DNA from: Paracoccaceae bacterium
GTDB taxonomy: Bacteria > Pseudomonadota > Alphaproteobacteria > Rhodobacterales > Rhodobacteraceae
NCBI GenBank assembly: GCA_020832445.1
Contig: JAFIEO010000029.1
Coordinates: 248,001-312,000 of the forward strand
Length of the DNA stretch: 64,000 bases
Direction of reading: 5' to 3'
The notes under the pieces: model-generated
Told to the model about the DNA's origin: nothing
Databases searched by the model: none
Seen by the model: the letters and a program-made list of their open reading frames with translations, nothing else
Part shown: piece after piece, positions 1-64,000 of the stretch
Numbering within the stretch: the first letter of the stretch is position 1
How the letters are laid out: the number at the start of each line of letters is the position of its first letter
Program-made: the position numbers and the translations under genes

Positions 1-231
1 CCCGAAGGTGCGTCGGACGAACTGGTCGAGACATATCGCGCGGCATGGCGCGATGTCTTTGCCGACCCCGACTATCAGGCCACATTTGAAGATGCACTTG
101 GCAGCTATGAACAAGTGACAGACCGTGGCGCTGATGCGCTGTTTTCGGCAGGCACAAACATCGACCCTGAAGTCCGCTCGATGGTCGTCGACATGCTGGC
201 CAGCGAATACAACGTGCGGCTGGGCGACTAA
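1..231 (+). CDS. Tripartite tricarboxylate transporter substrate-binding protein, C-terminal end (partial)
   Basis: Open reading frame entering from the left edge and ending at TAA 229-231; 76 residues are visible. The fragment has the look of the C-terminal end of a TctC/Bug-family periplasmic solute-binding protein, but the main support is context: the next gene is a TctA-TctB fusion, and TctC normally precedes it. A strong hairpin follows directly, which would lower transcript levels of the membrane gene relative to the abundant binding protein. The fragment alone is too short for a domain call. Confidence 0.6.
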   Translation, partial: PEGASDELVETYRAAWRDVFADPDYQATFEDALGSYEQVTDRGADALFSAGTNIDPEVRSMVVDMLASEYNVRLGD

Positions 232-240
232 ACTGCCCAA

Positions 241-274
241 CCCCCTTTCGGCTGCACCTGTGGCCGAAAGGGGG
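241..274 (+). terminator. Hairpin between binding-protein and permease genes
   Basis: A perfect 12-bp stem, CCCCCTTTCGGC (241-252) pairing with GCCGAAAGGGGG (263-274), with a 10-nt loop and a short pyrimidine run behind it. It lies between the TctC-like end and the TctA-TctB gene. It probably acts as a partial terminator or as an RNA-stabilising 3' end for the binding-protein message. Confidence 0.7.
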
Positions 275-354
275 CTTTCCGGAATTCATGCCCGACAATT
301 GCAAGGCCGCGCTTTTGACTGCGGCCTGTTCCCGTGCCAGCCAAGGGGTTTATC

Positions 355-2361
355 ATGTTTGATATCTTTGTCTCTGCCCTGACAAATATCCTGACATTCC
401 AGCATATCGGCTACATGATGATCGGCGTGCTTGTCGGGTTGATGATTGGTATATTTCCGGGTCTTGGCGGGATCGCGGGCCTGTCGCTCATGATCCCGTT
501 CCTGTACGGCATGGACACCACATCAGCGCTGGCCATGCTGATTGGTCTGGTCGCCGTGATCCCGACATCAGACACATTCGCCAGTGTGCTGATGGGTATA
601 CCCGGATCTTCCGCGTCCCAAGCTACTGTGCTGGATGGCTTCCCCATGGCCAAACGCGGTGAGGCCGCGCGCGCGCTGTCGGCGGCATTTTTCGCATCCC
701 TTGTGGGCGGGTTGATCGGGGCGGTGGTGCTGACAGGCTTCGTGCTGATTGCGCGACCTGTGATTTTGGCCTTTTCATCGGCCGAATTATTTATGCTTTC
801 GGTCTTTGGCCTGTCGATGGTGGGTGTGTTGGCGGGCAAATCCCTGGTCAAGGGCGTGGCGGCCTGCGCGCTGGGGCTGGTCATCGGGTCGGTGGGCGGT
901 GCACCCGCAACGGGCGAATTCCGCATGGTTTATGACGTGGACTACCTTTATGACGGCATTCCGCTGATCATTGTTGGTCTGGGCCTGTTCGCTGTGCCGG
1001 AAATCGTTGATCTGCTGCGCCGCGACCGTTCAATTTCCGAACATAACACGCTTGGCGCGGGCTGGTTCGAAGGCATCCGCGATGTCATGCGCAACTGGTG
1101 GCTGACGCTGCGCTGCTCTGGCATTGGTGCACTGATCGGGGCCATTCCGGGGCTTGGCGGCACAGTGGTGGACTGGATTGCCTATGGCCATGCCGTGCAA
1201 ACCGTCAAGGATAACCCGAAATTCGGCCAGGGCGATGTGCGCGGCGTGATCGCGCCGGAATCGGCCAATAACGCGAAAGAAGGCGGCGGGCTGTTGCCCA
1301 CACTTTTGTTCGGCATTCCGGGCGGGGGCGCGATGGCGGTGTTTCTGGGTGGCATGGTGCTGCTGGGTATACAGCCGGGGCCATCAATGGTCGGCAGCAA
1401 TCTGGACCTGACCTATACGATCGTCTGGTCGCTTGCGCTGGCCAATGTGCTGGGGGCGGGGCTTTGCATCGTGCTGGCAATTCCCATCTCGAAACTGACG
1501 CTGATCCCGTTCAAACTGCTTGCCCCCTTCATGATCGCAGTGATCTGTTTTGCAGCCTTTCAGGCCACGCGCACGCTGGATGATCTGATCGTGCTGCTGG
1601 CTGTGGGCGTGCTGGGCGTCTATATGCGTCGCTTTGGCTGGCCGCGCCCTGCGCTGCTGATCGGGTTTGTGCTGGCCACACAGGCGGAAACCTATCTGTA
1701 TCAGGCTGTGCAATTTTATGGCTGGGAATTCCTGACACGCACCGGTGTCATGATCATCATCGGCATCACGGCAGGGTCCATCTGGCTGGGCCTGCGCGCG
1801 CGGGTGTCAGAGGCGACACCGGCCGAAATTCTGGCCGAGGAAGCGCGCGACACCGCCACCGGACCTGCCGCCAATATCCGCGCGCGCGCGCCGCAAATCA
1901 CCTTCGCGCTGGTGGCATTGGGGTTCTTTGCAGTCGGCATTCATGACGCGCTGAAGCAAAGCTTTCTGGGGCAGGTGTTTCCGCTGATCATGGCCAGTGC
2001 GGGGGCCGCGTTCACGCTTCTGGTGCTGTCGTTTCTGGTCTGGGGCAAGCCCAATCATGCGGTGTCCAGCGATACCGAGCACGAAGCACTGGCCGAAGCC
2101 ACGCCCCTGCGGTCTACATTGGGGGCCATCGCATGGGTGGCGTCACTGGTTGCCTTGACGGCTGTTTTTGGCTTCGTCATCGCGCTGGTTACATTCTTTG
2201 TCGCTTTCCTTCGCCTGCGCGCGCGGGCAAGCTGGTTGATGACACTGATCCTGACCGCTGGCTGCACAGGGTTTGTGCTGACACTGGCATCGGCGCTGAA
2301 CATGCGGTTTCCGGGCGGCGTGCTGCAAGAGATGTATCGCCTGCCGTGGCCATTCAGTTAG
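355..2361 (+). CDS. Tripartite tricarboxylate transporter, fused TctA-TctB membrane protein
   Basis: 668-residue polytopic membrane protein. Residues 1 to about 490 are the TctA large permease domain, with the glycine- and proline-rich repeats typical of the family (GIFPGLGG near residue 33, GIPGGGAMAVFLGG near residue 323). Residues from about 510 to the end form a second membrane domain with four predicted helices that matches the small TctB subunit, so both membrane subunits are fused. ATG 355 is preceded by AAGGGG at 343-348; an upstream GTG in frame lacks a ribosome site. With the preceding binding protein it would form a Na+- or H+-driven importer of a di- or tricarboxylate. The PrpF-type gene starts 8 bp after the stop, suggesting a substrate such as a methyl-branched or oxalomesaconate-like acid; the substrate itself is inferred. 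Confidence 0.85.
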   Translation: MFDIFVSALTNILTFQHIGYMMIGVLVGLMIGIFPGLGGIAGLSLMIPFLYGMDTTSALAMLIGLVAVIPTSDTFASVLMGIPGSSASQATVLDGFPMAKRGEAARALSAAFFASLVGGLIGAVVLTGFVLIARPVILAFSSAELFMLSVFGLSMVGVLAGKSLVKGVAACALGLVIGSVGGAPATGEFRMVYDVDYLYDGIPLIIVGLGLFAVPEIVDLLRRDRSISEHNTLGAGWFEGIRDVMRNWWLTLRCSGIGALIGAIPGLGGTVVDWIAYGHAVQTVKDNPKFGQGDVRGVIAPESANNAKEGGGLLPTLLFGIPGGGAMAVFLGGMVLLGIQPGPSMVGSNLDLTYTIVWSLALANVLGAGLCIVLAIPISKLTLIPFKLLAPFMIAVICFAAFQATRTLDDLIVLLAVGVLGVYMRRFGWPRPALLIGFVLATQAETYLYQAVQFYGWEFLTRTGVMIIIGITAGSIWLGLRARVSEATPAEILAEEARDTATGPAANIRARAPQITFALVALGFFAVGIHDALKQSFLGQVFPLIMASAGAAFTLLVLSFLVWGKPNHAVSSDTEHEALAEATPLRSTLGAIAWVASLVALTAVFGFVIALVTFFVAFLRLRARASWLMTLILTAGCTGFVLTLASALNMRFPGGVLQEMYRLPWPFS

Positions 2362-2369
2362 GAACGCGC

Positions 2370-3455
2370 ATGCAAACCGAAATCCCCTTTTTGTTCATGC
2401 GGGGCGGCAGTTCGCGCGGGTTATATTTTCGTGCAGAAGATGTGCCCGCCGACCGCGCGATGCTGGGCCGCGTGTTGCGCGCGGCCCTTGGGTCAGGCCA
2501 TCCGCTGAATATTGACGGGCTGGGGGGCGGTGCCAGCGTGACCACGAAAGTGGCCATCCTGTCGCGCAACGAAAGCGGTATTGATTTCTTTTTCGCGCAG
2601 GTCGACCCGCTGCGTGACGTTGTGGATTACAAACCGTCATGCTTCAACATCCTGTCCGGGGTTGGCCCTGCGGCATTTGAAATGGGCCTGTTGGCCGCTA
2701 TGGGCGAAGAAACCCGTGTCAGCATTCACGCCGTCAACACAGGCGCGCGGATTGATGCGCTGGTCAAGACGCCGCAGGGGCGTGTCACCTATGATGGTGT
2801 GCAGGCCATTGATGGCGTGCCCGGAACTGCTGCGCCCGTTGCCCTGAAGTTTCGCGGCATTGCAGGGTCATCTTGCGGGGCCATGTTGCCCACAGGCTAT
2901 GCGCAAGAGGTGATTGACGGGCTGGATGTCACGCTGCTGGATGTGGCCATGCCGATCATGATCCTGCGCGCCGCCGATCTGGGCCTTACAGGCGGTGAAT
3001 CGCGCGCGGAAATCGACACAAACACCGCCCTTCTGGCACGGCTGGAGGGTATGCGACTGGAAGCGGGGCGGCGCATGATGGCGGGGGCAGATGTGTCTGC
3101 ATCTGTCACGCCGAAGGTGGCACTGATCAGCGCGCCGGTTGCGGGTGGCACGTTGCGCGCGCGTTACCTGACACCATGGGCCTGCCATCCCAGCATGGCG
3201 GTGTCAGGCGCGCAATGTCTGTCGGCCTGCGCCGTGCTGCCGGGATCTGTGGCGCAGGGGCTGGCACAACCCCCCGCCACCGGCCCTGCAGAGTTGCGCA
3301 TCGAACACCCGATGGGGGTGCTGCCTGTGTTGCTTGACTTCACTTGTGGCCCACAGGGGGCGGCAATCCACAGCGCAGGAATTCTGCGCACAGCGCGGCT
3401 TCTGGCGCGGGGCATGGTGATGGTGCCGCGCGGGGTTTGGGGCGGGGCAGGATGA
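2370..3455 (+). CDS. PrpF-family protein (aconitate/oxalomesaconate isomerase-like)
   Basis: 361 residues, the usual size for the PrpF family (diaminopimelate-epimerase fold). The N-terminus carries the family signature MRGGSSRG near residue 9, followed by GLGGGASVTTKVAIL. Characterised relatives are PrpF, which isomerises 2-methyl-aconitate in the methylcitrate cycle, and GalD, a 4-oxalomesaconate tautomerase. The ATG lies 8 bp downstream of the transporter stop, so the two are almost certainly one operon and the enzyme likely handles the imported acid. No prpB, prpC, prpD or gal genes are nearby, so the pathway cannot be named. Confidence 0.8.
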   Translation: MQTEIPFLFMRGGSSRGLYFRAEDVPADRAMLGRVLRAALGSGHPLNIDGLGGGASVTTKVAILSRNESGIDFFFAQVDPLRDVVDYKPSCFNILSGVGPAAFEMGLLAAMGEETRVSIHAVNTGARIDALVKTPQGRVTYDGVQAIDGVPGTAAPVALKFRGIAGSSCGAMLPTGYAQEVIDGLDVTLLDVAMPIMILRAADLGLTGGESRAEIDTNTALLARLEGMRLEAGRRMMAGADVSASVTPKVALISAPVAGGTLRARYLTPWACHPSMAVSGAQCLSACAVLPGSVAQGLAQPPATGPAELRIEHPMGVLPVLLDFTCGPQGAAIHSAGILRTARLLARGMVMVPRGVWGGAG

Positions 3456-3474
3456 GCGAACGAGCCGCCATCTG

Positions 3475-3693
3475 TTAAAGACCTGAAGCGATCATATCCC
3501 GGATTTTTACGGCTTTTTCAAAATGATCCAGTTCATGTGTTCTGATCCACCATTCTGCGGCTTCCATAAGTAGGTCCGGATCATCATTCTTGTTTGCAAA
3601 AAACGCATAGAAAGACAGACCTACTGTCTCTCCCTTCTTGGCAATTTTCTCATTGCAGACTGTTATTGCTTTGGTTCGCAAAATGGATCGCAT
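3475..3693 (-). CDS. Small hypothetical protein
   Basis: 72 codons on the minus strand when read from ATG 3693; the frame stays open upstream to about 3789. The product is mixed charged and aromatic, with a C-terminal part (EAAEWWIRTHELDHFEKAV) that looks like a compact helical protein. I do not recognise the family. The stretch is visibly richer in A and T than its neighbours, and no ribosome site is evident before ATG 3693, so both start and reality are uncertain. It lies between the 3' ends of the PrpF-type gene and the GntR regulator. It may be a foreign gene. Confidence 0.4.
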   Translation of the reverse strand: MRSILRTKAITVCNEKIAKKGETVGLSFYAFFANKNDDPDLLMEAAEWWIRTHELDHFEKAVKIRDMIASGL

Positions 3694-3797
3694 ACGGAGT
3701 TCGGCCTTTCTACGCCGATGATGTTTGCGCAAACATAAGGGGAACAGCCTTATGGTGCAACTCATGATGCTGCGTGCCACCGCCAACAATCACGGCG

Positions 3798-4517
3798 TCA
3801 AATCGGGACATCATTGCCATTCTCGTGGAACTGGCTGTCCATCATCCCTGCATCGCGTAACTGGCGCAATCTGATCCTGTGCGCGGCCTCGATATGGGTG
3901 CGCATTGCGGCTTCGGCCGCCGTGCCGTCGCGTGCGTGCAGCGCTTGCAGCAACTGGTCATGTTCTTGCGCGGCGCTGGCAATCCGCACCGGATCGAACA
4001 GCGTTGACTGGCCAAGGATCAGCAGCGTTCGTCCCATCGCGCCGATGGCGCGTTGCAGATAACGGTTTTTGGCGGCATTGATCAGGGCCGAATGAAACTG
4101 CCTGTTCAGGCGGACAATTTCGGCGGGGGTGGCATTGCTTGTCATCTCGGTGTTGATTTCGGCCAGCTCGCGCAACTCCAGCCCGGATGCAGCGCGTGCG
4201 GCCAGACGTGCGGCGGTGCCTTCGAGCACGGCGCGCATTTCATAAAGCTCCATCACTTCGGCATAGGACAACCGGCGCAGACTGGCACCCTGACGCGGCA
4301 GATGCTCGACCAGCCCGTCGGCTTCAAGCCTGCGAATGGCCTCGCGCACAGGGGTGCGCGAAATGCCCAGGCGTGCGGCCAGTTCGACCTCCCGCAGCCG
4401 CGCACCGGGAGGCAAAGTGCCGTGGCGGATTTCATCAAGCAACCGGTCATAGGCGGATTGCCCCTGAGAAAGGGACGCCAGAGACAAGTCGGAGGCAGAC
4501 TCGGTTCGGTTGGGCAT
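3798..4517 (-). CDS. GntR-family transcriptional regulator (FCD subfamily)
   Basis: 239 residues from ATG 4517. Residues about 15-80 form a winged helix-turn-helix with the GntR signature (LAARLGISRTPVREAIRRLE), followed by a helical FCD ligand-binding domain with the expected MRAVLEG and FH-x8-N-x3 patterns (RQFHSALINAAKNRYL). Such regulators usually sense small carboxylates or sugar acids. It is transcribed away from the AbrB-family gene, with an inverted repeat in between that could be its operator. The tricarboxylate transporter operon 2 kb away is another possible target. The earlier in-frame ATG at 4556 lies inside that repeat, which argues for 4517. Confidence 0.85.
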   Translation of the reverse strand: MPNRTESASDLSLASLSQGQSAYDRLLDEIRHGTLPPGARLREVELAARLGISRTPVREAIRRLEADGLVEHLPRQGASLRRLSYAEVMELYEMRAVLEGTAARLAARAASGLELRELAEINTEMTSNATPAEIVRLNRQFHSALINAAKNRYLQRAIGAMGRTLLILGQSTLFDPVRIASAAQEHDQLLQALHARDGTAAEAAMRTHIEAAHRIRLRQLRDAGMMDSQFHENGNDVPI

Positions 4518-4546
4518 GTCATCCTGTGCGGCTGCGGGAATTAATA

Positions 4547-4576
4547 TTGCATACACTTGGATACAAGAGTATGCAA
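4547..4576. promoter_or_regulatory. Inverted repeat, putative GntR operator
   Basis: TTGCATAC (4547-4554) is mirrored by GTATGCAA (4569-4576), with a TTGGATACAA element between them. The site lies in the divergent intergenic region between the GntR/FCD regulator and the AbrB-family gene. FCD regulators commonly bind such short TTG-TAT-CAA palindromes, so autoregulation and control of the neighbour are inferred. Confidence 0.5.
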
Positions 4577-4601
4577 GAAATATTCAAACAAGAGTCACCC
4601 C

Positions 4602-5648
4602 ATGTTTACCCGTGCCCGATTGCAAACTTTCGTCATCGCCCTTGCCGGGGTGGGGGCGTTCCATGCTGTGGGGCTGCCGCTGCCCTTCCTGTTCGGGCCG
4701 ATGTTTGCCTGCCTTTTGGCAGCGCTTGCGGGGGTGCAGGTGCAGGGCGCAGGGCAGGTTTCTGTGGCCGCGCGCACTGTGCTGGGGGTGGCCGTGGGGG
4801 CGTCCGTGACGCCGGCCATTCTGGGGCAAGTGCCCCTGATGGCCGTCACATTGGCGCTGATTCCGGCCTATGTTGCTGTGATCGGGCTGGTGGGGGTGCC
4901 CTTTTTCCACCGCATCTGCGGGTTTGACCGGATCACCAGTTATTATGCGGCCATGCCCGGCGGGTTTCAGGATATGGTCATTTTCGGGCAAGAGGCGGGC
5001 GGCAATGGCCGGGCGTTGTCGCTGATCCACGCAACCCGCGTTCTGATCATCGTGACACTGGTGCCGATTCTGCTGACGGGCCCTTTCGGTGTGGGTCTGG
5101 ACCATCCCATCGGGGTGCCAGCGGCGGACCTGCCAGTGCATGAACTGGCGCTTATGGTGGTGATTGCGCTGGTCGGTTGGAAAGGCGGCGAGCGGATCGG
5201 TCTGTTCGGCGCCTCTATCCTTGGGCCGCTGATTCTTGCCATGGCGTTGTCGCTGACAGATGTGCTGCATCACCGCCCCCCCGCAGAAGCGATTTTGGTT
5301 GCGCAATTCTTCATCGGTATGGGCATCGGGATGTATTACCGCGGCGTCACAATGATTGAACTGCGCCGTGACGTGGCCGCAGGGGCGGCATTTGCGGTTA
5401 TTCTGGCGGGGCTTGCAGCAGGGTTTACGCTGCTGGCATTCCGCTTGGGCGGCACCCCGATCCTGGAGGCGTTCTTGTCATTCAGCCCCGGCGGGCAGGC
5501 TGAAATGACGGTTCTTGCCATTGTCGCGGGCGCTGATCTGGGTTTCATTGTGGTGCATCATCTGACGCGGATGATTCTTGTTATCACCGGTGCGCCTGTT
5601 GTCGCGCGTCTGCTTTTGCGCAAGGATCGTGCCCCTGGCGGTCCCTGA
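4602..5648 (+). CDS. AbrB-family membrane protein
   Basis: 348 residues with about ten hydrophobic segments, matching the AbrB duplication family (once annotated as putative ammonia monooxygenase). The repeated family pattern can be seen as GLPLPFLFGPM near residue 24 and, in the second half, GERIGLFGASILGPL; MPGGFQDMVIFG and FSPGGQAEMTVLA are the two characteristic loop motifs of the duplicated halves. The function of the family is not established; transport of a small acid or export is most often suggested. ATG 4602 is used rather than an upstream ATG at 4571 that lies inside the putative operator. Divergent from the GntR regulator. Confidence 0.8.
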   Translation: MFTRARLQTFVIALAGVGAFHAVGLPLPFLFGPMFACLLAALAGVQVQGAGQVSVAARTVLGVAVGASVTPAILGQVPLMAVTLALIPAYVAVIGLVGVPFFHRICGFDRITSYYAAMPGGFQDMVIFGQEAGGNGRALSLIHATRVLIIVTLVPILLTGPFGVGLDHPIGVPAADLPVHELALMVVIALVGWKGGERIGLFGASILGPLILAMALSLTDVLHHRPPAEAILVAQFFIGMGIGMYYRGVTMIELRRDVAAGAAFAVILAGLAAGFTLLAFRLGGTPILEAFLSFSPGGQAEMTVLAIVAGADLGFIVVHHLTRMILVITGAPVVARLLLRKDRAPGGP

Positions 5649-5794
5649 CAATCGCGCCGCGCCATTTTCCTGATGCAGGTCTGTGGGTGGCTGGTTTGCC
5701 CATATGCGAAAAAAACCTTTTCGACACGCATCATGTCCGATACGGCGCACTCAGCGCCCTATGCGGCGAATCCCCGACACCAAAGCGAGCGGCC

Positions 5795-6571
5795 ATGCAG
5801 ATCGATATTGACGTCACATTGCACTACAAGCTGTCTGGTGAAGATACAGTGCTTTTGACACTGGAAGCTGCCCAGACGGACGGGCAAAGCGTGCAAAGCA
5901 GTGTCCTTGATATAGGGCAGGCAACACAACATCATATCGACGCAGAAGGCAGGGTAGGGGGGCGCACCTACGCTTTGCTGAAGGGGGACGAGTTGAACCT
6001 GCGCTATATCGCACAGGTTAATGTGACGCGCCCTGAACACAAGCTGACGGGGCTGGCGCAAATGCCGCTGCACACCCTTTCCCCCGATGTCCTAAGCTAT
6101 TTGCGCCCGTCGCGGTTTTGCCAGTCCGACTTGCTGAGTGCATTTGCAGAAGATCAGTTTGGCCATCTGGACGGCGGGGCCAAGATATTGGCGATGCGTG
6201 ACTGGATCGCGACCGAAATTTCCTATGTCGTTGGCAGTTCATTTCCTGCAACGACTGCGATTGATACATTCGTGGCACGTCAGGGCGTGTGCCGGGATTT
6301 TGCGCACCTGCTATGCGCCTTCGCGCGCGCAGCGGGCATTCCGGCGCGCTACACATCGGTTTACGGCGCGGATGTCCAGCCGCCTGATTTTCACGCGGTT
6401 GCGCAGGTCTGGCTGGACGGTGGCTGGTATATTGTCGATGCGACCGGCATGGGGTGTGCGACCGGACTGGTGATCATCGCTTGCGGGCGCGATGCGGCGG
6501 ACGTGGCTTTTATGGAAACGACCAAAAACGCATGGCCTGTGGCCCAGACCATCCGTGTGTCAAAAGCATAA
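5795..6571 (+). CDS. Transglutaminase-like domain protein
   Basis: 258 residues. The N-terminal 140 residues form the beta-rich domain found before bacterial transglutaminase-like cores; the papain-like core follows with the full catalytic triad visible: Cys in GVCRDFAHL (about residue 168), His in DFHAVAQVWL (about residue 200) and Asp in VDATG. Proteins of this kind are probable cytoplasmic peptidases or amide hydrolases, and several sit next to peptide-ligase-like genes, which is not the case here. No signal peptide. Start set at ATG 5795; an in-frame codon at 5687 lacks support. Confidence 0.8.
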   Translation: MQIDIDVTLHYKLSGEDTVLLTLEAAQTDGQSVQSSVLDIGQATQHHIDAEGRVGGRTYALLKGDELNLRYIAQVNVTRPEHKLTGLAQMPLHTLSPDVLSYLRPSRFCQSDLLSAFAEDQFGHLDGGAKILAMRDWIATEISYVVGSSFPATTAIDTFVARQGVCRDFAHLLCAFARAAGIPARYTSVYGADVQPPDFHAVAQVWLDGGWYIVDATGMGCATGLVIIACGRDAADVAFMETTKNAWPVAQTIRVSKA

Positions 6572-6791
6572 GGTCTGACAGCGTGTTGCCGATATGCGGG
6601 ATGCATCAGGCTTGCCTGTCTAATCCTTGGGTTATATCAGGGACGAACAGGCATGGATGCCGGTTCGCACGCGCGACTGGTTTTCGGGGCAGACAGCCAT
6701 GAAAACACGGTGCGTGCAAGATCAGAGGCTGGCCAGCCGCCGGCTTTCCTGTGACCCATGAGCTGCCACAAACCAAGAGAGGGATGAAACC

Positions 6792-7895
6792 TTGACAACC
6801 ACAGCCACCCCGCCATTTCGCGCCGACCATGTCGGCAGTCTGTTGCGCCCTGCCGCAATTGCCGATGCCCGCAAATCGGGCCTGAAAGGGGCGGAACTGA
6901 CAGCGATCGAAGATCGCGAAATTCCTCCCCTTGTGCGCATGCAGGAAGATGTCGGCCTGAAGGTCGTCACCGATGGCGAAGCGCGCCGCGCGTTCTGGCA
7001 TTACGATTTTATGGGCATGCTGGACGGGCTGGATATCATTGAAACCGGCAGCGATGCGCTGGGGTTCAAGGGGGCGACTGTCTCTCAGGTGCCGCAGATC
7101 ACTGCCGCGCTTGATTTCCCCGCCGCCCACCCCATGCTGGAGCATTTTCGCAAACTTGCGCAGATGACCAAAGTGTGCCCCAAAATTTCGATTCCCGGCC
7201 CGTCAGCGGTGCATTTCCGCGTGACGCCGGAAAATAACAAACACGCCCCCTATGCCGATCAGGACCTGTTCATGTCCGAGATTGCGGCAACCTATAAAAA
7301 AGCTGTGCATGCGTTTTACGCGGCCGGATGCCGGTATCTGCAACTGGATGATATTTTCTTTGCCTATCTGGGTGATGAAAAACAGCGTGCCATCCGTGCG
7401 GCCATGGGACAAGATCCCGATTGGCTGATCGACCGCTATGCATGGATGCTGGAAGAAGCCATCAAGGACCGCCCTGCCGATATGGTGATCGGCATGCATA
7501 TGTGCCGTGGCAATTTCCAGTCGACCTTTGTGGCGACCGGTGGCTATGATGCGGCGGCAGATGCGATTTTCAACCGCACCAGTGTCGATGTCTATTTCAT
7601 GGAATATGACACTGACCGCGCGGGCGGGCTGGAGCCGCTGGCGCTGTTGCCAAAAGGCAAGAAGCGCGTTCTGCCCGGGTTCATCACCACCAAAACCGCA
7701 GAACTGGAAAGCATGGATTCCCTGCGCCACCAGTTTGATGCGGCGGCAAAATTCGTGGATATGGACCAGTTGGGAATTGCCCCGCAATGCGGGTTTGCAT
7801 CAACCGAGCATGGCAACAAGATCACCGAAGATGACCAGAAGCGCAAACTGGAACTGGTGGTCAAGGTCGCGCAGGACCTGTGGGGCGAGGCATAA
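6792..7895 (+). CDS. MetE C-terminal-like cobalamin-independent methyltransferase
   Basis: 367 residues, the length of single-domain relatives of the MetE catalytic half rather than of full MetE. The N-terminus FRADHVGSLLRP and the zinc-binding residues (HMCRGN near residue 237, PQCGFAST near residue 332) are those of COG0620 enzymes. The methyl acceptor is unknown; related proteins act as homocysteine methyltransferases using various donors or as alkyl-thiol transferases. The frame begins at TTG 6792, spaced correctly behind GAGAGG at 6777-6782. An ATG at 6784 opens a three-codon ORF whose TGA overlaps the TTG, a possible translational-coupling device. About 220 bp upstream hold no gene. Confidence 0.75.
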   Translation: MTTTATPPFRADHVGSLLRPAAIADARKSGLKGAELTAIEDREIPPLVRMQEDVGLKVVTDGEARRAFWHYDFMGMLDGLDIIETGSDALGFKGATVSQVPQITAALDFPAAHPMLEHFRKLAQMTKVCPKISIPGPSAVHFRVTPENNKHAPYADQDLFMSEIAATYKKAVHAFYAAGCRYLQLDDIFFAYLGDEKQRAIRAAMGQDPDWLIDRYAWMLEEAIKDRPADMVIGMHMCRGNFQSTFVATGGYDAAADAIFNRTSVDVYFMEYDTDRAGGLEPLALLPKGKKRVLPGFITTKTAELESMDSLRHQFDAAAKFVDMDQLGIAPQCGFASTEHGNKITEDDQKRKLELVVKVAQDLWGEA

Positions 7896-7936
7896 GCCGC
7901 GCGGCGCATTTCAGGCATGCATGATCAATATGATTT

Positions 7937-7966
7937 GGGGCGCGGTCATGGGTATGACCGCGCCCC
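7937..7966 (+). terminator. Strong hairpin after MetE-like gene
   Basis: A perfect 13-bp GC-rich stem: 7937-7949 pairs with 7954-7966 around a GGGT loop. It sits 41 bp after the stop codon. A second hairpin at 7980-8005 lies between it and the end of the convergent OmpA-family gene and probably serves that gene. Confidence 0.75.
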
Positions 7967-7979
7967 TTCGCAATAGGGC

Positions 7980-8005
7980 GGCAGGCCGGTTTGATCCGGC
8001 CTGCC
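7980..8005 (-). terminator. Hairpin after OmpA-family gene
   Basis: GGCAGGCCGG (7980-7989) pairs perfectly with CCGGCCTGCC (7996-8005) around a 6-nt loop, 17 bp beyond the stop of the minus-strand OmpA-family gene. A weak T-containing tract follows on the plus side, so it may work in both directions between the convergent genes. Confidence 0.6.
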
Positions 8006-8021
8006 GTTTCAATTTGGGCGC

Positions 8022-10064
8022 TTACCGGCCCAATAGCGGTGTGATCCTGCGAATTGCAACGCGGCGGTTGCGTTCTTCGGCCTGCAAGGTCTGGATGCGC
8101 AAGTAGCGTTTGCCATACCCTTGCACGACCAGATTTTCCGGCGGAATGTCGAAAAATTCGGTCAGCGCCAGTGCCACGGATTCCGCGCGCCTGTCTGACA
8201 GCGCCAGATTGAATGCGGCAGGGCCTGTGGCATCAGTATGCCCTTCAATCAGGAAAATCTCGCGCGGGTCGTCGGCAATTAGCCGTTCCATCAAACGCCC
8301 CACCTGCAACAGTTTTGACGCTTCCTCAGACCGGACATTCGCACGGTTGGTTTCAAACGTGATGGGGTCCGGGCTTAGCAGTGGCAGTGTTTCGCGCAAT
8401 TCGCGCCACTCGCGGATCTGGCGCAGCGAGAAGCTGCGATCCAGCGCGCGGGCTTCGACTTCGGCCTCGCGCAGCAGGGCAAGCGCCAGTTCAGGATCGG
8501 TGCGTTGGGTTATGCGCAATTCGCGCGTGCGTGGTGGCGGCAGGATTGACACATCAATCGCCTCGACCGCGCGCGTATCGTCCACCAATTCGATGATGGT
8601 GCCATCCGGCAGCACACGGTCACGGCGCAGCACACGGCCTGTTGCATCGCGCATGGTCAGAATCTGGGTGCCGTCAAGGCGTTCCCAACGCGTGCGGGTG
8701 GACCCGTCGCTGTAGCGCTCGATGCGGCGGGTAGACCCGTCCTGCAACAAGATCGCATCATCATCGCGCCACAGTTGCAGCGCTCCGTCGCCCTGATCGA
8801 CGACAACACGTTCATCGGACCGCGCAACAACGCGGTTTTGGTTAATGACCATCCCCACGGCCAGCGCCCCAAGGGCCACCAGCCCTGCGCGTTCCAGATC
8901 GCGGCGGTTGCTGCTGCTACGTTGGGTTTGGGCTTGCGCGTCGGACTCGAAATCCAGCGCCATGCGCGATTCAAAGTCGTCGCGGCTGCTGCGGGTTTGC
9001 GCGGCCGTGATCTGTTCTTCGGTCACGTCAGGGGCTTCTTCGTCAGTGTCGGGGTCGGTGTCATATTCGCGGGCGGCCAGTGTGGCCGTGGATGTGGTCT
9101 GTTGTGCGGGGTCACTGTCGGCAGGGGCTTCTTCTGCGCCCAGCATGGTGCCCAGAAGCCCGATTGCCGAGGAAACGCCGGGATCTTCCAGCATCCGGTC
9201 AATTGCCGCCTGCTGATCGGCATCCAGTTCCCGCGGCGCATCGACGGGGGCAACAAGTTCTTCATCGGGCGCGTCTTCGATCACCAGTTCGGGCGCATCC
9301 TGGGCCATATCTTCGGCTTCGGACAGCTGGCGCGCGCGTTCTGCTTCCAGTTCCTGTTGCGTAATCTCGGCGGTGTCATCCGCTTCGGGTGTTACGCTTT
9401 CCTCAGCTTCCGCCGCCTGTTCTGCTTCGGCCTCGATTTCAGCCTGAGCGTCCGCTTCGGCTTCTGCCTCTGCTTGGGCCTGCGCTTCTAGTTCGGCGGC
9501 AAGCTGTTCTTCCGCCTCTGCCTCTGCGGCCTCTTCTTCTTCCAGTGCGCGCTGCATGGCTGCTGCTGTGTCTGCGGCATCATCCTGCTGCGGTTCTTCG
9601 GGGGTGCTTTCGGCCTCGGCTTCTTGTGCATCTTCTTGTGGTGCATCTTCAGGCAGAATGTCGTCTACCAGATCGCCCACAATTTCAGGCGCATCTTCAA
9701 TCAGGCCGTCCAGCATTTCTGCGGCGTCACTGTCAGTGTCGTCCAGCGCGGCCATCTCGTCATCAAGCTGTTGCAGCAAAAGTTGCGCGCGTTCCGTATC
9801 CTCTTGCGTGGCAAACACCGCATCGGGATCGTCAAACAACACATCGCATTGCGCGGCATCCATGTCTTCGGCGCAATCGCTGATGGCATCAAGAACCGGC
9901 CCGCAATCGTCGCCTTGCGGATTGGCGATGCACATCTGTGCAAGGGGGCTAAGCTGTGACAGATCTTCGTCTGTCACCATGCCGGATTGTGCCAATGTCA
10001 TGGATGGCGGCGAAACCAGACACATGGTCAGGGCTGTTGTGGCGTAAAATTTAGCGATGCGCAT
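8022..10064 (-). CDS. OmpA-family envelope protein with long acidic Ala/Glu-rich region
   Basis: 680 residues. Residues 1-25 are a signal peptide ending at TLAQS. Residues about 30-130 contain six cysteines (for example CIANPQGDDCGPV and CAEDMDAAQCDVL). Residues about 130-340 are a low-complexity Ala/Glu/Asp segment, likely extended or coiled-coil. Near residue 400 a short hydrophobic stretch (ALGALAVGMVI) is followed by basic repeats, and residues about 560-675 are a peptidoglycan-binding OmpA domain with the expected IEGHTDATG and LSDRRAESVALAL motifs. The architecture is that of periplasmic or outer-membrane linkers in Rhodobacteraceae; the exact partner is unknown. It may be co-transcribed with the small membrane protein just upstream. 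Confidence 0.85.
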   Translation of the reverse strand: MRIAKFYATTALTMCLVSPPSMTLAQSGMVTDEDLSQLSPLAQMCIANPQGDDCGPVLDAISDCAEDMDAAQCDVLFDDPDAVFATQEDTERAQLLLQQLDDEMAALDDTDSDAAEMLDGLIEDAPEIVGDLVDDILPEDAPQEDAQEAEAESTPEEPQQDDAADTAAAMQRALEEEEAAEAEAEEQLAAELEAQAQAEAEAEADAQAEIEAEAEQAAEAEESVTPEADDTAEITQQELEAERARQLSEAEDMAQDAPELVIEDAPDEELVAPVDAPRELDADQQAAIDRMLEDPGVSSAIGLLGTMLGAEEAPADSDPAQQTTSTATLAAREYDTDPDTDEEAPDVTEEQITAAQTRSSRDDFESRMALDFESDAQAQTQRSSSNRRDLERAGLVALGALAVGMVINQNRVVARSDERVVVDQGDGALQLWRDDDAILLQDGSTRRIERYSDGSTRTRWERLDGTQILTMRDATGRVLRRDRVLPDGTIIELVDDTRAVEAIDVSILPPPRTRELRITQRTDPELALALLREAEVEARALDRSFSLRQIREWRELRETLPLLSPDPITFETNRANVRSEEASKLLQVGRLMERLIADDPREIFLIEGHTDATGPAAFNLALSDRRAESVALALTEFFDIPPENLVVQGYGKRYLRIQTLQAEERNRRVAIRRITPLLGR

Positions 10065-10108
10065 CTGAACTCTCTTTCAACAAATACGGGACCGGCTTTA
10101 GGGCCGGA

Positions 10109-10288
10109 TCAATGGCGGTCCAGCGCTTCGACAGCGCTTTTGCCGGGGCTGTCACTTGCCAGCGAAGATTTCGGGCTTGCGGGATCGTGGCGACGTGCCT
10201 CTACCTTTCGTTTGCTGATTGTTGCAAAAAGCACAACGCAAATCAGTGTGAACAGGGCAAGAAGTACAAGCAGGGTAGGGGTTTCCAT
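10109..10288 (-). CDS. Small single-pass membrane protein
   Basis: 59 residues from ATG 10288, which is preceded by AAAGGAA at good spacing. Residues 3-22 are one hydrophobic helix, followed by a basic and then polar tail, so the tail should face the cytoplasm. It ends 44 bp before the OmpA-family start on the same strand and may be its operon partner. No family recognised. Confidence 0.5.
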   Translation of the reverse strand: METPTLLVLLALFTLICVVLFATISKRKVEARRHDPASPKSSLASDSPGKSAVEALDRH

Positions 10289-10336
10289 ATTTCTATTCCT
10301 TTCAGGGGATGTTCGGGGCCGCACCTGCGCGCGCAT

Positions 10337-10728
10337 CCGGCCAATATGTATTGCGATACACTTTCGGGGGTGCGGGGCCGGTGCCTTGCGCCAATGCGGT
10401 TCGCCGCGCTGGCGTTCAGTAAACTGGCCCGCCTTGCAGGGAGGAAAGGAACAAGGCGGGCCGGGTGGTCTGAAAGTGTCGGGCGGGACAACCCGACTTC
10501 AGATCAGGGACAGAATTGAAACGTGCATGTGTCAATATGGTTCCCGCGCGAACGGATTTTTTTTGCCAACCGGCGCATAGCAGCCAAGGGGACAGGCAGA
10601 TCGATGCCACTATCGTGCGCTATTCTTCAAATGTTATGGAACCTGTTCACCCCAGTAACATTATACAGTTACGCAACGTAAATCGAGCAAGGAGGCGCGT
10701 GCACCAAAGTATCGCGTGAATATCTACC
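10337..10728. other. Gene-poor region with one strong hairpin
   Basis: About 390 bp with no convincing gene. It contains a perfect 11-bp stem, 10426-10436 with 10452-10462. On the minus strand the 15-nt loop includes CCTTTCCTCCC, complementary to a ribosome-binding site; on the plus strand it includes GGGAGGAAAGG. A GGAAC at 10638-10642 resembles the -35 of EcfG-type stress promoters, but no matching -10 stands out. Confidence 0.5.
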
Positions 10729-11040
10729 ATGAGTCATACAGAAGACATGCTTGGCAAGCTTGGCGACACTTTCCGCGATGTGGATGAAAATCTGAAGCGG
10801 GTCTTTGTGCCGCCCCCGCCAGAACAGCTACCGGATGAAATTTTGCAATTGCTGTCGCAATTTGATGCATTGGAAGATGTCGCTACAGATGCGGCTTCAA
10901 CAAACCAAGTGCAGCATTCTGCGCGTGATGCAGCCAACCCATACGATCAAGATCAGAATGCGTCACCTGTCGGGCTGCTGCGCAATCTGTTTCAAAGATG
11001 CGAATCTGCTCTGCCACGAACGCGTCGTCATAAACGTTAA
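10729..11040 (+). CDS. NepR-like anti-sigma factor candidate
   Basis: 103 codons. Residues about 15-50 have the pattern of NepR, the small anti-sigma factor of the alphaproteobacterial general stress response: an amphipathic helix (DVDENLKRVF), a Pro-rich turn, then LPDEILQLLSQFD, close to the PDRFLxLLxQL core of NepR. The C-terminal half is polar and low in structure. AAGGAGG lies about 35 bp upstream of this ATG, too far to serve it, so the start is uncertain. The last 158 bp overlap the 3' end of the convergent PLD gene. No phyR or ecfG is adjacent, which is against a standard locus; the call rests on the short motif. Confidence 0.45.
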   Translation: MSHTEDMLGKLGDTFRDVDENLKRVFVPPPPEQLPDEILQLLSQFDALEDVATDAASTNQVQHSARDAANPYDQDQNASPVGLLRNLFQRCESALPRTRRHKR

Positions 11041-12175
11041 GATTGGCTTCATCATTCAGCCGGAATGAGCGCTCGTCAAAATTCGCAGACCCGACCGACG
11101 CCCAGCATTCGTCGATCACCACCAATTTGGCATGTAGAAACGTTGGCGAATATTCATGGATTGTGACGCCTGCATCGATCAATGTGCGCCATGACAACCG
11201 CGACACGCGCCGCACCAGATAGGAATCCGTGTTTTTGCCCGCAATCAGCAAATCGACGGTCACGCCGCGCGCGCGGGCTTCCAGCAACTGGTTTACGGCA
11301 ATCTTGTCGGGCACGAAATAGGGCGTGGAGATGCGGATACTGCGTTGCGCCGCAGCAATGGCGGTCATGAACATCAGATGAATTTCATTGCGGCTGCCCG
11401 TATTGCTTTTGACCATCTGGATGCTTGTGTTGCCGGTCGGGTGCAGGGGCGGATAGAAATCAGTGCCGCGCAGAACTTCGCCGCTGGCTTCGACCCAGTT
11501 ATGCGCGAAGGCATTTTGCATCAGTGCCACCACCGGCCCTGTCACGCGGTAATGCGTGTCGCGCCATTCATCGGGGTTGCGGGCATGGCCCAGCCAGACA
11601 TCGGCAATACCAACCCCGCCGATGAACCCCGTCTTGCCATCAACCACCAGAACCTTGCGATGGGTGCGGTTGTTCAGCCGCGACAGGGTGCGCGGGCGCA
11701 TGGGGCGGAACATACGCAGGTTGATCCCCCCTTCATGCATACGGTCGATCAGGTCATCATCCATCGGCAGGCCACCGGCCCAGTCGACCAGCACCTTGAC
11801 GGGCACACCGGCCTGCGCGCGCGCAATCAGCGCATCACAAAAGCGGTCGGCGATCCGGCCACTCCAGTAAATATAGGTTTCAAAGGTGATGGATGTTTGC
11901 GCCTGGCTTATTTCGGTCAGCATCGCCTCAAAAATGGCATCGCCGTTTATCAGCGTTTCAATACTGTTGCCGTCCAGAATCGGGCTGCCGTACAGCCCCG
12001 CCATGTCACGCGCGAATTGCGGGTCGCAGGCGGGGGTGGCGGCCGGAATGGGCCTGCGCAATTCGCGGCGGTAGGGCATAAGCGCAATGACAAAGAACCA
12101 GAACAGAAACATTGCCAGAATACCCGCAATCGCAGCGCGTATCTTTCGGCGAAAACGATGCGGCAGTCGCGGCAT
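10883..12175 (-). CDS. Phospholipase D-type cardiolipin synthase
   Basis: 430 residues with an N-terminal membrane helix (about residues 12-31) and two PLD catalytic motifs: HRKVLVVDGKTGFIGG near residue 168 and HAKLVVIDECWASVGSANFD near residue 347. Two HxKx4D motifs at this spacing with an N-terminal anchor fit bacterial cardiolipin synthases, which join two phosphatidylglycerols (or PG and PE). The first motif region HxKx3VD is intact, so the enzyme should be active. Its last 50 codons overlap the NepR-like frame on the other strand. No operon partner on the minus strand. Confidence 0.85.
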   Translation of the reverse strand: MPRLPHRFRRKIRAAIAGILAMFLFWFFVIALMPYRRELRRPIPAATPACDPQFARDMAGLYGSPILDGNSIETLINGDAIFEAMLTEISQAQTSITFETYIYWSGRIADRFCDALIARAQAGVPVKVLVDWAGGLPMDDDLIDRMHEGGINLRMFRPMRPRTLSRLNNRTHRKVLVVDGKTGFIGGVGIADVWLGHARNPDEWRDTHYRVTGPVVALMQNAFAHNWVEASGEVLRGTDFYPPLHPTGNTSIQMVKSNTGSRNEIHLMFMTAIAAAQRSIRISTPYFVPDKIAVNQLLEARARGVTVDLLIAGKNTDSYLVRRVSRLSWRTLIDAGVTIHEYSPTFLHAKLVVIDECWASVGSANFDERSFRLNDEANLNVYDDAFVAEQIRIFETDCAAARQVTHSDLDRMGWLHHAQNAALGLLKPHL

Positions 12176-12372
12176 GTGACTCTGCTTTTCAGGGGGCTGT
12201 CAGAAATAACGCAGCTTGCGCGGTGTTGGTTCCCGGTCTTGTGCCAAAATCAAAGGCAGTTGGTTTTGAAGCATGGCTGACATCATAAAAAATAGCTATA
12301 GCAAGTAGCGCGATATTCCGGCCTGTGGCATCATGTTCAAAGCATATGCACAAAGTAATTGATGGAGTGGAG

Positions 12373-13257
12373 ATGACACCAACCGCGCCGCCCGACCAAG
12401 TGGCCTTCATTGGCTTTGGGGAGGCGGCACGCGCCTTTGTGTCGGGTTGGGGGAATGTGCGGCCCGCAACCATGTCCGCTTTTGATATCAAGACGCAATC
12501 CGCCGCGTCGCGCGCAGCGATGCTGGCGCAATATGAAGCCCATGGCGTGTGCGGCAGCGATAGCCCCGCCGCCGCGCTGGACGGGGCCGCGCTGGTGTTC
12601 AGTCTGGTCAGTGCCGATCAGGCGCTGGTCGCGGCTGAAGCTGCGGCACCTTGTCTGCCAGCGGGGGCGTTGTGGCTGGATTGCAATTCCTGCGCGCCAG
12701 ATACCAAGGCACAGGCCGCAGAAATTATTGATGCGGCGGGCGGGCGCTATGTCGATGTAGCGATTATGGCGCCGGTTCACCCCAAGCGCCACCTTGTGCC
12801 AATGCTGGTATCGGGTCCGCATGCGGGCCGCGCCATGCGCGCGCTGAACGCGCTGTCCATGCGTCCGCAAATCGCGGGGGCGCGGGTCGGGCAGGCATCA
12901 TCAATCAAGATGCTGCGGTCGGTCATGATCAAGGGAATGGAAGCGCTAAGTGCGGAATGCTTTCTTGCCGCAAGGCGCGCAGGGGTGGAAGATCAGGTTC
13001 TTGCATCGCTGGAAGGGTCGGACCCTGACATAAACTGGCGTGCGCGGGCCAGCTATAACCTTGAACGAATGGCGGTTCATGGCGCCAGACGGGCATCTGA
13101 GATGCACGAAGTGGCCGCAACGGTTGCCGCATTTGGGCTGCCCTGCGCCATGAGTGTGGCATCGGCGCAGTGGCAGGCCCGCATTGCAGATTTGCAGCTG
13201 GACCCCGGCGAGGATGACCTGATTGCGCGTATGGACCGGATATTGGCAGCCATATGA
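12373..13257 (+). CDS. NAD(P)-binding 6-phosphogluconate dehydrogenase-like oxidoreductase (DUF1932)
   Basis: 294 residues. The N-terminal Rossmann domain starts with VAFIGFGEAARAF, the GxGxxA nucleotide motif, and continues with the beta-hydroxyacid dehydrogenase pattern (LWLDCNSCAPDTKAQ). The C-terminal helical half matches the DUF1932 domain seen in putative 6-phosphogluconate/3-hydroxyisobutyrate-type dehydrogenases. The substrate is unknown. ATG 12373 follows GGAG at close spacing; the earlier ATG at 12325 is not needed for the fold. Its TGA overlaps the ATG of the LysR gene (ATGA at 13254-13257), so the two are translationally coupled and the regulator probably controls use of the same substrate. 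Confidence 0.8.
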   Translation: MTPTAPPDQVAFIGFGEAARAFVSGWGNVRPATMSAFDIKTQSAASRAAMLAQYEAHGVCGSDSPAAALDGAALVFSLVSADQALVAAEAAAPCLPAGALWLDCNSCAPDTKAQAAEIIDAAGGRYVDVAIMAPVHPKRHLVPMLVSGPHAGRAMRALNALSMRPQIAGARVGQASSIKMLRSVMIKGMEALSAECFLAARRAGVEDQVLASLEGSDPDINWRARASYNLERMAVHGARRASEMHEVAATVAAFGLPCAMSVASAQWQARIADLQLDPGEDDLIARMDRILAAI

Positions 13258-14447
13258 GTGCACTCAACCTGCGACATCTAAGGGTTTTTCTTGCTGTGGC
13301 AGAGCTTCGCTCGCCCACAGGGGCGGCGCAGCGGTGCCGTGTGTCGCAACCTGCCGTTACCCAGTCGCTGAACAAGCTGGAACGCGACATGGGGGGCGGG
13401 TTGTTCCAGCGCACCCGGCAGGGGTTTTTCCTGACCGGTCGCGGGCAGATATTCGAGGCCCGCATTCGCCGCGCAATGGACAAGCTGGATGCGGCCCTTC
13501 ACGATGTCGCGCCCAGACTGGCGGTCACGGCCACATTTTCGCAGCTTCAGGCCCTGATCGCGATGAGCGAGGCGCAGAATTTCACGCTGGCTGCGCATAA
13601 CATGGGCCTTGCGCAGCCCACAATTCACCGCGCTGTCACGCAGGTTGAACAGGCCGCAGGTCGCCCCCTGTTCGAGCGTACGTCCTTCGGGATGGTGGCA
13701 ACCCGCCCGTGCCGCAGGCTGGCGCAGTCGGCGCGGCTGGCCTTTGCGGAATTTGATCAGGCGCAGGCGGATATTGCCGAATTCGATGGCCGCGATGTCG
13801 GGCATACCGTGATCGGCGCATTGCCCCTGTCACGTTCGGTGGTGTTGCCCGAAGCGATTGCACGGTTTCGCATGCAGCGACCGGGGCATCGCATCAAGAT
13901 ATTCGATGGGCCATATGGTGAAATGCTGGGTGGTCTGCGTCGGGGTGATATTGATGTCATCATCGGGGCGCTGCGTGATCCGCTTCCCATTGAGGACGTG
14001 GTGCAGGAAGAACTGTTTTCAGACCAGCTTGCCTTTTTATGTGGTCCGGCCCATCCGCTGGCAGGTGTCGATGCGCCGCCCCTTGCAGAACTTGCGCGCT
14101 ATGGCTGGGTTGTCCCGCGCGCCGGTGTGCCCGCGCGTGCGCAATTTGATGCCCTGTTTTGTGACAATGGTTTGTCCGCGCCTGACAGTATTGTTGAGTG
14201 CGGGTCCATCTTGCTGATGCGTGAATTGCTGAACCGCAGCGCGCTTCTGGGGTGCATCTCTGCCCAGCAGGCAGAGGCAGAAGTGTCGAGAGGGTTGCTG
14301 GCCAGATTACGCACAAGAATCGTGGTTCCGGGGCGCGCGATCGGGCTGACCTATCGGGTGGGCTGGGTGCCGACAACAGCGCAGGATGTGTTGCTGAACC
14401 ACATACGGGATGTGGCGCGCGAAGATGTGACAACCGCACCACGTTGA
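13254..14447 (+). CDS. LysR-family regulator with two tandem HTH domains
   Basis: 397 residues, about 90 longer than a normal LysR protein. Residues 5-65 are a LysR-type winged HTH (LRHLRVFLAVAEL through QRTRQGFFLTGRG). A second unit follows at about 95-155 with the same pattern: FSQLQALIAMSEAQNF, then LAQPTIHRAVTQVEQ and LFERTSFGMVATR. Residues about 180-385 are a periplasmic-binding-protein-like effector domain. Double-HTH LysR proteins exist but are a minority form. Coupled by a 4-bp overlap to the upstream oxidoreductase, unusual since LysR genes are more often divergent from their targets. Confidence 0.85.
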   Translation: MSALNLRHLRVFLAVAELRSPTGAAQRCRVSQPAVTQSLNKLERDMGGGLFQRTRQGFFLTGRGQIFEARIRRAMDKLDAALHDVAPRLAVTATFSQLQALIAMSEAQNFTLAAHNMGLAQPTIHRAVTQVEQAAGRPLFERTSFGMVATRPCRRLAQSARLAFAEFDQAQADIAEFDGRDVGHTVIGALPLSRSVVLPEAIARFRMQRPGHRIKIFDGPYGEMLGGLRRGDIDVIIGALRDPLPIEDVVQEELFSDQLAFLCGPAHPLAGVDAPPLAELARYGWVVPRAGVPARAQFDALFCDNGLSAPDSIVECGSILLMRELLNRSALLGCISAQQAEAEVSRGLLARLRTRIVVPGRAIGLTYRVGWVPTTAQDVLLNHIRDVAREDVTTAPR

Positions 14448-14470
14448 CAGCCGCTGCCGCCGCGCGATTG

Positions 14471-14487
14471 CCCTATCACCGATAGGG
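14471..14487. terminator. Short hairpin between convergent genes
   Basis: CCCTATC (14471-14477) and GATAGGG (14481-14487) form a 7-bp stem with a 3-nt loop between the LysR gene and the convergent ABC1-family gene; it reaches into the last codons of the latter. Bidirectional termination is plausible; the stem is short and lacks a T tract. Confidence 0.4.
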
Positions 14488-15798
14488 TTCGGCCAGGGCA
14501 CGCAGGTTCACACGCGCGCGCAGTTTGGCGGCCAGCAGATACATTCCGCCAATCTTGCGGTGCAAAAACAACGTGCGGGCCGGCGGCACATGCATCAAAT
14601 CCCTGTCTGTGCCCAGTGCAAGCCCCATGTCGCGCAGCCGTTCCAGCAAATCGGACGTGCCGAAATCAAAGGGCGCGTCCTTGCGCAGCGGGTCCATGGC
14701 GGTGTCAAACATGCGTTGAATCAGGTCTTGATGACGGGGCGCAGTCGCGGCACCAAAATAGCCGATCTTCAGCATGGCCTGACGGGTGCGGTCCTGCCCC
14801 CCATCCAGCGCGGCGTTCAAAAGTGCGCGGAAATCGGCGGCCAGCGCGGGCGATACCGGCTGCACCGCGCCGAAATCCAGCAACACAATGCGTCCTGTCC
14901 GGGCCTCGATACGGTAATTCGCAAAATTCGGGTCGGTTTGCATCGCGCCGAACACAAAAAGCTCGCGCAACACCAGATCCACCAGATTGGCGGCAGCCGT
15001 GTCGCGGATATGCTGCGGGGCGCTTGTCAGCGCGTCGACAGGATCGCTTTGAACATAATCCATGGCAAGCGTGCGTGGCGTGCTGAAGTCAGGGTGCAAC
15101 TGCGGCAGAACAAACCCTTCCGATTGTGCCATCCACTGCCCGAACCCGCGCAGATGGGCCGCTTCTGCGGTGTAATCCGCCTCAGCGTGCAACTGGTGTT
15201 TGGCACTGTCCAGCAGGGGGGAAATATCCATCCCCTTGGTCACCAGCCCCAGCAAGCGCAACAGGGCGGCGATGTTGTCCACATCGCTGTCGATGCTGGC
15301 CTGAATACCGGGATATTGCACCTTGATGGCAATGTCGCGCCCGTCCTGTGTGCGGGCGCGGTGAACCTGCCCGATGGATGCCGCCGCAAAGGGGCGCACA
15401 TCGAAGCTGCGAAACCGCGCGCGCCACCCTGCGCCCCATTCGGCGTTCAGAACAGCTTGCAATTGTTTCGGGGGCATGTGCTGCGCGTCGTCGCGCAGGG
15501 TGGCAAGAATGTCGGTCAGTTGCGGGGGCAGGACTGCGCCTGTATCCATCGACAGCATCTGGCCCAGTTTCAGCGCAGCCCCCCGCATATGCGACAAACC
15601 ATTGGTCAGGCGCGCCACATTTGACGGTGTCAGTACAAGGTCGGGCAGGGCAGGGCGCTTGCCGCGGGCAAGTTGCCCCAGTCCGCTTGCGACCACCCCG
15701 CCTGCGATACCGGCAGTTATGCCGCCCATGTGCAATAGCCGCACCGCGCGGGATGTCGGAACGGGTGTCGCGCGGGGTGTCAATGGGTCTTGCGTCAC
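14476..15798 (-). CDS. ABC1/UbiB-family atypical kinase
   Basis: 440 residues from GTG 15798, which has AAGGA about ten bases before it; the ATG at 15806 in another frame stops at once. The family hallmarks are present: the KxGQ motif (AALKLGQMLS near residue 75), the Ala-rich loop AAASIGQVHRA replacing a P-loop, the VKVQYPG-type lysine (AIKVQYPGI), and the catalytic and metal residues in MQTDPNFANYRI and VLLDFGAVQ. Members act in ubiquinone biosynthesis or quinone handling as ATPases. Whether this is the main UbiB is open; a hydrophobic glycine-rich stretch precedes the kinase fold instead of C-terminal membrane helices. Confidence 0.8.
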   Translation of the reverse strand: MTQDPLTPRATPVPTSRAVRLLHMGGITAGIAGGVVASGLGQLARGKRPALPDLVLTPSNVARLTNGLSHMRGAALKLGQMLSMDTGAVLPPQLTDILATLRDDAQHMPPKQLQAVLNAEWGAGWRARFRSFDVRPFAAASIGQVHRARTQDGRDIAIKVQYPGIQASIDSDVDNIAALLRLLGLVTKGMDISPLLDSAKHQLHAEADYTAEAAHLRGFGQWMAQSEGFVLPQLHPDFSTPRTLAMDYVQSDPVDALTSAPQHIRDTAAANLVDLVLRELFVFGAMQTDPNFANYRIEARTGRIVLLDFGAVQPVSPALAADFRALLNAALDGGQDRTRQAMLKIGYFGAATAPRHQDLIQRMFDTAMDPLRKDAPFDFGTSDLLERLRDMGLALGTDRDLMHVPPARTLFLHRKIGGMYLLAAKLRARVNLRALAEPYR

Positions 15799-16011
15799 GG
15801 GGGCATCCTTGCTGCGTCGGCTATGACATGGCGCGACAAGCCCGATATTCCAGAGGGGTGGGCGTATCCTGTGGAAATTTGCACGGCACGATTGCGCATG
15901 ACAGGCTTGCCTAACGCTGTGGGACATGGCTACAGTTAAACACCAGCAAGGCAGGGGGAGCTGTCTTTTGGTATTTTGTGACCTACATTTCGGTTTCTAT
16001 TGGCAGATGGG

Positions 16012-16860
16012 ATGGCACGCCAGTTGGACAAAGGGTTGTATCAGGGCTGTGATTCATGGCTGGTGCGGGGGTTGGAAGCACTGGGTCGTGACATAGGCGG
16101 GCGCGCGGGCACGTCAATCCGCAGCGCAACATTGCAAGGCACCGGAACCGCCCTGCGTTCGGTATCTGCAACGCCGGGCGTGGTCCCGGTGGATGAATTG
16201 CATCTGGCCTTGCTGAAGGGCAATTTTGCAAAGGCGCTTGAAATCTGCCGGTCCTTCCGGTCGGCACAGCGCCATGACCGTGCGGCGGTTTATGTGCGGC
16301 TGCTGTTGCCCGTTATCTTGCAACTTGGCCGCGACTGGACGGACGACAGGGCAGGGTTTGAGCAGATAGCCTTTGCCTATAGCCTGATGCACAGGATCAT
16401 CGAAACCCTGGGCGAGGCGACGCCTGCCATGGCGCGCGCGCGCGCGCCGTTGCATCTGGGGCGCGCCATCGTGGCCGTTGCCCCCGGTGATGCACATGAT
16501 TTCGGTGCGCGCGTTCTGGTCAAGCATCTGGAGTTGCAGGGCTGGGATGTCGCATTTGTTGACGGGTTCAACACACAAAAGGTTGCAGCCTTGCTTAAGT
16601 CCGGTCCGGTTGACGCGCTGGCCGTGTCGGTCAGCACGGATAGTGCTTTCATAGGCTTGGCAGATCTGATAGGAGAGTGGCGTTCTGTCGAGGCGGCACA
16701 ACACACCGAAGTGATTGTTGGGGGGGCGGCAATTATGCCACCCTATGGGCATTACAGTTTCTTGCAAGCCGATCAGGTTGGGCTGCGCATAAATGAGATG
16801 TCGGAGCATTTGCTGAGCCAAATGACGAATGGCCGATACGGCAGATGGAGTTTATCATGA
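16012..16860 (+). CDS. Second AerR/PpaA-like B12-binding regulator
   Basis: 282 residues from ATG 16012 (TTG 16000 is an alternative start). Residues about 60-145 form the helical cap domain of AerR-type regulators; from about 155 a B12-binding Rossmann domain follows with the ligand motif VAPGDAHDFGARVL, equivalent to PSGEQHSLGAMV in the canonical AerR at 34.2 kb. The putative cobalamin-coordinating His is therefore kept. AerR proteins sense light through B12 and antagonise PpsR/CrtJ. The two window copies are clearly diverged, not a recent duplication. Its TGA overlaps the ATG of the PpsR-like gene (16857-16860), so the pair is co-translated, in the same aerR-ppsR order as the main pair. 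Confidence 0.75.
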   Translation: MARQLDKGLYQGCDSWLVRGLEALGRDIGGRAGTSIRSATLQGTGTALRSVSATPGVVPVDELHLALLKGNFAKALEICRSFRSAQRHDRAAVYVRLLLPVILQLGRDWTDDRAGFEQIAFAYSLMHRIIETLGEATPAMARARAPLHLGRAIVAVAPGDAHDFGARVLVKHLELQGWDVAFVDGFNTQKVAALLKSGPVDALAVSVSTDSAFIGLADLIGEWRSVEAAQHTEVIVGGAAIMPPYGHYSFLQADQVGLRINEMSEHLLSQMTNGRYGRWSLS

Positions 16861-17591
16861 CCACCACCCCCGCACATGAGTTAGGCACCTTTGAGCGGAG
16901 TTTTTCACAATTCCCGTCATCCGTGCTGGGCCAGATTGTTCTGGCGGCAAGTGATCTGTGCGTGCTGGTGTCGGCGGATAACACCGTTGACGATATCATG
17001 CGTGGCGGTGCGCTGGAAGACGGGGTCGGGTCCGACTGGACCGGCAAGCAGTTAAAAAGCATTGTCTGCCAAGACGCGTGGCACAAACTGGACCTGCTTT
17101 GGTCCAGGCACGATGATGCAGAACCTGTCTGGCGCCATCTGAACTTTATGGAAGGCAACGGGGACGTGGATATGCCGCTTCTGGTGCGTCGCATTGATGC
17201 GGGCGACGGGCGGTCAATTCTGGTTTGTCGTGACCTTCGCCCCGTTGTCCAGATGCAGCAGAAATTCAGCCGCGCCATGCTGGAGATGGAACAATCCTTT
17301 GAGGATACGCGCTGGAAGCAAGACCTGATTGCCAGCGATCTGAATAAGCCCAAGGGCCGGTCTGTCGCCAATAAAGGGCGCGCGAATCTGGCAATGGAAA
17401 AGGCAATCACTGATGTGGGCCACCTGCCTTTGTCGGAAATCCTGGCGCAAACCGGGCGCGTTCTGGAAGATCTGTGCATCCGTCACGCATGCGAGCAATG
17501 CGATTACGATTTGTCGAAAGCGGCAGAATTGCTGGGGATGAGTTCGGATGAACTGGCCAGTCGCTTTACCTTTGAATCAAAACGCGCCTGA
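16857..17591 (+). CDS. Truncated PpsR/CrtJ-like protein lacking the central PAS domains
   Basis: 244 residues, about half of PpsR. Residues about 10-130 match the PpsR N-terminal sensor domain, including the end motif CRDLRPVVQMQQKF (TDQRPVLEMQQML in PpsR at 35.1 kb). A coiled-coil linker (about 135-155) then runs straight into a C-terminal Fis-type helix region (about 190-240: CDYDLSKAAELLGMSSDEL), so PAS1 and PAS2 are absent. The second HTH helix is diverged and lacks the SRQSLYVKLRK sequence of PpsR, so DNA binding is doubtful. Three Cys cluster just before the HTH (LCIRHACEQC). ATG 16857 has GGAG six bases upstream. Possibly a dominant-negative partner or antirepressor; that role is inferred. 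Confidence 0.75.
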   Translation: MTTTPAHELGTFERSFSQFPSSVLGQIVLAASDLCVLVSADNTVDDIMRGGALEDGVGSDWTGKQLKSIVCQDAWHKLDLLWSRHDDAEPVWRHLNFMEGNGDVDMPLLVRRIDAGDGRSILVCRDLRPVVQMQQKFSRAMLEMEQSFEDTRWKQDLIASDLNKPKGRSVANKGRANLAMEKAITDVGHLPLSEILAQTGRVLEDLCIRHACEQCDYDLSKAAELLGMSSDELASRFTFESKRA

Positions 17592-17626
17592 TACGGCGCT
17601 ACAGGCTGCGGTGCCGTATCAGGCGC
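17584..17626 (+). terminator. Hairpin at the end of the second aerR-ppsR-like operon
   Basis: A perfect 14-bp stem, 17584-17597 with 17613-17626, closing a 15-nt loop. The left arm contains the stop codon of the PpsR-like gene. GGGCTTGGTGTTTT follows. This is a convincing intrinsic terminator for the pair. Confidence 0.75.
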
Positions 17627-17720
17627 GGGCTTGGTGTTTTGATCTGGCATCAACGCGGACAGGCGTAGGGGGGAATCGCACGGGAACAAACCCGACACGA
17701 CGCGCCCCGCTGTCATTGCT

Positions 17721-17826
17721 TAGAGCATATCACGTTCATTCGCATTCACGAGACATGCTCTGACTTATTGATTCCGCATGTTCGAGAAGCTCAAAACCGG
17801 TTCCCACTTTTGAGCAACATACTCTA
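17721..17826. repeat. Palindromic interspersed repeat (RPE/Bru-RS-like)
   Basis: About 106 bp beginning TAGAGCATAT and ending ACATACTCTA, so the ends are imperfect inverted repeats. The first 40 bp form their own palindrome (AGAGCAT to ATGCTCT), and the second half holds AAAACCGGTTCCCACTTTT, a string I know from the interspersed palindromic elements common in Rhizobiales and other alphaproteobacteria. The right end touches the cytochrome gene: CTA at 17824-17826 is its TAG stop codon on the minus strand. Only one copy is seen in the window. Confidence 0.75.
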
Positions 17827-18303
17827 GCCTTCACTGTCTTCTGCTTCGTCCTCGTCGTCGGTGTCACCCACCTCGGAGAATTGTGTCAGGAAGGCGATGA
17901 TATCGCGCGCTGTATCTTCGTCGCGCACCCGAAAGGACATCTGGCTGCGCGCGCGGCGCTCATCAAGGGTTTCGCGCAGGAAGGTGTTGGGGTCCAGCAG
18001 GTATGGAACAAGATCGTCTTCGTTCCACACAAGACCTGCTTCGCCCGCATCAACCAGTGACGCGCCATAGCGGAACCCGTCAATCGTGCCCGCTTGACGG
18101 CCAATCACCCCATAAAGGTTCGGGCCAGTGCGCATGTTCGGGCGGCCTGCCAATACTTCGCCTGCGTCATTTGTGACATTGTGGCAGTTCTGGCACTGGC
18201 TGGTAAAGGCCGATTCGCCTGCTTCAATGTCACCCGCGAATGCAGGAAACGCGGTCATTGCCAGTGCAATGGCGCCAAAGGTCGCGTGGGATATCTTGGT
18301 CAT
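17824..18303 (-). CDS. cycA: Cytochrome c2
   Basis: 159-residue precursor from ATG 18303, with GGGAGGAAA upstream. Residues 1-23 are a Sec signal peptide ending AFPAFA. The heme site is CQNCH, followed by TGPNLYGVIGR and the axial Met in RSQMSF, the layout of long-type cytochrome c2, which shuttles electrons from cytochrome bc1 to the reaction centre in the periplasm. The mature protein contains no lysine and ends in a very acidic tail (DTDDEDEAEDSEG), unlike the lysine-ringed Rhodobacter protein. The stop codon is supplied by the end of an interspersed repeat. It follows hemA on the same strand, 75 bp after its stop. Confidence 0.8.
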   Translation of the reverse strand: MTKISHATFGAIALAMTAFPAFAGDIEAGESAFTSQCQNCHNVTNDAGEVLAGRPNMRTGPNLYGVIGRQAGTIDGFRYGASLVDAGEAGLVWNEDDLVPYLLDPNTFLRETLDERRARSQMSFRVRDEDTARDIIAFLTQFSEVGDTDDEDEAEDSEG

Positions 18304-18378
18304 CTTGGGTTTCCTCCCGATGTGTATTTTAGATTCATGCTGACCTAGTGATACGTTCAGACGACGCCGTCGGATCAA

Positions 18379-19590
18379 TCAGGCAACTGCGTGTGATATG
18401 GCGCATTGTTTCCACAAGGCTGTAAGCGCCATTACCAGATGGTCGATATCCGCATCGCTGTGCATGGGGCCGGGGGTTATGCGCAGCCGCTCGGTTCCTT
18501 TGGGCACAGTGGGGTAGTTGATGGGTTGCACATAGATACCCCAGTCATGCATCAGAATGTCTGAAATCATCCGGCATTTGACCGGATCGCCGATCATCAC
18601 GGGAATGATATGACTGTCATTGGCCATATGCGGAATGCCCATTGCATCCAGCCTTGCGCGCAACCTTGCCACGCGGTCGCGCTGTGCGGCACGTTCGGTG
18701 CCGGATTGTTTCAGGTGGCGCACAGATGCGGTTGCCGCCGCAGCCACCGCGGGCGGCAACGCGGTGGTGAAAATGAACCCGCTGGCAAATGACCGGATGA
18801 AGTCGCAAAGCGCGGTCGATCCGGTGATATAGCCGCCGACAACGCCATATGCCTTGCCCAATGTCCCCTCGATCAGGGTAATGCGATGGGCCAGCCCTTC
18901 GCGTTCGGAAATACCGCCGCCATGGTTGCCATACATGCCCACGGCATGCACTTCATCCAGATATGTCATTGCGCCATGCGCTTCGGCCACTTCGACAATC
19001 TCGCGCATGGGGGCGATGTCGCCATCCATGGAATAGATCGATTCAAATGCCACAATCTTGGGCCTGTCGCCCACGGCCTTCAGCTTGCGGTCCAGATCGC
19101 GCCAGTCACTATGCTTCCAGATCACCTTGTCGGCGCGCGAATGCCGGATACCTTCGATCATGGACGCGTGGTTCTTTTCATCCGACAGAATAACGGCATT
19201 GGGAATTTTCGACCCCAAGGTCGACAGCGCCGCCCAGTTCGACACATAGCCCGATGTGAACAGCAATGCCGATTCCTTGCGATGAAGCTGCGCCAGTTCT
19301 TCTTCCAGCACGCGGTGCAGATGGGTGTTGCCGGAAATATTGCGCGTGCCGCCAGCGCCAGTGCCACATCTGCCGACAGCATCGACCATCGCGCCGATCA
19401 CGTCGGGATGCAGGCCCATGCACAGGTAATCATTGGAACACCACACAGTGACTTCATCAATATCATCGCCATTGAAATGCCTGACCTTGGGAAAGGCGCC
19501 GCATTGACGTTCCACTTCGGCGAAAATTCTATAATTTCCTTCGGACCTGAGGTCATCAAGTGCTGTCTTGAAATGTGTGTCAAAATCCAT
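18379..19590 (-). CDS. hemA: 5-Aminolevulinate synthase
   Basis: 403 residues from ATG 19590, the usual HemA length; an in-frame ATG at 19608 overlaps the puhE stop. The PLP enzyme condenses glycine and succinyl-CoA to 5-aminolevulinate and CO2, the first step to tetrapyrroles. Visible family residues include [10 protein letters not shown] near residue 51, [31 protein letters not shown], the Asp of [12 protein letters not shown] that contacts PLP, and the lysine that binds PLP in [15 protein letters not shown]. Located between puhE and cycA in the long minus-strand run, so pigment precursor supply is tied to photosynthesis expression. Confidence 0.95.
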
Positions 19591-19604
19591 TGGGGTCCCC
19601 TCGG

Positions 19605-20405
19605 TCATATTTTAGGTTTTTGGGCGTGGGTCGCCGGAATCATCCAGCGCCACAATTTGTCATCACGCACCCGCCAGACCATGAACCAGTGTTCCAGCAG
19701 GGCAAGCGCGGCAAGCATTGAAAGCAGTGTAAAGCCAATGATCCGTCCATCATCGCCGATGGCTGTCGCGTGCCAAAGGCGGGCCATGAAATAGCCGGTT
19801 CCAGCGGTCATCAGCGTGACGGATAGCGGAAAGAAACCGCTGACAGGGCTTTGGCGGAAGTAGCTGGACAAATGCGCCAGCGGGCGCGGCAGAAAATCCG
19901 TGTTGATGCGCGGAACACCCAGAAACAGGTTCAGTTTCGCGGAAATACGGGCCGCAAACAGCACAAAGAACGTCCAGAATGCAAACGGGTTCACGCTGTC
20001 ATATGTGGCAATTGCAAGCGCCAGAAAAATGGCGGCCAGTGCCATTTCGTGAAAGGCCACTGTGCGGAATGCGGCCGAAAACCGCGCCATTGATCCCAGC
20101 CCCTGCGGGCATGGTCGGGTATTCGGGCCCGTGATAATGCCCGATAAAAACGCAAGTTCCACCCAGCCCCACAATGCCAGCGCCGACAGAAACGCAAACC
20201 ACACCCCTTGCGGGCTGCCATCACCAAGGGTGCCATTCACGCCAAGCGTGCCACCAATCAACAGCGGCACAGACAGGATGACCGACCACAAATGCTGGTC
20301 CGGCCCGCCCCTGTCTGCGGCATGCACGCGCCATAGCAGCAGTCCTGTGGTGGACCACCACAAAAACAGCGCGGCAAGTGCGGCAATCCAGGGGGTTTCG
20401 AACAT
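19605..20405 (-). CDS. puhE: Photosynthetic complex assembly protein PuhE
   Basis: 266 residues starting [14 protein letters not shown]; seven or so hydrophobic helices. The sequence fits the putative photosynthetic complex assembly protein 2 family, whose loss in Rhodobacter capsulatus alters the amount of bacteriochlorophyll and antenna. Features include [27 protein letters not shown] and [21 protein letters not shown] segments. The frame stays open upstream to 20660 over the acsF end, but the ATG at 20405 gives the family N-terminus. Sits between acsF and hemA, as in related clusters. Confidence 0.9.
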
Positions 20406-20464
20406 TGGCGGCTCCCGCCGGTTGTGGGGTTGCAGGTGCCGGATCAGGCCCGGCACCATATTGA

Positions 20465-21559
20465 TCAATACGCGGGTTCCAGACGAACCGATGCAGGCGG
20501 AGTATTCTTCCTGACAGGGATCAGGTACAGGCGGGCAAAGCCCATCCCGGCCCTGGTCATTGCGGCCCATTTCGTCAGCTTGCCGACCATCCCGCCCTTG
20601 CGCTCGCCTGCTTCCATGTCGCGGAATGCGGATTCGATTTTCTTCAGCGTCGGCATCCATGCAGGGTGGTCGATGTCCAACTCCATCGGGAAGACCTGTT
20701 TCGCAATCTCGCCGGTTTTGCGGAACACTTCCTGATCATACCAGTCGATATCGACACCAAGCGCCTTGTGGAATGCGGGGCGGGCGTGGTCGCGCACATA
20801 CATGGTGGCGAACACGGCTGTCAGGAAAAACCTGATCCACAGCTTGTTGACGAACCCATTGGTCAGCTTGGGGTCCGTGCGCATCAGCAGTGCGAATGCC
20901 TCGCCATGGCTGAATTCATCATTGCACCATTCCTTGAACCATTTGAAGATCGGGTGAAAGCGCTGCTCGGGGTGCGCTTCAAGGTGGCGGTAGATGGTGA
21001 TATAACGCGCATAGCCAATCTTTTCCGACAGATAGGTTGCGTAATAGATGAATTTGGGCCGGAAATAGGTGTATTTCTTGGCCTTGGTCAGAAAGCCCAG
21101 ATTGACGGCAACACCCGCCTCGCGCAGGGCGTCATTGATGAAACCTGCATGGCGTGCTTCGTCGCGGGCCATGTAGTTGAACAATTCGCAGATGTCGGGG
21201 TTTTTGCCGCGCCGTTTCATTTCCTTATACAGCACGCAGCCTGAAAATTCCGCTGTGCACGAAGACACCAGAAAGTCGATCAACTCGCGCTTCAGGCCCG
21301 GCTCCATGTTGTCCCAGTCGACCTTGTCCCAATCGGCGGTTTTCTTGAAATGGCCCTTGTTCGGGTCTGCCTTCATCTGGCCGATCAGCTTGTCCCATTC
21401 CGCGCGCACGGGTGTCACATCGATGCGGTCCAGTTCGTCAAAATCGGTGGTGTAGAAGCGCGGGTTCAACAGGGTTGATTCCTGCGCCATGGCGTCAGTG
21501 TCGAACCGATCGCCCATTTCTGCGGCAAGTTCGTCATGTGTGGTGGCATGAACATTCAT
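20465..21559 (-). CDS. acsF: Mg-protoporphyrin IX monomethyl ester oxidative cyclase
   Basis: 364 residues. O2-dependent diiron enzyme that closes the fifth ring to give divinyl-protochlorophyllide. Carboxylate and His ligands are visible: Glu in CTAEFSGC (about 104), DEARH at 133-137 and [10 protein letters not shown] near residue 220, the two ExxH-type units of the family. The anaerobic counterpart BchE is also present at 36.7 kb, so the organism can form the ring with or without oxygen. The gene overlaps the bciE stop by 4 bp (ATGA), fitting an obligate partnership. Confidence 0.95.
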
Positions 21560-21852
21560 ACGCTCATCTCCTCTGAGAAAGAGAATTCACAGAGTTCCAT
21601 GAATTCGAAATCACCTGTCAGCCGCGTCCAAAACCGTTCCAGCGCGTTTGCGCGGGTAATGGTTGCGATGCGGTCCTCAACGATCAATTCGCCCCATGCG
21701 GCCAGAACCGGCGGGCCTTGAACCAGAACCTCGTCGCCGGGATGAATGACAGAGCCGTCGTTGAATTTGACATGTGCATGAAGGGCCTCGAAACGGTGGC
21801 TGACTTCGACCGTGCAGGGCACTTTTTCGACTTTCCGAGAGAAGAGTGACAT
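21556..21852 (-). CDS. bciE: AcsF-associated cyclase subunit BciE
   Basis: 98 residues: a small mostly beta-stranded protein ([17 protein letters not shown], then [14 protein letters not shown]) with no membrane segment. Its position directly before acsF with a 4-bp overlap, and its size, match BciE (the Rhodobacter sphaeroides RSP_6110 type), shown to be needed for activity of the alphaproteobacterial AcsF cyclase. I assign it mainly from context and size plus recalled resemblance. Confidence 0.75.
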
Positions 21853-21877
21853 TTGATTTTCCCTTATTTGGCGTTTT

Positions 21878-22357
21878 TTAGTTGTTCAGTGTTGTTAGCA
21901 GCCGTTCGAACGCGGCCTTGTTGTCCCCACCGAACACATCCAGTTCGACGCGGTAATTTGTGTGATCGTCAATCGCGCTTAGCCGTCCATTCTCGAACGC
22001 GACAATGCGCAGGGGCAGGGTCGGGTCTATGCCATGGCGGCGGCGTGCTGTTTGCAGGCCGTTCTGCACCACGGTGACAAAGCCGCCATGATCCAGCCGG
22101 TCGATGTGGGTGCCATCTGCGGTCTGCACGGTGACGGCCTGCGCATTGCCCGCGACCAGACGCAGCTGCCATTCCTGCACGACCGCGCCATTGTCAGGGA
22201 TCGCCGCAGGTTCACGTCCGGTGAACGCGGCCATTGCCACCAGCGCCAGCGGCACCAGCGCAAGCGCGAACATGGCGCGCACCAGCCCCACGGGGATCAT
22301 GTCGTTGTTGTCATCGCGCCTGAAACCGGGGGTGAAATGCTCGGGGGTGTGGGTCAT
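21878..22357 (-). CDS. puhC: Photosynthetic complex assembly protein PuhC
   Basis: 159 residues: a cytoplasmic N-terminus of about 23 residues, one membrane helix (VGLVRAMFALALVPLALVAM) and a periplasmic domain ending DVFGGDNKAAFERLL. This is the layout of PuhC, which is needed for normal assembly of the LH1-reaction centre core in Rhodobacter. It lies between puhB (12 bp gap) and bciE. Confidence 0.9.
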   Translation of the reverse strand: MTHTPEHFTPGFRRDDNNDMIPVGLVRAMFALALVPLALVAMAAFTGREPAAIPDNGAVVQEWQLRLVAGNAQAVTVQTADGTHIDRLDHGGFVTVVQNGLQTARRRHGIDPTLPLRIVAFENGRLSAIDDHTNYRVELDVFGGDNKAAFERLLTTLNN

Positions 22358-22368
22358 GGCATCCTCCC

Positions 22369-23022
22369 TTATTCTGCCGCGACAAGATTGCCAGCGGGCG
22401 CGGCGGCGGGGGCGGCGGCGCGGCGTTCCACGACAGGTTGTGACACGCGCGCTTCGGCGGCATCGGCCAGCAGTTTGGCCACGCGGGCCGCATCAGGAAT
22501 GCAGCGCAACGCGGGTTTGGTCACGCGGACATGTCCGGGGCGGCAATGCGGCCACAACACAAGATATGAAAATTTTGTGTCCCCCAGTGTTTCCAGCGCG
22601 ACAGTGCCGGTGCCGGATTTGCGCAAATCCAGATTGGCCTGTGCCACCTGACGAAACGGCAGGTTCAGCGTGACGGTCAGGGCCGCACCAATACGCATGG
22701 CCACGCGTGCGGTCGTGATGGTATAGACGGTGCTGCGCGCCTGCACCACGGCCAGCGCCAGCACCACGCCCACGGCCGCAGCCCATAGCAGCGCATAGGG
22801 CAGACCGAAGGCAAATGCCCCGGCCGCCCCCGCATCCGCCGCGCCGACACCTGCGCGCCACAGCACGATCAGCGCGAAATAGGCATTGATCCAGTTCAGC
22901 TTATAGGCTTCGCGTGCCAGGGCCAATGTGTCGGGACGGCCCTGCCACAGAATATGCTCATGTTCGGGCGGCCGCTCTGGCAGGCCCTTCACGGGTTCAA
23001 AGGCGAAATCATCATGTGACAT
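22369..23022 (-). CDS. puhB: Photosynthetic complex assembly protein PuhB
   Basis: 217 residues with a PH-like N-terminal region (EHEHILWQGRPDTLALAREA), two to three membrane helices and a second PH-like half (TVYTITTARVAMRIGAALT). PuhB acts as a reaction centre assembly factor. The C-terminus has an Ala/Pro-rich tail. It follows puhA with a 42-bp gap. Confidence 0.9.
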   Translation of the reverse strand: MSHDDFAFEPVKGLPERPPEHEHILWQGRPDTLALAREAYKLNWINAYFALIVLWRAGVGAADAGAAGAFAFGLPYALLWAAAVGVVLALAVVQARSTVYTITTARVAMRIGAALTVTLNLPFRQVAQANLDLRKSGTGTVALETLGDTKFSYLVLWPHCRPGHVRVTKPALRCIPDAARVAKLLADAAEARVSQPVVERRAAAPAAAPAGNLVAAE

Positions 23023-23064
23023 AGGCCGGTTCCTTTTTCTTATTGGGGTATCAATGCCGCGCCA

Positions 23065-23859
23065 TCACGCGGGCTGCGCCATGATCTTCTTGACCGCCGA
23101 CCATTGCGTCATGCGCTTGTCGCCGGTGTACAGATAGCCGCCCGCCACAAAGCCGGAGATCTTGTCTTCTTCCAGCTTGGTCACCTGCGCGTCCGATGCG
23201 ATCACCGGAATGTCCTTGAAGCTTTCGCTGTCCAGCGCATTGACGACCACGCGGTTTTGCTTGATGCGCACCATCGCCATAGGCACCAGACGTTTGCCGC
23301 CGTCATCAAGCGTCACTTCCAGATAGCGCACCATCTGTTCGGGAATATCGACCCACATGTCGCTGACAACGCCGGGTGATTGCATGTCGTGACACATGAC
23401 CTTCAGCCCGCGCGGGTCGCGCCCTGCGGCAACCGCAAAATCACCGACCTTGGCCATGGGCTGGATTTTGGCGTGACCGTGGCCATCCAGTTCAGCCTCG
23501 TCCCGGCGCATGGCATAGGCCGCGGGGCCAACCCCATCTTTCAGCGCGTTGCCGGTTGGCGCGAATGGGAACCCGCCGGAAACCGCAGTGGGCGCCAGTG
23601 CCAGTTCGCGCGCCTCACGTTCTGCATTCGGCGCATCATAGGTGCCACGCCCATGGGGCAGGGTGAATGTCTTTGGCTCTGGCACGGACAGAAGCGAATT
23701 GGCATGGCTGCCGTCATCGTTTTCCAGCGGGTAGCCTTCGCGCATATTCTCGCGCTGGATGTAGTAGATCAGTCCGGCAAAGAAGATCCAGAACATGTAT
23801 AGCGAAACAAGCGCCAGATCGAAATTGCCGAAGAAAATCCAACCATAAGGGGTATCCAT
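23065..23859 (-). CDS. puhA: Photosynthetic reaction centre H subunit
   Basis: 264 residues. The single membrane helix (about 12-32, [20 protein letters not shown]) is followed by the [12 protein letters not shown] sequence typical of PuhA and a large cytoplasmic beta-barrel domain that caps the L and M subunits and shapes proton delivery to QB ([19 protein letters not shown], later [13 protein letters not shown]). Full length for the family. Between lhaA (18 bp gap) and puhB in the standard order. Confidence 0.95.
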
Positions 23860-23877
23860 AATTTATCCTCCGATATG

Positions 23878-25310
23878 TCAGGTCGGGAAATCGGCAAGGC
23901 CGATCCGCGAGCTGCGGGTTTGGGAAGTGTCAACAATCCGGGTGCGCACCAGCGGGCCCAGAATGACAAGCGTCAGAAACAAAAGTCCGATTTCAATGTG
24001 GTAGACGACCGAATAGCCAATGTCGGGCGTCATCAGGCCCGTGCCCAGATGGCCCGCATTGGCCAGCCCCTGAACACTGTCACGAATACCGCCGCCAAGC
24101 GCCACGGCCAGCCCTGCGGCGGTGGCCTGCGCAGCGCCCCACGCACCCAGCGCCAGCCCGCCACCGACAACGCCGCGCTTGGGCATATCCATGGCGGCGG
24201 TCAGGGTCGCGACCGCAAACAGCCCCATGCCAAGGCCGATGCCGAAGGTCCCGCCATAAAACACCCCGCCAGACCCAAGGGGTGCTGCAAAAATCACCGC
24301 CGAGAATGCGACGATTCCAATCAGGATACCGCGCGCGGCCATGCGGAACTGATCCATGCCCTGCGCCAGCCAGCGCGCCGCCAGCCAAAAGCCCAGAAGC
24401 GCGCCGCAGGCCCACACCGCAGTTAGCGTGGTTGTGGCCGCAACCGACAGGCCCATGATTTCGCCACCATACGGCTCCAGCAGCACATCTTGCATATTGA
24501 AGGCCAGACCACCCACGAACACCACCGCCAGCAAACGCCCGGCCTGCCCGCCACTGGTGTAATCGGCCCATGCCTCGCGGAAACTGGGGCGGGGGGCTGC
24601 GCGTTCCTCGCGCGTCATGGGGCGCACTTTTTCCTGCTTCCACAGTGCCACAATATTCAGCGCAAGGGTGGCCACGGCACAGCCCTGCACCACGCGGATC
24701 AGCTGCAATTCGCTGAAATCACGCAAAAGCCAGCCCACAATCAGCGCCGAAACCGCCATACCCGCAAGGAATGTCACATACAAAAGCGCCACCACACGCG
24801 GGCGGGTTTGCGCATCGGCGCGGTCGGCGGCCAGCGCAATGCCCGCTGTCTGGGTCATATGCAGGCCCAGACCTGTCATCAGGAATGCCAGCGCCGCCAG
24901 CACCTCGCCCGCGAAGGGCACGTCATGGACATTGTCGCCCGACAGCACGATCAGCGCAAAAGGCATGACCGCCAGCCCGCCGAATTGCCACAATGTGCCA
25001 AACCACAGAAACGGAATGCGTTTCCAGCCAATGGCAGACCGGTAGGTGTCGGATTTGAACCCCAGCAGCGCCCGAAAGGGCGCAATCAGCACGGGCAGCG
25101 CAATCATGATGGCCACAATGCTGGCCGCCAGCGACATTTCCACAATCATCACGCGGTTCAATGTGCCCAGCAACAGCACCGTTGCCATGCCCACCGACAC
25201 CTGAAACAGGCTCAGGCGCAGGATCTGGCGCAGCGGCAACCCCTCGGACGCGGCATCCGCGAAGGGCAGCCAGTTGGCGTTCAGCGTGCGGAACATGGAT
25301 TTCGGGATGA

Positions 25311-25314
<4 letters not shown>
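23878..25314 (-). CDS. lhaA: Light-harvesting 1 assembly protein LhaA (PucC family)
   Basis: 478 residues, twelve predicted helices, MFS-like PucC family. The N-terminus (LRLSLFQVSVGMATVLLLGTLNRVMI) and FKSDTYRSAIGWKRIPFLWFG loop are characteristic of LhaA, which helps deliver pigments and insert LH1. ATG 25314 overlaps the bchM TGA by 4 bp. A paralogue lies between bchG and bchP at 40.0 kb. Confidence 0.9.
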
Positions 25315-30534
<5,220 letters not shown>

Positions 30535-30545
<11 letters not shown>

Positions 30546-32097
30546 AATGGGCCTTCGCTTCGTACAGGGTGTCAACAGAGATTTCGGACAGGCCCTTTTC
30601 CTGTGCAAAACTTTCGGTGTTGCGCCGTGCCTTGCCGCGCACAAAGAACGGAATTTTCTTCAGTTCGCGTTCTGCGCAGGACAGCCAGACGATGTTATCC
30701 AGTTCGGGTGGGGCGGATGGCGGGGGCATCGAGCCCCCTTCATCCGCGGCCGCAGGGGCGGCGGGCGCGCTTTGGGGCAGGGGTTGTGCCTTGGCCCCGT
30801 GGTGCGACGGGCCTGCCGCATCGTGGAATTCGAAATCATCGCGGAACATGTGCAGCAGGTGTTCTTCCAGCCCCATGACCAGCGGGTGAACCCACGTGTC
30901 AAACAGCACATTCGCGCCTTCGAACCCCATTTGCGGCGAATAGCGCGCGGGAAAATCCTGCACATGCACAGGCGCGGAAATGACCGCGCAGGGAATGCCA
31001 AGGCGTTTGCCGATATGGCGTTCCATCTGGGTGCCAAGGATCATTTCGGGGGCGGTGGCCTCTATTGCGGCCTCGACCTCCAGGTAATCATCGGTGATCA
31101 GCGCCGTCAGGCCGAATTCCTGCGCGAGGGCGCGCAAGGGCCGTGCCTGTTCGCGGTTGTAGCAGCCCATGCCGCACACCTCGAACCCCATTTCATCGCG
31201 CGCCACGCGTGCGGCGGCCATGACATGGGTGCCGTCGCCGAACAAAAACACCCGCTTGCCGGTCAGATAGGTGCTGTCCACACTGGCTGTCCACCAAGGC
31301 TGGCGCAGGCGCTGCTCATTGACCGGATTGGTGCTGCCGGACAGCGCGCGCACTTCCTTGATAAAAGCGCGTGTCGCGGCGACGCCCAAGGGAACGGTTT
31401 TTGTATAGGGCTGGCCAAGGTTCTTTTCACACCACCGCGCCGCGGATTCAGCTGTTTCAGGATAGAGCAGCACATTGAAATGCGCAGCCCCCATGCGGGC
31501 GATATCTGCGGGGCTGGCCCCCATGGGGGCTGCCACATTGACGGCAATGCCCATTTCACACAGCAGGGCGGTTATTTCCGCCAGATCGTCACGGTGACGA
31601 AAGCCAAGTGCGGTAGGCCCGATAATGTTGCAACTGACCTGCGCGCTGCGGTCCATCGGGCGTGCAAGCGCGCGGCAGATCTGCAAGAACGCCTCATCCG
31701 CGCCGAAATTTTCCTTGCGCTGATAGCTGGGCAGGTCGAGCGCGATAACCGGAACCGGCAGGCCCATGGTTTCGGCCAGACCGCCCGGATCATCCTGGAT
31801 AAGTTCGGCCGTGCAGGACGCAGCGACCATAATGGCCTGTGGCTGGAACCTGTCATAGGCATCCTGACAGGAGGATTTGAACAGCCCTGCCGTATCGGCC
31901 CCCAGATCGCGGGCCTGAAATGTGGTGTAGCTGACAGGCGGGCGGTGGTTGCGCCGTTCGATCATGGTGAACAGCAAATCGGCATAAGTGTCGCCCTGCG
32001 GCGCATGCAGCACCATATGCAGCCCCTGCATGGCCGTGGCCACACGCATCGCGCCCACATGGGGGGGGCCTTCATATGTCCAGACGGCCAGCTTCAT
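30535..32097 (-). CDS. bchB: Light-independent protochlorophyllide reductase subunit B
   Basis: 520 residues from ATG 32097 ([19 protein letters not shown]). With BchN it forms the NifDK-like heterotetramer that reduces ring D of protochlorophyllide in the dark. Asp36, which serves as the unusual cluster ligand, is present (APQGDTYAD), as is Cys95 ([15 protein letters not shown]). Before the C-terminal domain there is a Pro/Ala-rich linker of some 30 residues (about 430-460). Substrate protonation and catalytic regions look intact. The 200-bp open frame upstream of ATG 32097 is not family sequence. Confidence 0.95.
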
Positions 32098-32106
32098 ATC
32101 CGGTGC

Positions 32107-32137
32107 CCCGATTTGAGTATTTTTGGCAAGATGAAGG
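32107..32137 (+). repeat. Partial copy of the palindromic element between bchN and bchB
   Basis: The 46-bp bchN-bchB gap contains GAGTATTTTTGGCAAGATGAAG on the plus strand, matching the right-hand tail of the elements at 26892-26956 and 57571-57632, here opposite to the direction of transcription and without the GC-rich palindromes. (Split: GAGTATTTTTGG then CAAGATGAAG.). Confidence 0.5.
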
Positions 32138-32143
32138 CTGTGG

Positions 32144-33900
<1,757 letters not shown>

Positions 33901-33930
33901 TGCGCATCCTTTCTTGATTCCCATGTAAAA

Positions 33931-33959
33931 TATTAACGGCATAGGCGATTAGGTGTCAA
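33931..33959 (-). promoter_or_regulatory. Sigma70-like promoter of the bchF operon
   Basis: On the minus strand TTGACA (33959-33954) and TTAATA (33936-33931) are separated by 17 bp, a near-consensus promoter 31 bp before the bchF ATG. The -35 hexamer is half of the PpsR box at 33954-33971, so repressor and polymerase would compete. Confidence 0.65.
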
Positions 33960-33971
33960 TTAAAACTTACA
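33954..33971. promoter_or_regulatory. PpsR/CrtJ box upstream of bchF
   Basis: TGT-N12-ACA with the common CAATTAAAACTT spacer. It overlaps the -35 of the bchF promoter. PpsR boxes act in pairs; the partner may be the box at 34094-34111, 140 bp away and closer to aerR. Confidence 0.75.
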
Positions 33972-34093
33972 CATTTATGCACACACAAGGTGACACATCA
34001 ATCGTGGGGCATGGCGGTTGGGAATTTTAATGTATTGAATTATAAGTAAAACATGGGAATTCGTAGACACCTTGCGCAGATGTGCGTCGATAT

Positions 34094-34111
34094 TGTAAGT
34101 TTGGTTTGACA
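34094..34111. promoter_or_regulatory. PpsR/CrtJ box upstream of aerR
   Basis: TGT-N12-ACA (spacer AAGTTTGGTTTG). The right arm reads TTGACA on the plus strand and could be the -35 of the aerR-ppsR promoter; the matching -10 is weak. Suggests autoregulation of aerR-ppsR. Confidence 0.7.
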
Positions 34112-34235
34112 ATTCCTTGTCTAGCTGTGAAACTGGACAAGCTTTATATCTGAGATTCAGGGCCATTGCATTTTCAGTGCGTAACCAAGTCTTTTGGACG
34201 TGCGCGTGGTTTTGAAATCTGCCGGGGGGGCAGGG

Positions 34236-35033
34236 ATGGAAGGACTTCGTTTAGCGCATTTTGACGACATGACTTCTGGTCAGGCGGTGGTGCGGCAGTT
34301 TGCACTTCGGGTTGTGTCGGAGCTTGTTCAGAAATCCGGTGTTCAGTCCGGCGAACCCGACCGGGATTTGCTAAGTCTGATGGTAAGATTGTCCAAAAGT
34401 GCCGATCCGGGCATGTTTGCGGCCGTCTATGACGAAATGAAGCGCAGGCGCGTATCTGCGGAACATATTGTCGATATCTATCTGCCTGCGGCCATTTCAA
34501 AACTGGGCAATAGCTGGCATGAGGGCGAGCTGGATATATTTCAGGCAACAATCGCCATGGCGCGCCTGCAATCCCTGTTGCGCGAGATTGCGCTGGCATG
34601 GTTTGCCGACCAGTCAGGCGATTGCCATGACGGGCGCGTGTTTCTGGTGCTGCCATCCGGCGAGCAGCATAGTCTGGGCGCGATGGTTGCGGCCAACCAG
34701 ATGCGGCGGTTGGGAATCTCGGTTCGGGTCAGCTTGCTGCCCACAGCACGATCCATTGAGGAGGAGTTGTCAGAACACCGATTTCATGCAGTTTTTGTTT
34801 CCGCGTCTAACCGCGCTTCGCTGACAACATGTGTTGAACTGGTTAAGACGATTCGCGCCCATTCCGGCAGGGATTTGCCGGTTGCTTTGGGCGGTGCATT
34901 GGTGACATTGTTGCAAAAAGACATGAGTTTGAAGCACATTGCTGCAATGGTGGGCGCAAATATCGCCACAACCCAGATATCAGAGGCTTTAACTTCCTGT
35001 GGTTTGGCCATAAATCACACCAGTGTAGAATAG
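34236..35033 (+). CDS. aerR: AerR/PpaA B12-binding photosynthesis regulator
   Basis: 265 residues from ATG 34236 (MEGLRLAHFDDM); TTG 34194 and GTG 34206 are possible longer starts, of interest because AerR in Rhodobacter capsulatus has long and short forms. Residues about 45-125 are the helical domain (HIVDIYLPAAISKLGNSW) and residues about 135-255 the cobalamin-binding fold with the His motif PSGEQHSLGAMVAANQMRR. AerR binds B12 after light exposure and antagonises PpsR/CrtJ. It lies directly upstream of ppsR. Confidence 0.9.
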   Translation: MEGLRLAHFDDMTSGQAVVRQFALRVVSELVQKSGVQSGEPDRDLLSLMVRLSKSADPGMFAAVYDEMKRRRVSAEHIVDIYLPAAISKLGNSWHEGELDIFQATIAMARLQSLLREIALAWFADQSGDCHDGRVFLVLPSGEQHSLGAMVAANQMRRLGISVRVSLLPTARSIEEELSEHRFHAVFVSASNRASLTTCVELVKTIRAHSGRDLPVALGGALVTLLQKDMSLKHIAAMVGANIATTQISEALTSCGLAINHTSVE

Positions 35034-35095
35034 TCATATGTGTCGTTGTCTGCGCCGCAATGGTGGGGCAGATTACAGGAAGGAGCAGGTTTACT

Positions 35096-36523
35096 GTGTC
35101 AAACGAAGGTGCCAGATTCCTTGAAAGTGGCTCGGTGCCCGTCTTCGGTGGGGATTTCTTTTCTGCCGTTCTGACCAGTCTTGCCGATATCTCTGTTCTT
35201 ATCACGAAAGAAGCTATTGTTCGGGTTATCCATGTCAAGCCTGACGCCGTAAGTTTTGACGGTGTGTCGCGCTGGGTGGGTCAGGATTTCGTGGCCTTGC
35301 TGGATTCTGAAAGTGTTCCGAAGTTTCAGGCGCGCCTTGCCGATCTGGTCGAGCGCGCTGACAAAGGCGAAGTCGTTCCTGCGCGTTGGGTGGAAGTGTC
35401 GCATGTTGTGAAATCCGGCCAGACGGTGCCTGTGCGCTATGTCATGCACTGGATCGAGGAAAGCGGCGAGATTTTGCTGCTTGGCACTGACCAGCGCCCG
35501 GTTCTGGAAATGCAGCAGATGCTGCTGAACGCCCAGATAGCGCTTGAACGCGATTATGAAGCGCAGCGGGAAATTGACACCCGATACCGCCTGCTTATGG
35601 ATTTCACCACGGATGCGGTGGTTCTGGTATCGGCGATGTCGGGCCAGATTGTCGATATGAACCACAATGCGGCGTCTTTGCTGGGCAGTTCGCGCGCCGA
35701 TCTGCTCAAGCGTTCGTTCGCCGAGCAGTTTGTCGGACGCGGCAAGGAAGAATTGATGGCAACGCTTGACGTGCCATCCTCGATGGATGCCGCCCCCGCC
35801 ATAGAGGTAGAGGCCAAGGCAGACGCGCGCCGTTTGTTGTTGACCCCCAAGATTTTCCGTGCCGCAGGCGAGCAACTGGCGATTGTGCGCATAAGCGACG
35901 TTGCACAAGGATCATCTGCCGATGGCCGGTTGATGGCCAATCTGCGCCAGCTTTTCCATCGCGGGGTGGATGCGATTGTATTCACCGACAAGGAAGGGTC
36001 TATTCTGGCCGCAAGCGAGACATTCCTGAACCTGACCGATGCACCGGGCCTTGCGGCCGTGCGTGGGCGTTCGATGGCTGATTTCCTTAGCCGTGGCATG
36101 GTGGACCTGAAAGTGTTGCTGGACAATGCGCGCCGTGCGGGCCAGTTGCGCATGTATTCCACCAAGCTGAAAACAGATTTTGATGCCCGTGTTTCGGTGG
36201 AAATATCTGCAACATGGCTGGATGACCGCACTGATCCGGTTTTGGCGCTGATTGTGCGCAATGCGTCCAACGCGGCGGCGCTGCGCGCCGATAACGCAAC
36301 CCCGGAGGCGAATATGCGCGGCGTGATGGAGCTTGTCGGATCATCCACGCTGAAGGACATTGTGTCCGAGACGACGAATGTGATCGAGAAGATCTGCATC
36401 GAAACCGCGATCGAGCTGACGCGCAACAACCGCGTTGCGGCTGCGGAAATGCTGGGCCTGTCGCGCCAGTCACTTTATGTGAAGCTGCGCAAATATGGCA
36501 TTCTTAGCCGGGACGAGGCGTAG
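35096..36523 (+). CDS. ppsR: Photosynthesis gene repressor PpsR/CrtJ
   Basis: 475 residues from GTG 35096, with GGAAGGAG upstream; an ATG at 35060 adds 12 unlikely residues. Domains in order: N-terminal PAS-like domain (about 10-130), Gln-rich coiled linker (VLEMQQMLLNAQIALERDY), PAS1 (about 165-265), PAS2 (about 285-395) and a Fis-type HTH at the end (AAAEMLGLSRQSLYVKLRKYGI). It represses bch, crt and other genes at TGT-N12-ACA boxes under oxygen. Only one cysteine is present, next to the HTH (EKICIETA); the linker cysteine used for the redox disulphide in Rhodobacter is missing. Confidence 0.93.
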   Translation: MSNEGARFLESGSVPVFGGDFFSAVLTSLADISVLITKEAIVRVIHVKPDAVSFDGVSRWVGQDFVALLDSESVPKFQARLADLVERADKGEVVPARWVEVSHVVKSGQTVPVRYVMHWIEESGEILLLGTDQRPVLEMQQMLLNAQIALERDYEAQREIDTRYRLLMDFTTDAVVLVSAMSGQIVDMNHNAASLLGSSRADLLKRSFAEQFVGRGKEELMATLDVPSSMDAAPAIEVEAKADARRLLLTPKIFRAAGEQLAIVRISDVAQGSSADGRLMANLRQLFHRGVDAIVFTDKEGSILAASETFLNLTDAPGLAAVRGRSMADFLSRGMVDLKVLLDNARRAGQLRMYSTKLKTDFDARVSVEISATWLDDRTDPVLALIVRNASNAAALRADNATPEANMRGVMELVGSSTLKDIVSETTNVIEKICIETAIELTRNNRVAAAEMLGLSRQSLYVKLRKYGILSRDEA

Positions 36524-36640
36524 GCACACAGCCATGCTGGCCTGAATTTCGCGATCAGCTACAGATAATTTTCACTGTAATCAGTATCTTTGTGCCTGCC
36601 AAACCGCGCTTGGCACGGTGCTTGGCATTTTTGCGCCGGA

Positions 36641-36654
36641 TTGATCTGTGTCAA
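36641..36654. promoter_or_regulatory. FnrL-like site upstream of bchE
   Basis: TTGAT-CTGT-GTCAA matches the Fnr consensus TTGAT-N4-ATCAA at all but one position. It overlaps the first PpsR-type box. bchE is a known FnrL target in Rhodobacter sphaeroides, and an oxygen-sensing activator fits the anaerobic cyclase. Confidence 0.65.
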
Positions 36655-36691
36655 TTAAAGTGGACTAAAATAATGTCAATCTAAGTTTACA
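36649..36691. promoter_or_regulatory. Two PpsR/CrtJ boxes upstream of bchE
   Basis: A perfect TGT-N12-ACA at 36674-36691 and an imperfect one (TGT-N12-ACT) at 36649-36666, 7 bp apart, spaced for cooperative binding. The perfect box ends 15 bp before the bchE ATG; the TAAAAT at 36666-36671 between them may be the -10. Confidence 0.7.
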
Positions 36692-36706
36692 TAACTGGAG
36701 GTTGAT

Positions 36707-38395
36707 ATGCGAATCGTGTTCGTTCATCCGAATTATCATTCCGGCGGCGCCGAAATTGCCGGCAACTGGCCGCCTGCATGGGTCGCGTATCTGACCGGCT
36801 CGCTGCGTGCGGCAGGGTTTGATGATATTCATTTCATCGACGCCATGACCAACCATATCGACAGTGACACATTGCGCGCGCGCCTGGCCGAACTTGAACC
36901 CGATGTGGTGGGCACGACCGCGATTACGCCATCAATCTATATGGCCGAAGAAGTGCTGCAAATCGCGCGCGAGGTGGCCCCGCAGGCCGTAACAGTGCTG
37001 GGCGGCATTCACGCGACATTCATGTATCGGCAGGTTTTAAGTGAAGCGCCATGGATCGACGTGATCGTGCGCGGCGAGGGCGAGGAGATTGTCGTCAACC
37101 TGATGCAGGCCATCGCGCAGGGGCGCTGGCCCGCTGACCGGCGCAAAATCCATGGGCTGGCTTTTGCTGAAGGCACGGAAATTGTGGCCACACAGGCAGC
37201 ATCAACAGTCAAGAATCTGGATGGAATCAAGCCGGACTGGTCCATTCTGGAATGGGACAAATACATCTATGTGCCGTTGAACCGGCGTGTGGCCATTCCC
37301 AACATGGCGCGGGGTTGCCCCTTCACCTGCTCATTTTGCAGCCAGTGGAAATTCTGGCGCGATTACCGCGTGCGCGACCCCATAAAGGTTGTCGATGAAA
37401 TCGAGGATCTGGTCGAAAACCACGGTGTGGGCTTCTTTATTCTGGCCGATGAAGAACCCACCATTAACCGGCGTAAATTCGTGGAATTCTGCGAAGAACT
37501 TATTCGTCGTGACCTGCCCGACCGCGTGCAATGGGGCATCAATACCCGCGTGACCGACATCATGCGCGACCGCGAATTGCTGGCGCTGTATCGCAAGGCG
37601 GGGCTGGTGCATGTCAGCCTTGGAACCGAAGCAGCGGCACAACTGAAGCTGGACCAGTTCAACAAGGAAACCACGGTCGCGGAAAATAAGGAAGCCATCC
37701 GTCTGCTGCGCGAGGCTGATATTTTTGTGGAAGCGCAGTTTATCGTCGGGCTGGACAATGAAACCCCTGAAACGCTGGAAGAAACCTATCGCATGGCGTG
37801 GGACTGGCAGCCTGATCTGGCGAATTGGGCGATGTACACGCCCTGGCCCTTCACACCGCTGTTTCAGGAACTGCGCGATCAGGTCGAGGTGTTTGACTAC
37901 TCCAAATATAATTTCGTCACCCCCATCATGAAACCCGCTGCCATGACGCGCGGCGAATTGCTGGACGGGGTGATGAAGAATTACCGCCGGTTCTACATGC
38001 AAAAAGCGTTGTTTCACTACCCGTGGCGCGGCACCGGCTATCGGCGGCGGTATTTGCTGGGCTGCCTGAAGGCGTTTCTGAAGGCCGGTGTGGGGCGCAC
38101 CTTCTATGATCTGGGCAAGGCCGGATACTGGGGGCCGCAATCCAAGGACAAGGTTGATTTCCAGTTCGACATGACCCGCACCATCGCTGATGCCCAGATG
38201 GCCGATTGGCAGGCCAGCGCGGATGTAAAGGCCAGGGCCGATGAACGCCGCGCCGCGCTTCGCGCCCAAGGCAAGGACCGCGCGGCGGAACGGGCAGCCC
38301 TCAAGGCCTGCGGGGGTGGGACGCAGCAGCTTGATGCCCCGCGCCAGTTCCGCATGCCCAACGGGGCAACTGTTTCACCCCAAACGGTGGAATAG
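36707..38395 (+). CDS. bchE: Anaerobic Mg-protoporphyrin IX monomethyl ester cyclase
   Basis: 562 residues. Residues about 1-145 form a B12-binding-type domain ([17 protein letters not shown] at the start); from about 195 a radical-SAM TIM barrel with the cluster motif CPFTCSFC (about 206-213). The enzyme closes ring E with water as oxygen source, so it complements AcsF under anoxia. The C-terminal 60 residues are charged and Ala-rich. AGGAGG-like ACTGGAGG precedes the ATG. First gene of a run with bchJ. Fnr and PpsR sites lie upstream. Confidence 0.95.
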
Positions 38396-38401
38396 GTGGT
38401 C

Positions 38402-39064
38402 ATGGCCCCCGCCGCCCGCATTGGCCCGAATGCGGTTTTGCAGCATCTTGCGGTGTTAGATGCGGAAATCGGGGTGGCGTGGCGCGGTGCATTGCTGCAT
38501 CTGGCCGATGTCCGCGAACCGCCCGCCACGGCCGGAATGCTGGATGAGGCTGAGGTGGCGCGCCTGCATCATGCCGTGCGACTTTATGTGCCCGACCGTG
38601 CATCCGCCATTCAGCGTGCGGCAGGGTTGGCCACGGCAGATTACATTCTTGCAAACCGTATTCCACGCGCCGCGCAGCTTTTGATTCGTGCCCTGCCTGC
38701 GCCTATGGGGGCGCGGGTGCTGTCGGCGGCGATTGCGCGTCATGCATGGACATTCGCAGGGTCGGGGCGGTTTCGCGTGCGCAGTCACGCACCCCTGTGG
38801 TTCGAAATTGCGGATAACCCGCTGGCGCAACGCGCCGCGCCCCATCCGGTCTGTGACTGGCATGCTGCCGTGTTCGAGCGGTTGTTTGCAACGCTGGTCT
38901 GGCCTGCTGCATCTGTGACAGAAACCAGTTGCTGCGCAACAGGTGCACCATATTGCCGCTTTGTGATCACGCCCCGAAGCGCTGCGGATTGTCCGGCGTC
39001 TTTGCCTGCACGCGCTGCCCCGCAGGGTGAGCGGCGGCCTGTCCCGGTGCATGATCCTGCCTGA
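38402..39064 (+). CDS. bchJ: Bacteriochlorophyll biosynthesis protein BchJ (V4R domain)
   Basis: 220 residues from ATG 38402, six bases behind the bchE stop (GTG 38396 also in frame). The C-terminal part is a V4R domain with the Cys-rich end ETSCCATGAPYCRFVI. BchJ was once thought to be the 8-vinyl reductase; that is now assigned to BciA, BciB or BchXYZ, and BchJ is viewed as a substrate-handling or chaperone-like protein for the cyclase or chelatase steps. Co-transcribed with bchE. Confidence 0.9.
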   Translation: MAPAARIGPNAVLQHLAVLDAEIGVAWRGALLHLADVREPPATAGMLDEAEVARLHHAVRLYVPDRASAIQRAAGLATADYILANRIPRAAQLLIRALPAPMGARVLSAAIARHAWTFAGSGRFRVRSHAPLWFEIADNPLAQRAAPHPVCDWHAAVFERLFATLVWPAASVTETSCCATGAPYCRFVITPRSAADCPASLPARAAPQGERRPVPVHDPA

Positions 39065-39114
39065 CAGGTGCAAATAACACTTGATGCAAACAAATATGTC
39101 AGGCAAAGTTTACA
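39062..39114. promoter_or_regulatory. PpsR/CrtJ boxes upstream of bchG
   Basis: A perfect TGT-N12-ACA (spacer CAGGCAAAGTTT) at 39097-39114 and an imperfect TGA-N12-ACA at 39062-39079. The perfect box ends only two bases before ATG 39117 of bchG, so either transcription starts inside it or translation starts further downstream. Confidence 0.65.
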
Positions 39115-39116
39115 GT

Positions 39117-40037
39117 ATGAGTGAAACGAGTCTAGACACCCAGGCCACACGCCGTTCCGGGCAGGGCACAATGCCCAAGCCTGCCGCGATGCTGGAGCTT
39201 ATCAAACCCGTCACATGGTTCCCGCCAATGTGGGCTTATTTGTGCGGTGTCATCTCGGTGGGGGTGTGGCCCGACAGCTGGGCGCTGGTGGTGCTGGGTG
39301 TGTTGCTGGCCGGTCCTGTTGTCTGCGGCATGTCGCAGGCCGCCAATGACTGGTGCGACCGCCATGTCGACGCCATTAATGAACCTCACCGCCCCATTCC
39401 GTCGGGGCGCATCCCGGGCCGGTGGGGGCTGTATATCGCGCTGGTCATGTCCGCCTTGGCGCTGGGTGTGGGCTGGCAACTGGGGCCTTGGGGTTTTGGC
39501 GCAACGGTGGTCGGTGTGCTGGCGGCATGGGCCTATTCCGCCGAACCGGTGCGCGCAAAACGTTCGGGCTGGTGGGGGCCGGGGCTTGTGGGCCTAAGCT
39601 ATGAAGCGCTGCCGTGGTTCACGGGTGCTGCCGTCATCGCAGCCGGTGCGCCCCGGTTCGAGATTGTGGTGATTGCCGTCCTGTATGGTCTGGGCGCGCA
39701 TGGCATCATGACAATAAATGATTTCAAAGCGATCGAGGGGGACCGCCAGATGGGGCTTCGGTCCCTGCCGGTGACCCTGGGGCCGGTTGATGCGGCAACG
39801 GTCGCGGGCACAGTGATGGTGCTGGCGCAGTTGCTTGTTGTTGTCTTGTTGCTGATCTGGGGCGCGCCTGTGCATGCAGGGGCAATCGCGCTTGGCATCG
39901 GTGTGCAGATCTGGGCGCTGGGGCGCTGGCGGCAGGACCCCGCGCGCCTTGCACCATGGTTCAACGGCACGGGCGTCGGTCCCTATGTGCTGGGCATGAT
40001 GGTCGCGGCGTTTGCGTTGCGGGGGATTGGCGCATGA
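39117..40037 (+). CDS. bchG: Bacteriochlorophyll synthase (geranylgeranyl/phytyl transferase)
   Basis: 306 residues from ATG 39117; ATG 39171 (MPKPAAMLELIKP) is an alternative that would leave room for a leader behind the PpsR box. UbiA-type membrane prenyltransferase that attaches geranylgeranyl pyrophosphate to bacteriochlorophyllide a. Asp-rich motifs are present: NDWCDRHVDAINEPHRPIP near residue 75 and NDFKAIEGDRQMGLRSLPV near residue 200. Eight hydrophobic segments. Its TGA overlaps the next ATG. Confidence 0.93.
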   Translation: MSETSLDTQATRRSGQGTMPKPAAMLELIKPVTWFPPMWAYLCGVISVGVWPDSWALVVLGVLLAGPVVCGMSQAANDWCDRHVDAINEPHRPIPSGRIPGRWGLYIALVMSALALGVGWQLGPWGFGATVVGVLAAWAYSAEPVRAKRSGWWGPGLVGLSYEALPWFTGAAVIAAGAPRFEIVVIAVLYGLGAHGIMTINDFKAIEGDRQMGLRSLPVTLGPVDAATVAGTVMVLAQLLVVVLLLIWGAPVHAGAIALGIGVQIWALGRWRQDPARLAPWFNGTGVGPYVLGMMVAAFALRGIGA

Positions 40038-41305
40038 CGCTAAGCTGGGTGCAGATCGTCCGCCTTGGGCTGGTTCAGGCCTGTCTGGGTGCGATTGTGG
40101 TGCTGATGACATCTACGCTGAACCGGCTGATGGTGGTGGAACTGGCGCTGCCGGTGGTGCTGCCCGGCGCATTGGTGGCGCTGCATTACGGCGTGCAGAT
40201 CACGCGGCCCAACTGGGGCCATCTGGCCGATCAGGGGGGCAACCGCACGCGTTGGATTATTGCGGGCATGGGTATTCTGGCCCTTGGGGGGTTGGGCGCG
40301 ACGCTGGCCATTCCGGTGTTGGAGTCCAGTTTCGCGCTGGGGCTGGCGCTGTCGGTGTTGGCTTATGCGGTGATCGGGCTGGGCGTGGGCGCGTCGGGCA
40401 CGTCACTGCTGGCGCTGCTGGCCACGGCCACGGCGCAATCGCGCCGCCCTGCGGCAGCGACAATCACATGGTTGATGATGATTGCAGGCATTGCCCTGAC
40501 CGCGATCATGGCGGGCAAGTATCTGGACCCTTACAGCCATGCGCGCCTGTTGGTGATTGTTGCGGTCATATGTTCGGGGGCGTTCGCACTGACCGTGCTG
40601 GCCGTCTGGGGGATAGAACGGCGGGTGATTGCCCGCGCAGCGCCTGCGCCAATACGCTTTCGCGACGGAATGCGCGACATTTGGGCCGATACCCGCGCGC
40701 GGCATTTCACCTTTTTCGTGTTTCTGTCGATGACCGCGTATTTCATGCAGGAACTGATCCTGGAACCCTATGCGGGTTTGGTGTTCGGGTTCACACCGGG
40801 GCAATCGACGCAAATGTCGGGCGCGCAGAATGGTGGTGTGTTTCTGGGCATGGTGCTGGTGGGCGTGGCCGCGACGGGGCTGCGGCTGGGGTCGCTGCGG
40901 GTTTGGGTGGTTTCCGGCTGCACGGGGTCGGCGCTGACGCTGGTGGCGATTGCGGGGGCAGCCTTGTGGGCGCTGCCTTTGGTGCCGCTGGTGGTTGCGT
41001 TGGGGTTCTTCAACGGGATGTTCGCGGTCGCGGCCATCGGGTCGATGATGCAGCTTGCGGGCGAAGGGCGCGACAAGCGCGAAGGCACGCGCGTGGGGCT
41101 TTGGGGCGCATCACAGGCGATTGCGGCAGGCTTTGGCGGGCTGACAGGGGCCGCGCTGGTGGATCTGGCCCGCAGCCTGTTGCCTGTGGCGGACGCGTTT
41201 GGGGCCGTGTTCCTGTTTCAGGCTGTAATTTTCATCGCGTCGGCCCTGTTGGCTGCACGCATCATGACACCGCGCGACACTGCGCTGCTGGTTCCGGGGG
41301 AATAA
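40034..41305 (+). CDS. PucC-family transporter-like protein between bchG and bchP
   Basis: 423 residues, twelve predicted helices, PucC/LhaA family of the MFS. The N-terminus (VRLGLVQACLGAIVVLMTSTLNRLMVVEL) and LEPYAGLVFGFTPGQSTQMSGAQNGGVF segment are typical. It corresponds to the gene often called orf428 or bch2, near bchP in Rhodobacter; pigment delivery is assumed. ATG 40034 overlaps the bchG stop by 4 bp and the stop is 3 bp from bchP. Confidence 0.9.
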   Translation: MTLSWVQIVRLGLVQACLGAIVVLMTSTLNRLMVVELALPVVLPGALVALHYGVQITRPNWGHLADQGGNRTRWIIAGMGILALGGLGATLAIPVLESSFALGLALSVLAYAVIGLGVGASGTSLLALLATATAQSRRPAAATITWLMMIAGIALTAIMAGKYLDPYSHARLLVIVAVICSGAFALTVLAVWGIERRVIARAAPAPIRFRDGMRDIWADTRARHFTFFVFLSMTAYFMQELILEPYAGLVFGFTPGQSTQMSGAQNGGVFLGMVLVGVAATGLRLGSLRVWVVSGCTGSALTLVAIAGAALWALPLVPLVVALGFFNGMFAVAAIGSMMQLAGEGRDKREGTRVGLWGASQAIAAGFGGLTGAALVDLARSLLPVADAFGAVFLFQAVIFIASALLAARIMTPRDTALLVPGE

Positions 41306-41308
41306 GCG

Positions 41309-42490
41309 ATGGAATATGATGTCTTTGTTGTGGGCGGTGGCCCGTCCGGTGCCACGGCAGCCGATGATCTGGCGCGCGCAGGCCACAAGGTGGCACTGCT
41401 GGACAGGGCAGGGCGCATCAAACCCTGCGGGGGGGCCATTCCACCGCGCGCAATCGCGGATTTTGAAATCCCCATGACGCAGCTTGTCGCCCGGATCACC
41501 ACGGCGCGGATGATTTCGCCCACGGGTCGCATGGTGGATATTCCCATCGAGAACGGCTTTGTCGGCATGGTGGACCGCGAGGATTTTGACGAATTCCTGC
41601 GCCTGCGGGCTGCGGGAAACGGGGCCACCCGGCTGACGGGAACCTATCTGCGGATTGAACGCGACACGGACGGCACGCATGTTGTCTGGCGCGACAAGAC
41701 CAGCGGCGCGGAGATGCGCAGCGCCACACGGCTGGTCATCGGCGCGGATGGCGCGCGTTCCAACGTGGCCCGCGCCGAGGTGCCGGGCGGCGACAAGATA
41801 CCCTATGTCATTGCCTATCACGAAATCATCAAGGCTCCGCCCGCCAATGACCGCTATGACCCTGACCGCTGCGATGTCATCTATGATGGGCGCATCAGTT
41901 CGGATTTCTACGGCTGGGTGTTCCCGCATGGCAAATATGCCAGCGTGGGTATGGGCACCGAAATAGGTGGCGCGGACCTGAAGAAAGCAACGGCTGACCT
42001 GCGCGCCATGTCGGGCCTGACAGGGTGCGAAACCATCCGGCGCGAAGGCGCGCCCATTCCGCTGCGTCCGATGGACCGCTGGGACAATGGCCGCGATGTG
42101 GTGCTGGCCGGGGACGCCGCAGGCGTCGTGGCCCCCAGTTCGGGCGAGGGGATCTATTACGCCATGGTCGGCGGGCGCGTGGCCGCAACTGCGGCACAGG
42201 CGGCGCTGGCCAGTGGCCGCGCGCGCGATCTGGCGCTGGCGCGCAAGCTGTTCATGCGCGACCACAAGACTGTGTTCAAGGTCTTGCGTTCCATGCAGGA
42301 TGCCTATTACAAATCCGATGACCGGCGCGAACGCTTTGTCAGCCTGTGCCATGACATTGACGTGCAGCGCCTGACATTCGAGGCCTATATGAACAAGAAA
42401 CTGGTGGCCGCCCGCCCGCTGGCGCATATCAAGATCGGGGTGAAGAACCTGCTGCATCTGTCGGGGCTGGTCCGGCCCGGTTTCACATGA
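41309..42490 (+). CDS. bchP: Geranylgeranyl bacteriochlorophyll reductase
   Basis: 393 residues. FAD-dependent reductase that saturates three double bonds of the geranylgeranyl tail to phytyl. FAD motif VVGGGPSGATAADDLA at residues about 7-22, followed by the family string CGGAIPPRAIADFEIP, and the second FAD motif VLAGDAAGVVAPSSGEGIYYAM near residue 265. In operon with bchG and idi. Confidence 0.95.
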   Translation: MEYDVFVVGGGPSGATAADDLARAGHKVALLDRAGRIKPCGGAIPPRAIADFEIPMTQLVARITTARMISPTGRMVDIPIENGFVGMVDREDFDEFLRLRAAGNGATRLTGTYLRIERDTDGTHVVWRDKTSGAEMRSATRLVIGADGARSNVARAEVPGGDKIPYVIAYHEIIKAPPANDRYDPDRCDVIYDGRISSDFYGWVFPHGKYASVGMGTEIGGADLKKATADLRAMSGLTGCETIRREGAPIPLRPMDRWDNGRDVVLAGDAAGVVAPSSGEGIYYAMVGGRVAATAAQAALASGRARDLALARKLFMRDHKTVFKVLRSMQDAYYKSDDRRERFVSLCHDIDVQRLTFEAYMNKKLVAARPLAHIKIGVKNLLHLSGLVRPGFT

Positions 42491-43032
42491 GTGGCGCATT
42501 GATCCCCGCATGGGTGGACGGGCAACTGGTGCCTTTCGACAAGCTGGAGGTTCACCAGCGCGGGCTGCGGCACAAGGCGATCTCCATCTTTGTGACCGAA
42601 GGCGAGCGTGTCTTGCTGCAACGCCGCGCCTTGGGCAAATACCATACGCCCGGATTATGGACAAACACCTGCTGCACTCATCCCCATTGGGACGAGGATG
42701 ACTTGAGCTGCGCCACCCGCCGCTTGCGCGAGGAGTTGGGCATCACCGGATTGCACCTGACCCATGCGGCCGAAATCGAATACCGCGCCGATGTGGGCGG
42801 CGGGCTGATTGAGCATGAAGTCGTGCAGGTGTTCACGGCGCGGGCCATGGCCGACCTGAAGGTTATTCCCAACCCCGATGAAGTGGCCGCGACCGACTGG
42901 ATCAGCCTACAGGCCCTGCCCGCGATTGTGGAGCGGTCGCCTGACAGGTTCACCCCATGGCTGCGCATCTACCTGCGCGATCACGCAGACCGGATTTTCA
43001 GCCCCGCGGCGGAATGTGCAGGCAACCGCTAG
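42487..43032 (+). CDS. idi: Isopentenyl-diphosphate delta-isomerase (type I)
   Basis: 181 residues, Nudix-fold isomerase interconverting IPP and DMAPP for carotenoids and the phytol tail. Active-site Cys in LWTNTCCTHPHW (about residue 62) and the metal/acid residues in the Nudix-like box ATRRLREELGI; Glu in EHEVVQVF. Overlaps the bchP stop by 4 bp (ATGA), last gene of the bchG operon. Confidence 0.93.
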   Translation: MSGALIPAWVDGQLVPFDKLEVHQRGLRHKAISIFVTEGERVLLQRRALGKYHTPGLWTNTCCTHPHWDEDDLSCATRRLREELGITGLHLTHAAEIEYRADVGGGLIEHEVVQVFTARAMADLKVIPNPDEVAATDWISLQALPAIVERSPDRFTPWLRIYLRDHADRIFSPAAECAGNR

Positions 43033-43050
43033 GAATGCCTGCAAGGCAGT

Positions 43051-43509
43051 TCAGGCGAATTGCGGATTGCGCCGCAACACAGACGCATTCAGTGCCCCCG
43101 CAATGGTAACCCATAGCAGATAGGGTGCCATCAAGACGCCGGCGATAGTGTCGAACATCCAGAAGCTGATGGTTGTGGCGGCAACAGACAGCCACAAAAA
43201 CCCAAGCACGACAAGGGCGGCGCGCATCCGCTTCAGCCCGAAAAATACTGGTGACCACAGCGTGTTGAAGGCGATCTGCAACGCCCAGAAAGCAAGCGCC
43301 TGCTGTGTGCCGGAAATCATGCCTATGCGCATGGCTGCATAGGACATGGCCAGATACACTGTGGTCCAGACCAGCGGAAAGACAAATCCCGGCGGTGTCC
43401 AGCGGGGTTTGTCCAGATCGTCATACCATTTTCCCGGCTCGAACATCGCGCCTGTTGTTGCTGCCGCAGCGGTTGCGGCCAGAAAGGTCAGAAAAAGTAG
43501 CCAATCCAT
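43051..43509 (-). CDS. tspO: Tryptophan-rich sensory protein TspO
   Basis: 152 residues, five membrane helices, the TspO/MBR family. Signatures include KWYDDLDKPRWTPPGFVFPLVWTTVY (split by the first loop) and ALQIAFNTLWSPVFFGLKR. In Rhodobacter sphaeroides TspO is an outer-membrane porphyrin-linked regulator that dampens photosynthesis gene expression in oxygen. Convergent with idi. Confidence 0.93.
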   Translation of the reverse strand: MDWLLFLTFLAATAAAATTGAMFEPGKWYDDLDKPRWTPPGFVFPLVWTTVYLAMSYAAMRIGMISGTQQALAFWALQIAFNTLWSPVFFGLKRMRAALVVLGFLWLSVAATTISFWMFDTIAGVLMAPYLLWVTIAGALNASVLRRNPQFA

Positions 43510-43645
43510 AAATGTATCATCCTTTGCCGCAGGGGGCGGCTGTGCCTTTGGTCTGACCTAAAGGGGCATCCGTACCGGATGCAAGCCTTTACTTGGGCGC
43601 CCTTGCGGGCGCGGCGGGTGCGTGGCGCGGGCGTGAGCGCACTGG

Positions 43646-44698
43646 TCAGGCGCTGCGCCGGTTTGCGGCCATGTAATGGCGGCGCGCGGACAGATCGCGC
43701 GCGCGCAGGCGGGCCATGGCATCAATCAGGGTCTGGGACCGCTGGTTTGCGCCGGTGTCATGGCTTGCAGCATTGACCAGAAACAGGATTTCCGGCAAGG
43801 GGCTTGCATGCAACGTGGCCGGCTGGGGCTGGAGTATGCTTAGTCCGGCCTGCATTGCGGACAGTGCCAGCCAGCCAAGTTTCTGCGCCTTGCCGGTATA
43901 GGCGCGGCGGGTCACGCTGTCATGTCCCCGGGCGCGGATGGCGCCCCCGATCCCGCAATAGATGTGACGTGCGGCAAATATGCCAGGCCGGCAGGCCAGT
44001 GGCAGTGCAGAAATGCCCGCGCCGGCGCGCTGGTACAGGTGGTCTGCATGGTTCAGCAGTTGTGCGGTCATTGCGCATATTTCGGGGCCAGCGACGGGTG
44101 CGCGCAGAAAACTGTCAGGACACATTCCGGCATCATCAAACCAGTCCAGCGGCAGATACAGCCGTCCGTTGCGCGCATCCTCGCCTATGTCGCGCGCGAT
44201 ATTGGTCAGTTGCATGGCAAGGCCCAGATCGCAGGCGCGCGCCAGCCTGTCGCGGTCGCGCACCCCCATAAGCACGCACATCATTGCCCCCACCACGGCG
44301 GCAACGCGCGCGGCGTAATCCAGCAGTTCCGAGAAGGTGGCAAAACGCCGCCCTTCGGCGTCCCATGCCAGCCCTTCCAGCAGGGCATCGGGCAGTGCGC
44401 GCGGCAGATCATACTGTATCACCATCGCCGCGAAGGCGCGGTCAATGGGGGCGTCATGGGGCTGGCCCGCATAAGCGCGCTCCAGCCTGTCTTGCAGGTG
44501 AAGCACGGCGCGCACCGGATCTTGCCCTTCGTCGACAGCATCATCGGCCAGACGGCAAAACGCATAAAGCACAAGCGCGGGATCGCGCAAACTGGCGGGC
44601 AGCAGGCGCGAGGCCGCGTGAAAACTGCGCGATCCGGTGCGGATGGCGGCGCGGCAGGCGTCCATGTCGGGCGCAGCGATACGGGACATGCCGGTCAT
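43646..44698 (-). CDS. crtB: Phytoene synthase
   Basis: 350 residues. Head-to-head condensation of two geranylgeranyl diphosphates to phytoene. The two Asp-rich motifs are present: DDAVD (in FCRLADDAVDEG, about residue 54) and NIARDIGEDARNGRLYLP near residue 167. Start at ATG 44698 overlaps the crtI TGA by 4 bp. Two small hairpins (43565-43581 and just before it) follow the stop. Confidence 0.95.
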   Translation of the reverse strand: MTGMSRIAAPDMDACRAAIRTGSRSFHAASRLLPASLRDPALVLYAFCRLADDAVDEGQDPVRAVLHLQDRLERAYAGQPHDAPIDRAFAAMVIQYDLPRALPDALLEGLAWDAEGRRFATFSELLDYAARVAAVVGAMMCVLMGVRDRDRLARACDLGLAMQLTNIARDIGEDARNGRLYLPLDWFDDAGMCPDSFLRAPVAGPEICAMTAQLLNHADHLYQRAGAGISALPLACRPGIFAARHIYCGIGGAIRARGHDSVTRRAYTGKAQKLGWLALSAMQAGLSILQPQPATLHASPLPEILFLVNAASHDTGANQRSQTLIDAMARLRARDLSARRHYMAANRRSA

Positions 44699-46230
44699 TC
44701 TGCGGCCATCGGCAGGGCTATGGGCGGGGCGGGGTCCGGCACAACCTGTGCCAGCACTTCGGCGCTGCTGATCACACCGGGCAGCCCCGCGCCCGGATGC
44801 GTGCCAGCCCCCACCAGATACAGGCCCGGCAGTTCTTCCGAGATGTTATGCGGCCTGAACCACGCACTTTGCAAAATGCGCGGTTCAATTGAAAACCCCG
44901 CCCCCAAGGGCGACAGGTAGCGGTCGCGGAAGGTTTCGGGCGTGAACACAAGACTTTCGCCAAGGTGCTCCGACAGGCCCGGCAACAGGCGGTCTTCCAG
45001 CATCGTCAGCATTTTGCGGCGGTAAGGTTCCTGCTCAACCGTCCAGTCGACGCCATTGTCATGCCCCAGATGCGGCACAGGGCTAAGCACATAGAAGGTA
45101 TCATCACCTTCGGGTGCCACTGACGGGTCAGTGACAGAGGGGCGGTGGACATACAGGCTCATGTCATCGCACAGATGGCCGCGAATGAAGATATCCTTGA
45201 TATGGTCGCGGTAGCGCGGGCCGACCAGAATGGTGTGATGGCCCACATCGCGCCACATATTGCGTGTGCCGCGCGTGCCGAAATACCACACGAACAGTCC
45301 CATCGACCAGCGGCTGCGCTTCAGTTTCGCATCATTCCAGCGCTTGCGCGGCCGGTTGCGCAGCAGCCGGGTATAGGTATGGCCTGCATCTGCGTTGGAC
45401 ACAACAATATCGGCCTGCATGACCGTGCCATCTTGCAGGCGGACACCTGCTGCGCGGCCATGCTCCACGATGATTTCGTCTATTTCCGTGTTCAGCGCCA
45501 CCGTGCCGCCCTGTGTGCGCACGACATTTGCCATGGCGTTCGCGATCGCCTGCACGCCGCCCATGGCGTAATGTACGCCAAAAGACTTTTCCAGATGGCT
45601 GACCAGAATATACATGGATGTCACGTTAAACGGGTCACCGCCGATGAACAGCGGATGAAAGGACAACGCAAAGCGCAGGCGCGGGTCGCGCACGCGGGCT
45701 GCGGCATGGGCATAAACCGACCTGTCGGCGCGCAACCAGACAAAGCGGGGCAGCGCCTTGATCAGTTCCCATAGCTGGTGCATGGGGCGGCGGCCCAGAT
45801 CTTCATAGCCGAACCAGTAGCGCGCTTTCGCGTCCTTCAGGAACTCGCGATAACCTGCCAGATCATCGGGCGACAGGCGCGCGACTTCGGCCTCCATCGC
45901 GTCATTGTCCTGAACTGCGGCAAAGCTGGACCCGTCCGGCCAGCGGATTTCATAAAACGGGGTCATGGGTTTCAGGGTGACGTCGCGGTCAAAATCACGT
46001 CCGCAGGCGGCCCATAATTCCCGCAGCCCTTGTGGCACGGTCACAATGGTTGGCCCAAGGTCGAATCTGTGCCCGCCCTGTGTGATCGACGATCCACGCC
46101 CGCCGGGCCGGTCCAGCCGGTCGATCACGCTGACACGGTAGCCTTTGGCCCCCAGCCGCATGGCCGAGGCCAGCCCGCCCATTCCCGCGCCAATGACGAT
46201 GGCGTGGTGGGGTGCATCAGAATCAGACAT
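44695..46230 (-). CDS. crtI: Phytoene desaturase
   Basis: 511 residues. FAD-binding motif AIVIGAGMGGLASAMRLGAKG at residues about 10-30 and the C-terminal family motif GLYLVGAGTHPGAGLPGVI near residue 473. It removes hydrogens from phytoene to give neurosporene (three steps) in spheroidene-type organisms; the number of steps cannot be read from sequence. Divergent from crtA, sharing the PpsR-box region. Confidence 0.95.
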   Translation of the reverse strand: MSDSDAPHHAIVIGAGMGGLASAMRLGAKGYRVSVIDRLDRPGGRGSSITQGGHRFDLGPTIVTVPQGLRELWAACGRDFDRDVTLKPMTPFYEIRWPDGSSFAAVQDNDAMEAEVARLSPDDLAGYREFLKDAKARYWFGYEDLGRRPMHQLWELIKALPRFVWLRADRSVYAHAAARVRDPRLRFALSFHPLFIGGDPFNVTSMYILVSHLEKSFGVHYAMGGVQAIANAMANVVRTQGGTVALNTEIDEIIVEHGRAAGVRLQDGTVMQADIVVSNADAGHTYTRLLRNRPRKRWNDAKLKRSRWSMGLFVWYFGTRGTRNMWRDVGHHTILVGPRYRDHIKDIFIRGHLCDDMSLYVHRPSVTDPSVAPEGDDTFYVLSPVPHLGHDNGVDWTVEQEPYRRKMLTMLEDRLLPGLSEHLGESLVFTPETFRDRYLSPLGAGFSIEPRILQSAWFRPHNISEELPGLYLVGAGTHPGAGLPGVISSAEVLAQVVPDPAPPIALPMAAE

Positions 46231-46279
46231 AGGCGTTTCCCGTTCTTTGGTGGTGTCATCAGCTTACACAGATGCAATG

Positions 46280-46344
46280 TGTCAATCAAGGTTTACATTC
46301 TTATTCTTTACACATACAGCAGAATGTGACAACCTAAGTTTACA
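46280..46344. promoter_or_regulatory. PpsR/CrtJ boxes between crtI and crtA
   Basis: A perfect TGT-N12-ACA (spacer CAATCAAGGTTT) at 46280-46297 near crtI and a TGA-N12-ACA at 46327-46344 near crtA. The first box reads TTGACA on the minus strand, the likely -35 of crtI. Divergent carotenoid promoters under joint PpsR control. Confidence 0.7.
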
Positions 46345-46363
46345 CTTGCAGATGGGAATCGCC

Positions 46364-47071
46364 ATGCAAACGATCACGCTCTGCCTTTTCCGGTTTGACC
46401 GGACGGCCGCGCGGCTTTGGGTTCTGGGCCAGATGGTGGCAGCGCGTGTGGCGCTTGCGCGCCAACCGGGGCTGGAATTCTGCAAGATTTGCGGCTCTGG
46501 TACAGGGCAGGGGTTCACCCCGCGCCCGAACTGGGGTGTTTGGGCTATTCTGGGGGTATGGGGCACGCATGCGGCTGCGCAGCAAGGTGTGGCCAGCGGC
46601 GCATTTGCCCGTTGGGACCAGCGCGCCGATGAAAGCTATACGTTGTTTCTGGAACCTTATTCTGCGCGCGGGCGCTGGTCCGGTCGCGCGCCGTTCCGCC
46701 CCGAAGGTGTGGCGGATGGTCCAGTGGCTGCAATGACGCGCGCATCAGTGCGCCCCGCGCGGGCGTTACGGTTCTGGGGGCAGGTGCCCGATATTTCCGC
46801 CAGGGTGGGGGCCGATCCCAATGTCATGTTCAAAATCGGTATCGGGGAAATGCCGCTTCTGCGACAGGTCACGTTTTCTGTCTGGCCCGACGCAGGCACC
46901 ATGGCCGAATTTGCCCGCCGTGGCCCACACCAACAAGCCATCCGCGCCGTCCGCGAGGAGCGCTGGTTTTCCGAAGAACTTTATGCCCGTTTCCGCATTT
47001 CTGCGCGCAAGGGCACATGGCAGGGTCGCGACCCGCTGGACCCTGCCGCATTCACACAGGAGGCCGCATGA
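46364..47071 (+). CDS. crtA: Spheroidene monooxygenase
   Basis: 235 residues from ATG 46364 (ATG 46352 also in frame). Heme-type oxygenase that adds the C2 keto group, turning spheroidene into spheroidenone under oxygen. Family strings: MFKIGIGEMPLLRQVTFSVW near residue 155, then EERWFSEELYARFRI. Overlaps the bchI ATG by 4 bp, so it leads the crtA-bchIDO operon. Confidence 0.93.
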   Translation: MQTITLCLFRFDRTAARLWVLGQMVAARVALARQPGLEFCKICGSGTGQGFTPRPNWGVWAILGVWGTHAAAQQGVASGAFARWDQRADESYTLFLEPYSARGRWSGRAPFRPEGVADGPVAAMTRASVRPARALRFWGQVPDISARVGADPNVMFKIGIGEMPLLRQVTFSVWPDAGTMAEFARRGPHQQAIRAVREERWFSEELYARFRISARKGTWQGRDPLDPAAFTQEAA

Positions 47072-48069
47072 CGCCCTTTCCGTTTTCTGCCATTGTCGGG
47101 CAGGATGAAATGAAAACCGCAATGATCCTGACCGCCATCGATCCCAGAATTGGCGGTGTTCTGGTGTTCGGGGACCGTGGAACCGGCAAATCAACAGCCG
47201 TGCGCGCGCTTGCGGCGCTGTTGCCGCCCATTGACGTGGTGGCGGGTTGTCCGTGCAATTCCGCCACGCTGGCCGACTGCCCCGATTGGGCGGGCATCAC
47301 GCAGGCAGATATTGTCACACGGCCCACGCCGGTTGTGGATATGCCGCTTGGTGTGTCCGAGGACCGCGTGACAGGCGCGCTGGATATTGAGCGTGCCCTG
47401 ACGCGCGGCGAAAAGGCGTTTCAGGCGGGACTTCTGGCGCGGGCCAATCGGGGATACTTGTATATTGATGAAGTGAACCTGCTGGAAGACCACATTGTAG
47501 ATCTGTTGCTGGATGTCGCGCAATCGGGCGAGAATGTTGTTGAACGCGAAGGGCTGTCCATTCGCCACCCTGCGCGGTTTGTGCTTGTGGGGTCGGGCAA
47601 CCCCGAAGAAGGCGAATTGCGCCCGCAGCTTCTGGACCGTTTCGGCCTGTCGGTCGAGGTCAGCAGCCCGCGCGAGATCGAGACCCGCATCGAGGTGATG
47701 CGCAGGCGCGATGCCTATGAAAACGACCATGCAGCATTCATGGCGCATTGGCAGGCAGAAGATGCGGGCCTGCGTGCGCAAATTCTGGCGGCGCGCGCCG
47801 CACTTGCGGGTGTTCAGGTGTCCAATGTGGCGCTGCATGATTGTGCATCCGTATGTCTGGCGCTTGGGTCTGACGGGTTGCGCGGTGAACTGACATTGCT
47901 TGCTGCCGCGCGCGCCATGGCGGCCTTCGCGGGTGCAGATGCGATCACGCGCGAGCATATTCGCGCAGCCGCCCCCATGGCGCTGCGCCACCGTCTGCGT
48001 CGTGATCCGTTGGATGAGGCTGGCACCGGCGCCCGCGTTGCGCGCCAACTGGCAGAGGTGTTGCCCTGA
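47068..48069 (+). CDS. bchI: Magnesium chelatase ATPase subunit I
   Basis: 333 residues, AAA+ ATPase. Walker A GDRGTGKSTAVRAL at about residues 36-49, Walker B GYLYIDEVNLLEDH near residue 133, sensor and arginine-finger region SGNPEEGELRPQLLDRFG. Works with BchD as the ring motor that drives Mg insertion by BchH. Confidence 0.96.
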   Translation: MTPFPFSAIVGQDEMKTAMILTAIDPRIGGVLVFGDRGTGKSTAVRALAALLPPIDVVAGCPCNSATLADCPDWAGITQADIVTRPTPVVDMPLGVSEDRVTGALDIERALTRGEKAFQAGLLARANRGYLYIDEVNLLEDHIVDLLLDVAQSGENVVEREGLSIRHPARFVLVGSGNPEEGELRPQLLDRFGLSVEVSSPREIETRIEVMRRRDAYENDHAAFMAHWQAEDAGLRAQILAARAALAGVQVSNVALHDCASVCLALGSDGLRGELTLLAAARAMAAFAGADAITREHIRAAAPMALRHRLRRDPLDEAGTGARVARQLAEVLP

Positions 48070-48128
48070 CCCCGTTTGACGATACCAGCGGCCCATCATC
48101 CGGCCGCCCCGGTCCGCAGCCGGACCCC

Positions 48129-49805
48129 ATGGAAGACCCATGGGCGCGGGTTACTGTCGCGCTGACATTGCTGGCCGTGGACCCGGCAGCCCTGCGCGGG
48201 TTGTGGCTGCGCGCGCGGGCAGGTCCGGTGCGCGCACGGGTGCACGACGCACTGGTGGCCTTCGCGCCGCGCAAGCTGCACCCCAATATCACCGATGACG
48301 CGCTTTTCGGCGGGCTGGATCTGGCCGCGACACTGGGCACGGGGACCATGCACCACCATGCGGGTCTTCTGGGCGAAGGGGGCATGCTTGTGCTGAGCAT
48401 GGCCGAACGCTGCCCGCCCGCGCTTGCCGTGCGGCTGGCGCAGGCCCTTGATGCCCAAACCGATCTTGGCCTGATTGCCCTTGATGAAGCCGCGCAGGAC
48501 GGCGAAGGGCTGGCGCCTGCATTATGCGAACGCCTTGGCCTGTTTCTTGATCTGGACGCGCTGGCATGGGCTGATACGGCGCCATTTGCCCTGCCCATGG
48601 ACCAGATTGCGCAGGCGCGCGCACGCCTGTCGCAGGTGCGTGTCACGCATGATGCGCGCACGCAGGTGGCGGGTGTTGCAGTGGCCCTTGGCATAGACAG
48701 CATGCGCGCGCCCTTGTTGACGCTGGCTGCCGCGCGCGCGCATGCGGCTTGGCGCGGTGCCACAGAACTGGAGGCGCAGGATCTGGCACTTGCTGTCGCG
48801 CTGGTGCTGGCGCATCGCGCGACTGCTGTGCCTGACGCGCCCCCTGATGATACGCCACCCCCCCCGCCCCCCCAGCCGCCGGATGATGCTGCCCAAACAC
48901 CCCCCGACACGGACAGTGCGCAAGACATCCCCGACGATATGCTGATCGACGCGGCACGCGCAGCCCTGCCTGCGGGGGTTCTGGCGCAATTGCAGGCCGG
49001 TCGTGTGGCGCGCGCGGCGCAGGGGCAGTCCAGTTCGGGCGCTGTGCGCAAGTCCAAACGCCGCGGGCGGCCATTGCCATCGCGCGCGGGCGCGCTGGAT
49101 TCAACAGGCCGTGTCGATGTGGTCGCAACCCTGCGTCAGGCGGCACCGTGGCAGAAACTGCGCCGCCAGTCCCGCCCCGATGCGCGGGCAGGGCAGGTGT
49201 TGCTGATGCCGTCAGACATTCGCGTCAGGCATTTTCGCGCGCAAACCGACCGCGTGCTGATATTCGTGGTCGATGCGTCGGGGTCCAGTGCCCTGGCGCG
49301 TCTTGCAGAAGCGAAGGGCGCGATCGAGTTGATGCTGGCAGATGCCTATGCCACGCGTGACCATGTCGCGCTGGTCAGTTTTCGCGGCAAGAATGCTGAT
49401 CTTAGCCTTGCGCCCACGCGGTCACTGGTTCAGGCAAAACGCCAACTGGCAGGCCTGCCCGGTGGTGGCGGCACGCCCTTGGCGGGCGGTTTGCAGGTTG
49501 CGCTGGAAACGGCGCTGCATGCGCGCGGCCATGGCATGGCCCCTACATTGGCGCTGCTGACGGACGGGCGCGGAAATATTGCGCTGGACGGCAGCGCGGA
49601 CCGCGCGGCTGCGGGCACAGATGCCGTGCGGCTGGCGCAGTTGATTGCGCAGCAAGGCATTCCCGCGCTGGTTATTGATACGGGCCTGCGCCCGAACCCG
49701 CATCTGGCCAGTTTGTCCGGGCATATGGGGGCCACACAGATTGCGTTGCCACGCGCGGATGCGCGCGCATTATCGGCGACGCTCTCCGCCGCATTCGGGG
49801 ATTAG
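48129..49805 (+). CDS. bchD: Magnesium chelatase subunit D
   Basis: 558 residues from the first ATG (48129). N-terminal AAA+-like domain without an intact P-loop, as usual for BchD; an acidic Pro-rich linker near residues 238-275 (six prolines in a row, then DDAAQTPPDTDSAQD); C-terminal VWA domain with the MIDAS motif VDASGSSA near residue 379 and GGGGTPLAGG. ATG 48129 has no ribosome site. The frame is open back to the bchI stop and there encodes TPFDDT after a CTG at 48066, so the true start may be that CTG with coupling to bchI. Confidence 0.9.
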   Translation: MEDPWARVTVALTLLAVDPAALRGLWLRARAGPVRARVHDALVAFAPRKLHPNITDDALFGGLDLAATLGTGTMHHHAGLLGEGGMLVLSMAERCPPALAVRLAQALDAQTDLGLIALDEAAQDGEGLAPALCERLGLFLDLDALAWADTAPFALPMDQIAQARARLSQVRVTHDARTQVAGVAVALGIDSMRAPLLTLAAARAHAAWRGATELEAQDLALAVALVLAHRATAVPDAPPDDTPPPPPPQPPDDAAQTPPDTDSAQDIPDDMLIDAARAALPAGVLAQLQAGRVARAAQGQSSSGAVRKSKRRGRPLPSRAGALDSTGRVDVVATLRQAAPWQKLRRQSRPDARAGQVLLMPSDIRVRHFRAQTDRVLIFVVDASGSSALARLAEAKGAIELMLADAYATRDHVALVSFRGKNADLSLAPTRSLVQAKRQLAGLPGGGGTPLAGGLQVALETALHARGHGMAPTLALLTDGRGNIALDGSADRAAAGTDAVRLAQLIAQQGIPALVIDTGLRPNPHLASLSGHMGATQIALPRADARALSATLSAAFGD

Positions 49806-49808
49806 AGG

Positions 49809-50705
49809 ATGCGTGCTGTCCCGCAAGATTGGCCGCTATGCGAATATTCCCAGCTTATCCGCTGCCGTCCGCATGAATGGCATGTCCAGATTGCGGGCAC
49901 GGGGCCGGATGTGCTGCTGCTGCATGGGGCGGGTGCGTCTGGCCATAGTTTTCATCGCCTTATGGGGCATATACCGGGCTGTCGCCTGATTGTGCCCGAC
50001 CTGCCCGGGCAGGGCTTTACGCGCGCGGGTGGTCTGATGCGGCTGGGGCTGGATGCCATGGCAGATGACCTTTGTGCGCTGTGCGAAGATCAGGGGTGGC
50101 GGCCGGTTGCAATTATTGGCCATTCGGCAGGGGCTGCGGTTGCCCTGCGCATGACCGAAATGATGCGCCGCCCCCCGCGTGCCGTTGTTGGCATAAATTC
50201 CGCCCTTGGCCCGTTTGACGGATTTGCGGGCTGGCTGTTTCCGAAACTTGCGCGTGCGATGGCGGGCAGCCCCTTTATTGCAGCGATCGTGACGCGGTTA
50301 TCGTCCAAGCGCAACCAGGTTGAAAAACTGCTGGAGGGCACAGGCTCGCCACTGGATGAAGACGGCGTTGCGCTGTACCAGCGCCTTGTCAGCCGCACAT
50401 CCCATATCGAGGGGACATTGGGCATGATGGCGCAATGGGATCTGGAACCCCTGCTGGAGCGCTTGCCGCAGATTACGGTGCCCACGCTGCTGATTGCATC
50501 GCGCGGGGATCTGGCGGTGCCGGTGCAGGTGTCGCGCCAGGCCAGCCAGCAACTTGCGCGCGCGCAATATGTGGAACTGGCGCAGGGCGGGCATCTGGTG
50601 CATGAAGAATTCCCCGATGCGGTGGCCGCGCAGATCCTGCCATGGCTGGCTGAACATCAGGGCATGCTAAGTGTGGTGCCCGACGGGAGAGAGCCACCGC
50701 AGTGA
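49809..50705 (+). CDS. bchO: Magnesium chelatase accessory protein BchO (alpha/beta hydrolase)
   Basis: 298 residues. Alpha/beta-hydrolase fold with the oxyanion region LLLHGAGASGHSF near residue 38 and the nucleophile elbow GHSAGAAVAL near residue 105; the catalytic His is in GGHLVHEEFP. Role unproven; it is always linked with bchID. Starts 3 bp after the bchD stop with GAGG before it. Confidence 0.88.
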   Translation: MRAVPQDWPLCEYSQLIRCRPHEWHVQIAGTGPDVLLLHGAGASGHSFHRLMGHIPGCRLIVPDLPGQGFTRAGGLMRLGLDAMADDLCALCEDQGWRPVAIIGHSAGAAVALRMTEMMRRPPRAVVGINSALGPFDGFAGWLFPKLARAMAGSPFIAAIVTRLSSKRNQVEKLLEGTGSPLDEDGVALYQRLVSRTSHIEGTLGMMAQWDLEPLLERLPQITVPTLLIASRGDLAVPVQVSRQASQQLARAQYVELAQGGHLVHEEFPDAVAAQILPWLAEHQGMLSVVPDGREPPQ

Positions 50706-50799
50706 CGACAAGTTCAACGCGGGACTTCGGGGGTGACTGATTTGGTCTATTGCAGACATGGGGAAAGCCCCAAAGCGCGGAGCAAAGGCCGCAGGCCGC

Positions 50800-50936
50800 C
50801 GCGCTATCGGTGGGCCGTCCCGCGGCCTGCCGATTTGGCCAGCGTCACGCCGGCCTTTGAACGCCGGAATATGCAGCCGGCATAAAGTGAACTTCACTCG
50901 CGTCGGATCGGCAGACCCCGGCCCACCGATAGCGCG
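50800..50936. repeat. Long inverted repeat between bchO and crtC
   Basis: The 18-bp sequence at 50800-50817 (CGCGCTATCGGTGGGCCG) is repeated inverted at 50919-50936, with CTGCCGAT/ATCGGCAG continuing inward after small gaps. About 100 bp between the arms hold smaller palindromes (AGTGAACTTCACT, GCCGGCC). The convergent genes bchO and crtC end on either side, so a bidirectional terminator or a mobile-element remnant are both possible. Confidence 0.65.
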
Positions 50937-50972
50937 GGCTTTGTCCATCGCATCAATGACCGCAAAACGCCA

Positions 50973-51905
50973 TTATCCGGCGGTGAAATTCCAGCGCGCC
51001 CTGCGCGGGACGCGCAACGCCAGCATGGGTTTCAACAAGGGTTGCGCATAGCGGCGCAAGTCCAGCGCTTCATGCACGCCAACCGCTTGTTCCCCGTCGA
51101 TACAGGTGCGCATTGCAGACCGCGTGTAAAAGGGCGCATCCAGCATGGCCAGTTCCTGACGCGGCTGAAAACCGGTATCGGCGCGCGTTTCACGCCGCAC
51201 GGCCCACAGGCTGCGTGCGATACGCGCGCGGGGCGGGGGGGGGACATGTTCGCTCCGGCCATCGGGGTGGAAATGCAGCGCCACAGTCTCGGACTGGCCG
51301 TTGCGCAGGATGGCATCGTAAAAGCACCGTGTGCCGCCTTTGTGGGGGAAACGGCCCCATGTCCAATAGTTGAAATCATCTTCCAAAGCATGGGTGCCGT
51401 AATTGGAATCGAAATAGCCATGCCCCGACCAATGGTGTCCGGGGTCCAGTGCGACATCAATGCGGGCAATGGGCGCGAAGGGTTGCCAGCGGTGGCGTCC
51501 GTCGGGCGTCAGGTCATAATTCTGGCCAAACAGCACTTCGGGATGCAGGGTGATTGTGCCGCGCACGCGGCTGACAAGGGGTGGGGATGACACCTCGTTC
51601 ACCTCTATCACCAGTTTGTCCCCGTCCCAACGCATAGAACTGGGACCAACCTGCAACATGTCGGGGCTTTGGCGCAGCGCGGTGCGCCCTCGGTCCGTCA
51701 TGGTAAACCGCGCTTTCGGCCCATAGGTCGCCACGTTGATGCAGCAATGGTTTTGTGGATCGCGCCGCCCTGACCACCGATACCAAGGCGAAAACACCGA
51801 CCCGATAAAGCCAATGACAGAAACAGCGCTTTTGCCGTCATCACTTAACCCGTCGACATACCACCAGTGATAGCCGTCGGGCGCGACATTGGCGCTGAAA
51901 TCCGG
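50973..51905 (-). CDS. crtC: Hydroxyneurosporene synthase (carotenoid 1,2-hydratase)
   Basis: The CrtC-type sequence runs from about 51905 (DFSANVAPDGYHWWYVDGLS) to the stop at 50973, with GSVFSPWYRWSGRRDP and YFDSNYGTHALEDDFNYWTWGRF further on. The enzyme adds water across the C1,2 double bond of neurosporene-type carotenoids. The frame has no ATG, GTG or TTG between 52193 (deep inside crtD) and GTG 51797, which lies after conserved residues, so the start codon is unresolved: an extended protein from 52193, a non-standard codon, or a short form from 51797. The 5' end given here marks conserved sequence, not a known start. Overlaps the crtD 3' end. Confidence 0.85.
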   Translation of the reverse strand, partial: PDFSANVAPDGYHWWYVDGLSDDGKSAVSVIGFIGSVFSPWYRWSGRRDPQNHCCINVATYGPKARFTMTDRGRTALRQSPDMLQVGPSSMRWDGDKLVIEVNEVSSPPLVSRVRGTITLHPEVLFGQNYDLTPDGRHRWQPFAPIARIDVALDPGHHWSGHGYFDSNYGTHALEDDFNYWTWGRFPHKGGTRCFYDAILRNGQSETVALHFHPDGRSEHVPPPPRARIARSLWAVRRETRADTGFQPRQELAMLDAPFYTRSAMRTCIDGEQAVGVHEALDLRRYAQPLLKPMLALRVPRRARWNFTAG

Positions 51906-53377
51906 TCGGCCAGTGCCGCGCGCGCGGCATGCTGGCCCGACAGCGCGGCCATCGGCACCCCCGCCCCCGGATGCACCCCGCCGCCCGCCAGATACAGCCC
52001 CGCCAGCCGGGTGCGGGTGTGCGGGCGCTGGAATGTCGCCATCGCCCCGTTCGGGCTTAGGCCATACAGCGCGCCCTGACTGTGCGGGAACAGCGCTGCG
52101 AAATCCAGCGGGCGCGTCAGCACCGTCGGCGTGGCGGCTGGCGTGAGGTGCAGGCCGAAACGGGCCAGCCGGGCAAGTGGGTCGGTCGGGCATGGTGGCA
52201 GGTCTTTCTGTCCGCCCGCGCCGGTGGGCGGGGCATTTACGATAAGTTGAAACCGTTCCGGCCCGTCAGGCAGGCCAGCGGCGCGATCTTGTGCGCAAAC
52301 GTAAATCGTGGGGGTTTGGGGCCAATCGCCCTGCGCAAGCGGGCTAAACTCCTGCGCTGGATCAGCGCCGAAAAACACGTTGTGATAGGCCAGCGCATGA
52401 CGCCCAAGGCCCTGCCCGCGAGTGGTTGCCGCAAATGTCCAGACATCGGCCGACAGGCTGCGCGGCACTATTTGCTGTGGTTTGGGCGCGCCCTTATGGT
52501 GCCCAAGCAGCGCGGGCAGGGCGGCGGGATCGCCGTTGAACACCACTTGATTGGCATGAACTGTTTCCCCGCCATTCAGGCGCAGCCCGCTGACCGTGCC
52601 GCCGGTGGTCACAATCGCGCGCACCGGACAGTCCAGCCGCAATGTGCCGCCCAGCCGGATCAGCAGGTCAGAAAGCACCTGTGCAAGCCGGACCATGCCG
52701 CCCTGAACCGCCCAGACACCAGCCGCTTCGGCCTGCCATATCAGCCCCAGAACTGCGGGTGCCAGCAACGGGTTGCCGCCCACATATGTAGCATACCGCC
52801 CGAATAACTGGCGTAGATGGGGGCTGGCAAACCGCCTGTCCAGCATCTGCTGCAAGGTCCGTCCCGGCACCAGCCAGGGCAGGGTTGCAGGGCGGCGCAA
52901 TGCGGCGCGTGCCGCTGCAAACACTTTTGGGCGGGGGGCATACATGATGGGGGATTTGAACGATTCGTATAACGCCGCACTTTGCGCCGAGAAGTGCCGG
53001 AACTCCCGTTCGGCGCGCGACCCGAAGGCGGTCGCAATCGCCTGTGCGTTGGTATTCTGGCAGCTTGTCAGGTCCAGTCGGGTGCCATCGGTCCAGAAAT
53101 GCCGTGCCAGAACCGGCAGCGGGGTCAGCGTCAGATGATCCTCCAGCCGCGTGCCTGCCGCTTCAAACACCTGCTCCAGCACGGGCCGCAGTGTCAGCAC
53201 TGTTGGCCCCGCATCCACTGGACCGGCGCTGCTGGGCGTGGTGCGGATTTTCCCACCGGCCCAGGAATGGGCCTCGAACACGGTGACATTGCGCCCCTGT
53301 GCGGCCAGATGAATGGCCGCAACCAGCCCGCCAATGCCAGCGCCGACGATGAGGATGGAGTCTTTTTTGCAGTTCAT
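51845..53377 (-). CDS. crtD: Methoxyneurosporene (hydroxyneurosporene) dehydrogenase
   Basis: 510 residues from ATG 53377 (ATG 53401 also in frame). CrtI-family FAD enzyme: IVGAGIGGLVAAIHLAAQG at about residues 10-28 and YLAGGGVHPGAGVPMAAL near residue 470. It inserts the 3,4 double bond in the spheroidene pathway. Its last 20 codons overlap crtC-conserved sequence in another frame. Confidence 0.93.
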   Translation of the reverse strand: MNCKKDSILIVGAGIGGLVAAIHLAAQGRNVTVFEAHSWAGGKIRTTPSSAGPVDAGPTVLTLRPVLEQVFEAAGTRLEDHLTLTPLPVLARHFWTDGTRLDLTSCQNTNAQAIATAFGSRAEREFRHFSAQSAALYESFKSPIMYAPRPKVFAAARAALRRPATLPWLVPGRTLQQMLDRRFASPHLRQLFGRYATYVGGNPLLAPAVLGLIWQAEAAGVWAVQGGMVRLAQVLSDLLIRLGGTLRLDCPVRAIVTTGGTVSGLRLNGGETVHANQVVFNGDPAALPALLGHHKGAPKPQQIVPRSLSADVWTFAATTRGQGLGRHALAYHNVFFGADPAQEFSPLAQGDWPQTPTIYVCAQDRAAGLPDGPERFQLIVNAPPTGAGGQKDLPPCPTDPLARLARFGLHLTPAATPTVLTRPLDFAALFPHSQGALYGLSPNGAMATFQRPHTRTRLAGLYLAGGGVHPGAGVPMAALSGQHAARAALADRISAPMSRPTAITGGMSTG

Positions 53378-53407
53378 GGCGGGAATTCTTGACTCTTTCA
53401 TCGAAAC

Positions 53408-53425
53408 TGTCCAGTTTAAGTTACA
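53408..53425. promoter_or_regulatory. PpsR/CrtJ box between crtD and crtE
   Basis: Perfect TGT-N12-ACA with spacer CCAGTTTAAGTT, placed between the divergent starts of crtD (53377) and crtE (53473). Only one clear box is seen here. Confidence 0.65.
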
Positions 53426-53472
53426 CTATGATGTCGAAAATATTTGACACACAGCGGCGCAAGGGGGCCAGG

Positions 53473-54351
53473 ATGGAACTTAGCACACGGATAGACAAGG
53501 CGATGACAGCGGCCATTGCACGGGCGCAGGGCGCTGCTGGCAATCCAGATGCCGTGCCCGGACGGCTGGCCGCCGCACTGAATTATGCCGTTACCCCCGG
53601 CGGGGCGCGCATCCGGCCCACGATATGCCTGTCGGTGGCGCTGGCCTGCGGCGATGACAGGCCAGACCTTGCAGAACGTGCCGCAGTCGCGCTGGAACTT
53701 ATTCACTGCGCCAGCTTGGTGCATGACGACTTGCCTGCATTTGACAATGCCAGTTTCCGGCGCGGAAAGCCAACAATTCATCTGGCATTTTCCGAACCGC
53801 TGGCCGTGCTGACGGGCGACAGCCTGATCATTGCGGGCTTTGATCTGCTTGGCGGTGCCGCCCCCGCCGATGCCTTGCGCGCCTTGCGTCTGGTGCAGTT
53901 GCTGGCGCGTCATACCGGCATGCCGCATGGCATTTGTGCGGGGCAGGCGTGGGAAAGCGAAGCGCGCGTTGATTTGCGCGCCTATCACCGGGCGAAAACG
54001 GCTGCGCTTTTTGTGGCCGCCACGCAGATGGGCGCCTTGGCCGCCGGTCATGAACCCGACCCGTGGGAAGAACTTGGCGCGCGCATAGGCGAGGCGTTTC
54101 AGGTGGCGGATGACCTGCGCGATGCGCTTTATGATGAAAACACGCTGGGCAAACCCGTGGGGCAGGACGTGGCCTATGCGCGCCCGTCCGCCGTGGAAGA
54201 GCTGGGCGTTCAGGGGGCGGTCAAGCGGCTGCATGATATTCTGGGCGGCGCAATCGCGTCGATCCCGTCCTGTCCGGGTGAAGCGCGGCTTGCGCAGCTT
54301 GTGCGTGTCTATGCCGAACGCATGACGCCTGTTGCGCCCGTTCGTGCCTGA
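53473..54351 (+). CDS. crtE: Geranylgeranyl diphosphate synthase
   Basis: 292 residues from ATG 53473. Trans-prenyltransferase with first Asp-rich motif DDLPAFD (about residue 86) and second DDLRD near residue 212; the chain-length region before the first motif (LIHCASLVHDD) has small residues as in GGPP synthases. Supplies GGPP for phytoene and for the bacteriochlorophyll tail. Frame open upstream, but this ATG matches the family N-terminus. Confidence 0.95.
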   Translation: MELSTRIDKAMTAAIARAQGAAGNPDAVPGRLAAALNYAVTPGGARIRPTICLSVALACGDDRPDLAERAAVALELIHCASLVHDDLPAFDNASFRRGKPTIHLAFSEPLAVLTGDSLIIAGFDLLGGAAPADALRALRLVQLLARHTGMPHGICAGQAWESEARVDLRAYHRAKTAALFVAATQMGALAAGHEPDPWEELGARIGEAFQVADDLRDALYDENTLGKPVGQDVAYARPSAVEELGVQGAVKRLHDILGGAIASIPSCPGEARLAQLVRVYAERMTPVAPVRA

Positions 54352-55456
54352 GCGCGAGAGGGGCGGCGCAACCCTGCCCGCGCCACCAAGGCCCGCAGGC
54401 ATAATGAACCGGCTGGCGTCATCGCCCCGATTTCAGGCTATTGCAGAACGTGTGCCCATCCTGCGCGGCATTGCGCGGCGCGAAGGGGCGGCGCTGTTCG
54501 ATCTGATGCAGGGCTTTGTCAACAGCCAGATGCTGGCCGCGTTGGTGGAATTGCGCGTGCTGCATCTGCTGGCCGAAGGCGGGGCGACAGCCGATGCGCT
54601 GGCCGCGCGCCTGAATGTGCCGCCGGACCGTATGGCGGTGCTGTTGCAGGCGGGCGCGGCCATGCGGTTGTTGCGGCGCAAAGGGGCCAGGTTCTATCTT
54701 GCGCGGCGCGGTGCGGCCTTTCTGGGCGTTGCAGGGCTGGAAGATATGGTGCGCCATCATGCGGTTCTGTATGGTGATCTGGCCGACCCGGCGGCATTTA
54801 TCCGCGGTGAAACAACGCCTGCGCTGGCAGAATTCTGGCCCTATGTGTTTGGCGCATCCGGCCCCATAGACCCCGAAATCTCGGCGCGGTATTCGCGCCT
54901 TATGGCCGACAGCCAGACCCTTGTTGCACAAGAAGCGCTGCGTGTGTTGACCCTGAACGGGGCCGCGCATTTGCTGGATCTGGGGGGCGGCACGGGTGCA
55001 TTTCTGCGTGCGGTGCATGCGCGCTATCCGGCGCTGGAACTGTCCTTGTTTGATCTGCCAGATGTTGTTGCAATGGCCGACCTGCCCGCCAATGTTGCGC
55101 GCCATGGCGGATCGTTCCGCGATGATCCGTTGCCGCAGGGCGCGGATGTCATATCGCTTGTGCGGGTGCTGTATGATCACCGCGATGATACTGTGCGCGC
55201 GCTGTTGCAAAAGGTATTTGCCACATTGCCTGCGGGCGGGCGCCTGTTGGTGATCGAACCGATGTCAGGCGGCGCGCGCCCCGATCCACATACAGATGTG
55301 TATTTTTCAGTTTACACAATGGCCATGCAAACCGGGCGTACGCGCAGCACACAAGAGATTGCGACCCTACTGAAAGACACCGGTTTCACGAAGATAACGC
55401 CTGTCAGGACGCGCAGAAGCTATGTTTCTGCCGTAATTACAGCACAGAAACTGTAA
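54344..55456 (+). CDS. crtF: Hydroxyneurosporene/hydroxycarotenoid O-methyltransferase
   Basis: 370 residues from GTG 54344, overlapping the crtE stop; ATG 54404 would give 350. SAM-dependent methyltransferase: a dimerisation/helix-turn-helix N-terminal half (GFVNSQMLAALVELRVLHLL), then LLDLGGGTGAFLRAV near residue 208 and LIRVLYDHRDD-like (ISLVRVLYDHRDD). Methylates the C1 hydroxyl to give methoxy carotenoids. Confidence 0.9.
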   Translation: MPERERGGATLPAPPRPAGIMNRLASSPRFQAIAERVPILRGIARREGAALFDLMQGFVNSQMLAALVELRVLHLLAEGGATADALAARLNVPPDRMAVLLQAGAAMRLLRRKGARFYLARRGAAFLGVAGLEDMVRHHAVLYGDLADPAAFIRGETTPALAEFWPYVFGASGPIDPEISARYSRLMADSQTLVAQEALRVLTLNGAAHLLDLGGGTGAFLRAVHARYPALELSLFDLPDVVAMADLPANVARHGGSFRDDPLPQGADVISLVRVLYDHRDDTVRALLQKVFATLPAGGRLLVIEPMSGGARPDPHTDVYFSVYTMAMQTGRTRSTQEIATLLKDTGFTKITPVRTRRSYVSAVITAQKL

Positions 55457-55484
55457 CTCTGGCCTGTCATCTTTAAAATAACTG

Positions 55485-55528
55485 TCAATATGAATTGACA
55501 CTATAGCGTGTATCAGTAAGATTACACA
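55485..55528. promoter_or_regulatory. Paired PpsR/CrtJ boxes upstream of bchC
   Basis: Two perfect TGT-N12-ACA sites, 55485-55502 (spacer CAATATGAATTG) and 55511-55528 (spacer ATCAGTAAGATT), 8 bp apart. This is the classic bchC arrangement. A likely sigma70 promoter is embedded: TTGACA at 55497-55502, TAAGAT at 55519-55524, 16 bp spacing, so each box covers one hexamer. Confidence 0.85.
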
Positions 55529-55590
55529 TAGGGAAAGTGAGTCGACAGCGGTGCGGGTTGCAACGCGGGGTCACAGCCCGGAGGATTTCT

Positions 55591-56541
55591 GTGCAAACTG
55601 ATGCCATCATCCTGAAAGCCCCCCGCCAGCTGTCGCTGGGACGTGTCGCGCTGAACGCAGCCGGGTCGCAGGATCTTGTGGTTCGCATCACGCATTCGGG
55701 CATCTCGACAGGGACGGAACGGTTGTTCTGGTCCGGCCAGATGCCGCCCTTTCCGGGCATGGGCTACCCGCTTGTGCCGGGCTATGAAGCGACTGGTGTG
55801 GTAGAGTGCGCCGGCGATGACACGGGGTTTGCCGTTGGTGAACGGGTTTTCGTGCCGGGCGCAAACTGTTTTGCGGGCAATGCCGATGGGGCAGTGTTCG
55901 GGCTGTTTGGCGCGGCGTCGCGCCATCTGGTCACCGATTTCCGCCGCGCCACGCGCATAGGCCCCGATCTGGGTGCCGAAGGGGCATTGCTGGCGCTTGC
56001 GGCCACGGCACGCCATGCTGTCGCTGGGCCGAATGCCAGCATGCCCGATCTGGTTGTCGGCCACGGTGTTCTGGGGCGGCTGGTTGCGCGCATTGTCGTG
56101 GCATCGGGCGCACCTGCGCCACAGGTGTGGGATGTGAACCCCGCACGCCATTCCGGCGCGCAGGGCTATAGCGTATGCCACCCTGATGACGACGCGCGCC
56201 GCGATTATTCCTGCGTTCTGGATGCATCGGGCGCGGAAGGGCTGCTTGACCAGTTGATCGGACGTGTCGCCAGGGGTGGCGAGGTTGTTCTGGCCGGTTT
56301 CTACACCACACCACTGCAATTCACCTTTGTCCCTGCATTTTTGCGCGAGCTGCGCCTGCGCGTGGCCGCCGAATGGCAGCCCGAAGACATGGTTGCCACG
56401 CGCGATCTGATCGAAAGTGGCGCGTTGTCGCTGTCTGGACTGATCACCCATTTTGCCCGGCCCGTGGATGCTCCGCGCGCTTATGAACGGGCCTTCAGCG
56501 ATGCTGATTGCCTGAAAATGATACTCGACTGGGAGGCCTGA
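55591..56541 (+). CDS. bchC: Bacteriochlorophyllide a dehydrogenase
   Basis: 316 residues from GTG 55591, with GGAGGA eight bases upstream. Medium-chain dehydrogenase-like protein that oxidises the C3 hydroxyethyl group to acetyl. The N-terminus ([32 protein letters not shown], in two parts) is typical of Bch[13 protein letters not shown] nucleotide-binding loop lies near residue 157. Heads the bchCXYZ-puf superoperon. Confidence 0.95.
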
Positions 56542-56544
56542 GAT

Positions 56545-57549
56545 ATGACGCTTGATATTCCGAACCTGAAGGATTTTGACAAGCGGCTGCGCGACGAGGC
56601 CCATGAAGAGCCGTCGTTGGAAGTCCCGCAAGACCCGCCCAGCAAACACACCCAGATCATTGCGATCTATGGCAAGGGCGGGATTGGCAAATCCTTCACG
56701 CTGGCGAACCTGTCTTGCATGATGGCCGAGCAGGGCAAACGCGTGCTGCTGATCGGCTGCGACCCGAAATCAGACACGACCAGCCTGCTATTTGGCGGTA
56801 AGGCGTGCCCCACAATCATTGAAACTTCCACCCGCAAGAAACTGGCGGGCGAGGAAGTGGCCATTGGCGATGTCTGCTTCAAGCGCAATGGCGTGTTTGC
56901 CATGGAACTTGGCGGGCCGGAAGTCGGGCGTGGCTGCGGGGGTCGCGGCATTATCCACGGGTTTGAACTGCTGGAAAAGCTGGGTTTCCACGACTGGGAC
57001 TTTGATTATGTCCTGCTGGATTTTCTGGGCGATGTGGTCTGCGGCGGCTTCGGCCTGCCGATTGCGCGCGACATGGCCCAGAAGGTTATTCTGGTGGCGT
57101 CGAACGACCTGCAATCGTTATATGTGGCCAATAACGTGTGTTCCGCCGTGGAATACTTCCGCAAGATGGGCGGGAATGTCGGCGTTGCAGGGCTGGTCAT
57201 CAATAAAGATGACGGCACGGGAGAGGCAGCGGCCTTTGCCAGATCGGTGAATATTCCGGTGCTGGCTGCGATCCCGCAAGATGATGACCTGCGCAAGAAA
57301 TCCGCGAATTACCAGATTGTCGGCAGTGCGGCGAGCCAGTGGGGATCGCTGTTTGTGGGCCTGGCCGAGGCTGTGGAAATTGCCCCGCCCTTGCGACCCG
57401 ACCCGCTTGATCAGGACGGTCTGCTGGCGCTGTTCGACAGCAAGGATACGGGCGGCGATATCGTTCTGGAACCGGCCACCGACACCGATATGCGCGGCAA
57501 GAACGCTGTGGCGAAAGCGTCGCTGGAAGTGGTGTATGACGATGCCTGA
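56545..57549 (+). CDS. bchX: Chlorophyllide a reductase iron protein subunit X
   Basis: 334 residues. NifH-like protein with P-loop [10 protein letters not shown] at about residues 42-51 and cluster cysteines in GRGCGGRG and [10 protein letters not shown]. It feeds electrons to BchYZ for reduction of ring B of chlorophyllide (and possibly the C8 vinyl). Starts 3 bp after the bchC stop. Confidence 0.96.
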   Translation: MTLDIPNLKDFDKRLRDEAHEEPSLEVPQDPPSKHTQIIAIYGKGGIGKSFTLANLSCMMAEQGKRVLLIGCDPKSDTTSLLFGGKACPTIIETSTRKKLAGEEVAIGDVCFKRNGVFAMELGGPEVGRGCGGRGIIHGFELLEKLGFHDWDFDYVLLDFLGDVVCGGFGLPIARDMAQKVILVASNDLQSLYVANNVCSAVEYFRKMGGNVGVAGLVINKDDGTGEAAAFARSVNIPVLAAIPQDDDLRKKSANYQIVGSAASQWGSLFVGLAEAVEIAPPLRPDPLDQDGLLALFDSKDTGGDIVLEPATDTDMRGKNAVAKASLEVVYDDA

Positions 57550-57570
57550 TGATTTCACACAGATCGAACA

Positions 57571-57632
57571 GGGGGGCCAGCCCCCCATCGCCTGCGGCGA
57601 TTCCCCCCGGAGTAGTTCGGGCAAGATGAAGG
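57571..57632 (+). repeat. Palindromic element between bchX and bchY
   Basis: GGGGGGCCAGCCCCCC (57571-57586), then an ATCGCC-TGC-GGCGAT hairpin (57587-57601), CCCCCC, and a tail GAGTAGTTCGGGCAAGATGAAG. It is the same block order as the bchH-bchL element. The tail carries the likely start ATG of bchY (57626). The bchY frame is open through the whole element. Confidence 0.65.
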
Positions 57633-59131
57633 ACGAGGAAGCGACAGGACAAGTGGATGGCATGGGATGCCATGCACCAATGCAGCAGATGGAAGCCAAG
57701 ACCCGCGCGGCCGGGAACGGGGCCGTTCTGGACCAGTTCGCCAAGGATTATCCGCGCGGCCCGCATGACAAACCGGAATCAATGTGCCCGGCATTCGGGT
57801 CATTGCGGGTTGGTCTGCGCATGCGCCGTGTGGCAACGGTGTTGTCGGGGTCCGCGTGCTGTGTCTACGGGCTAAGTTTCGTCAGCCATTTCTACGGCGC
57901 GCGGCGGTCTGTGGGATATGTGCCGTTCAATTCGGAATCGCTGGTCACTGGCAAGCTGTTTGAAGATATCCGCGATGCGGTGCATGACATGGCCGATCCT
58001 GCGCAATATGATGCGATTGTGGTGACAAATCTGTGTGTGCCCACCGCGTCCGGTGTGCCGCTGCGGTTGCTGCCCAAGGAAATAAACGGTGTGCGGATTG
58101 TGGGCATTGATGTGCCCGGTTTCGGCGTGCCCACCCATGCAGAGGCCAAGGATGTGCTGGCCGGTGCAATGCTGAATTATGCCCGTCAGGAAGTTGAAGC
58201 GGGGCCTGTGCCTGCGCCTGAAGCGGGCCGTTCGGACCGCCCGACAGTGACGCTTCTGGGCGAGATGTTTCCCGCTGATCCCATGATGATCGGGGCCATG
58301 CTGGCGCCAATGGGGCTGGCGGCGGGGCCTGTTGTGCCGTGCCGCGAATGGCGCGAGTTATATGCCGCGCTGGATTGCGGGGCTGTCGCGGCAATTCATC
58401 CGTTTTATTCGGCGGCGGTGCGCGAGTTTCAGGCGGCGGGGCGGCCTGTCATCGGGTCCGCGCCCGTGGGGGTTGATGGAACACATGACTGGCTGGCCGC
58501 GATTGGCGCTGCGTTCAACGTGGCACCGGACCGGATTGCGGCGGCGCAGAATGCCTTCGTGCCCGCAGTGCGCGCAGCACTGGCAGGTGCCCCCATCAAG
58601 GGCCGGATCACGCTGTCGGGCTATGAAGGATCGGAACTTCTGGTCGCGCGCCTGTTGATCGAGAGCGGCGCTGATCTGGCCTATGTTGGCACGGCCTGTG
58701 CGGCATCGAAATGGTCGGCGGCAGACCGGTACTGGCTGGAATCGCGCGGTGTGGTTGTGAAATTCCGCGCGTCGCTTGCCGATGATCTGGCCGCCGTTGA
58801 CGGGCTGGAACCTGATCTGGCCATTGGCACCACACCTGTGGTGCAGCATGCCAAGCAAAAGGGTATCCCGTCGCTGTATTTCACCAACCTGATTTCCGCA
58901 CGCCCCCTGATGGGACCGGCAGGAGCGGGCAGCTTGGGCGAAGTTGTCAATGCCGCCATTGGCGGCAAGGCCCGCATGGACACGATGCGCGAATTTTTTG
59001 ACGGCGTGGGAACAGGCGACACTGCCGGCATCTGGGAAGGCAGCCCGAATCTGCGTCCTGATTTCCGCGCGCAGCACCAGAAAAAACTGGACAAGCTAGC
59101 GCGGGCCGCCAAAGCGCAGGAGATGATCTGA
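57626..59131 (+). CDS. bchY: Chlorophyllide a reductase subunit Y
   Basis: 501 residues from ATG 57626; ATG 57542 (overlapping the bchX end and reading through the palindromic element) and ATG 57662 (MGCHAP) are alternatives. NifD-like subunit: cluster Cys in [16 protein letters not shown] (about residue 50), [17 protein letters not shown] and [12 protein letters not shown]. Forms the catalytic heterotetramer with BchZ. Position and length typical. Confidence 0.93.
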
Positions 59132-60588
59132 TGCTTGTTCAAGATCATGATCGCGCAGGCGGATACTGGGGGGCGGTCTATGCCTTTTGTGCCGTCAAGG
59201 GGTTGCAGGTTGTTATTGATGGCCCCGTGGGCTGCGAAAACCTGCCTGTAACATCTGTTTTGCATTACACCGACGCCCTGCCGCCGCATGAATTGCCCAT
59301 CGTCGTTACCGGACTGGGCGAGGATGAGATGTCCTCGGGCACCGAGGAATCGATGGCGCGGGCGTGGAAAACGCTTGATCCTGCCTTGCCCGCCGTTGTG
59401 GTGACAGGGTCCATCGCGGAAATGATCGGCGGCGGTGTGACGCCGCAGGGCACGAATATCCAGCGCTTTTTGCCCCGCACCATTGATGAGGATCAATGGG
59501 AAGCCGCCGACCGCGCCATGACATGGCTGTTCACCGAATTTGGCCAGACCAAGGGCCGCATGCCGCCCGAGAAGAAACGCGAAGAAGGCGCACGCCCGCG
59601 CGTCAACATCCTTGGTCCGATGTATGGCACGTTCAATATGCCGTCCGATCTGGCTGAAATCCGGCGATTGGTTGAAGGGATCGGCGCGGACGTGAACATG
59701 GTCATGCCGCTTGGTGCCCATCTGGCGGAAATGCGCAATCTGGTGAATGCCGATGTCAATATTGTCATGTATCGCGAATTCGGGCGCGGATTGGCCGAAT
59801 GCCTTGGCAAACCCTATCTGCAAGCGCCCATTGGGATGGACAGCACGACGCGTTTTCTGCGCCGTCTGGGAGAATTGCTGGAACTGGACCCTGAGCCGTT
59901 CATCGCGCGCGAAAAGCATTCGACGCTGAAACCGGTCTGGGATCTGTGGCGTTCGGTCACGCAGGATTTCTTTGCCACGGCCAGTTTTGCGGTTGTTGCA
60001 TCCGAAACCTACACGCGGGGATTGCGCAAGTATCTGGAAGAAGATCTTGGCCTGCCCTGTGCCTTCGCGGTGGCGCGCGTTCGCGGGACGAAAACCGACA
60101 ATGACCGCGTGCGCGCGCTGTTGGGCGAAAAGCGCCCCCTGGTGGTGTTCGGGTCGATCAACGAAAAAATGTATCTGGCCGAGTTGAAGGCCGGGCACGG
60201 GCCAGCGCCTGCGTTCATTCCCGCCAGTTTTCCCGGCGCGGCGATAAGGCGGCATACCGGCACGCCGATGATGGGCTATGCGGGTGCGACCTATGTGCTG
60301 CAAGAAGTGTGCAACGGGCTGTTCGACGCGCTGTTCCATATTCTGCCGCTGGGCAGCCAGATGGACGCCGCCGCCGCCACACCCACCACATTGCGCCGCG
60401 ACTTGCCCTGGTCTGCGGAAGCGAAGGCCGAACTGGACCGCATCGTGGCCCAACACCCCATTCTGACACGCATTTCTGCCGCGCGCAGTCTGCGTGACGC
60501 CATAGAGGCCGCAGCACTGGAACGCGGCGCAGATGAAATCGACAGCGAATTGGTCGCGGCGCTTCGCCCTGACCTGACCCGCGCGTGA
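59131..60588 (+). CDS. bchZ: Chlorophyllide a reductase subunit Z
   Basis: 485 residues, NifK-like. N-terminus [36 protein letters not shown] (in two parts) carries the cluster Cys; [12 protein letters not shown] follows. The start overlaps the bchY stop by one base (TGATG). In related bacteria the puf promoter lies within the end of bchZ; I cannot place it here by eye. Confidence 0.95.
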
Positions 60589-60605
60589 CCCCAGGAGGAA
60601 AGACC

Positions 60606-60827
60606 ATGGCCGATTACACCGTGAATGCCCCCAGACCCCGCAACGAACGTGCGCAGAACTGGGAATACAGGCTTTACTTCAGCGTGATCTTTGCATTGGC
60701 GCTGGCAACCGGTCTGCTGACCTGGAGCTGGCGTGTCGTGACCACCGGCAAATTGCCGCGCCTTGGCCCTGTGGGCCGTGCACTGGCCGATGCGCATGTG
60801 ATCGCGCCGATCGTTTTCCGCAGCTAA
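60606..60827 (+). CDS. pufQ: PufQ, regulator of bacteriochlorophyll and puf expression
   Basis: 73 residues from ATG 60606, with an excellent AGGAGG eight to ten bases upstream. One membrane helix (YFSVIFALALATGLLTW) and the family C-terminus GPVGRALADAHVIAPIVF. PufQ is needed for normal bacteriochlorophyll levels and is thought to carry pigment intermediates. First gene of the puf operon, 17 bp after bchZ. Confidence 0.88.
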   Translation: MADYTVNAPRPRNERAQNWEYRLYFSVIFALALATGLLTWSWRVVTTGKLPRLGPVGRALADAHVIAPIVFRS

Positions 60828-60847
60828 GGCGCTGTGTGACCGTCATT

Positions 60848-60900
60848 CCCGTGGGCCAGGGCCTGCGGGATTGGGGCACCCCGTTTCGGGGTACCATCCC
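60848..60900 (+). other. mRNA hairpins between pufQ and pufB
   Basis: Two stem-loops: 60848-60869 (CCCGTGGGCC with GCCTGCGGG) and 60873-60900 (core ACCCCG-TTT-CGGGGT with flanking pairs). Similar structures protect the 5' end of pufBA mRNA or mark processing sites in Rhodobacter. Confidence 0.5.
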
Positions 60901-60944
60901 AGCCGCAGGGTGTGCGGTGCCAGTCTTATGATCCGGAGGATACT

Positions 60945-61094
60945 ATGGCTGAAAGAACTGACCTGTCGTTTACAGGTCTTACCGACGAGCAGGCCCAGGA
61001 GCTGCACTCGGTCTATATGAGCGGGCTTTGGCTGTTTTCAGCCGTTGCCATCGTGGCTCATTTGGCCGTGTTCATCTGGCGCCCGTGGTTCTGA
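60945..61094 (+). CDS. pufB: Light-harvesting LH1 beta polypeptide
   Basis: 49 residues with CCGGAGGA upstream. N-terminal polar part [20 protein letters not shown], then one helix containing the bacteriochlorophyll-ligating His ([13 protein letters not shown] at the end). Length and C-terminal WRPWF are those of LH1 (B870) beta chains. Confidence 0.96.
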
Positions 61095-61106
61095 AGGGAT
61101 TAGAAC

Positions 61107-61268
61107 ATGAGCAAGTTTTACAAAATCTGGCTGATCTTCGATCCGCGCCGCGTTTTCGTGGCACAGGGCGTGTTCCTGTTTCTTCTGGCCGCGATGATCC
61201 ATTTGGTGTTGCTGTCCAGCGATGGCTACAACTGGTTCCAGATCGCGGCTGACAAATACGGCCGCTAA
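61107..61268 (+). CDS. pufA: Light-harvesting LH1 alpha polypeptide
   Basis: 53 residues, starting [19 protein letters not shown], with the pigment-binding His in [10 protein letters not shown] and C-terminus [12 protein letters not shown]. The N-terminal [12 protein letters not shown] string is the standard LH1 alpha motif. It begins 12 bp after pufB; both form the ring around the reaction centre. Confidence 0.96.
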
Positions 61269-61319
61269 GACGCTTTCGCGTCCCGACTGTGGGCGGCGTG
61301 GCACAACTGTGCCGCCCGC
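61269..61319 (+). other. Intercistronic hairpins between pufA and pufL
   Basis: GACGC-TTTC-GCGTC at 61269-61282 directly after the pufA stop, then a larger stem at 61291-61319 (GGGCGGC with GCCGCCC, inner GGCAC with GTGCC). Such hairpins stabilise the pufBA segment so that antenna subunits outnumber the reaction centre. Confidence 0.7.
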
Positions 61320-61375
61320 AGCCATCCATTCAACAATGACGGCCTTGACGGCCGCCGAGCCTAGCGGAGGGAAGC

Positions 61376-62224
61376 ATGGCGCTGCTAAGCTTCGAGCGCA
61401 AATACCGTGTGCCAGGCGGCACGCTGGTCGGCGGGAATTTGTTCGACTTCTGGGTCGGGCCGTTCTACGTCGGTTTTTTCGGGGTAACGACGGTTTTTTT
61501 CGCCGTGCTCGGAACGCTCTTGATTTTTTGGGGGGCGGTGCTGCAAGGCACATGGAACCCCTGGCTGATTTCAATTAATCCCCCACCCCTGTCCTATGGG
61601 TTGGGTCCGGCACCGCTGCTTGAAGGCGGGCTATGGCAGGTTGTGACCATCTGCGCGATCGGGGCGTTCGTGTCCTGGGCACTGCGCGAGGTGGAAATCT
61701 GCAAGAAACTGGGCATGGGCTATCATGTGCCCTTCGCCTTTGGTGTGGCAATCTTTGCCTATCTTACACTGGTTGTCTTTCGCCCGATCCTGATGGGCGC
61801 TTGGGGGCATGCGTTTCCCTATGGCATCTGGACCCATCTCGATTGGGTGTCGAATGTCGGCTACACTTATGGCAACTTCCACTACAATCCGGCGCATATG
61901 ATCGCGGTGACATTCTTCTTCACCACGACACTGGCGCTGGCGCTGCATGGCGCGCTGGTTTTGTCGGCGGCCAACCCCAAGAAGGGCGAAGTCATGAAAA
62001 CGCCCGACCATGAAGACACATTCTTCCGCGATCTGATCGGCTATTCGGTGGGCACATTGGGCATTCACCGTGTTGGTTTGTTGCTGGCGTTGAATGCCGG
62101 GTTCTGGTCGGCGGTCTGTATCGTGATTTCGGGCACCATCTGGTTTGACCAGTGGGTGTTCTGGTGGGACTGGTGGCTTGATCTGCCCTGGTGGCGCGAT
62201 ATCGCAGGAGGCGTCAATGGCTGA
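61376..62224 (+). CDS. pufL: Photosynthetic reaction centre L subunit
   Basis: 282 residues, five membrane helices. Counting from Met, pigment and iron ligands are His154, His174 (bacteriochlorophylls), His191 and His231 (iron), each one above the mature numbering. Near the periplasmic surface Asp156 and Asp258 are kept, but the Asp I expect at mature 261 is Phe, with a new Asp three residues later ([11 protein letters not shown]). AGCGGAGGG lies before the ATG. Confidence 0.97.
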
Positions 62225-63140
62225 GTATCAGAACATCTTTACACAAGTGCAGGTGCGGGCCGCCCCCGAAATGGGCATGGTCGAAGGCGTAGAGCTGGAA
62301 AACCGCACCAAATCTGCCAGCTTCTCCAACCTTGCGGGCTGGATCGGCAACGCCCAGATCGGGCCTGTCTATCTGGGCGCGATGGGCGTGCTTAGCCTTG
62401 CGTCCGGCCTGACATGGTTTGTCATGGTGGGCATGTGGTACTGGTATCAGGCAGGTTTCAACCCGGCCGTGTTCATGCGCGATCTGTTCTGGTTCTCGCT
62501 TGATCCGCCGGGGCCGGAATATGGTCTGCGCTTTCCGCCGATTGCGGAAGGGGGCTATTTCCTGATTGCATCCTTCTTCCTGCTGATTTCGGTCATGTCG
62601 TGGTGGGTGCGCACATGGTTGCGCGCCGAAGCGCTGGGAATGGGCAAACATGTGGCATGGGCATTTGCCAGCGCCATCTGGCTGTTTCTGGTGCTGGGTC
62701 TGTTCCGCCCCATTCTGATGGGGTCATGGTCCGAGGCTGTGCCTTACGGTATCTTCTCGCATCTGGACTGGACCAATCTGTTCAGCCTGCGTTACGGCAA
62801 CCTGTTCTATAACCCGTTCCATGCGCTGTCGATTGTGTTCCTGTATGGATCGGCATTGCTGTTTGCCATGCACGGGGCCACCATTCTGGCCGTCAGTCGT
62901 TTCGGCGGCGACCGCGAATTGGAACAGATTATCGACCGTGGCACCGCATCCGAACGGGCCGCCCTGTTCTGGCGCTGGACTATGGGGTTCAATGCCACAA
63001 TGGAGGGGATTCACCGTTGGGCATGGTGGTTTGCGGTTCTGTGCACACTGACAGGCGGTATCGGTATTCTGTTGACGGGCACTGTCGTCGATAACTGGGC
63101 CATCTGGGCCGAGGATCGCGGCTATCGTCCTACCTATTAA
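62217..63140 (+). CDS. pufM: Photosynthetic reaction centre M subunit
   Basis: 307 residues from ATG 62217, overlapping pufL by 8 bp, with AGGAGG before it. Five helices; ligands in [19 protein letters not shown] (special pair), MHGATILAV and [10 protein letters not shown] (iron). C-terminus [15 protein letters not shown] is short, as in PufX-type organisms that lack PufC. Confidence 0.97.
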
Positions 63141-63151
63141 GGAGCATTGAT

Positions 63152-63388
63152 ATGGCTGAACACGACTATATCCGGCAAACCCCGTCCGAGCGTATTCGCA
63201 ACTGGATCTTGTATGAGATGTTGCGCGGCGCGGGATATGCGGCTTCGGTATTGGTGGGGATCGGTGTGATCATCGCGCTGATCTATATTGTAAGCCTGTT
63301 CTTGCCTGATGAAAGCAAGAACGCGCCCCCGCCCATGCCTTACAGCCAGATGATTGCGCCACCGGATACGGCCATCAGCCGGGTGTGA
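63152..63388 (+). CDS. pufX: PufX
   Basis: 78 residues. Cytoplasmic N-terminus, then one helix with the Gly-rich packing face [21 protein letters not shown], followed by [11 protein letters not shown], matching the PufX pattern (MxxGAGxAxxV and ENQAP-like segment). PufX opens the LH1 ring for quinone exchange. It replaces pufC after pufM and marks the Rhodobacter-type lineage. AAGGAG precedes the ATG. Confidence 0.85.
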
Positions 63389-63399
63389 TCTGGACAACA

Positions 63400-63430
63400 G
63401 GGGCAGGGCGCGCATGTCGCGGCCTGCCCC
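63400..63430 (+). terminator. First hairpin after pufX
   Basis: GGGGCAGG (63400-63407) pairs with CCTGCCCC (63423-63430). Without a T tract it may stabilise the 3' end of the puf mRNA. Confidence 0.5.
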
Positions 63431-63510
63431 CCACAAGGTTCGGACCAGACAGCCGGTCCGGATTCGGGCAAGTGACGCCCGGTTCCCTTTCCTGTTGGCA
63501 ACAGGAAACT

Positions 63511-63546
63511 GGTGCCGTGCGGGCCTGGCCCCACGGCACCTTTTTT
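63511..63546 (+). terminator. Intrinsic terminator of the puf operon
   Basis: GGTGCCGTG (63511-63519) pairs with CACGGCACC (63532-63540), directly followed by six T. This is the best intrinsic terminator in the window and closes the bchCXYZ-puf transcript before dxs. Confidence 0.9.
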
Positions 63547-63588
63547 CACGGTTTGGCCCAAGCCATGATCTGGGCAGGGAGGGATGCA

Positions 63589-64000
63589 ATGCGCGGCAGT
63601 GAACTTTACGGTATCGACACCCCGCAACTGGACCGGATCGCGGGACCGGCTGATCTGCGTGATCTGACGGACCCGGAACTGACAGTGCTATGCGACGAAT
63701 TGCGCCGCGAAACTATCGAGGTGGTAAGCCGCACAGGCGGACATCTGGGGTCATCGCTGGGGGTGGTGGAACTGACAGTGGCGCTGCATGCGGTGTTTCG
63801 CGCGCCATTTGACAAACTGGTCTGGGATGTCAGCCACCAATGCTATCCGCATAAAATCCTGACGGGCAGGCGGGCCGATATGGGCACACTGCGCCAGCAG
63901 GACGGGCTGTCGGGCTTTACCAAGCGCAGCGAATCCGTCTTTGACCCTTTTGGCGCGGCGCATAGTTCAACCAGCATTTCCGCAGCCCTTGGGTTCACCA
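63589..64000 (+). CDS. dxs: 1-Deoxy-D-xylulose-5-phosphate synthase, N-terminal part (partial)
   Basis: First 137 codons, running off the right edge. ATG 63589 has GGGAGGG upstream. Sequence [21 protein letters not shown] and [16 protein letters not shown] are thiamine-diphosphate transketolase-type motifs of DXS, which makes deoxyxylulose 5-phosphate from pyruvate and glyceraldehyde 3-phosphate. Placement after pufX is seen in Rhodobacter. Own promoter expected in the terminator-dxs gap. Confidence 0.93.

Follow-up and report, generated by a model that had tools for sequence, protein, structure and literature searches.

PpsR/CrtJ is a main repressor of the photosynthesis genes of purple bacteria, and its shut-off by AerR or AppA has been studied through one docking surface. 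The window (the whole 64,000-nucleotide stretch of DNA analysed here) carries two gene pairs in the order aerR–ppsR, and in the second of these the PpsR-type protein is strikingly short, which raises the question of what such a protein could do beside the full-length repressor and its AerR. Our answer, held tentatively and at somewhat less than an even chance, is that the second pair is a dedicated module derived from AerR and PpsR, in which a B12 sensor would work with a PpsR derivative that is dead for DNA binding, the latter acting as an anti-repressor by entering PpsR oligomers.

The aerR2–ppsR2 locus

The window lies on contig C18, in a genome of 4.08 Mb, and the region is also found in a second genome of the same genus (G033, contig C3; Roseinatronobacter sp. 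S2 plasmid NZ_CP121115.1). The genes concerned are:

16012..16860, + strand: aerR2, AerR/PpaA-like B12-binding protein of 282 residues (ATG at 16012, stop at 16858-16860; PF02310, 7te2, AF2/Foldseek)
16857..17591, + strand: ppsR2, short PpsR-derived protein of 244 residues (TIGR02040, AF2 model)
34194..35033, + strand: canonical aerR, for comparison (S2-type start at 34236)
35060..36523, + strand: canonical ppsR, for comparison (TIGR02040)

The initial annotation had described a canonical aerR–ppsR pair at 34.2–36.5 kb and a second pair repeating its order, and both descriptions stand: the canonical ppsR scores 432.6 bits against TIGR02040, and both open reading frames of the second pair are present, joined by an ATGA overlap in the window sequence and lying at the hemA end of the Roseinatronobacter photosynthesis gene cluster. 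The likely start of ppsR2 is the ATG at 16857, the equivalent start being annotated in S2, where aerR2 is a “cobalamin-dependent protein” (WP_277807033.1) and ppsR2, in the NCBI annotation, a “hypothetical protein” (WP_277807034.1). Downstream on the − strand lie a cytochrome c-like gene, hemA, puhE, acsF, puhC, puhB, puhA and genes of the bch group, with gene names taken from the S2 plasmid; the small cytochrome c-like gene, at 17824, matches PF13442 with 22.1 bits, under its cut-off of 27.

Control of the pair by PpsR itself was considered and rejected, as a scan of the 350 bases preceding the drawn start of aerR2 gave no TGT-N12-ACA site at any of nine loci (G022 has no upstream sequence), a result that also counts against the preferred reading; in G019, one such site lies just within the drawn aerR2 frame. 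The same 350 bases held no FNR-type sites.

Domain make-up of PpsR2

The following features of PpsR2 are used below:

16872..17234, + strand: N-terminal PAS (N-domain), residues 6-126 (AF2 model, Foldseek)
17130..17147, + strand: WRHLNF motif (10/10 aligned short proteins)
17238..17342, + strand: Q-linker helix, residues 128-162, AppA/AerR docking and coiled-coil element (AF2 model, alignment)
17430..17585, + strand: Fis-like C-terminal helices, residues 192-243 (HTH_8, second TIGR02040 stretch, AF2)
17475..17477, + strand: Cys207, aligned with the canonical C-terminal Cys, taken as PpsR Cys424/CrtJ Cys420 (alignment)
17541..17579, + strand: former DNA-recognition helix SSDELASRFTFES, canonical SRQSLYVKLRKYG (alignment, 2/13 residues canonical)

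PpsR2 matches the PpsR-CrtJ profile TIGR02040 in two stretches (E ~3e-18, 66.1 bits) that do not reach the family cut-off of 275.4, and all 10 aligned short PpsR members match this profile. In a search of solved sequences, the PpsR N-domain of 4hh3 matches residues 25-157 of P0002 (1.4e-7), and the AF2 model (pLDDT 84) shows a PAS at the N-terminus, then a helix of 35 residues and a Fis-like C-terminus with helices at 192-214, 219-226 and 230-243, for which Foldseek returns as best solved relatives PpsR 4hh3_A (1.0e-8), 4l9g and 4hh2 (range 1.0e-8 to 1.5e-7). Chance similarity to PpsR is ruled out by these profile, solved-sequence and fold matches. The C-terminus alone matches HTH_8 at E=0.007 (16.5 bits, under its cut-off of 22). 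The motif RPVVQMQQ is as had been read from the sequence at the outset; the N-domain is supported by TIGR02040 and 4hh3 and the Fis-like C-terminus by HTH_8, the second TIGR02040 stretch and the model. The profile search to which the initial annotation had referred the family membership of the short protein places it, together with the 4hh3 sequence and Foldseek, with the PpsR N-domain. The further reading that PAS1 and PAS2 are missing agrees with the model, which passes from linker to HTH, and with a Pfam search that gave no PAS match at E<=1.

PpsR2 also has a feature that canonical PpsRs lack. WRHLNF, present in every aligned short protein, is found in 12 of the 14 short PpsRs known to us, the four later copies reading WRHLNF, WRHLNF, WRHVNF and WRHLNL. 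At its third and sixth positions canonical PpsRs have E (55/57) and H (57/57), which amounts to a fixed swap in the N-domain, E112H and H115F.

Recognition helix and cysteines

The initial annotation called the DNA-contact helix diverged, and the family-wide comparison extends that view: next to the 2/13 canonical residues in the window, the 10 aligned short proteins keep 1-4 of 13, versus 10-13 of 13 in 57 canonical PpsRs, and none of the 10 has the Fis-type recognition helix SRQSLYVKLR. R469, Q470, S471, Y473 and R477 are each found in 57/57 aligned canonical PpsRs; among the aligned short proteins R469 and R477 each survive in 1/10, and Q470, S471 and Y473 in 0/10. The alignment shows the canonical DNA-recognition residues to have been lost from PpsR2. 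With PAS1, PAS2 and most DNA contacts gone, PpsR2 most likely acts by protein contact.

Two observations speak against a protein dead for DNA binding: the position of K475 (56/57 canonical) stays basic throughout the aligned short proteins (R in 9/10, K in 1/10), and the helix of one later copy (L185), SRAEFVKKAR, is more basic than the others and keeps S, R, K and R. The changed recognition helix might then give PpsR2 a new DNA-binding specificity, a possibility consistent with the retained HTH frame and its predicted helices, with the position that is still basic and with the larger number of basic residues in the recognition helix of the copies from the G217 and G368 genera. We nevertheless consider it improbable, given the acidic D-[DE]-L-A-x-R helix of all eight Roseinatronobacter copies and their net HTH charge of −2 to 0, versus +1 to +8 in 57 canonical PpsRs, although the charge comparison is weaker than that of the residues, the short proteins of G217 and G368 standing at +2.

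Three cysteines beside the HTH had been pointed out initially. All three are present in the window (C207, C212 and C215 when residues are numbered from the 16857 ATG), yet as a hallmark they do not hold up, since only C207 is found family-wide, in 10/10 aligned short proteins and 4/4 later copies (14/14), and it occupies the same position in 57/57 canonical PpsRs. Its equation with Cys424 rests on the alignment and on the distance to the C-terminus (41 vs 40 residues), the PpsR length, which we take to be 464 residues, having been used for the numbering. Perhaps Cys207 takes part in gating PpsR2 function.

AerR2, a putative cobalamin sensor

Two features of AerR2 matter here:

16357..16413, + strand: cap helix 4, residues 116-134, PpsR-docking helix in AppA/AerR (AF2 model, alignment, PMC9144470)
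16483..16509, + strand: PGDAHDFGA, DxHxxG-type lower-ligand His motif, H162 (alignment)

AerR2 matches the B12-binding family PF02310 (E=6.5e-10) and PF02607 (8e-5), its closest solved sequence is AerR 7te2 (8e-7), and the AF2 model (pLDDT 82) has a B12-binding fold with a four-helix cap, which Foldseek matches to photocobilins, corrinoid proteins, AerR 7te2, the AppA SCHIC domain (4heh, 4hh3_C) and CarH at E ~2e-9 to 3e-7. Identity to the canonical AerR of the window is 19%. Matches of aerR2 in Novosphingobium, Methylobacterium and Ilyobacter (25-28% identity) were taken as general B12 proteins and set aside.

The B12-ligand His motif is kept as had been stated (PGDAHDFGA vs SGEQHSLGA), and in the sequence alignment the lower-ligand His is found in 10/10 AerR2 and 56/56 canonical AerR proteins. 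Both the Trp and the Phe of the cobalamin cap are present in the window AerR2; the Trp is kept in 9/9 sequences covering that residue and the Phe in 8/10, being lost in G217 and G368. From its sequence we infer that AerR2 binds cobalamin. AerR2 thus shares with AerR/PpaA the B12-binding fold, the four-helix cap, the lower-ligand His, the Trp cap and a gene that immediately precedes and overlaps one of ppsR type, but differs in a changed docking helix and at the N-terminus, where it has a CxxW Cys and no His10-like His. The upper ligand of LAerR is His10, in the N-terminal region, according to PMC9144470, and the first 60 residues of the window AerR2 contain no His. The CxxW Cys is found in 7/9 aligned AerR2s whose N-terminus lies on the contig, the exceptions being G024 (the frame starts later) and G368 (Cys with other spacing), and in 2/3 later AerR2 copies; this Cys could serve as a ligand or in redox sensing.

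Together, AerR2 and PpsR2 look like the pair of proteins in a single solved complex, that of AppA SCHIC with a PpsR dimer (4hh3). Both match their counterpart in fold (AerR2 to 4hh3_C at 1.6e-7), and PpsR2 does so in sequence too, the AerR2 sequence match being weak (0.061). AppA, however, acts on a full repressor, whereas the PpsR partner in the window is a stand-alone protein of N-domain, linker and HTH.

A search of the genome for a BLUF/AppA partner gave a single BLUF protein, its frame 184 residues long.

Changes on both docking helices

According to PMC3949515 and PMC9144470, AppA binds the PpsR linker helix and thereby blocks PpsR tetramers, the linker bearing both the tetramer-building PAS2 contact and the AppA site (PMC3949515). 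Six residues of the CrtJ linker that face AerR, and three of AerR helix 4, are singled out in PMC9144470; AerR positions 110 and 116, absent from the residues named there, were added in this analysis, and AerR residue numbers were counted from W94 of the 7te2 sequence.

On the PpsR side, L136, invariant in 57 canonical proteins, becomes F, Y or W in 10/10 short proteins, and the equally invariant Q140 is replaced in 9/10 (M, L or I in 8/10); the window protein has F137 and M141 at these linker positions. Q133 (9/10) and E144 (7/10) are largely kept, R151 (R in 55/57 canonical) is found in 4/10, and Y147 (Y in 39/57 and H in 17/57 canonical) is variable; linker residues are poorly conserved in the G368 genus. 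On the AerR side, position 110 changes from R (56/56 canonical) to L in 8/10 AerR2, position 112 from Q (52/56) to H in 8/10, and position 116 from R (50/56) to E or D in 10/10, with D also in the three later copies that have aerR2; in the window L125, H127 and E131 replace R110, Q112 and the residue at 116 that is mostly R. T105 (S/T in 55/56 canonical) is still S/T in 5/10 AerR2, and S109, A or S in most canonical AerR, is variable. Among the AerR residues that PMC9144470 singles out, Q112 alone switches cleanly, which counts against the preferred reading. With changes on both AerR2 helix 4 and the PpsR2 linker, both partners are altered at the contact that would join them, and this suggests that AerR2 pairs with its own short PpsR; as there are few independent lineages, the docking-surface changes are a pattern and not a covariation statistic.

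These changes bear on two other explanations. PpsR2 could be a decoy that titrates canonical AerR, or another PpsR-binding sensor, off PpsR and so favours repression. The retained linker residues Q133 and E144 would suit such a role, to which we give little chance, since L136 and Q140 are precisely what the short proteins have replaced and ppsR2 overlaps an aerR2 of its own. The strongest rival to a PpsR heteromer is that AerR2 and PpsR2 bind each other and not canonical PpsR or AerR, with PpsR2 as an adaptor to another protein. We regard this as rather unlikely overall, but it draws on the changes, fixed or almost so, that both docking helices and the N-domain (E112H, H115F) carry and that suit it as well as they suit the preferred reading, and on the altered recognition helix, which is itself conserved in 8/8 Roseinatronobacter copies, as a protein surface would be. 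Genomic context, described next, bears on it in both directions.

Distribution, genomic context and selection

Altogether 14 short PpsR proteins and one fragment were found, in three genera. Among 37 genomes of the genus, ppsR2 is present over most of its length in eight and aerR2 in the same eight (cut by a contig end in G022), with fragments at contig ends in G012 (ppsR2) and G032 (probable aerR2). The family survey (394 genomes, 393 genera) gave 166 profile matches at E<=1e-6, with the short form in at least three genomes (G000, G217 and G368); among the places listed, the others are frames of at least 470 residues, except G331, where PpsR is split over contig ends, and for genomes beyond those places absence of the short form is judged from the best E-value per genome. 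In the class (385 genomes), the window's own protein is the sole short one of 14 matches at E<=1e-15, the 13 others being of at least 478 residues, and in the phylum (398 genomes) the short ones of 16 matches are in G000, G368 and G815, again with 13 others of at least 478 residues; in all three surveys up to seven first-look candidates were scored per genome. Within the genera of G217 and G368, 3/7 and 3/6 genomes have a short ppsR. These later copies are not all independent (L184 is 96% like G217, L186 100% like G368), and a plasmid search with the G368 and G217 short proteins gave no matches.

The two genes stay together: aerR2 adjoins ppsR2 in 13/14 loci, counting G005, in which an IS1595-type transposase gene separates them. 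In G817, three AerR2 queries found no match within 16 kb around the short ppsR, which tells against a dedicated pair. Five loci have the pair inside the photosynthesis cluster, namely the window, G033, G217, G813 and G814, and in the first four of these the cyc-like gene, hemA, puhE and acsF are nearby. In G217 and G813 it sits between an alpha/beta-hydrolase gene and the cyc-like–hemA end and is convergent with hemA, the orientation also seen in the window, with a SOUL gene also between those flanks in G217; the hydrolase gene, which comes after bchI and bchD and adjoins the pair in G217, G813 and G814, is presumably bchO. Beside the pair in G013, G017 and G024 is a gene that we take to be typA, the flanks in G005 and G019 differ from those of other loci, and the 4.2 kb contig of G022 is too short to show context. 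Only 2/8 Roseinatronobacter copies are thus in the photosynthesis cluster and five are without such context in the flanks examined, which goes against the preferred reading and favours a pair insulated from canonical PpsR. The copies near cyc-like–hemA in the photosynthesis cluster of two genera argue against such insulation, as does the canonical PpsR that accompanies the pair in eight Roseinatronobacter genomes (over the TIGR02040 cut-off in seven, partial at a contig end in G022). Of the fragment-bearing genomes, G032 has a canonical PpsR and G012 (71% complete) has none; G368 has a PpsR frame of 506 codons, and in G217 the contig that carries the pair also holds a 654-codon frame with a C-terminal match.

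The pair had initially been called degenerate. Decay of a duplicate without present function would accord with the IS1595-type element splitting the G005 pair and with the rates relative to Roseinatronobacter sp. S2 (Nei-Gojobori dN/dS), where ppsR2 (0.150) and aerR2 (0.219) evolve faster than canonical ppsR (0.066) and aerR (0.020), a difference that also weighs against our own reading; hemA and the ABC1 neighbour gave 0.077 and 0.180. Both genes are nevertheless under purifying selection. Given dN/dS of 0.15-0.22, 14 open copies, motifs conserved over three genera and co-inheritance, the description as degenerate has to be withdrawn, and decay, which is largely refuted, appears very improbable. 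Co-inheritance is shown by FastTree phylogenies, in which the short PpsRs are monophyletic against 57 canonical PpsRs (support 0.999) and AerR2 against 56 canonical AerRs (1.0). Both trees show the same two main groups, one made up of the window, G033, G005 and G019 and the other of G013, G017, G022 and G024; they differ slightly in inner order, and the placement of G217/G368 is weak (0.21) in the AerR tree.

Proposed mechanism

We return to the preferred reading, in which the pair works on PpsR. Duplication of an AerR–PpsR pair would have given rise to a dedicated one, in which AerR2, as the cobalamin sensor, would dock on the PpsR2 linker helix via a re-matched interface. PpsR2 keeps the parts that make dimers and receive AerR/AppA, that is, the N-terminal PAS, the linker helix and the Fis-like helices with the putative redox Cys, but has neither PAS1 nor PAS2, the domain that builds tetramers, and few of the residues that contact DNA. 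Mixed dimers or oligomers of PpsR2 and PpsR would then be unable to hold both TGT-N12-ACA half-sites, or to form tetramers. PpsR2 would in that case act against repression as a “DNA-binding-dead subunit”, under the control of B12/light through AerR2 and perhaps of Cys207. Contact with canonical PpsR is the most likely output, given that what PpsR2 retains is the dimer-making part of PpsR and that in two genera the pair lies in the photosynthesis cluster. We infer the AerR2–PpsR2 complex, the heteromer with PpsR and the direction of the effect. That a conserved PpsR paralog, dead for DNA binding and with a B12 photoreceptor of its own, serves as a subunit poison of PpsR is likewise a tentative proposal, which we put a little below an even chance.

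Relation to known systems

Id-type dominant-negative HLH proteins keep their dimer parts and miss DNA contacts; the likeness to PpsR2 is one of analogy only, with no homology. With PpsR/CrtJ (TIGR02040), PpsR2 shares the N-terminal PAS fold, the RDLRP...MQQ linker helix and the Fis-like C-terminal Cys, whereas PAS1, PAS2 and the canonical DNA-recognition residues belong to PpsR/CrtJ and WRHLNF to PpsR2 alone. LdaP, a PpsR anti-repressor of Dinoroseobacter shibae, is like the pair an extra input to PpsR beside PpaA, but is a LOV protein and not a PpsR derivative (PMC10890935). HP1 of Rhodospirillum rubrum is, as AerR2, a divergent PpaA/AerR relative, but according to PMC10734443 it is without the cobalamin motif and its proposed partner is canonical PpsR. 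Among the matches listed by a literature search that covered mostly journals outside subscription, no short PpsR or second AerR–PpsR pair was described. If true, anti-repression by a repressor-derived partner, rather than by a free sensor, would have no described precedent in the literature searched. The changes on both docking sides, combined with the lost DNA-reading residues, offer a natural test of which contacts give the complex its specificity, and PpsR2 might serve structural studies and optogenetics as a minimal AerR-binding protein.

Variants of the aerR2-ppsR2 locus

The arrangement around aerR2, for the AerR/PpaA-like B12-binding protein, and ppsR2, for the short PpsR-derived protein, varies among genomes: in G005 the two are separated by an IS1595-type transposase gene, in G217 ppsR2 is adjoined by a SOUL haem-binding protein gene, and in G817 no aerR2 was found in the 16 kb searched around the ppsR2 locus.

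L122:10294-11280, IS1595-type transposase gene, G005 (PF12762, 2.6e-19)
L130:10388-11176, SOUL haem-binding protein gene, G217 (PF04832, 1.5e-42)
L187:8061-8834, solo ppsR2, G817

Intergenic DNA between ppsR2 and the cyc-like gene (17720-17825) holds an inverted-repeat-like GAGCATAT...ATACTCTA, possibly an interspersed repeat or a terminator. In Roseinatronobacter sp. S2 the photosynthesis gene cluster lies on a 613 kb plasmid (NZ_CP121115.1, L164), and this replicon is possibly the one to which the window contig belongs.

Candidate PpsR sites

TGT-N12-ACA occurs 23 times in the whole window against 10.2 expected (100 shuffles, maximum 17), and several of these sites precede photosynthesis operons. 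None lies directly upstream of aerR2; one falls within it, at 16686.

Window positions of TGT-N12-ACA sites
33954-34111
36674
39097
46280
53408-53449
55299-55526

Candidate signal inputs

Of the 9 aligned AerR2 proteins whose contigs include the N-terminus, 7 have an N-terminal CxxW cysteine; among 56 canonical AerR proteins, 1 has CxxW within its first 80 residues.

16048-16050, CxxW cysteine of AerR2, residue 13

This cysteine could serve as the upper ligand of cobalamin or as a redox site. The single BLUF protein of the window's genome is a possible additional light input.

L177 (G000:C71:39490-39765), BLUF protein, 184-residue frame (4.8e-30)
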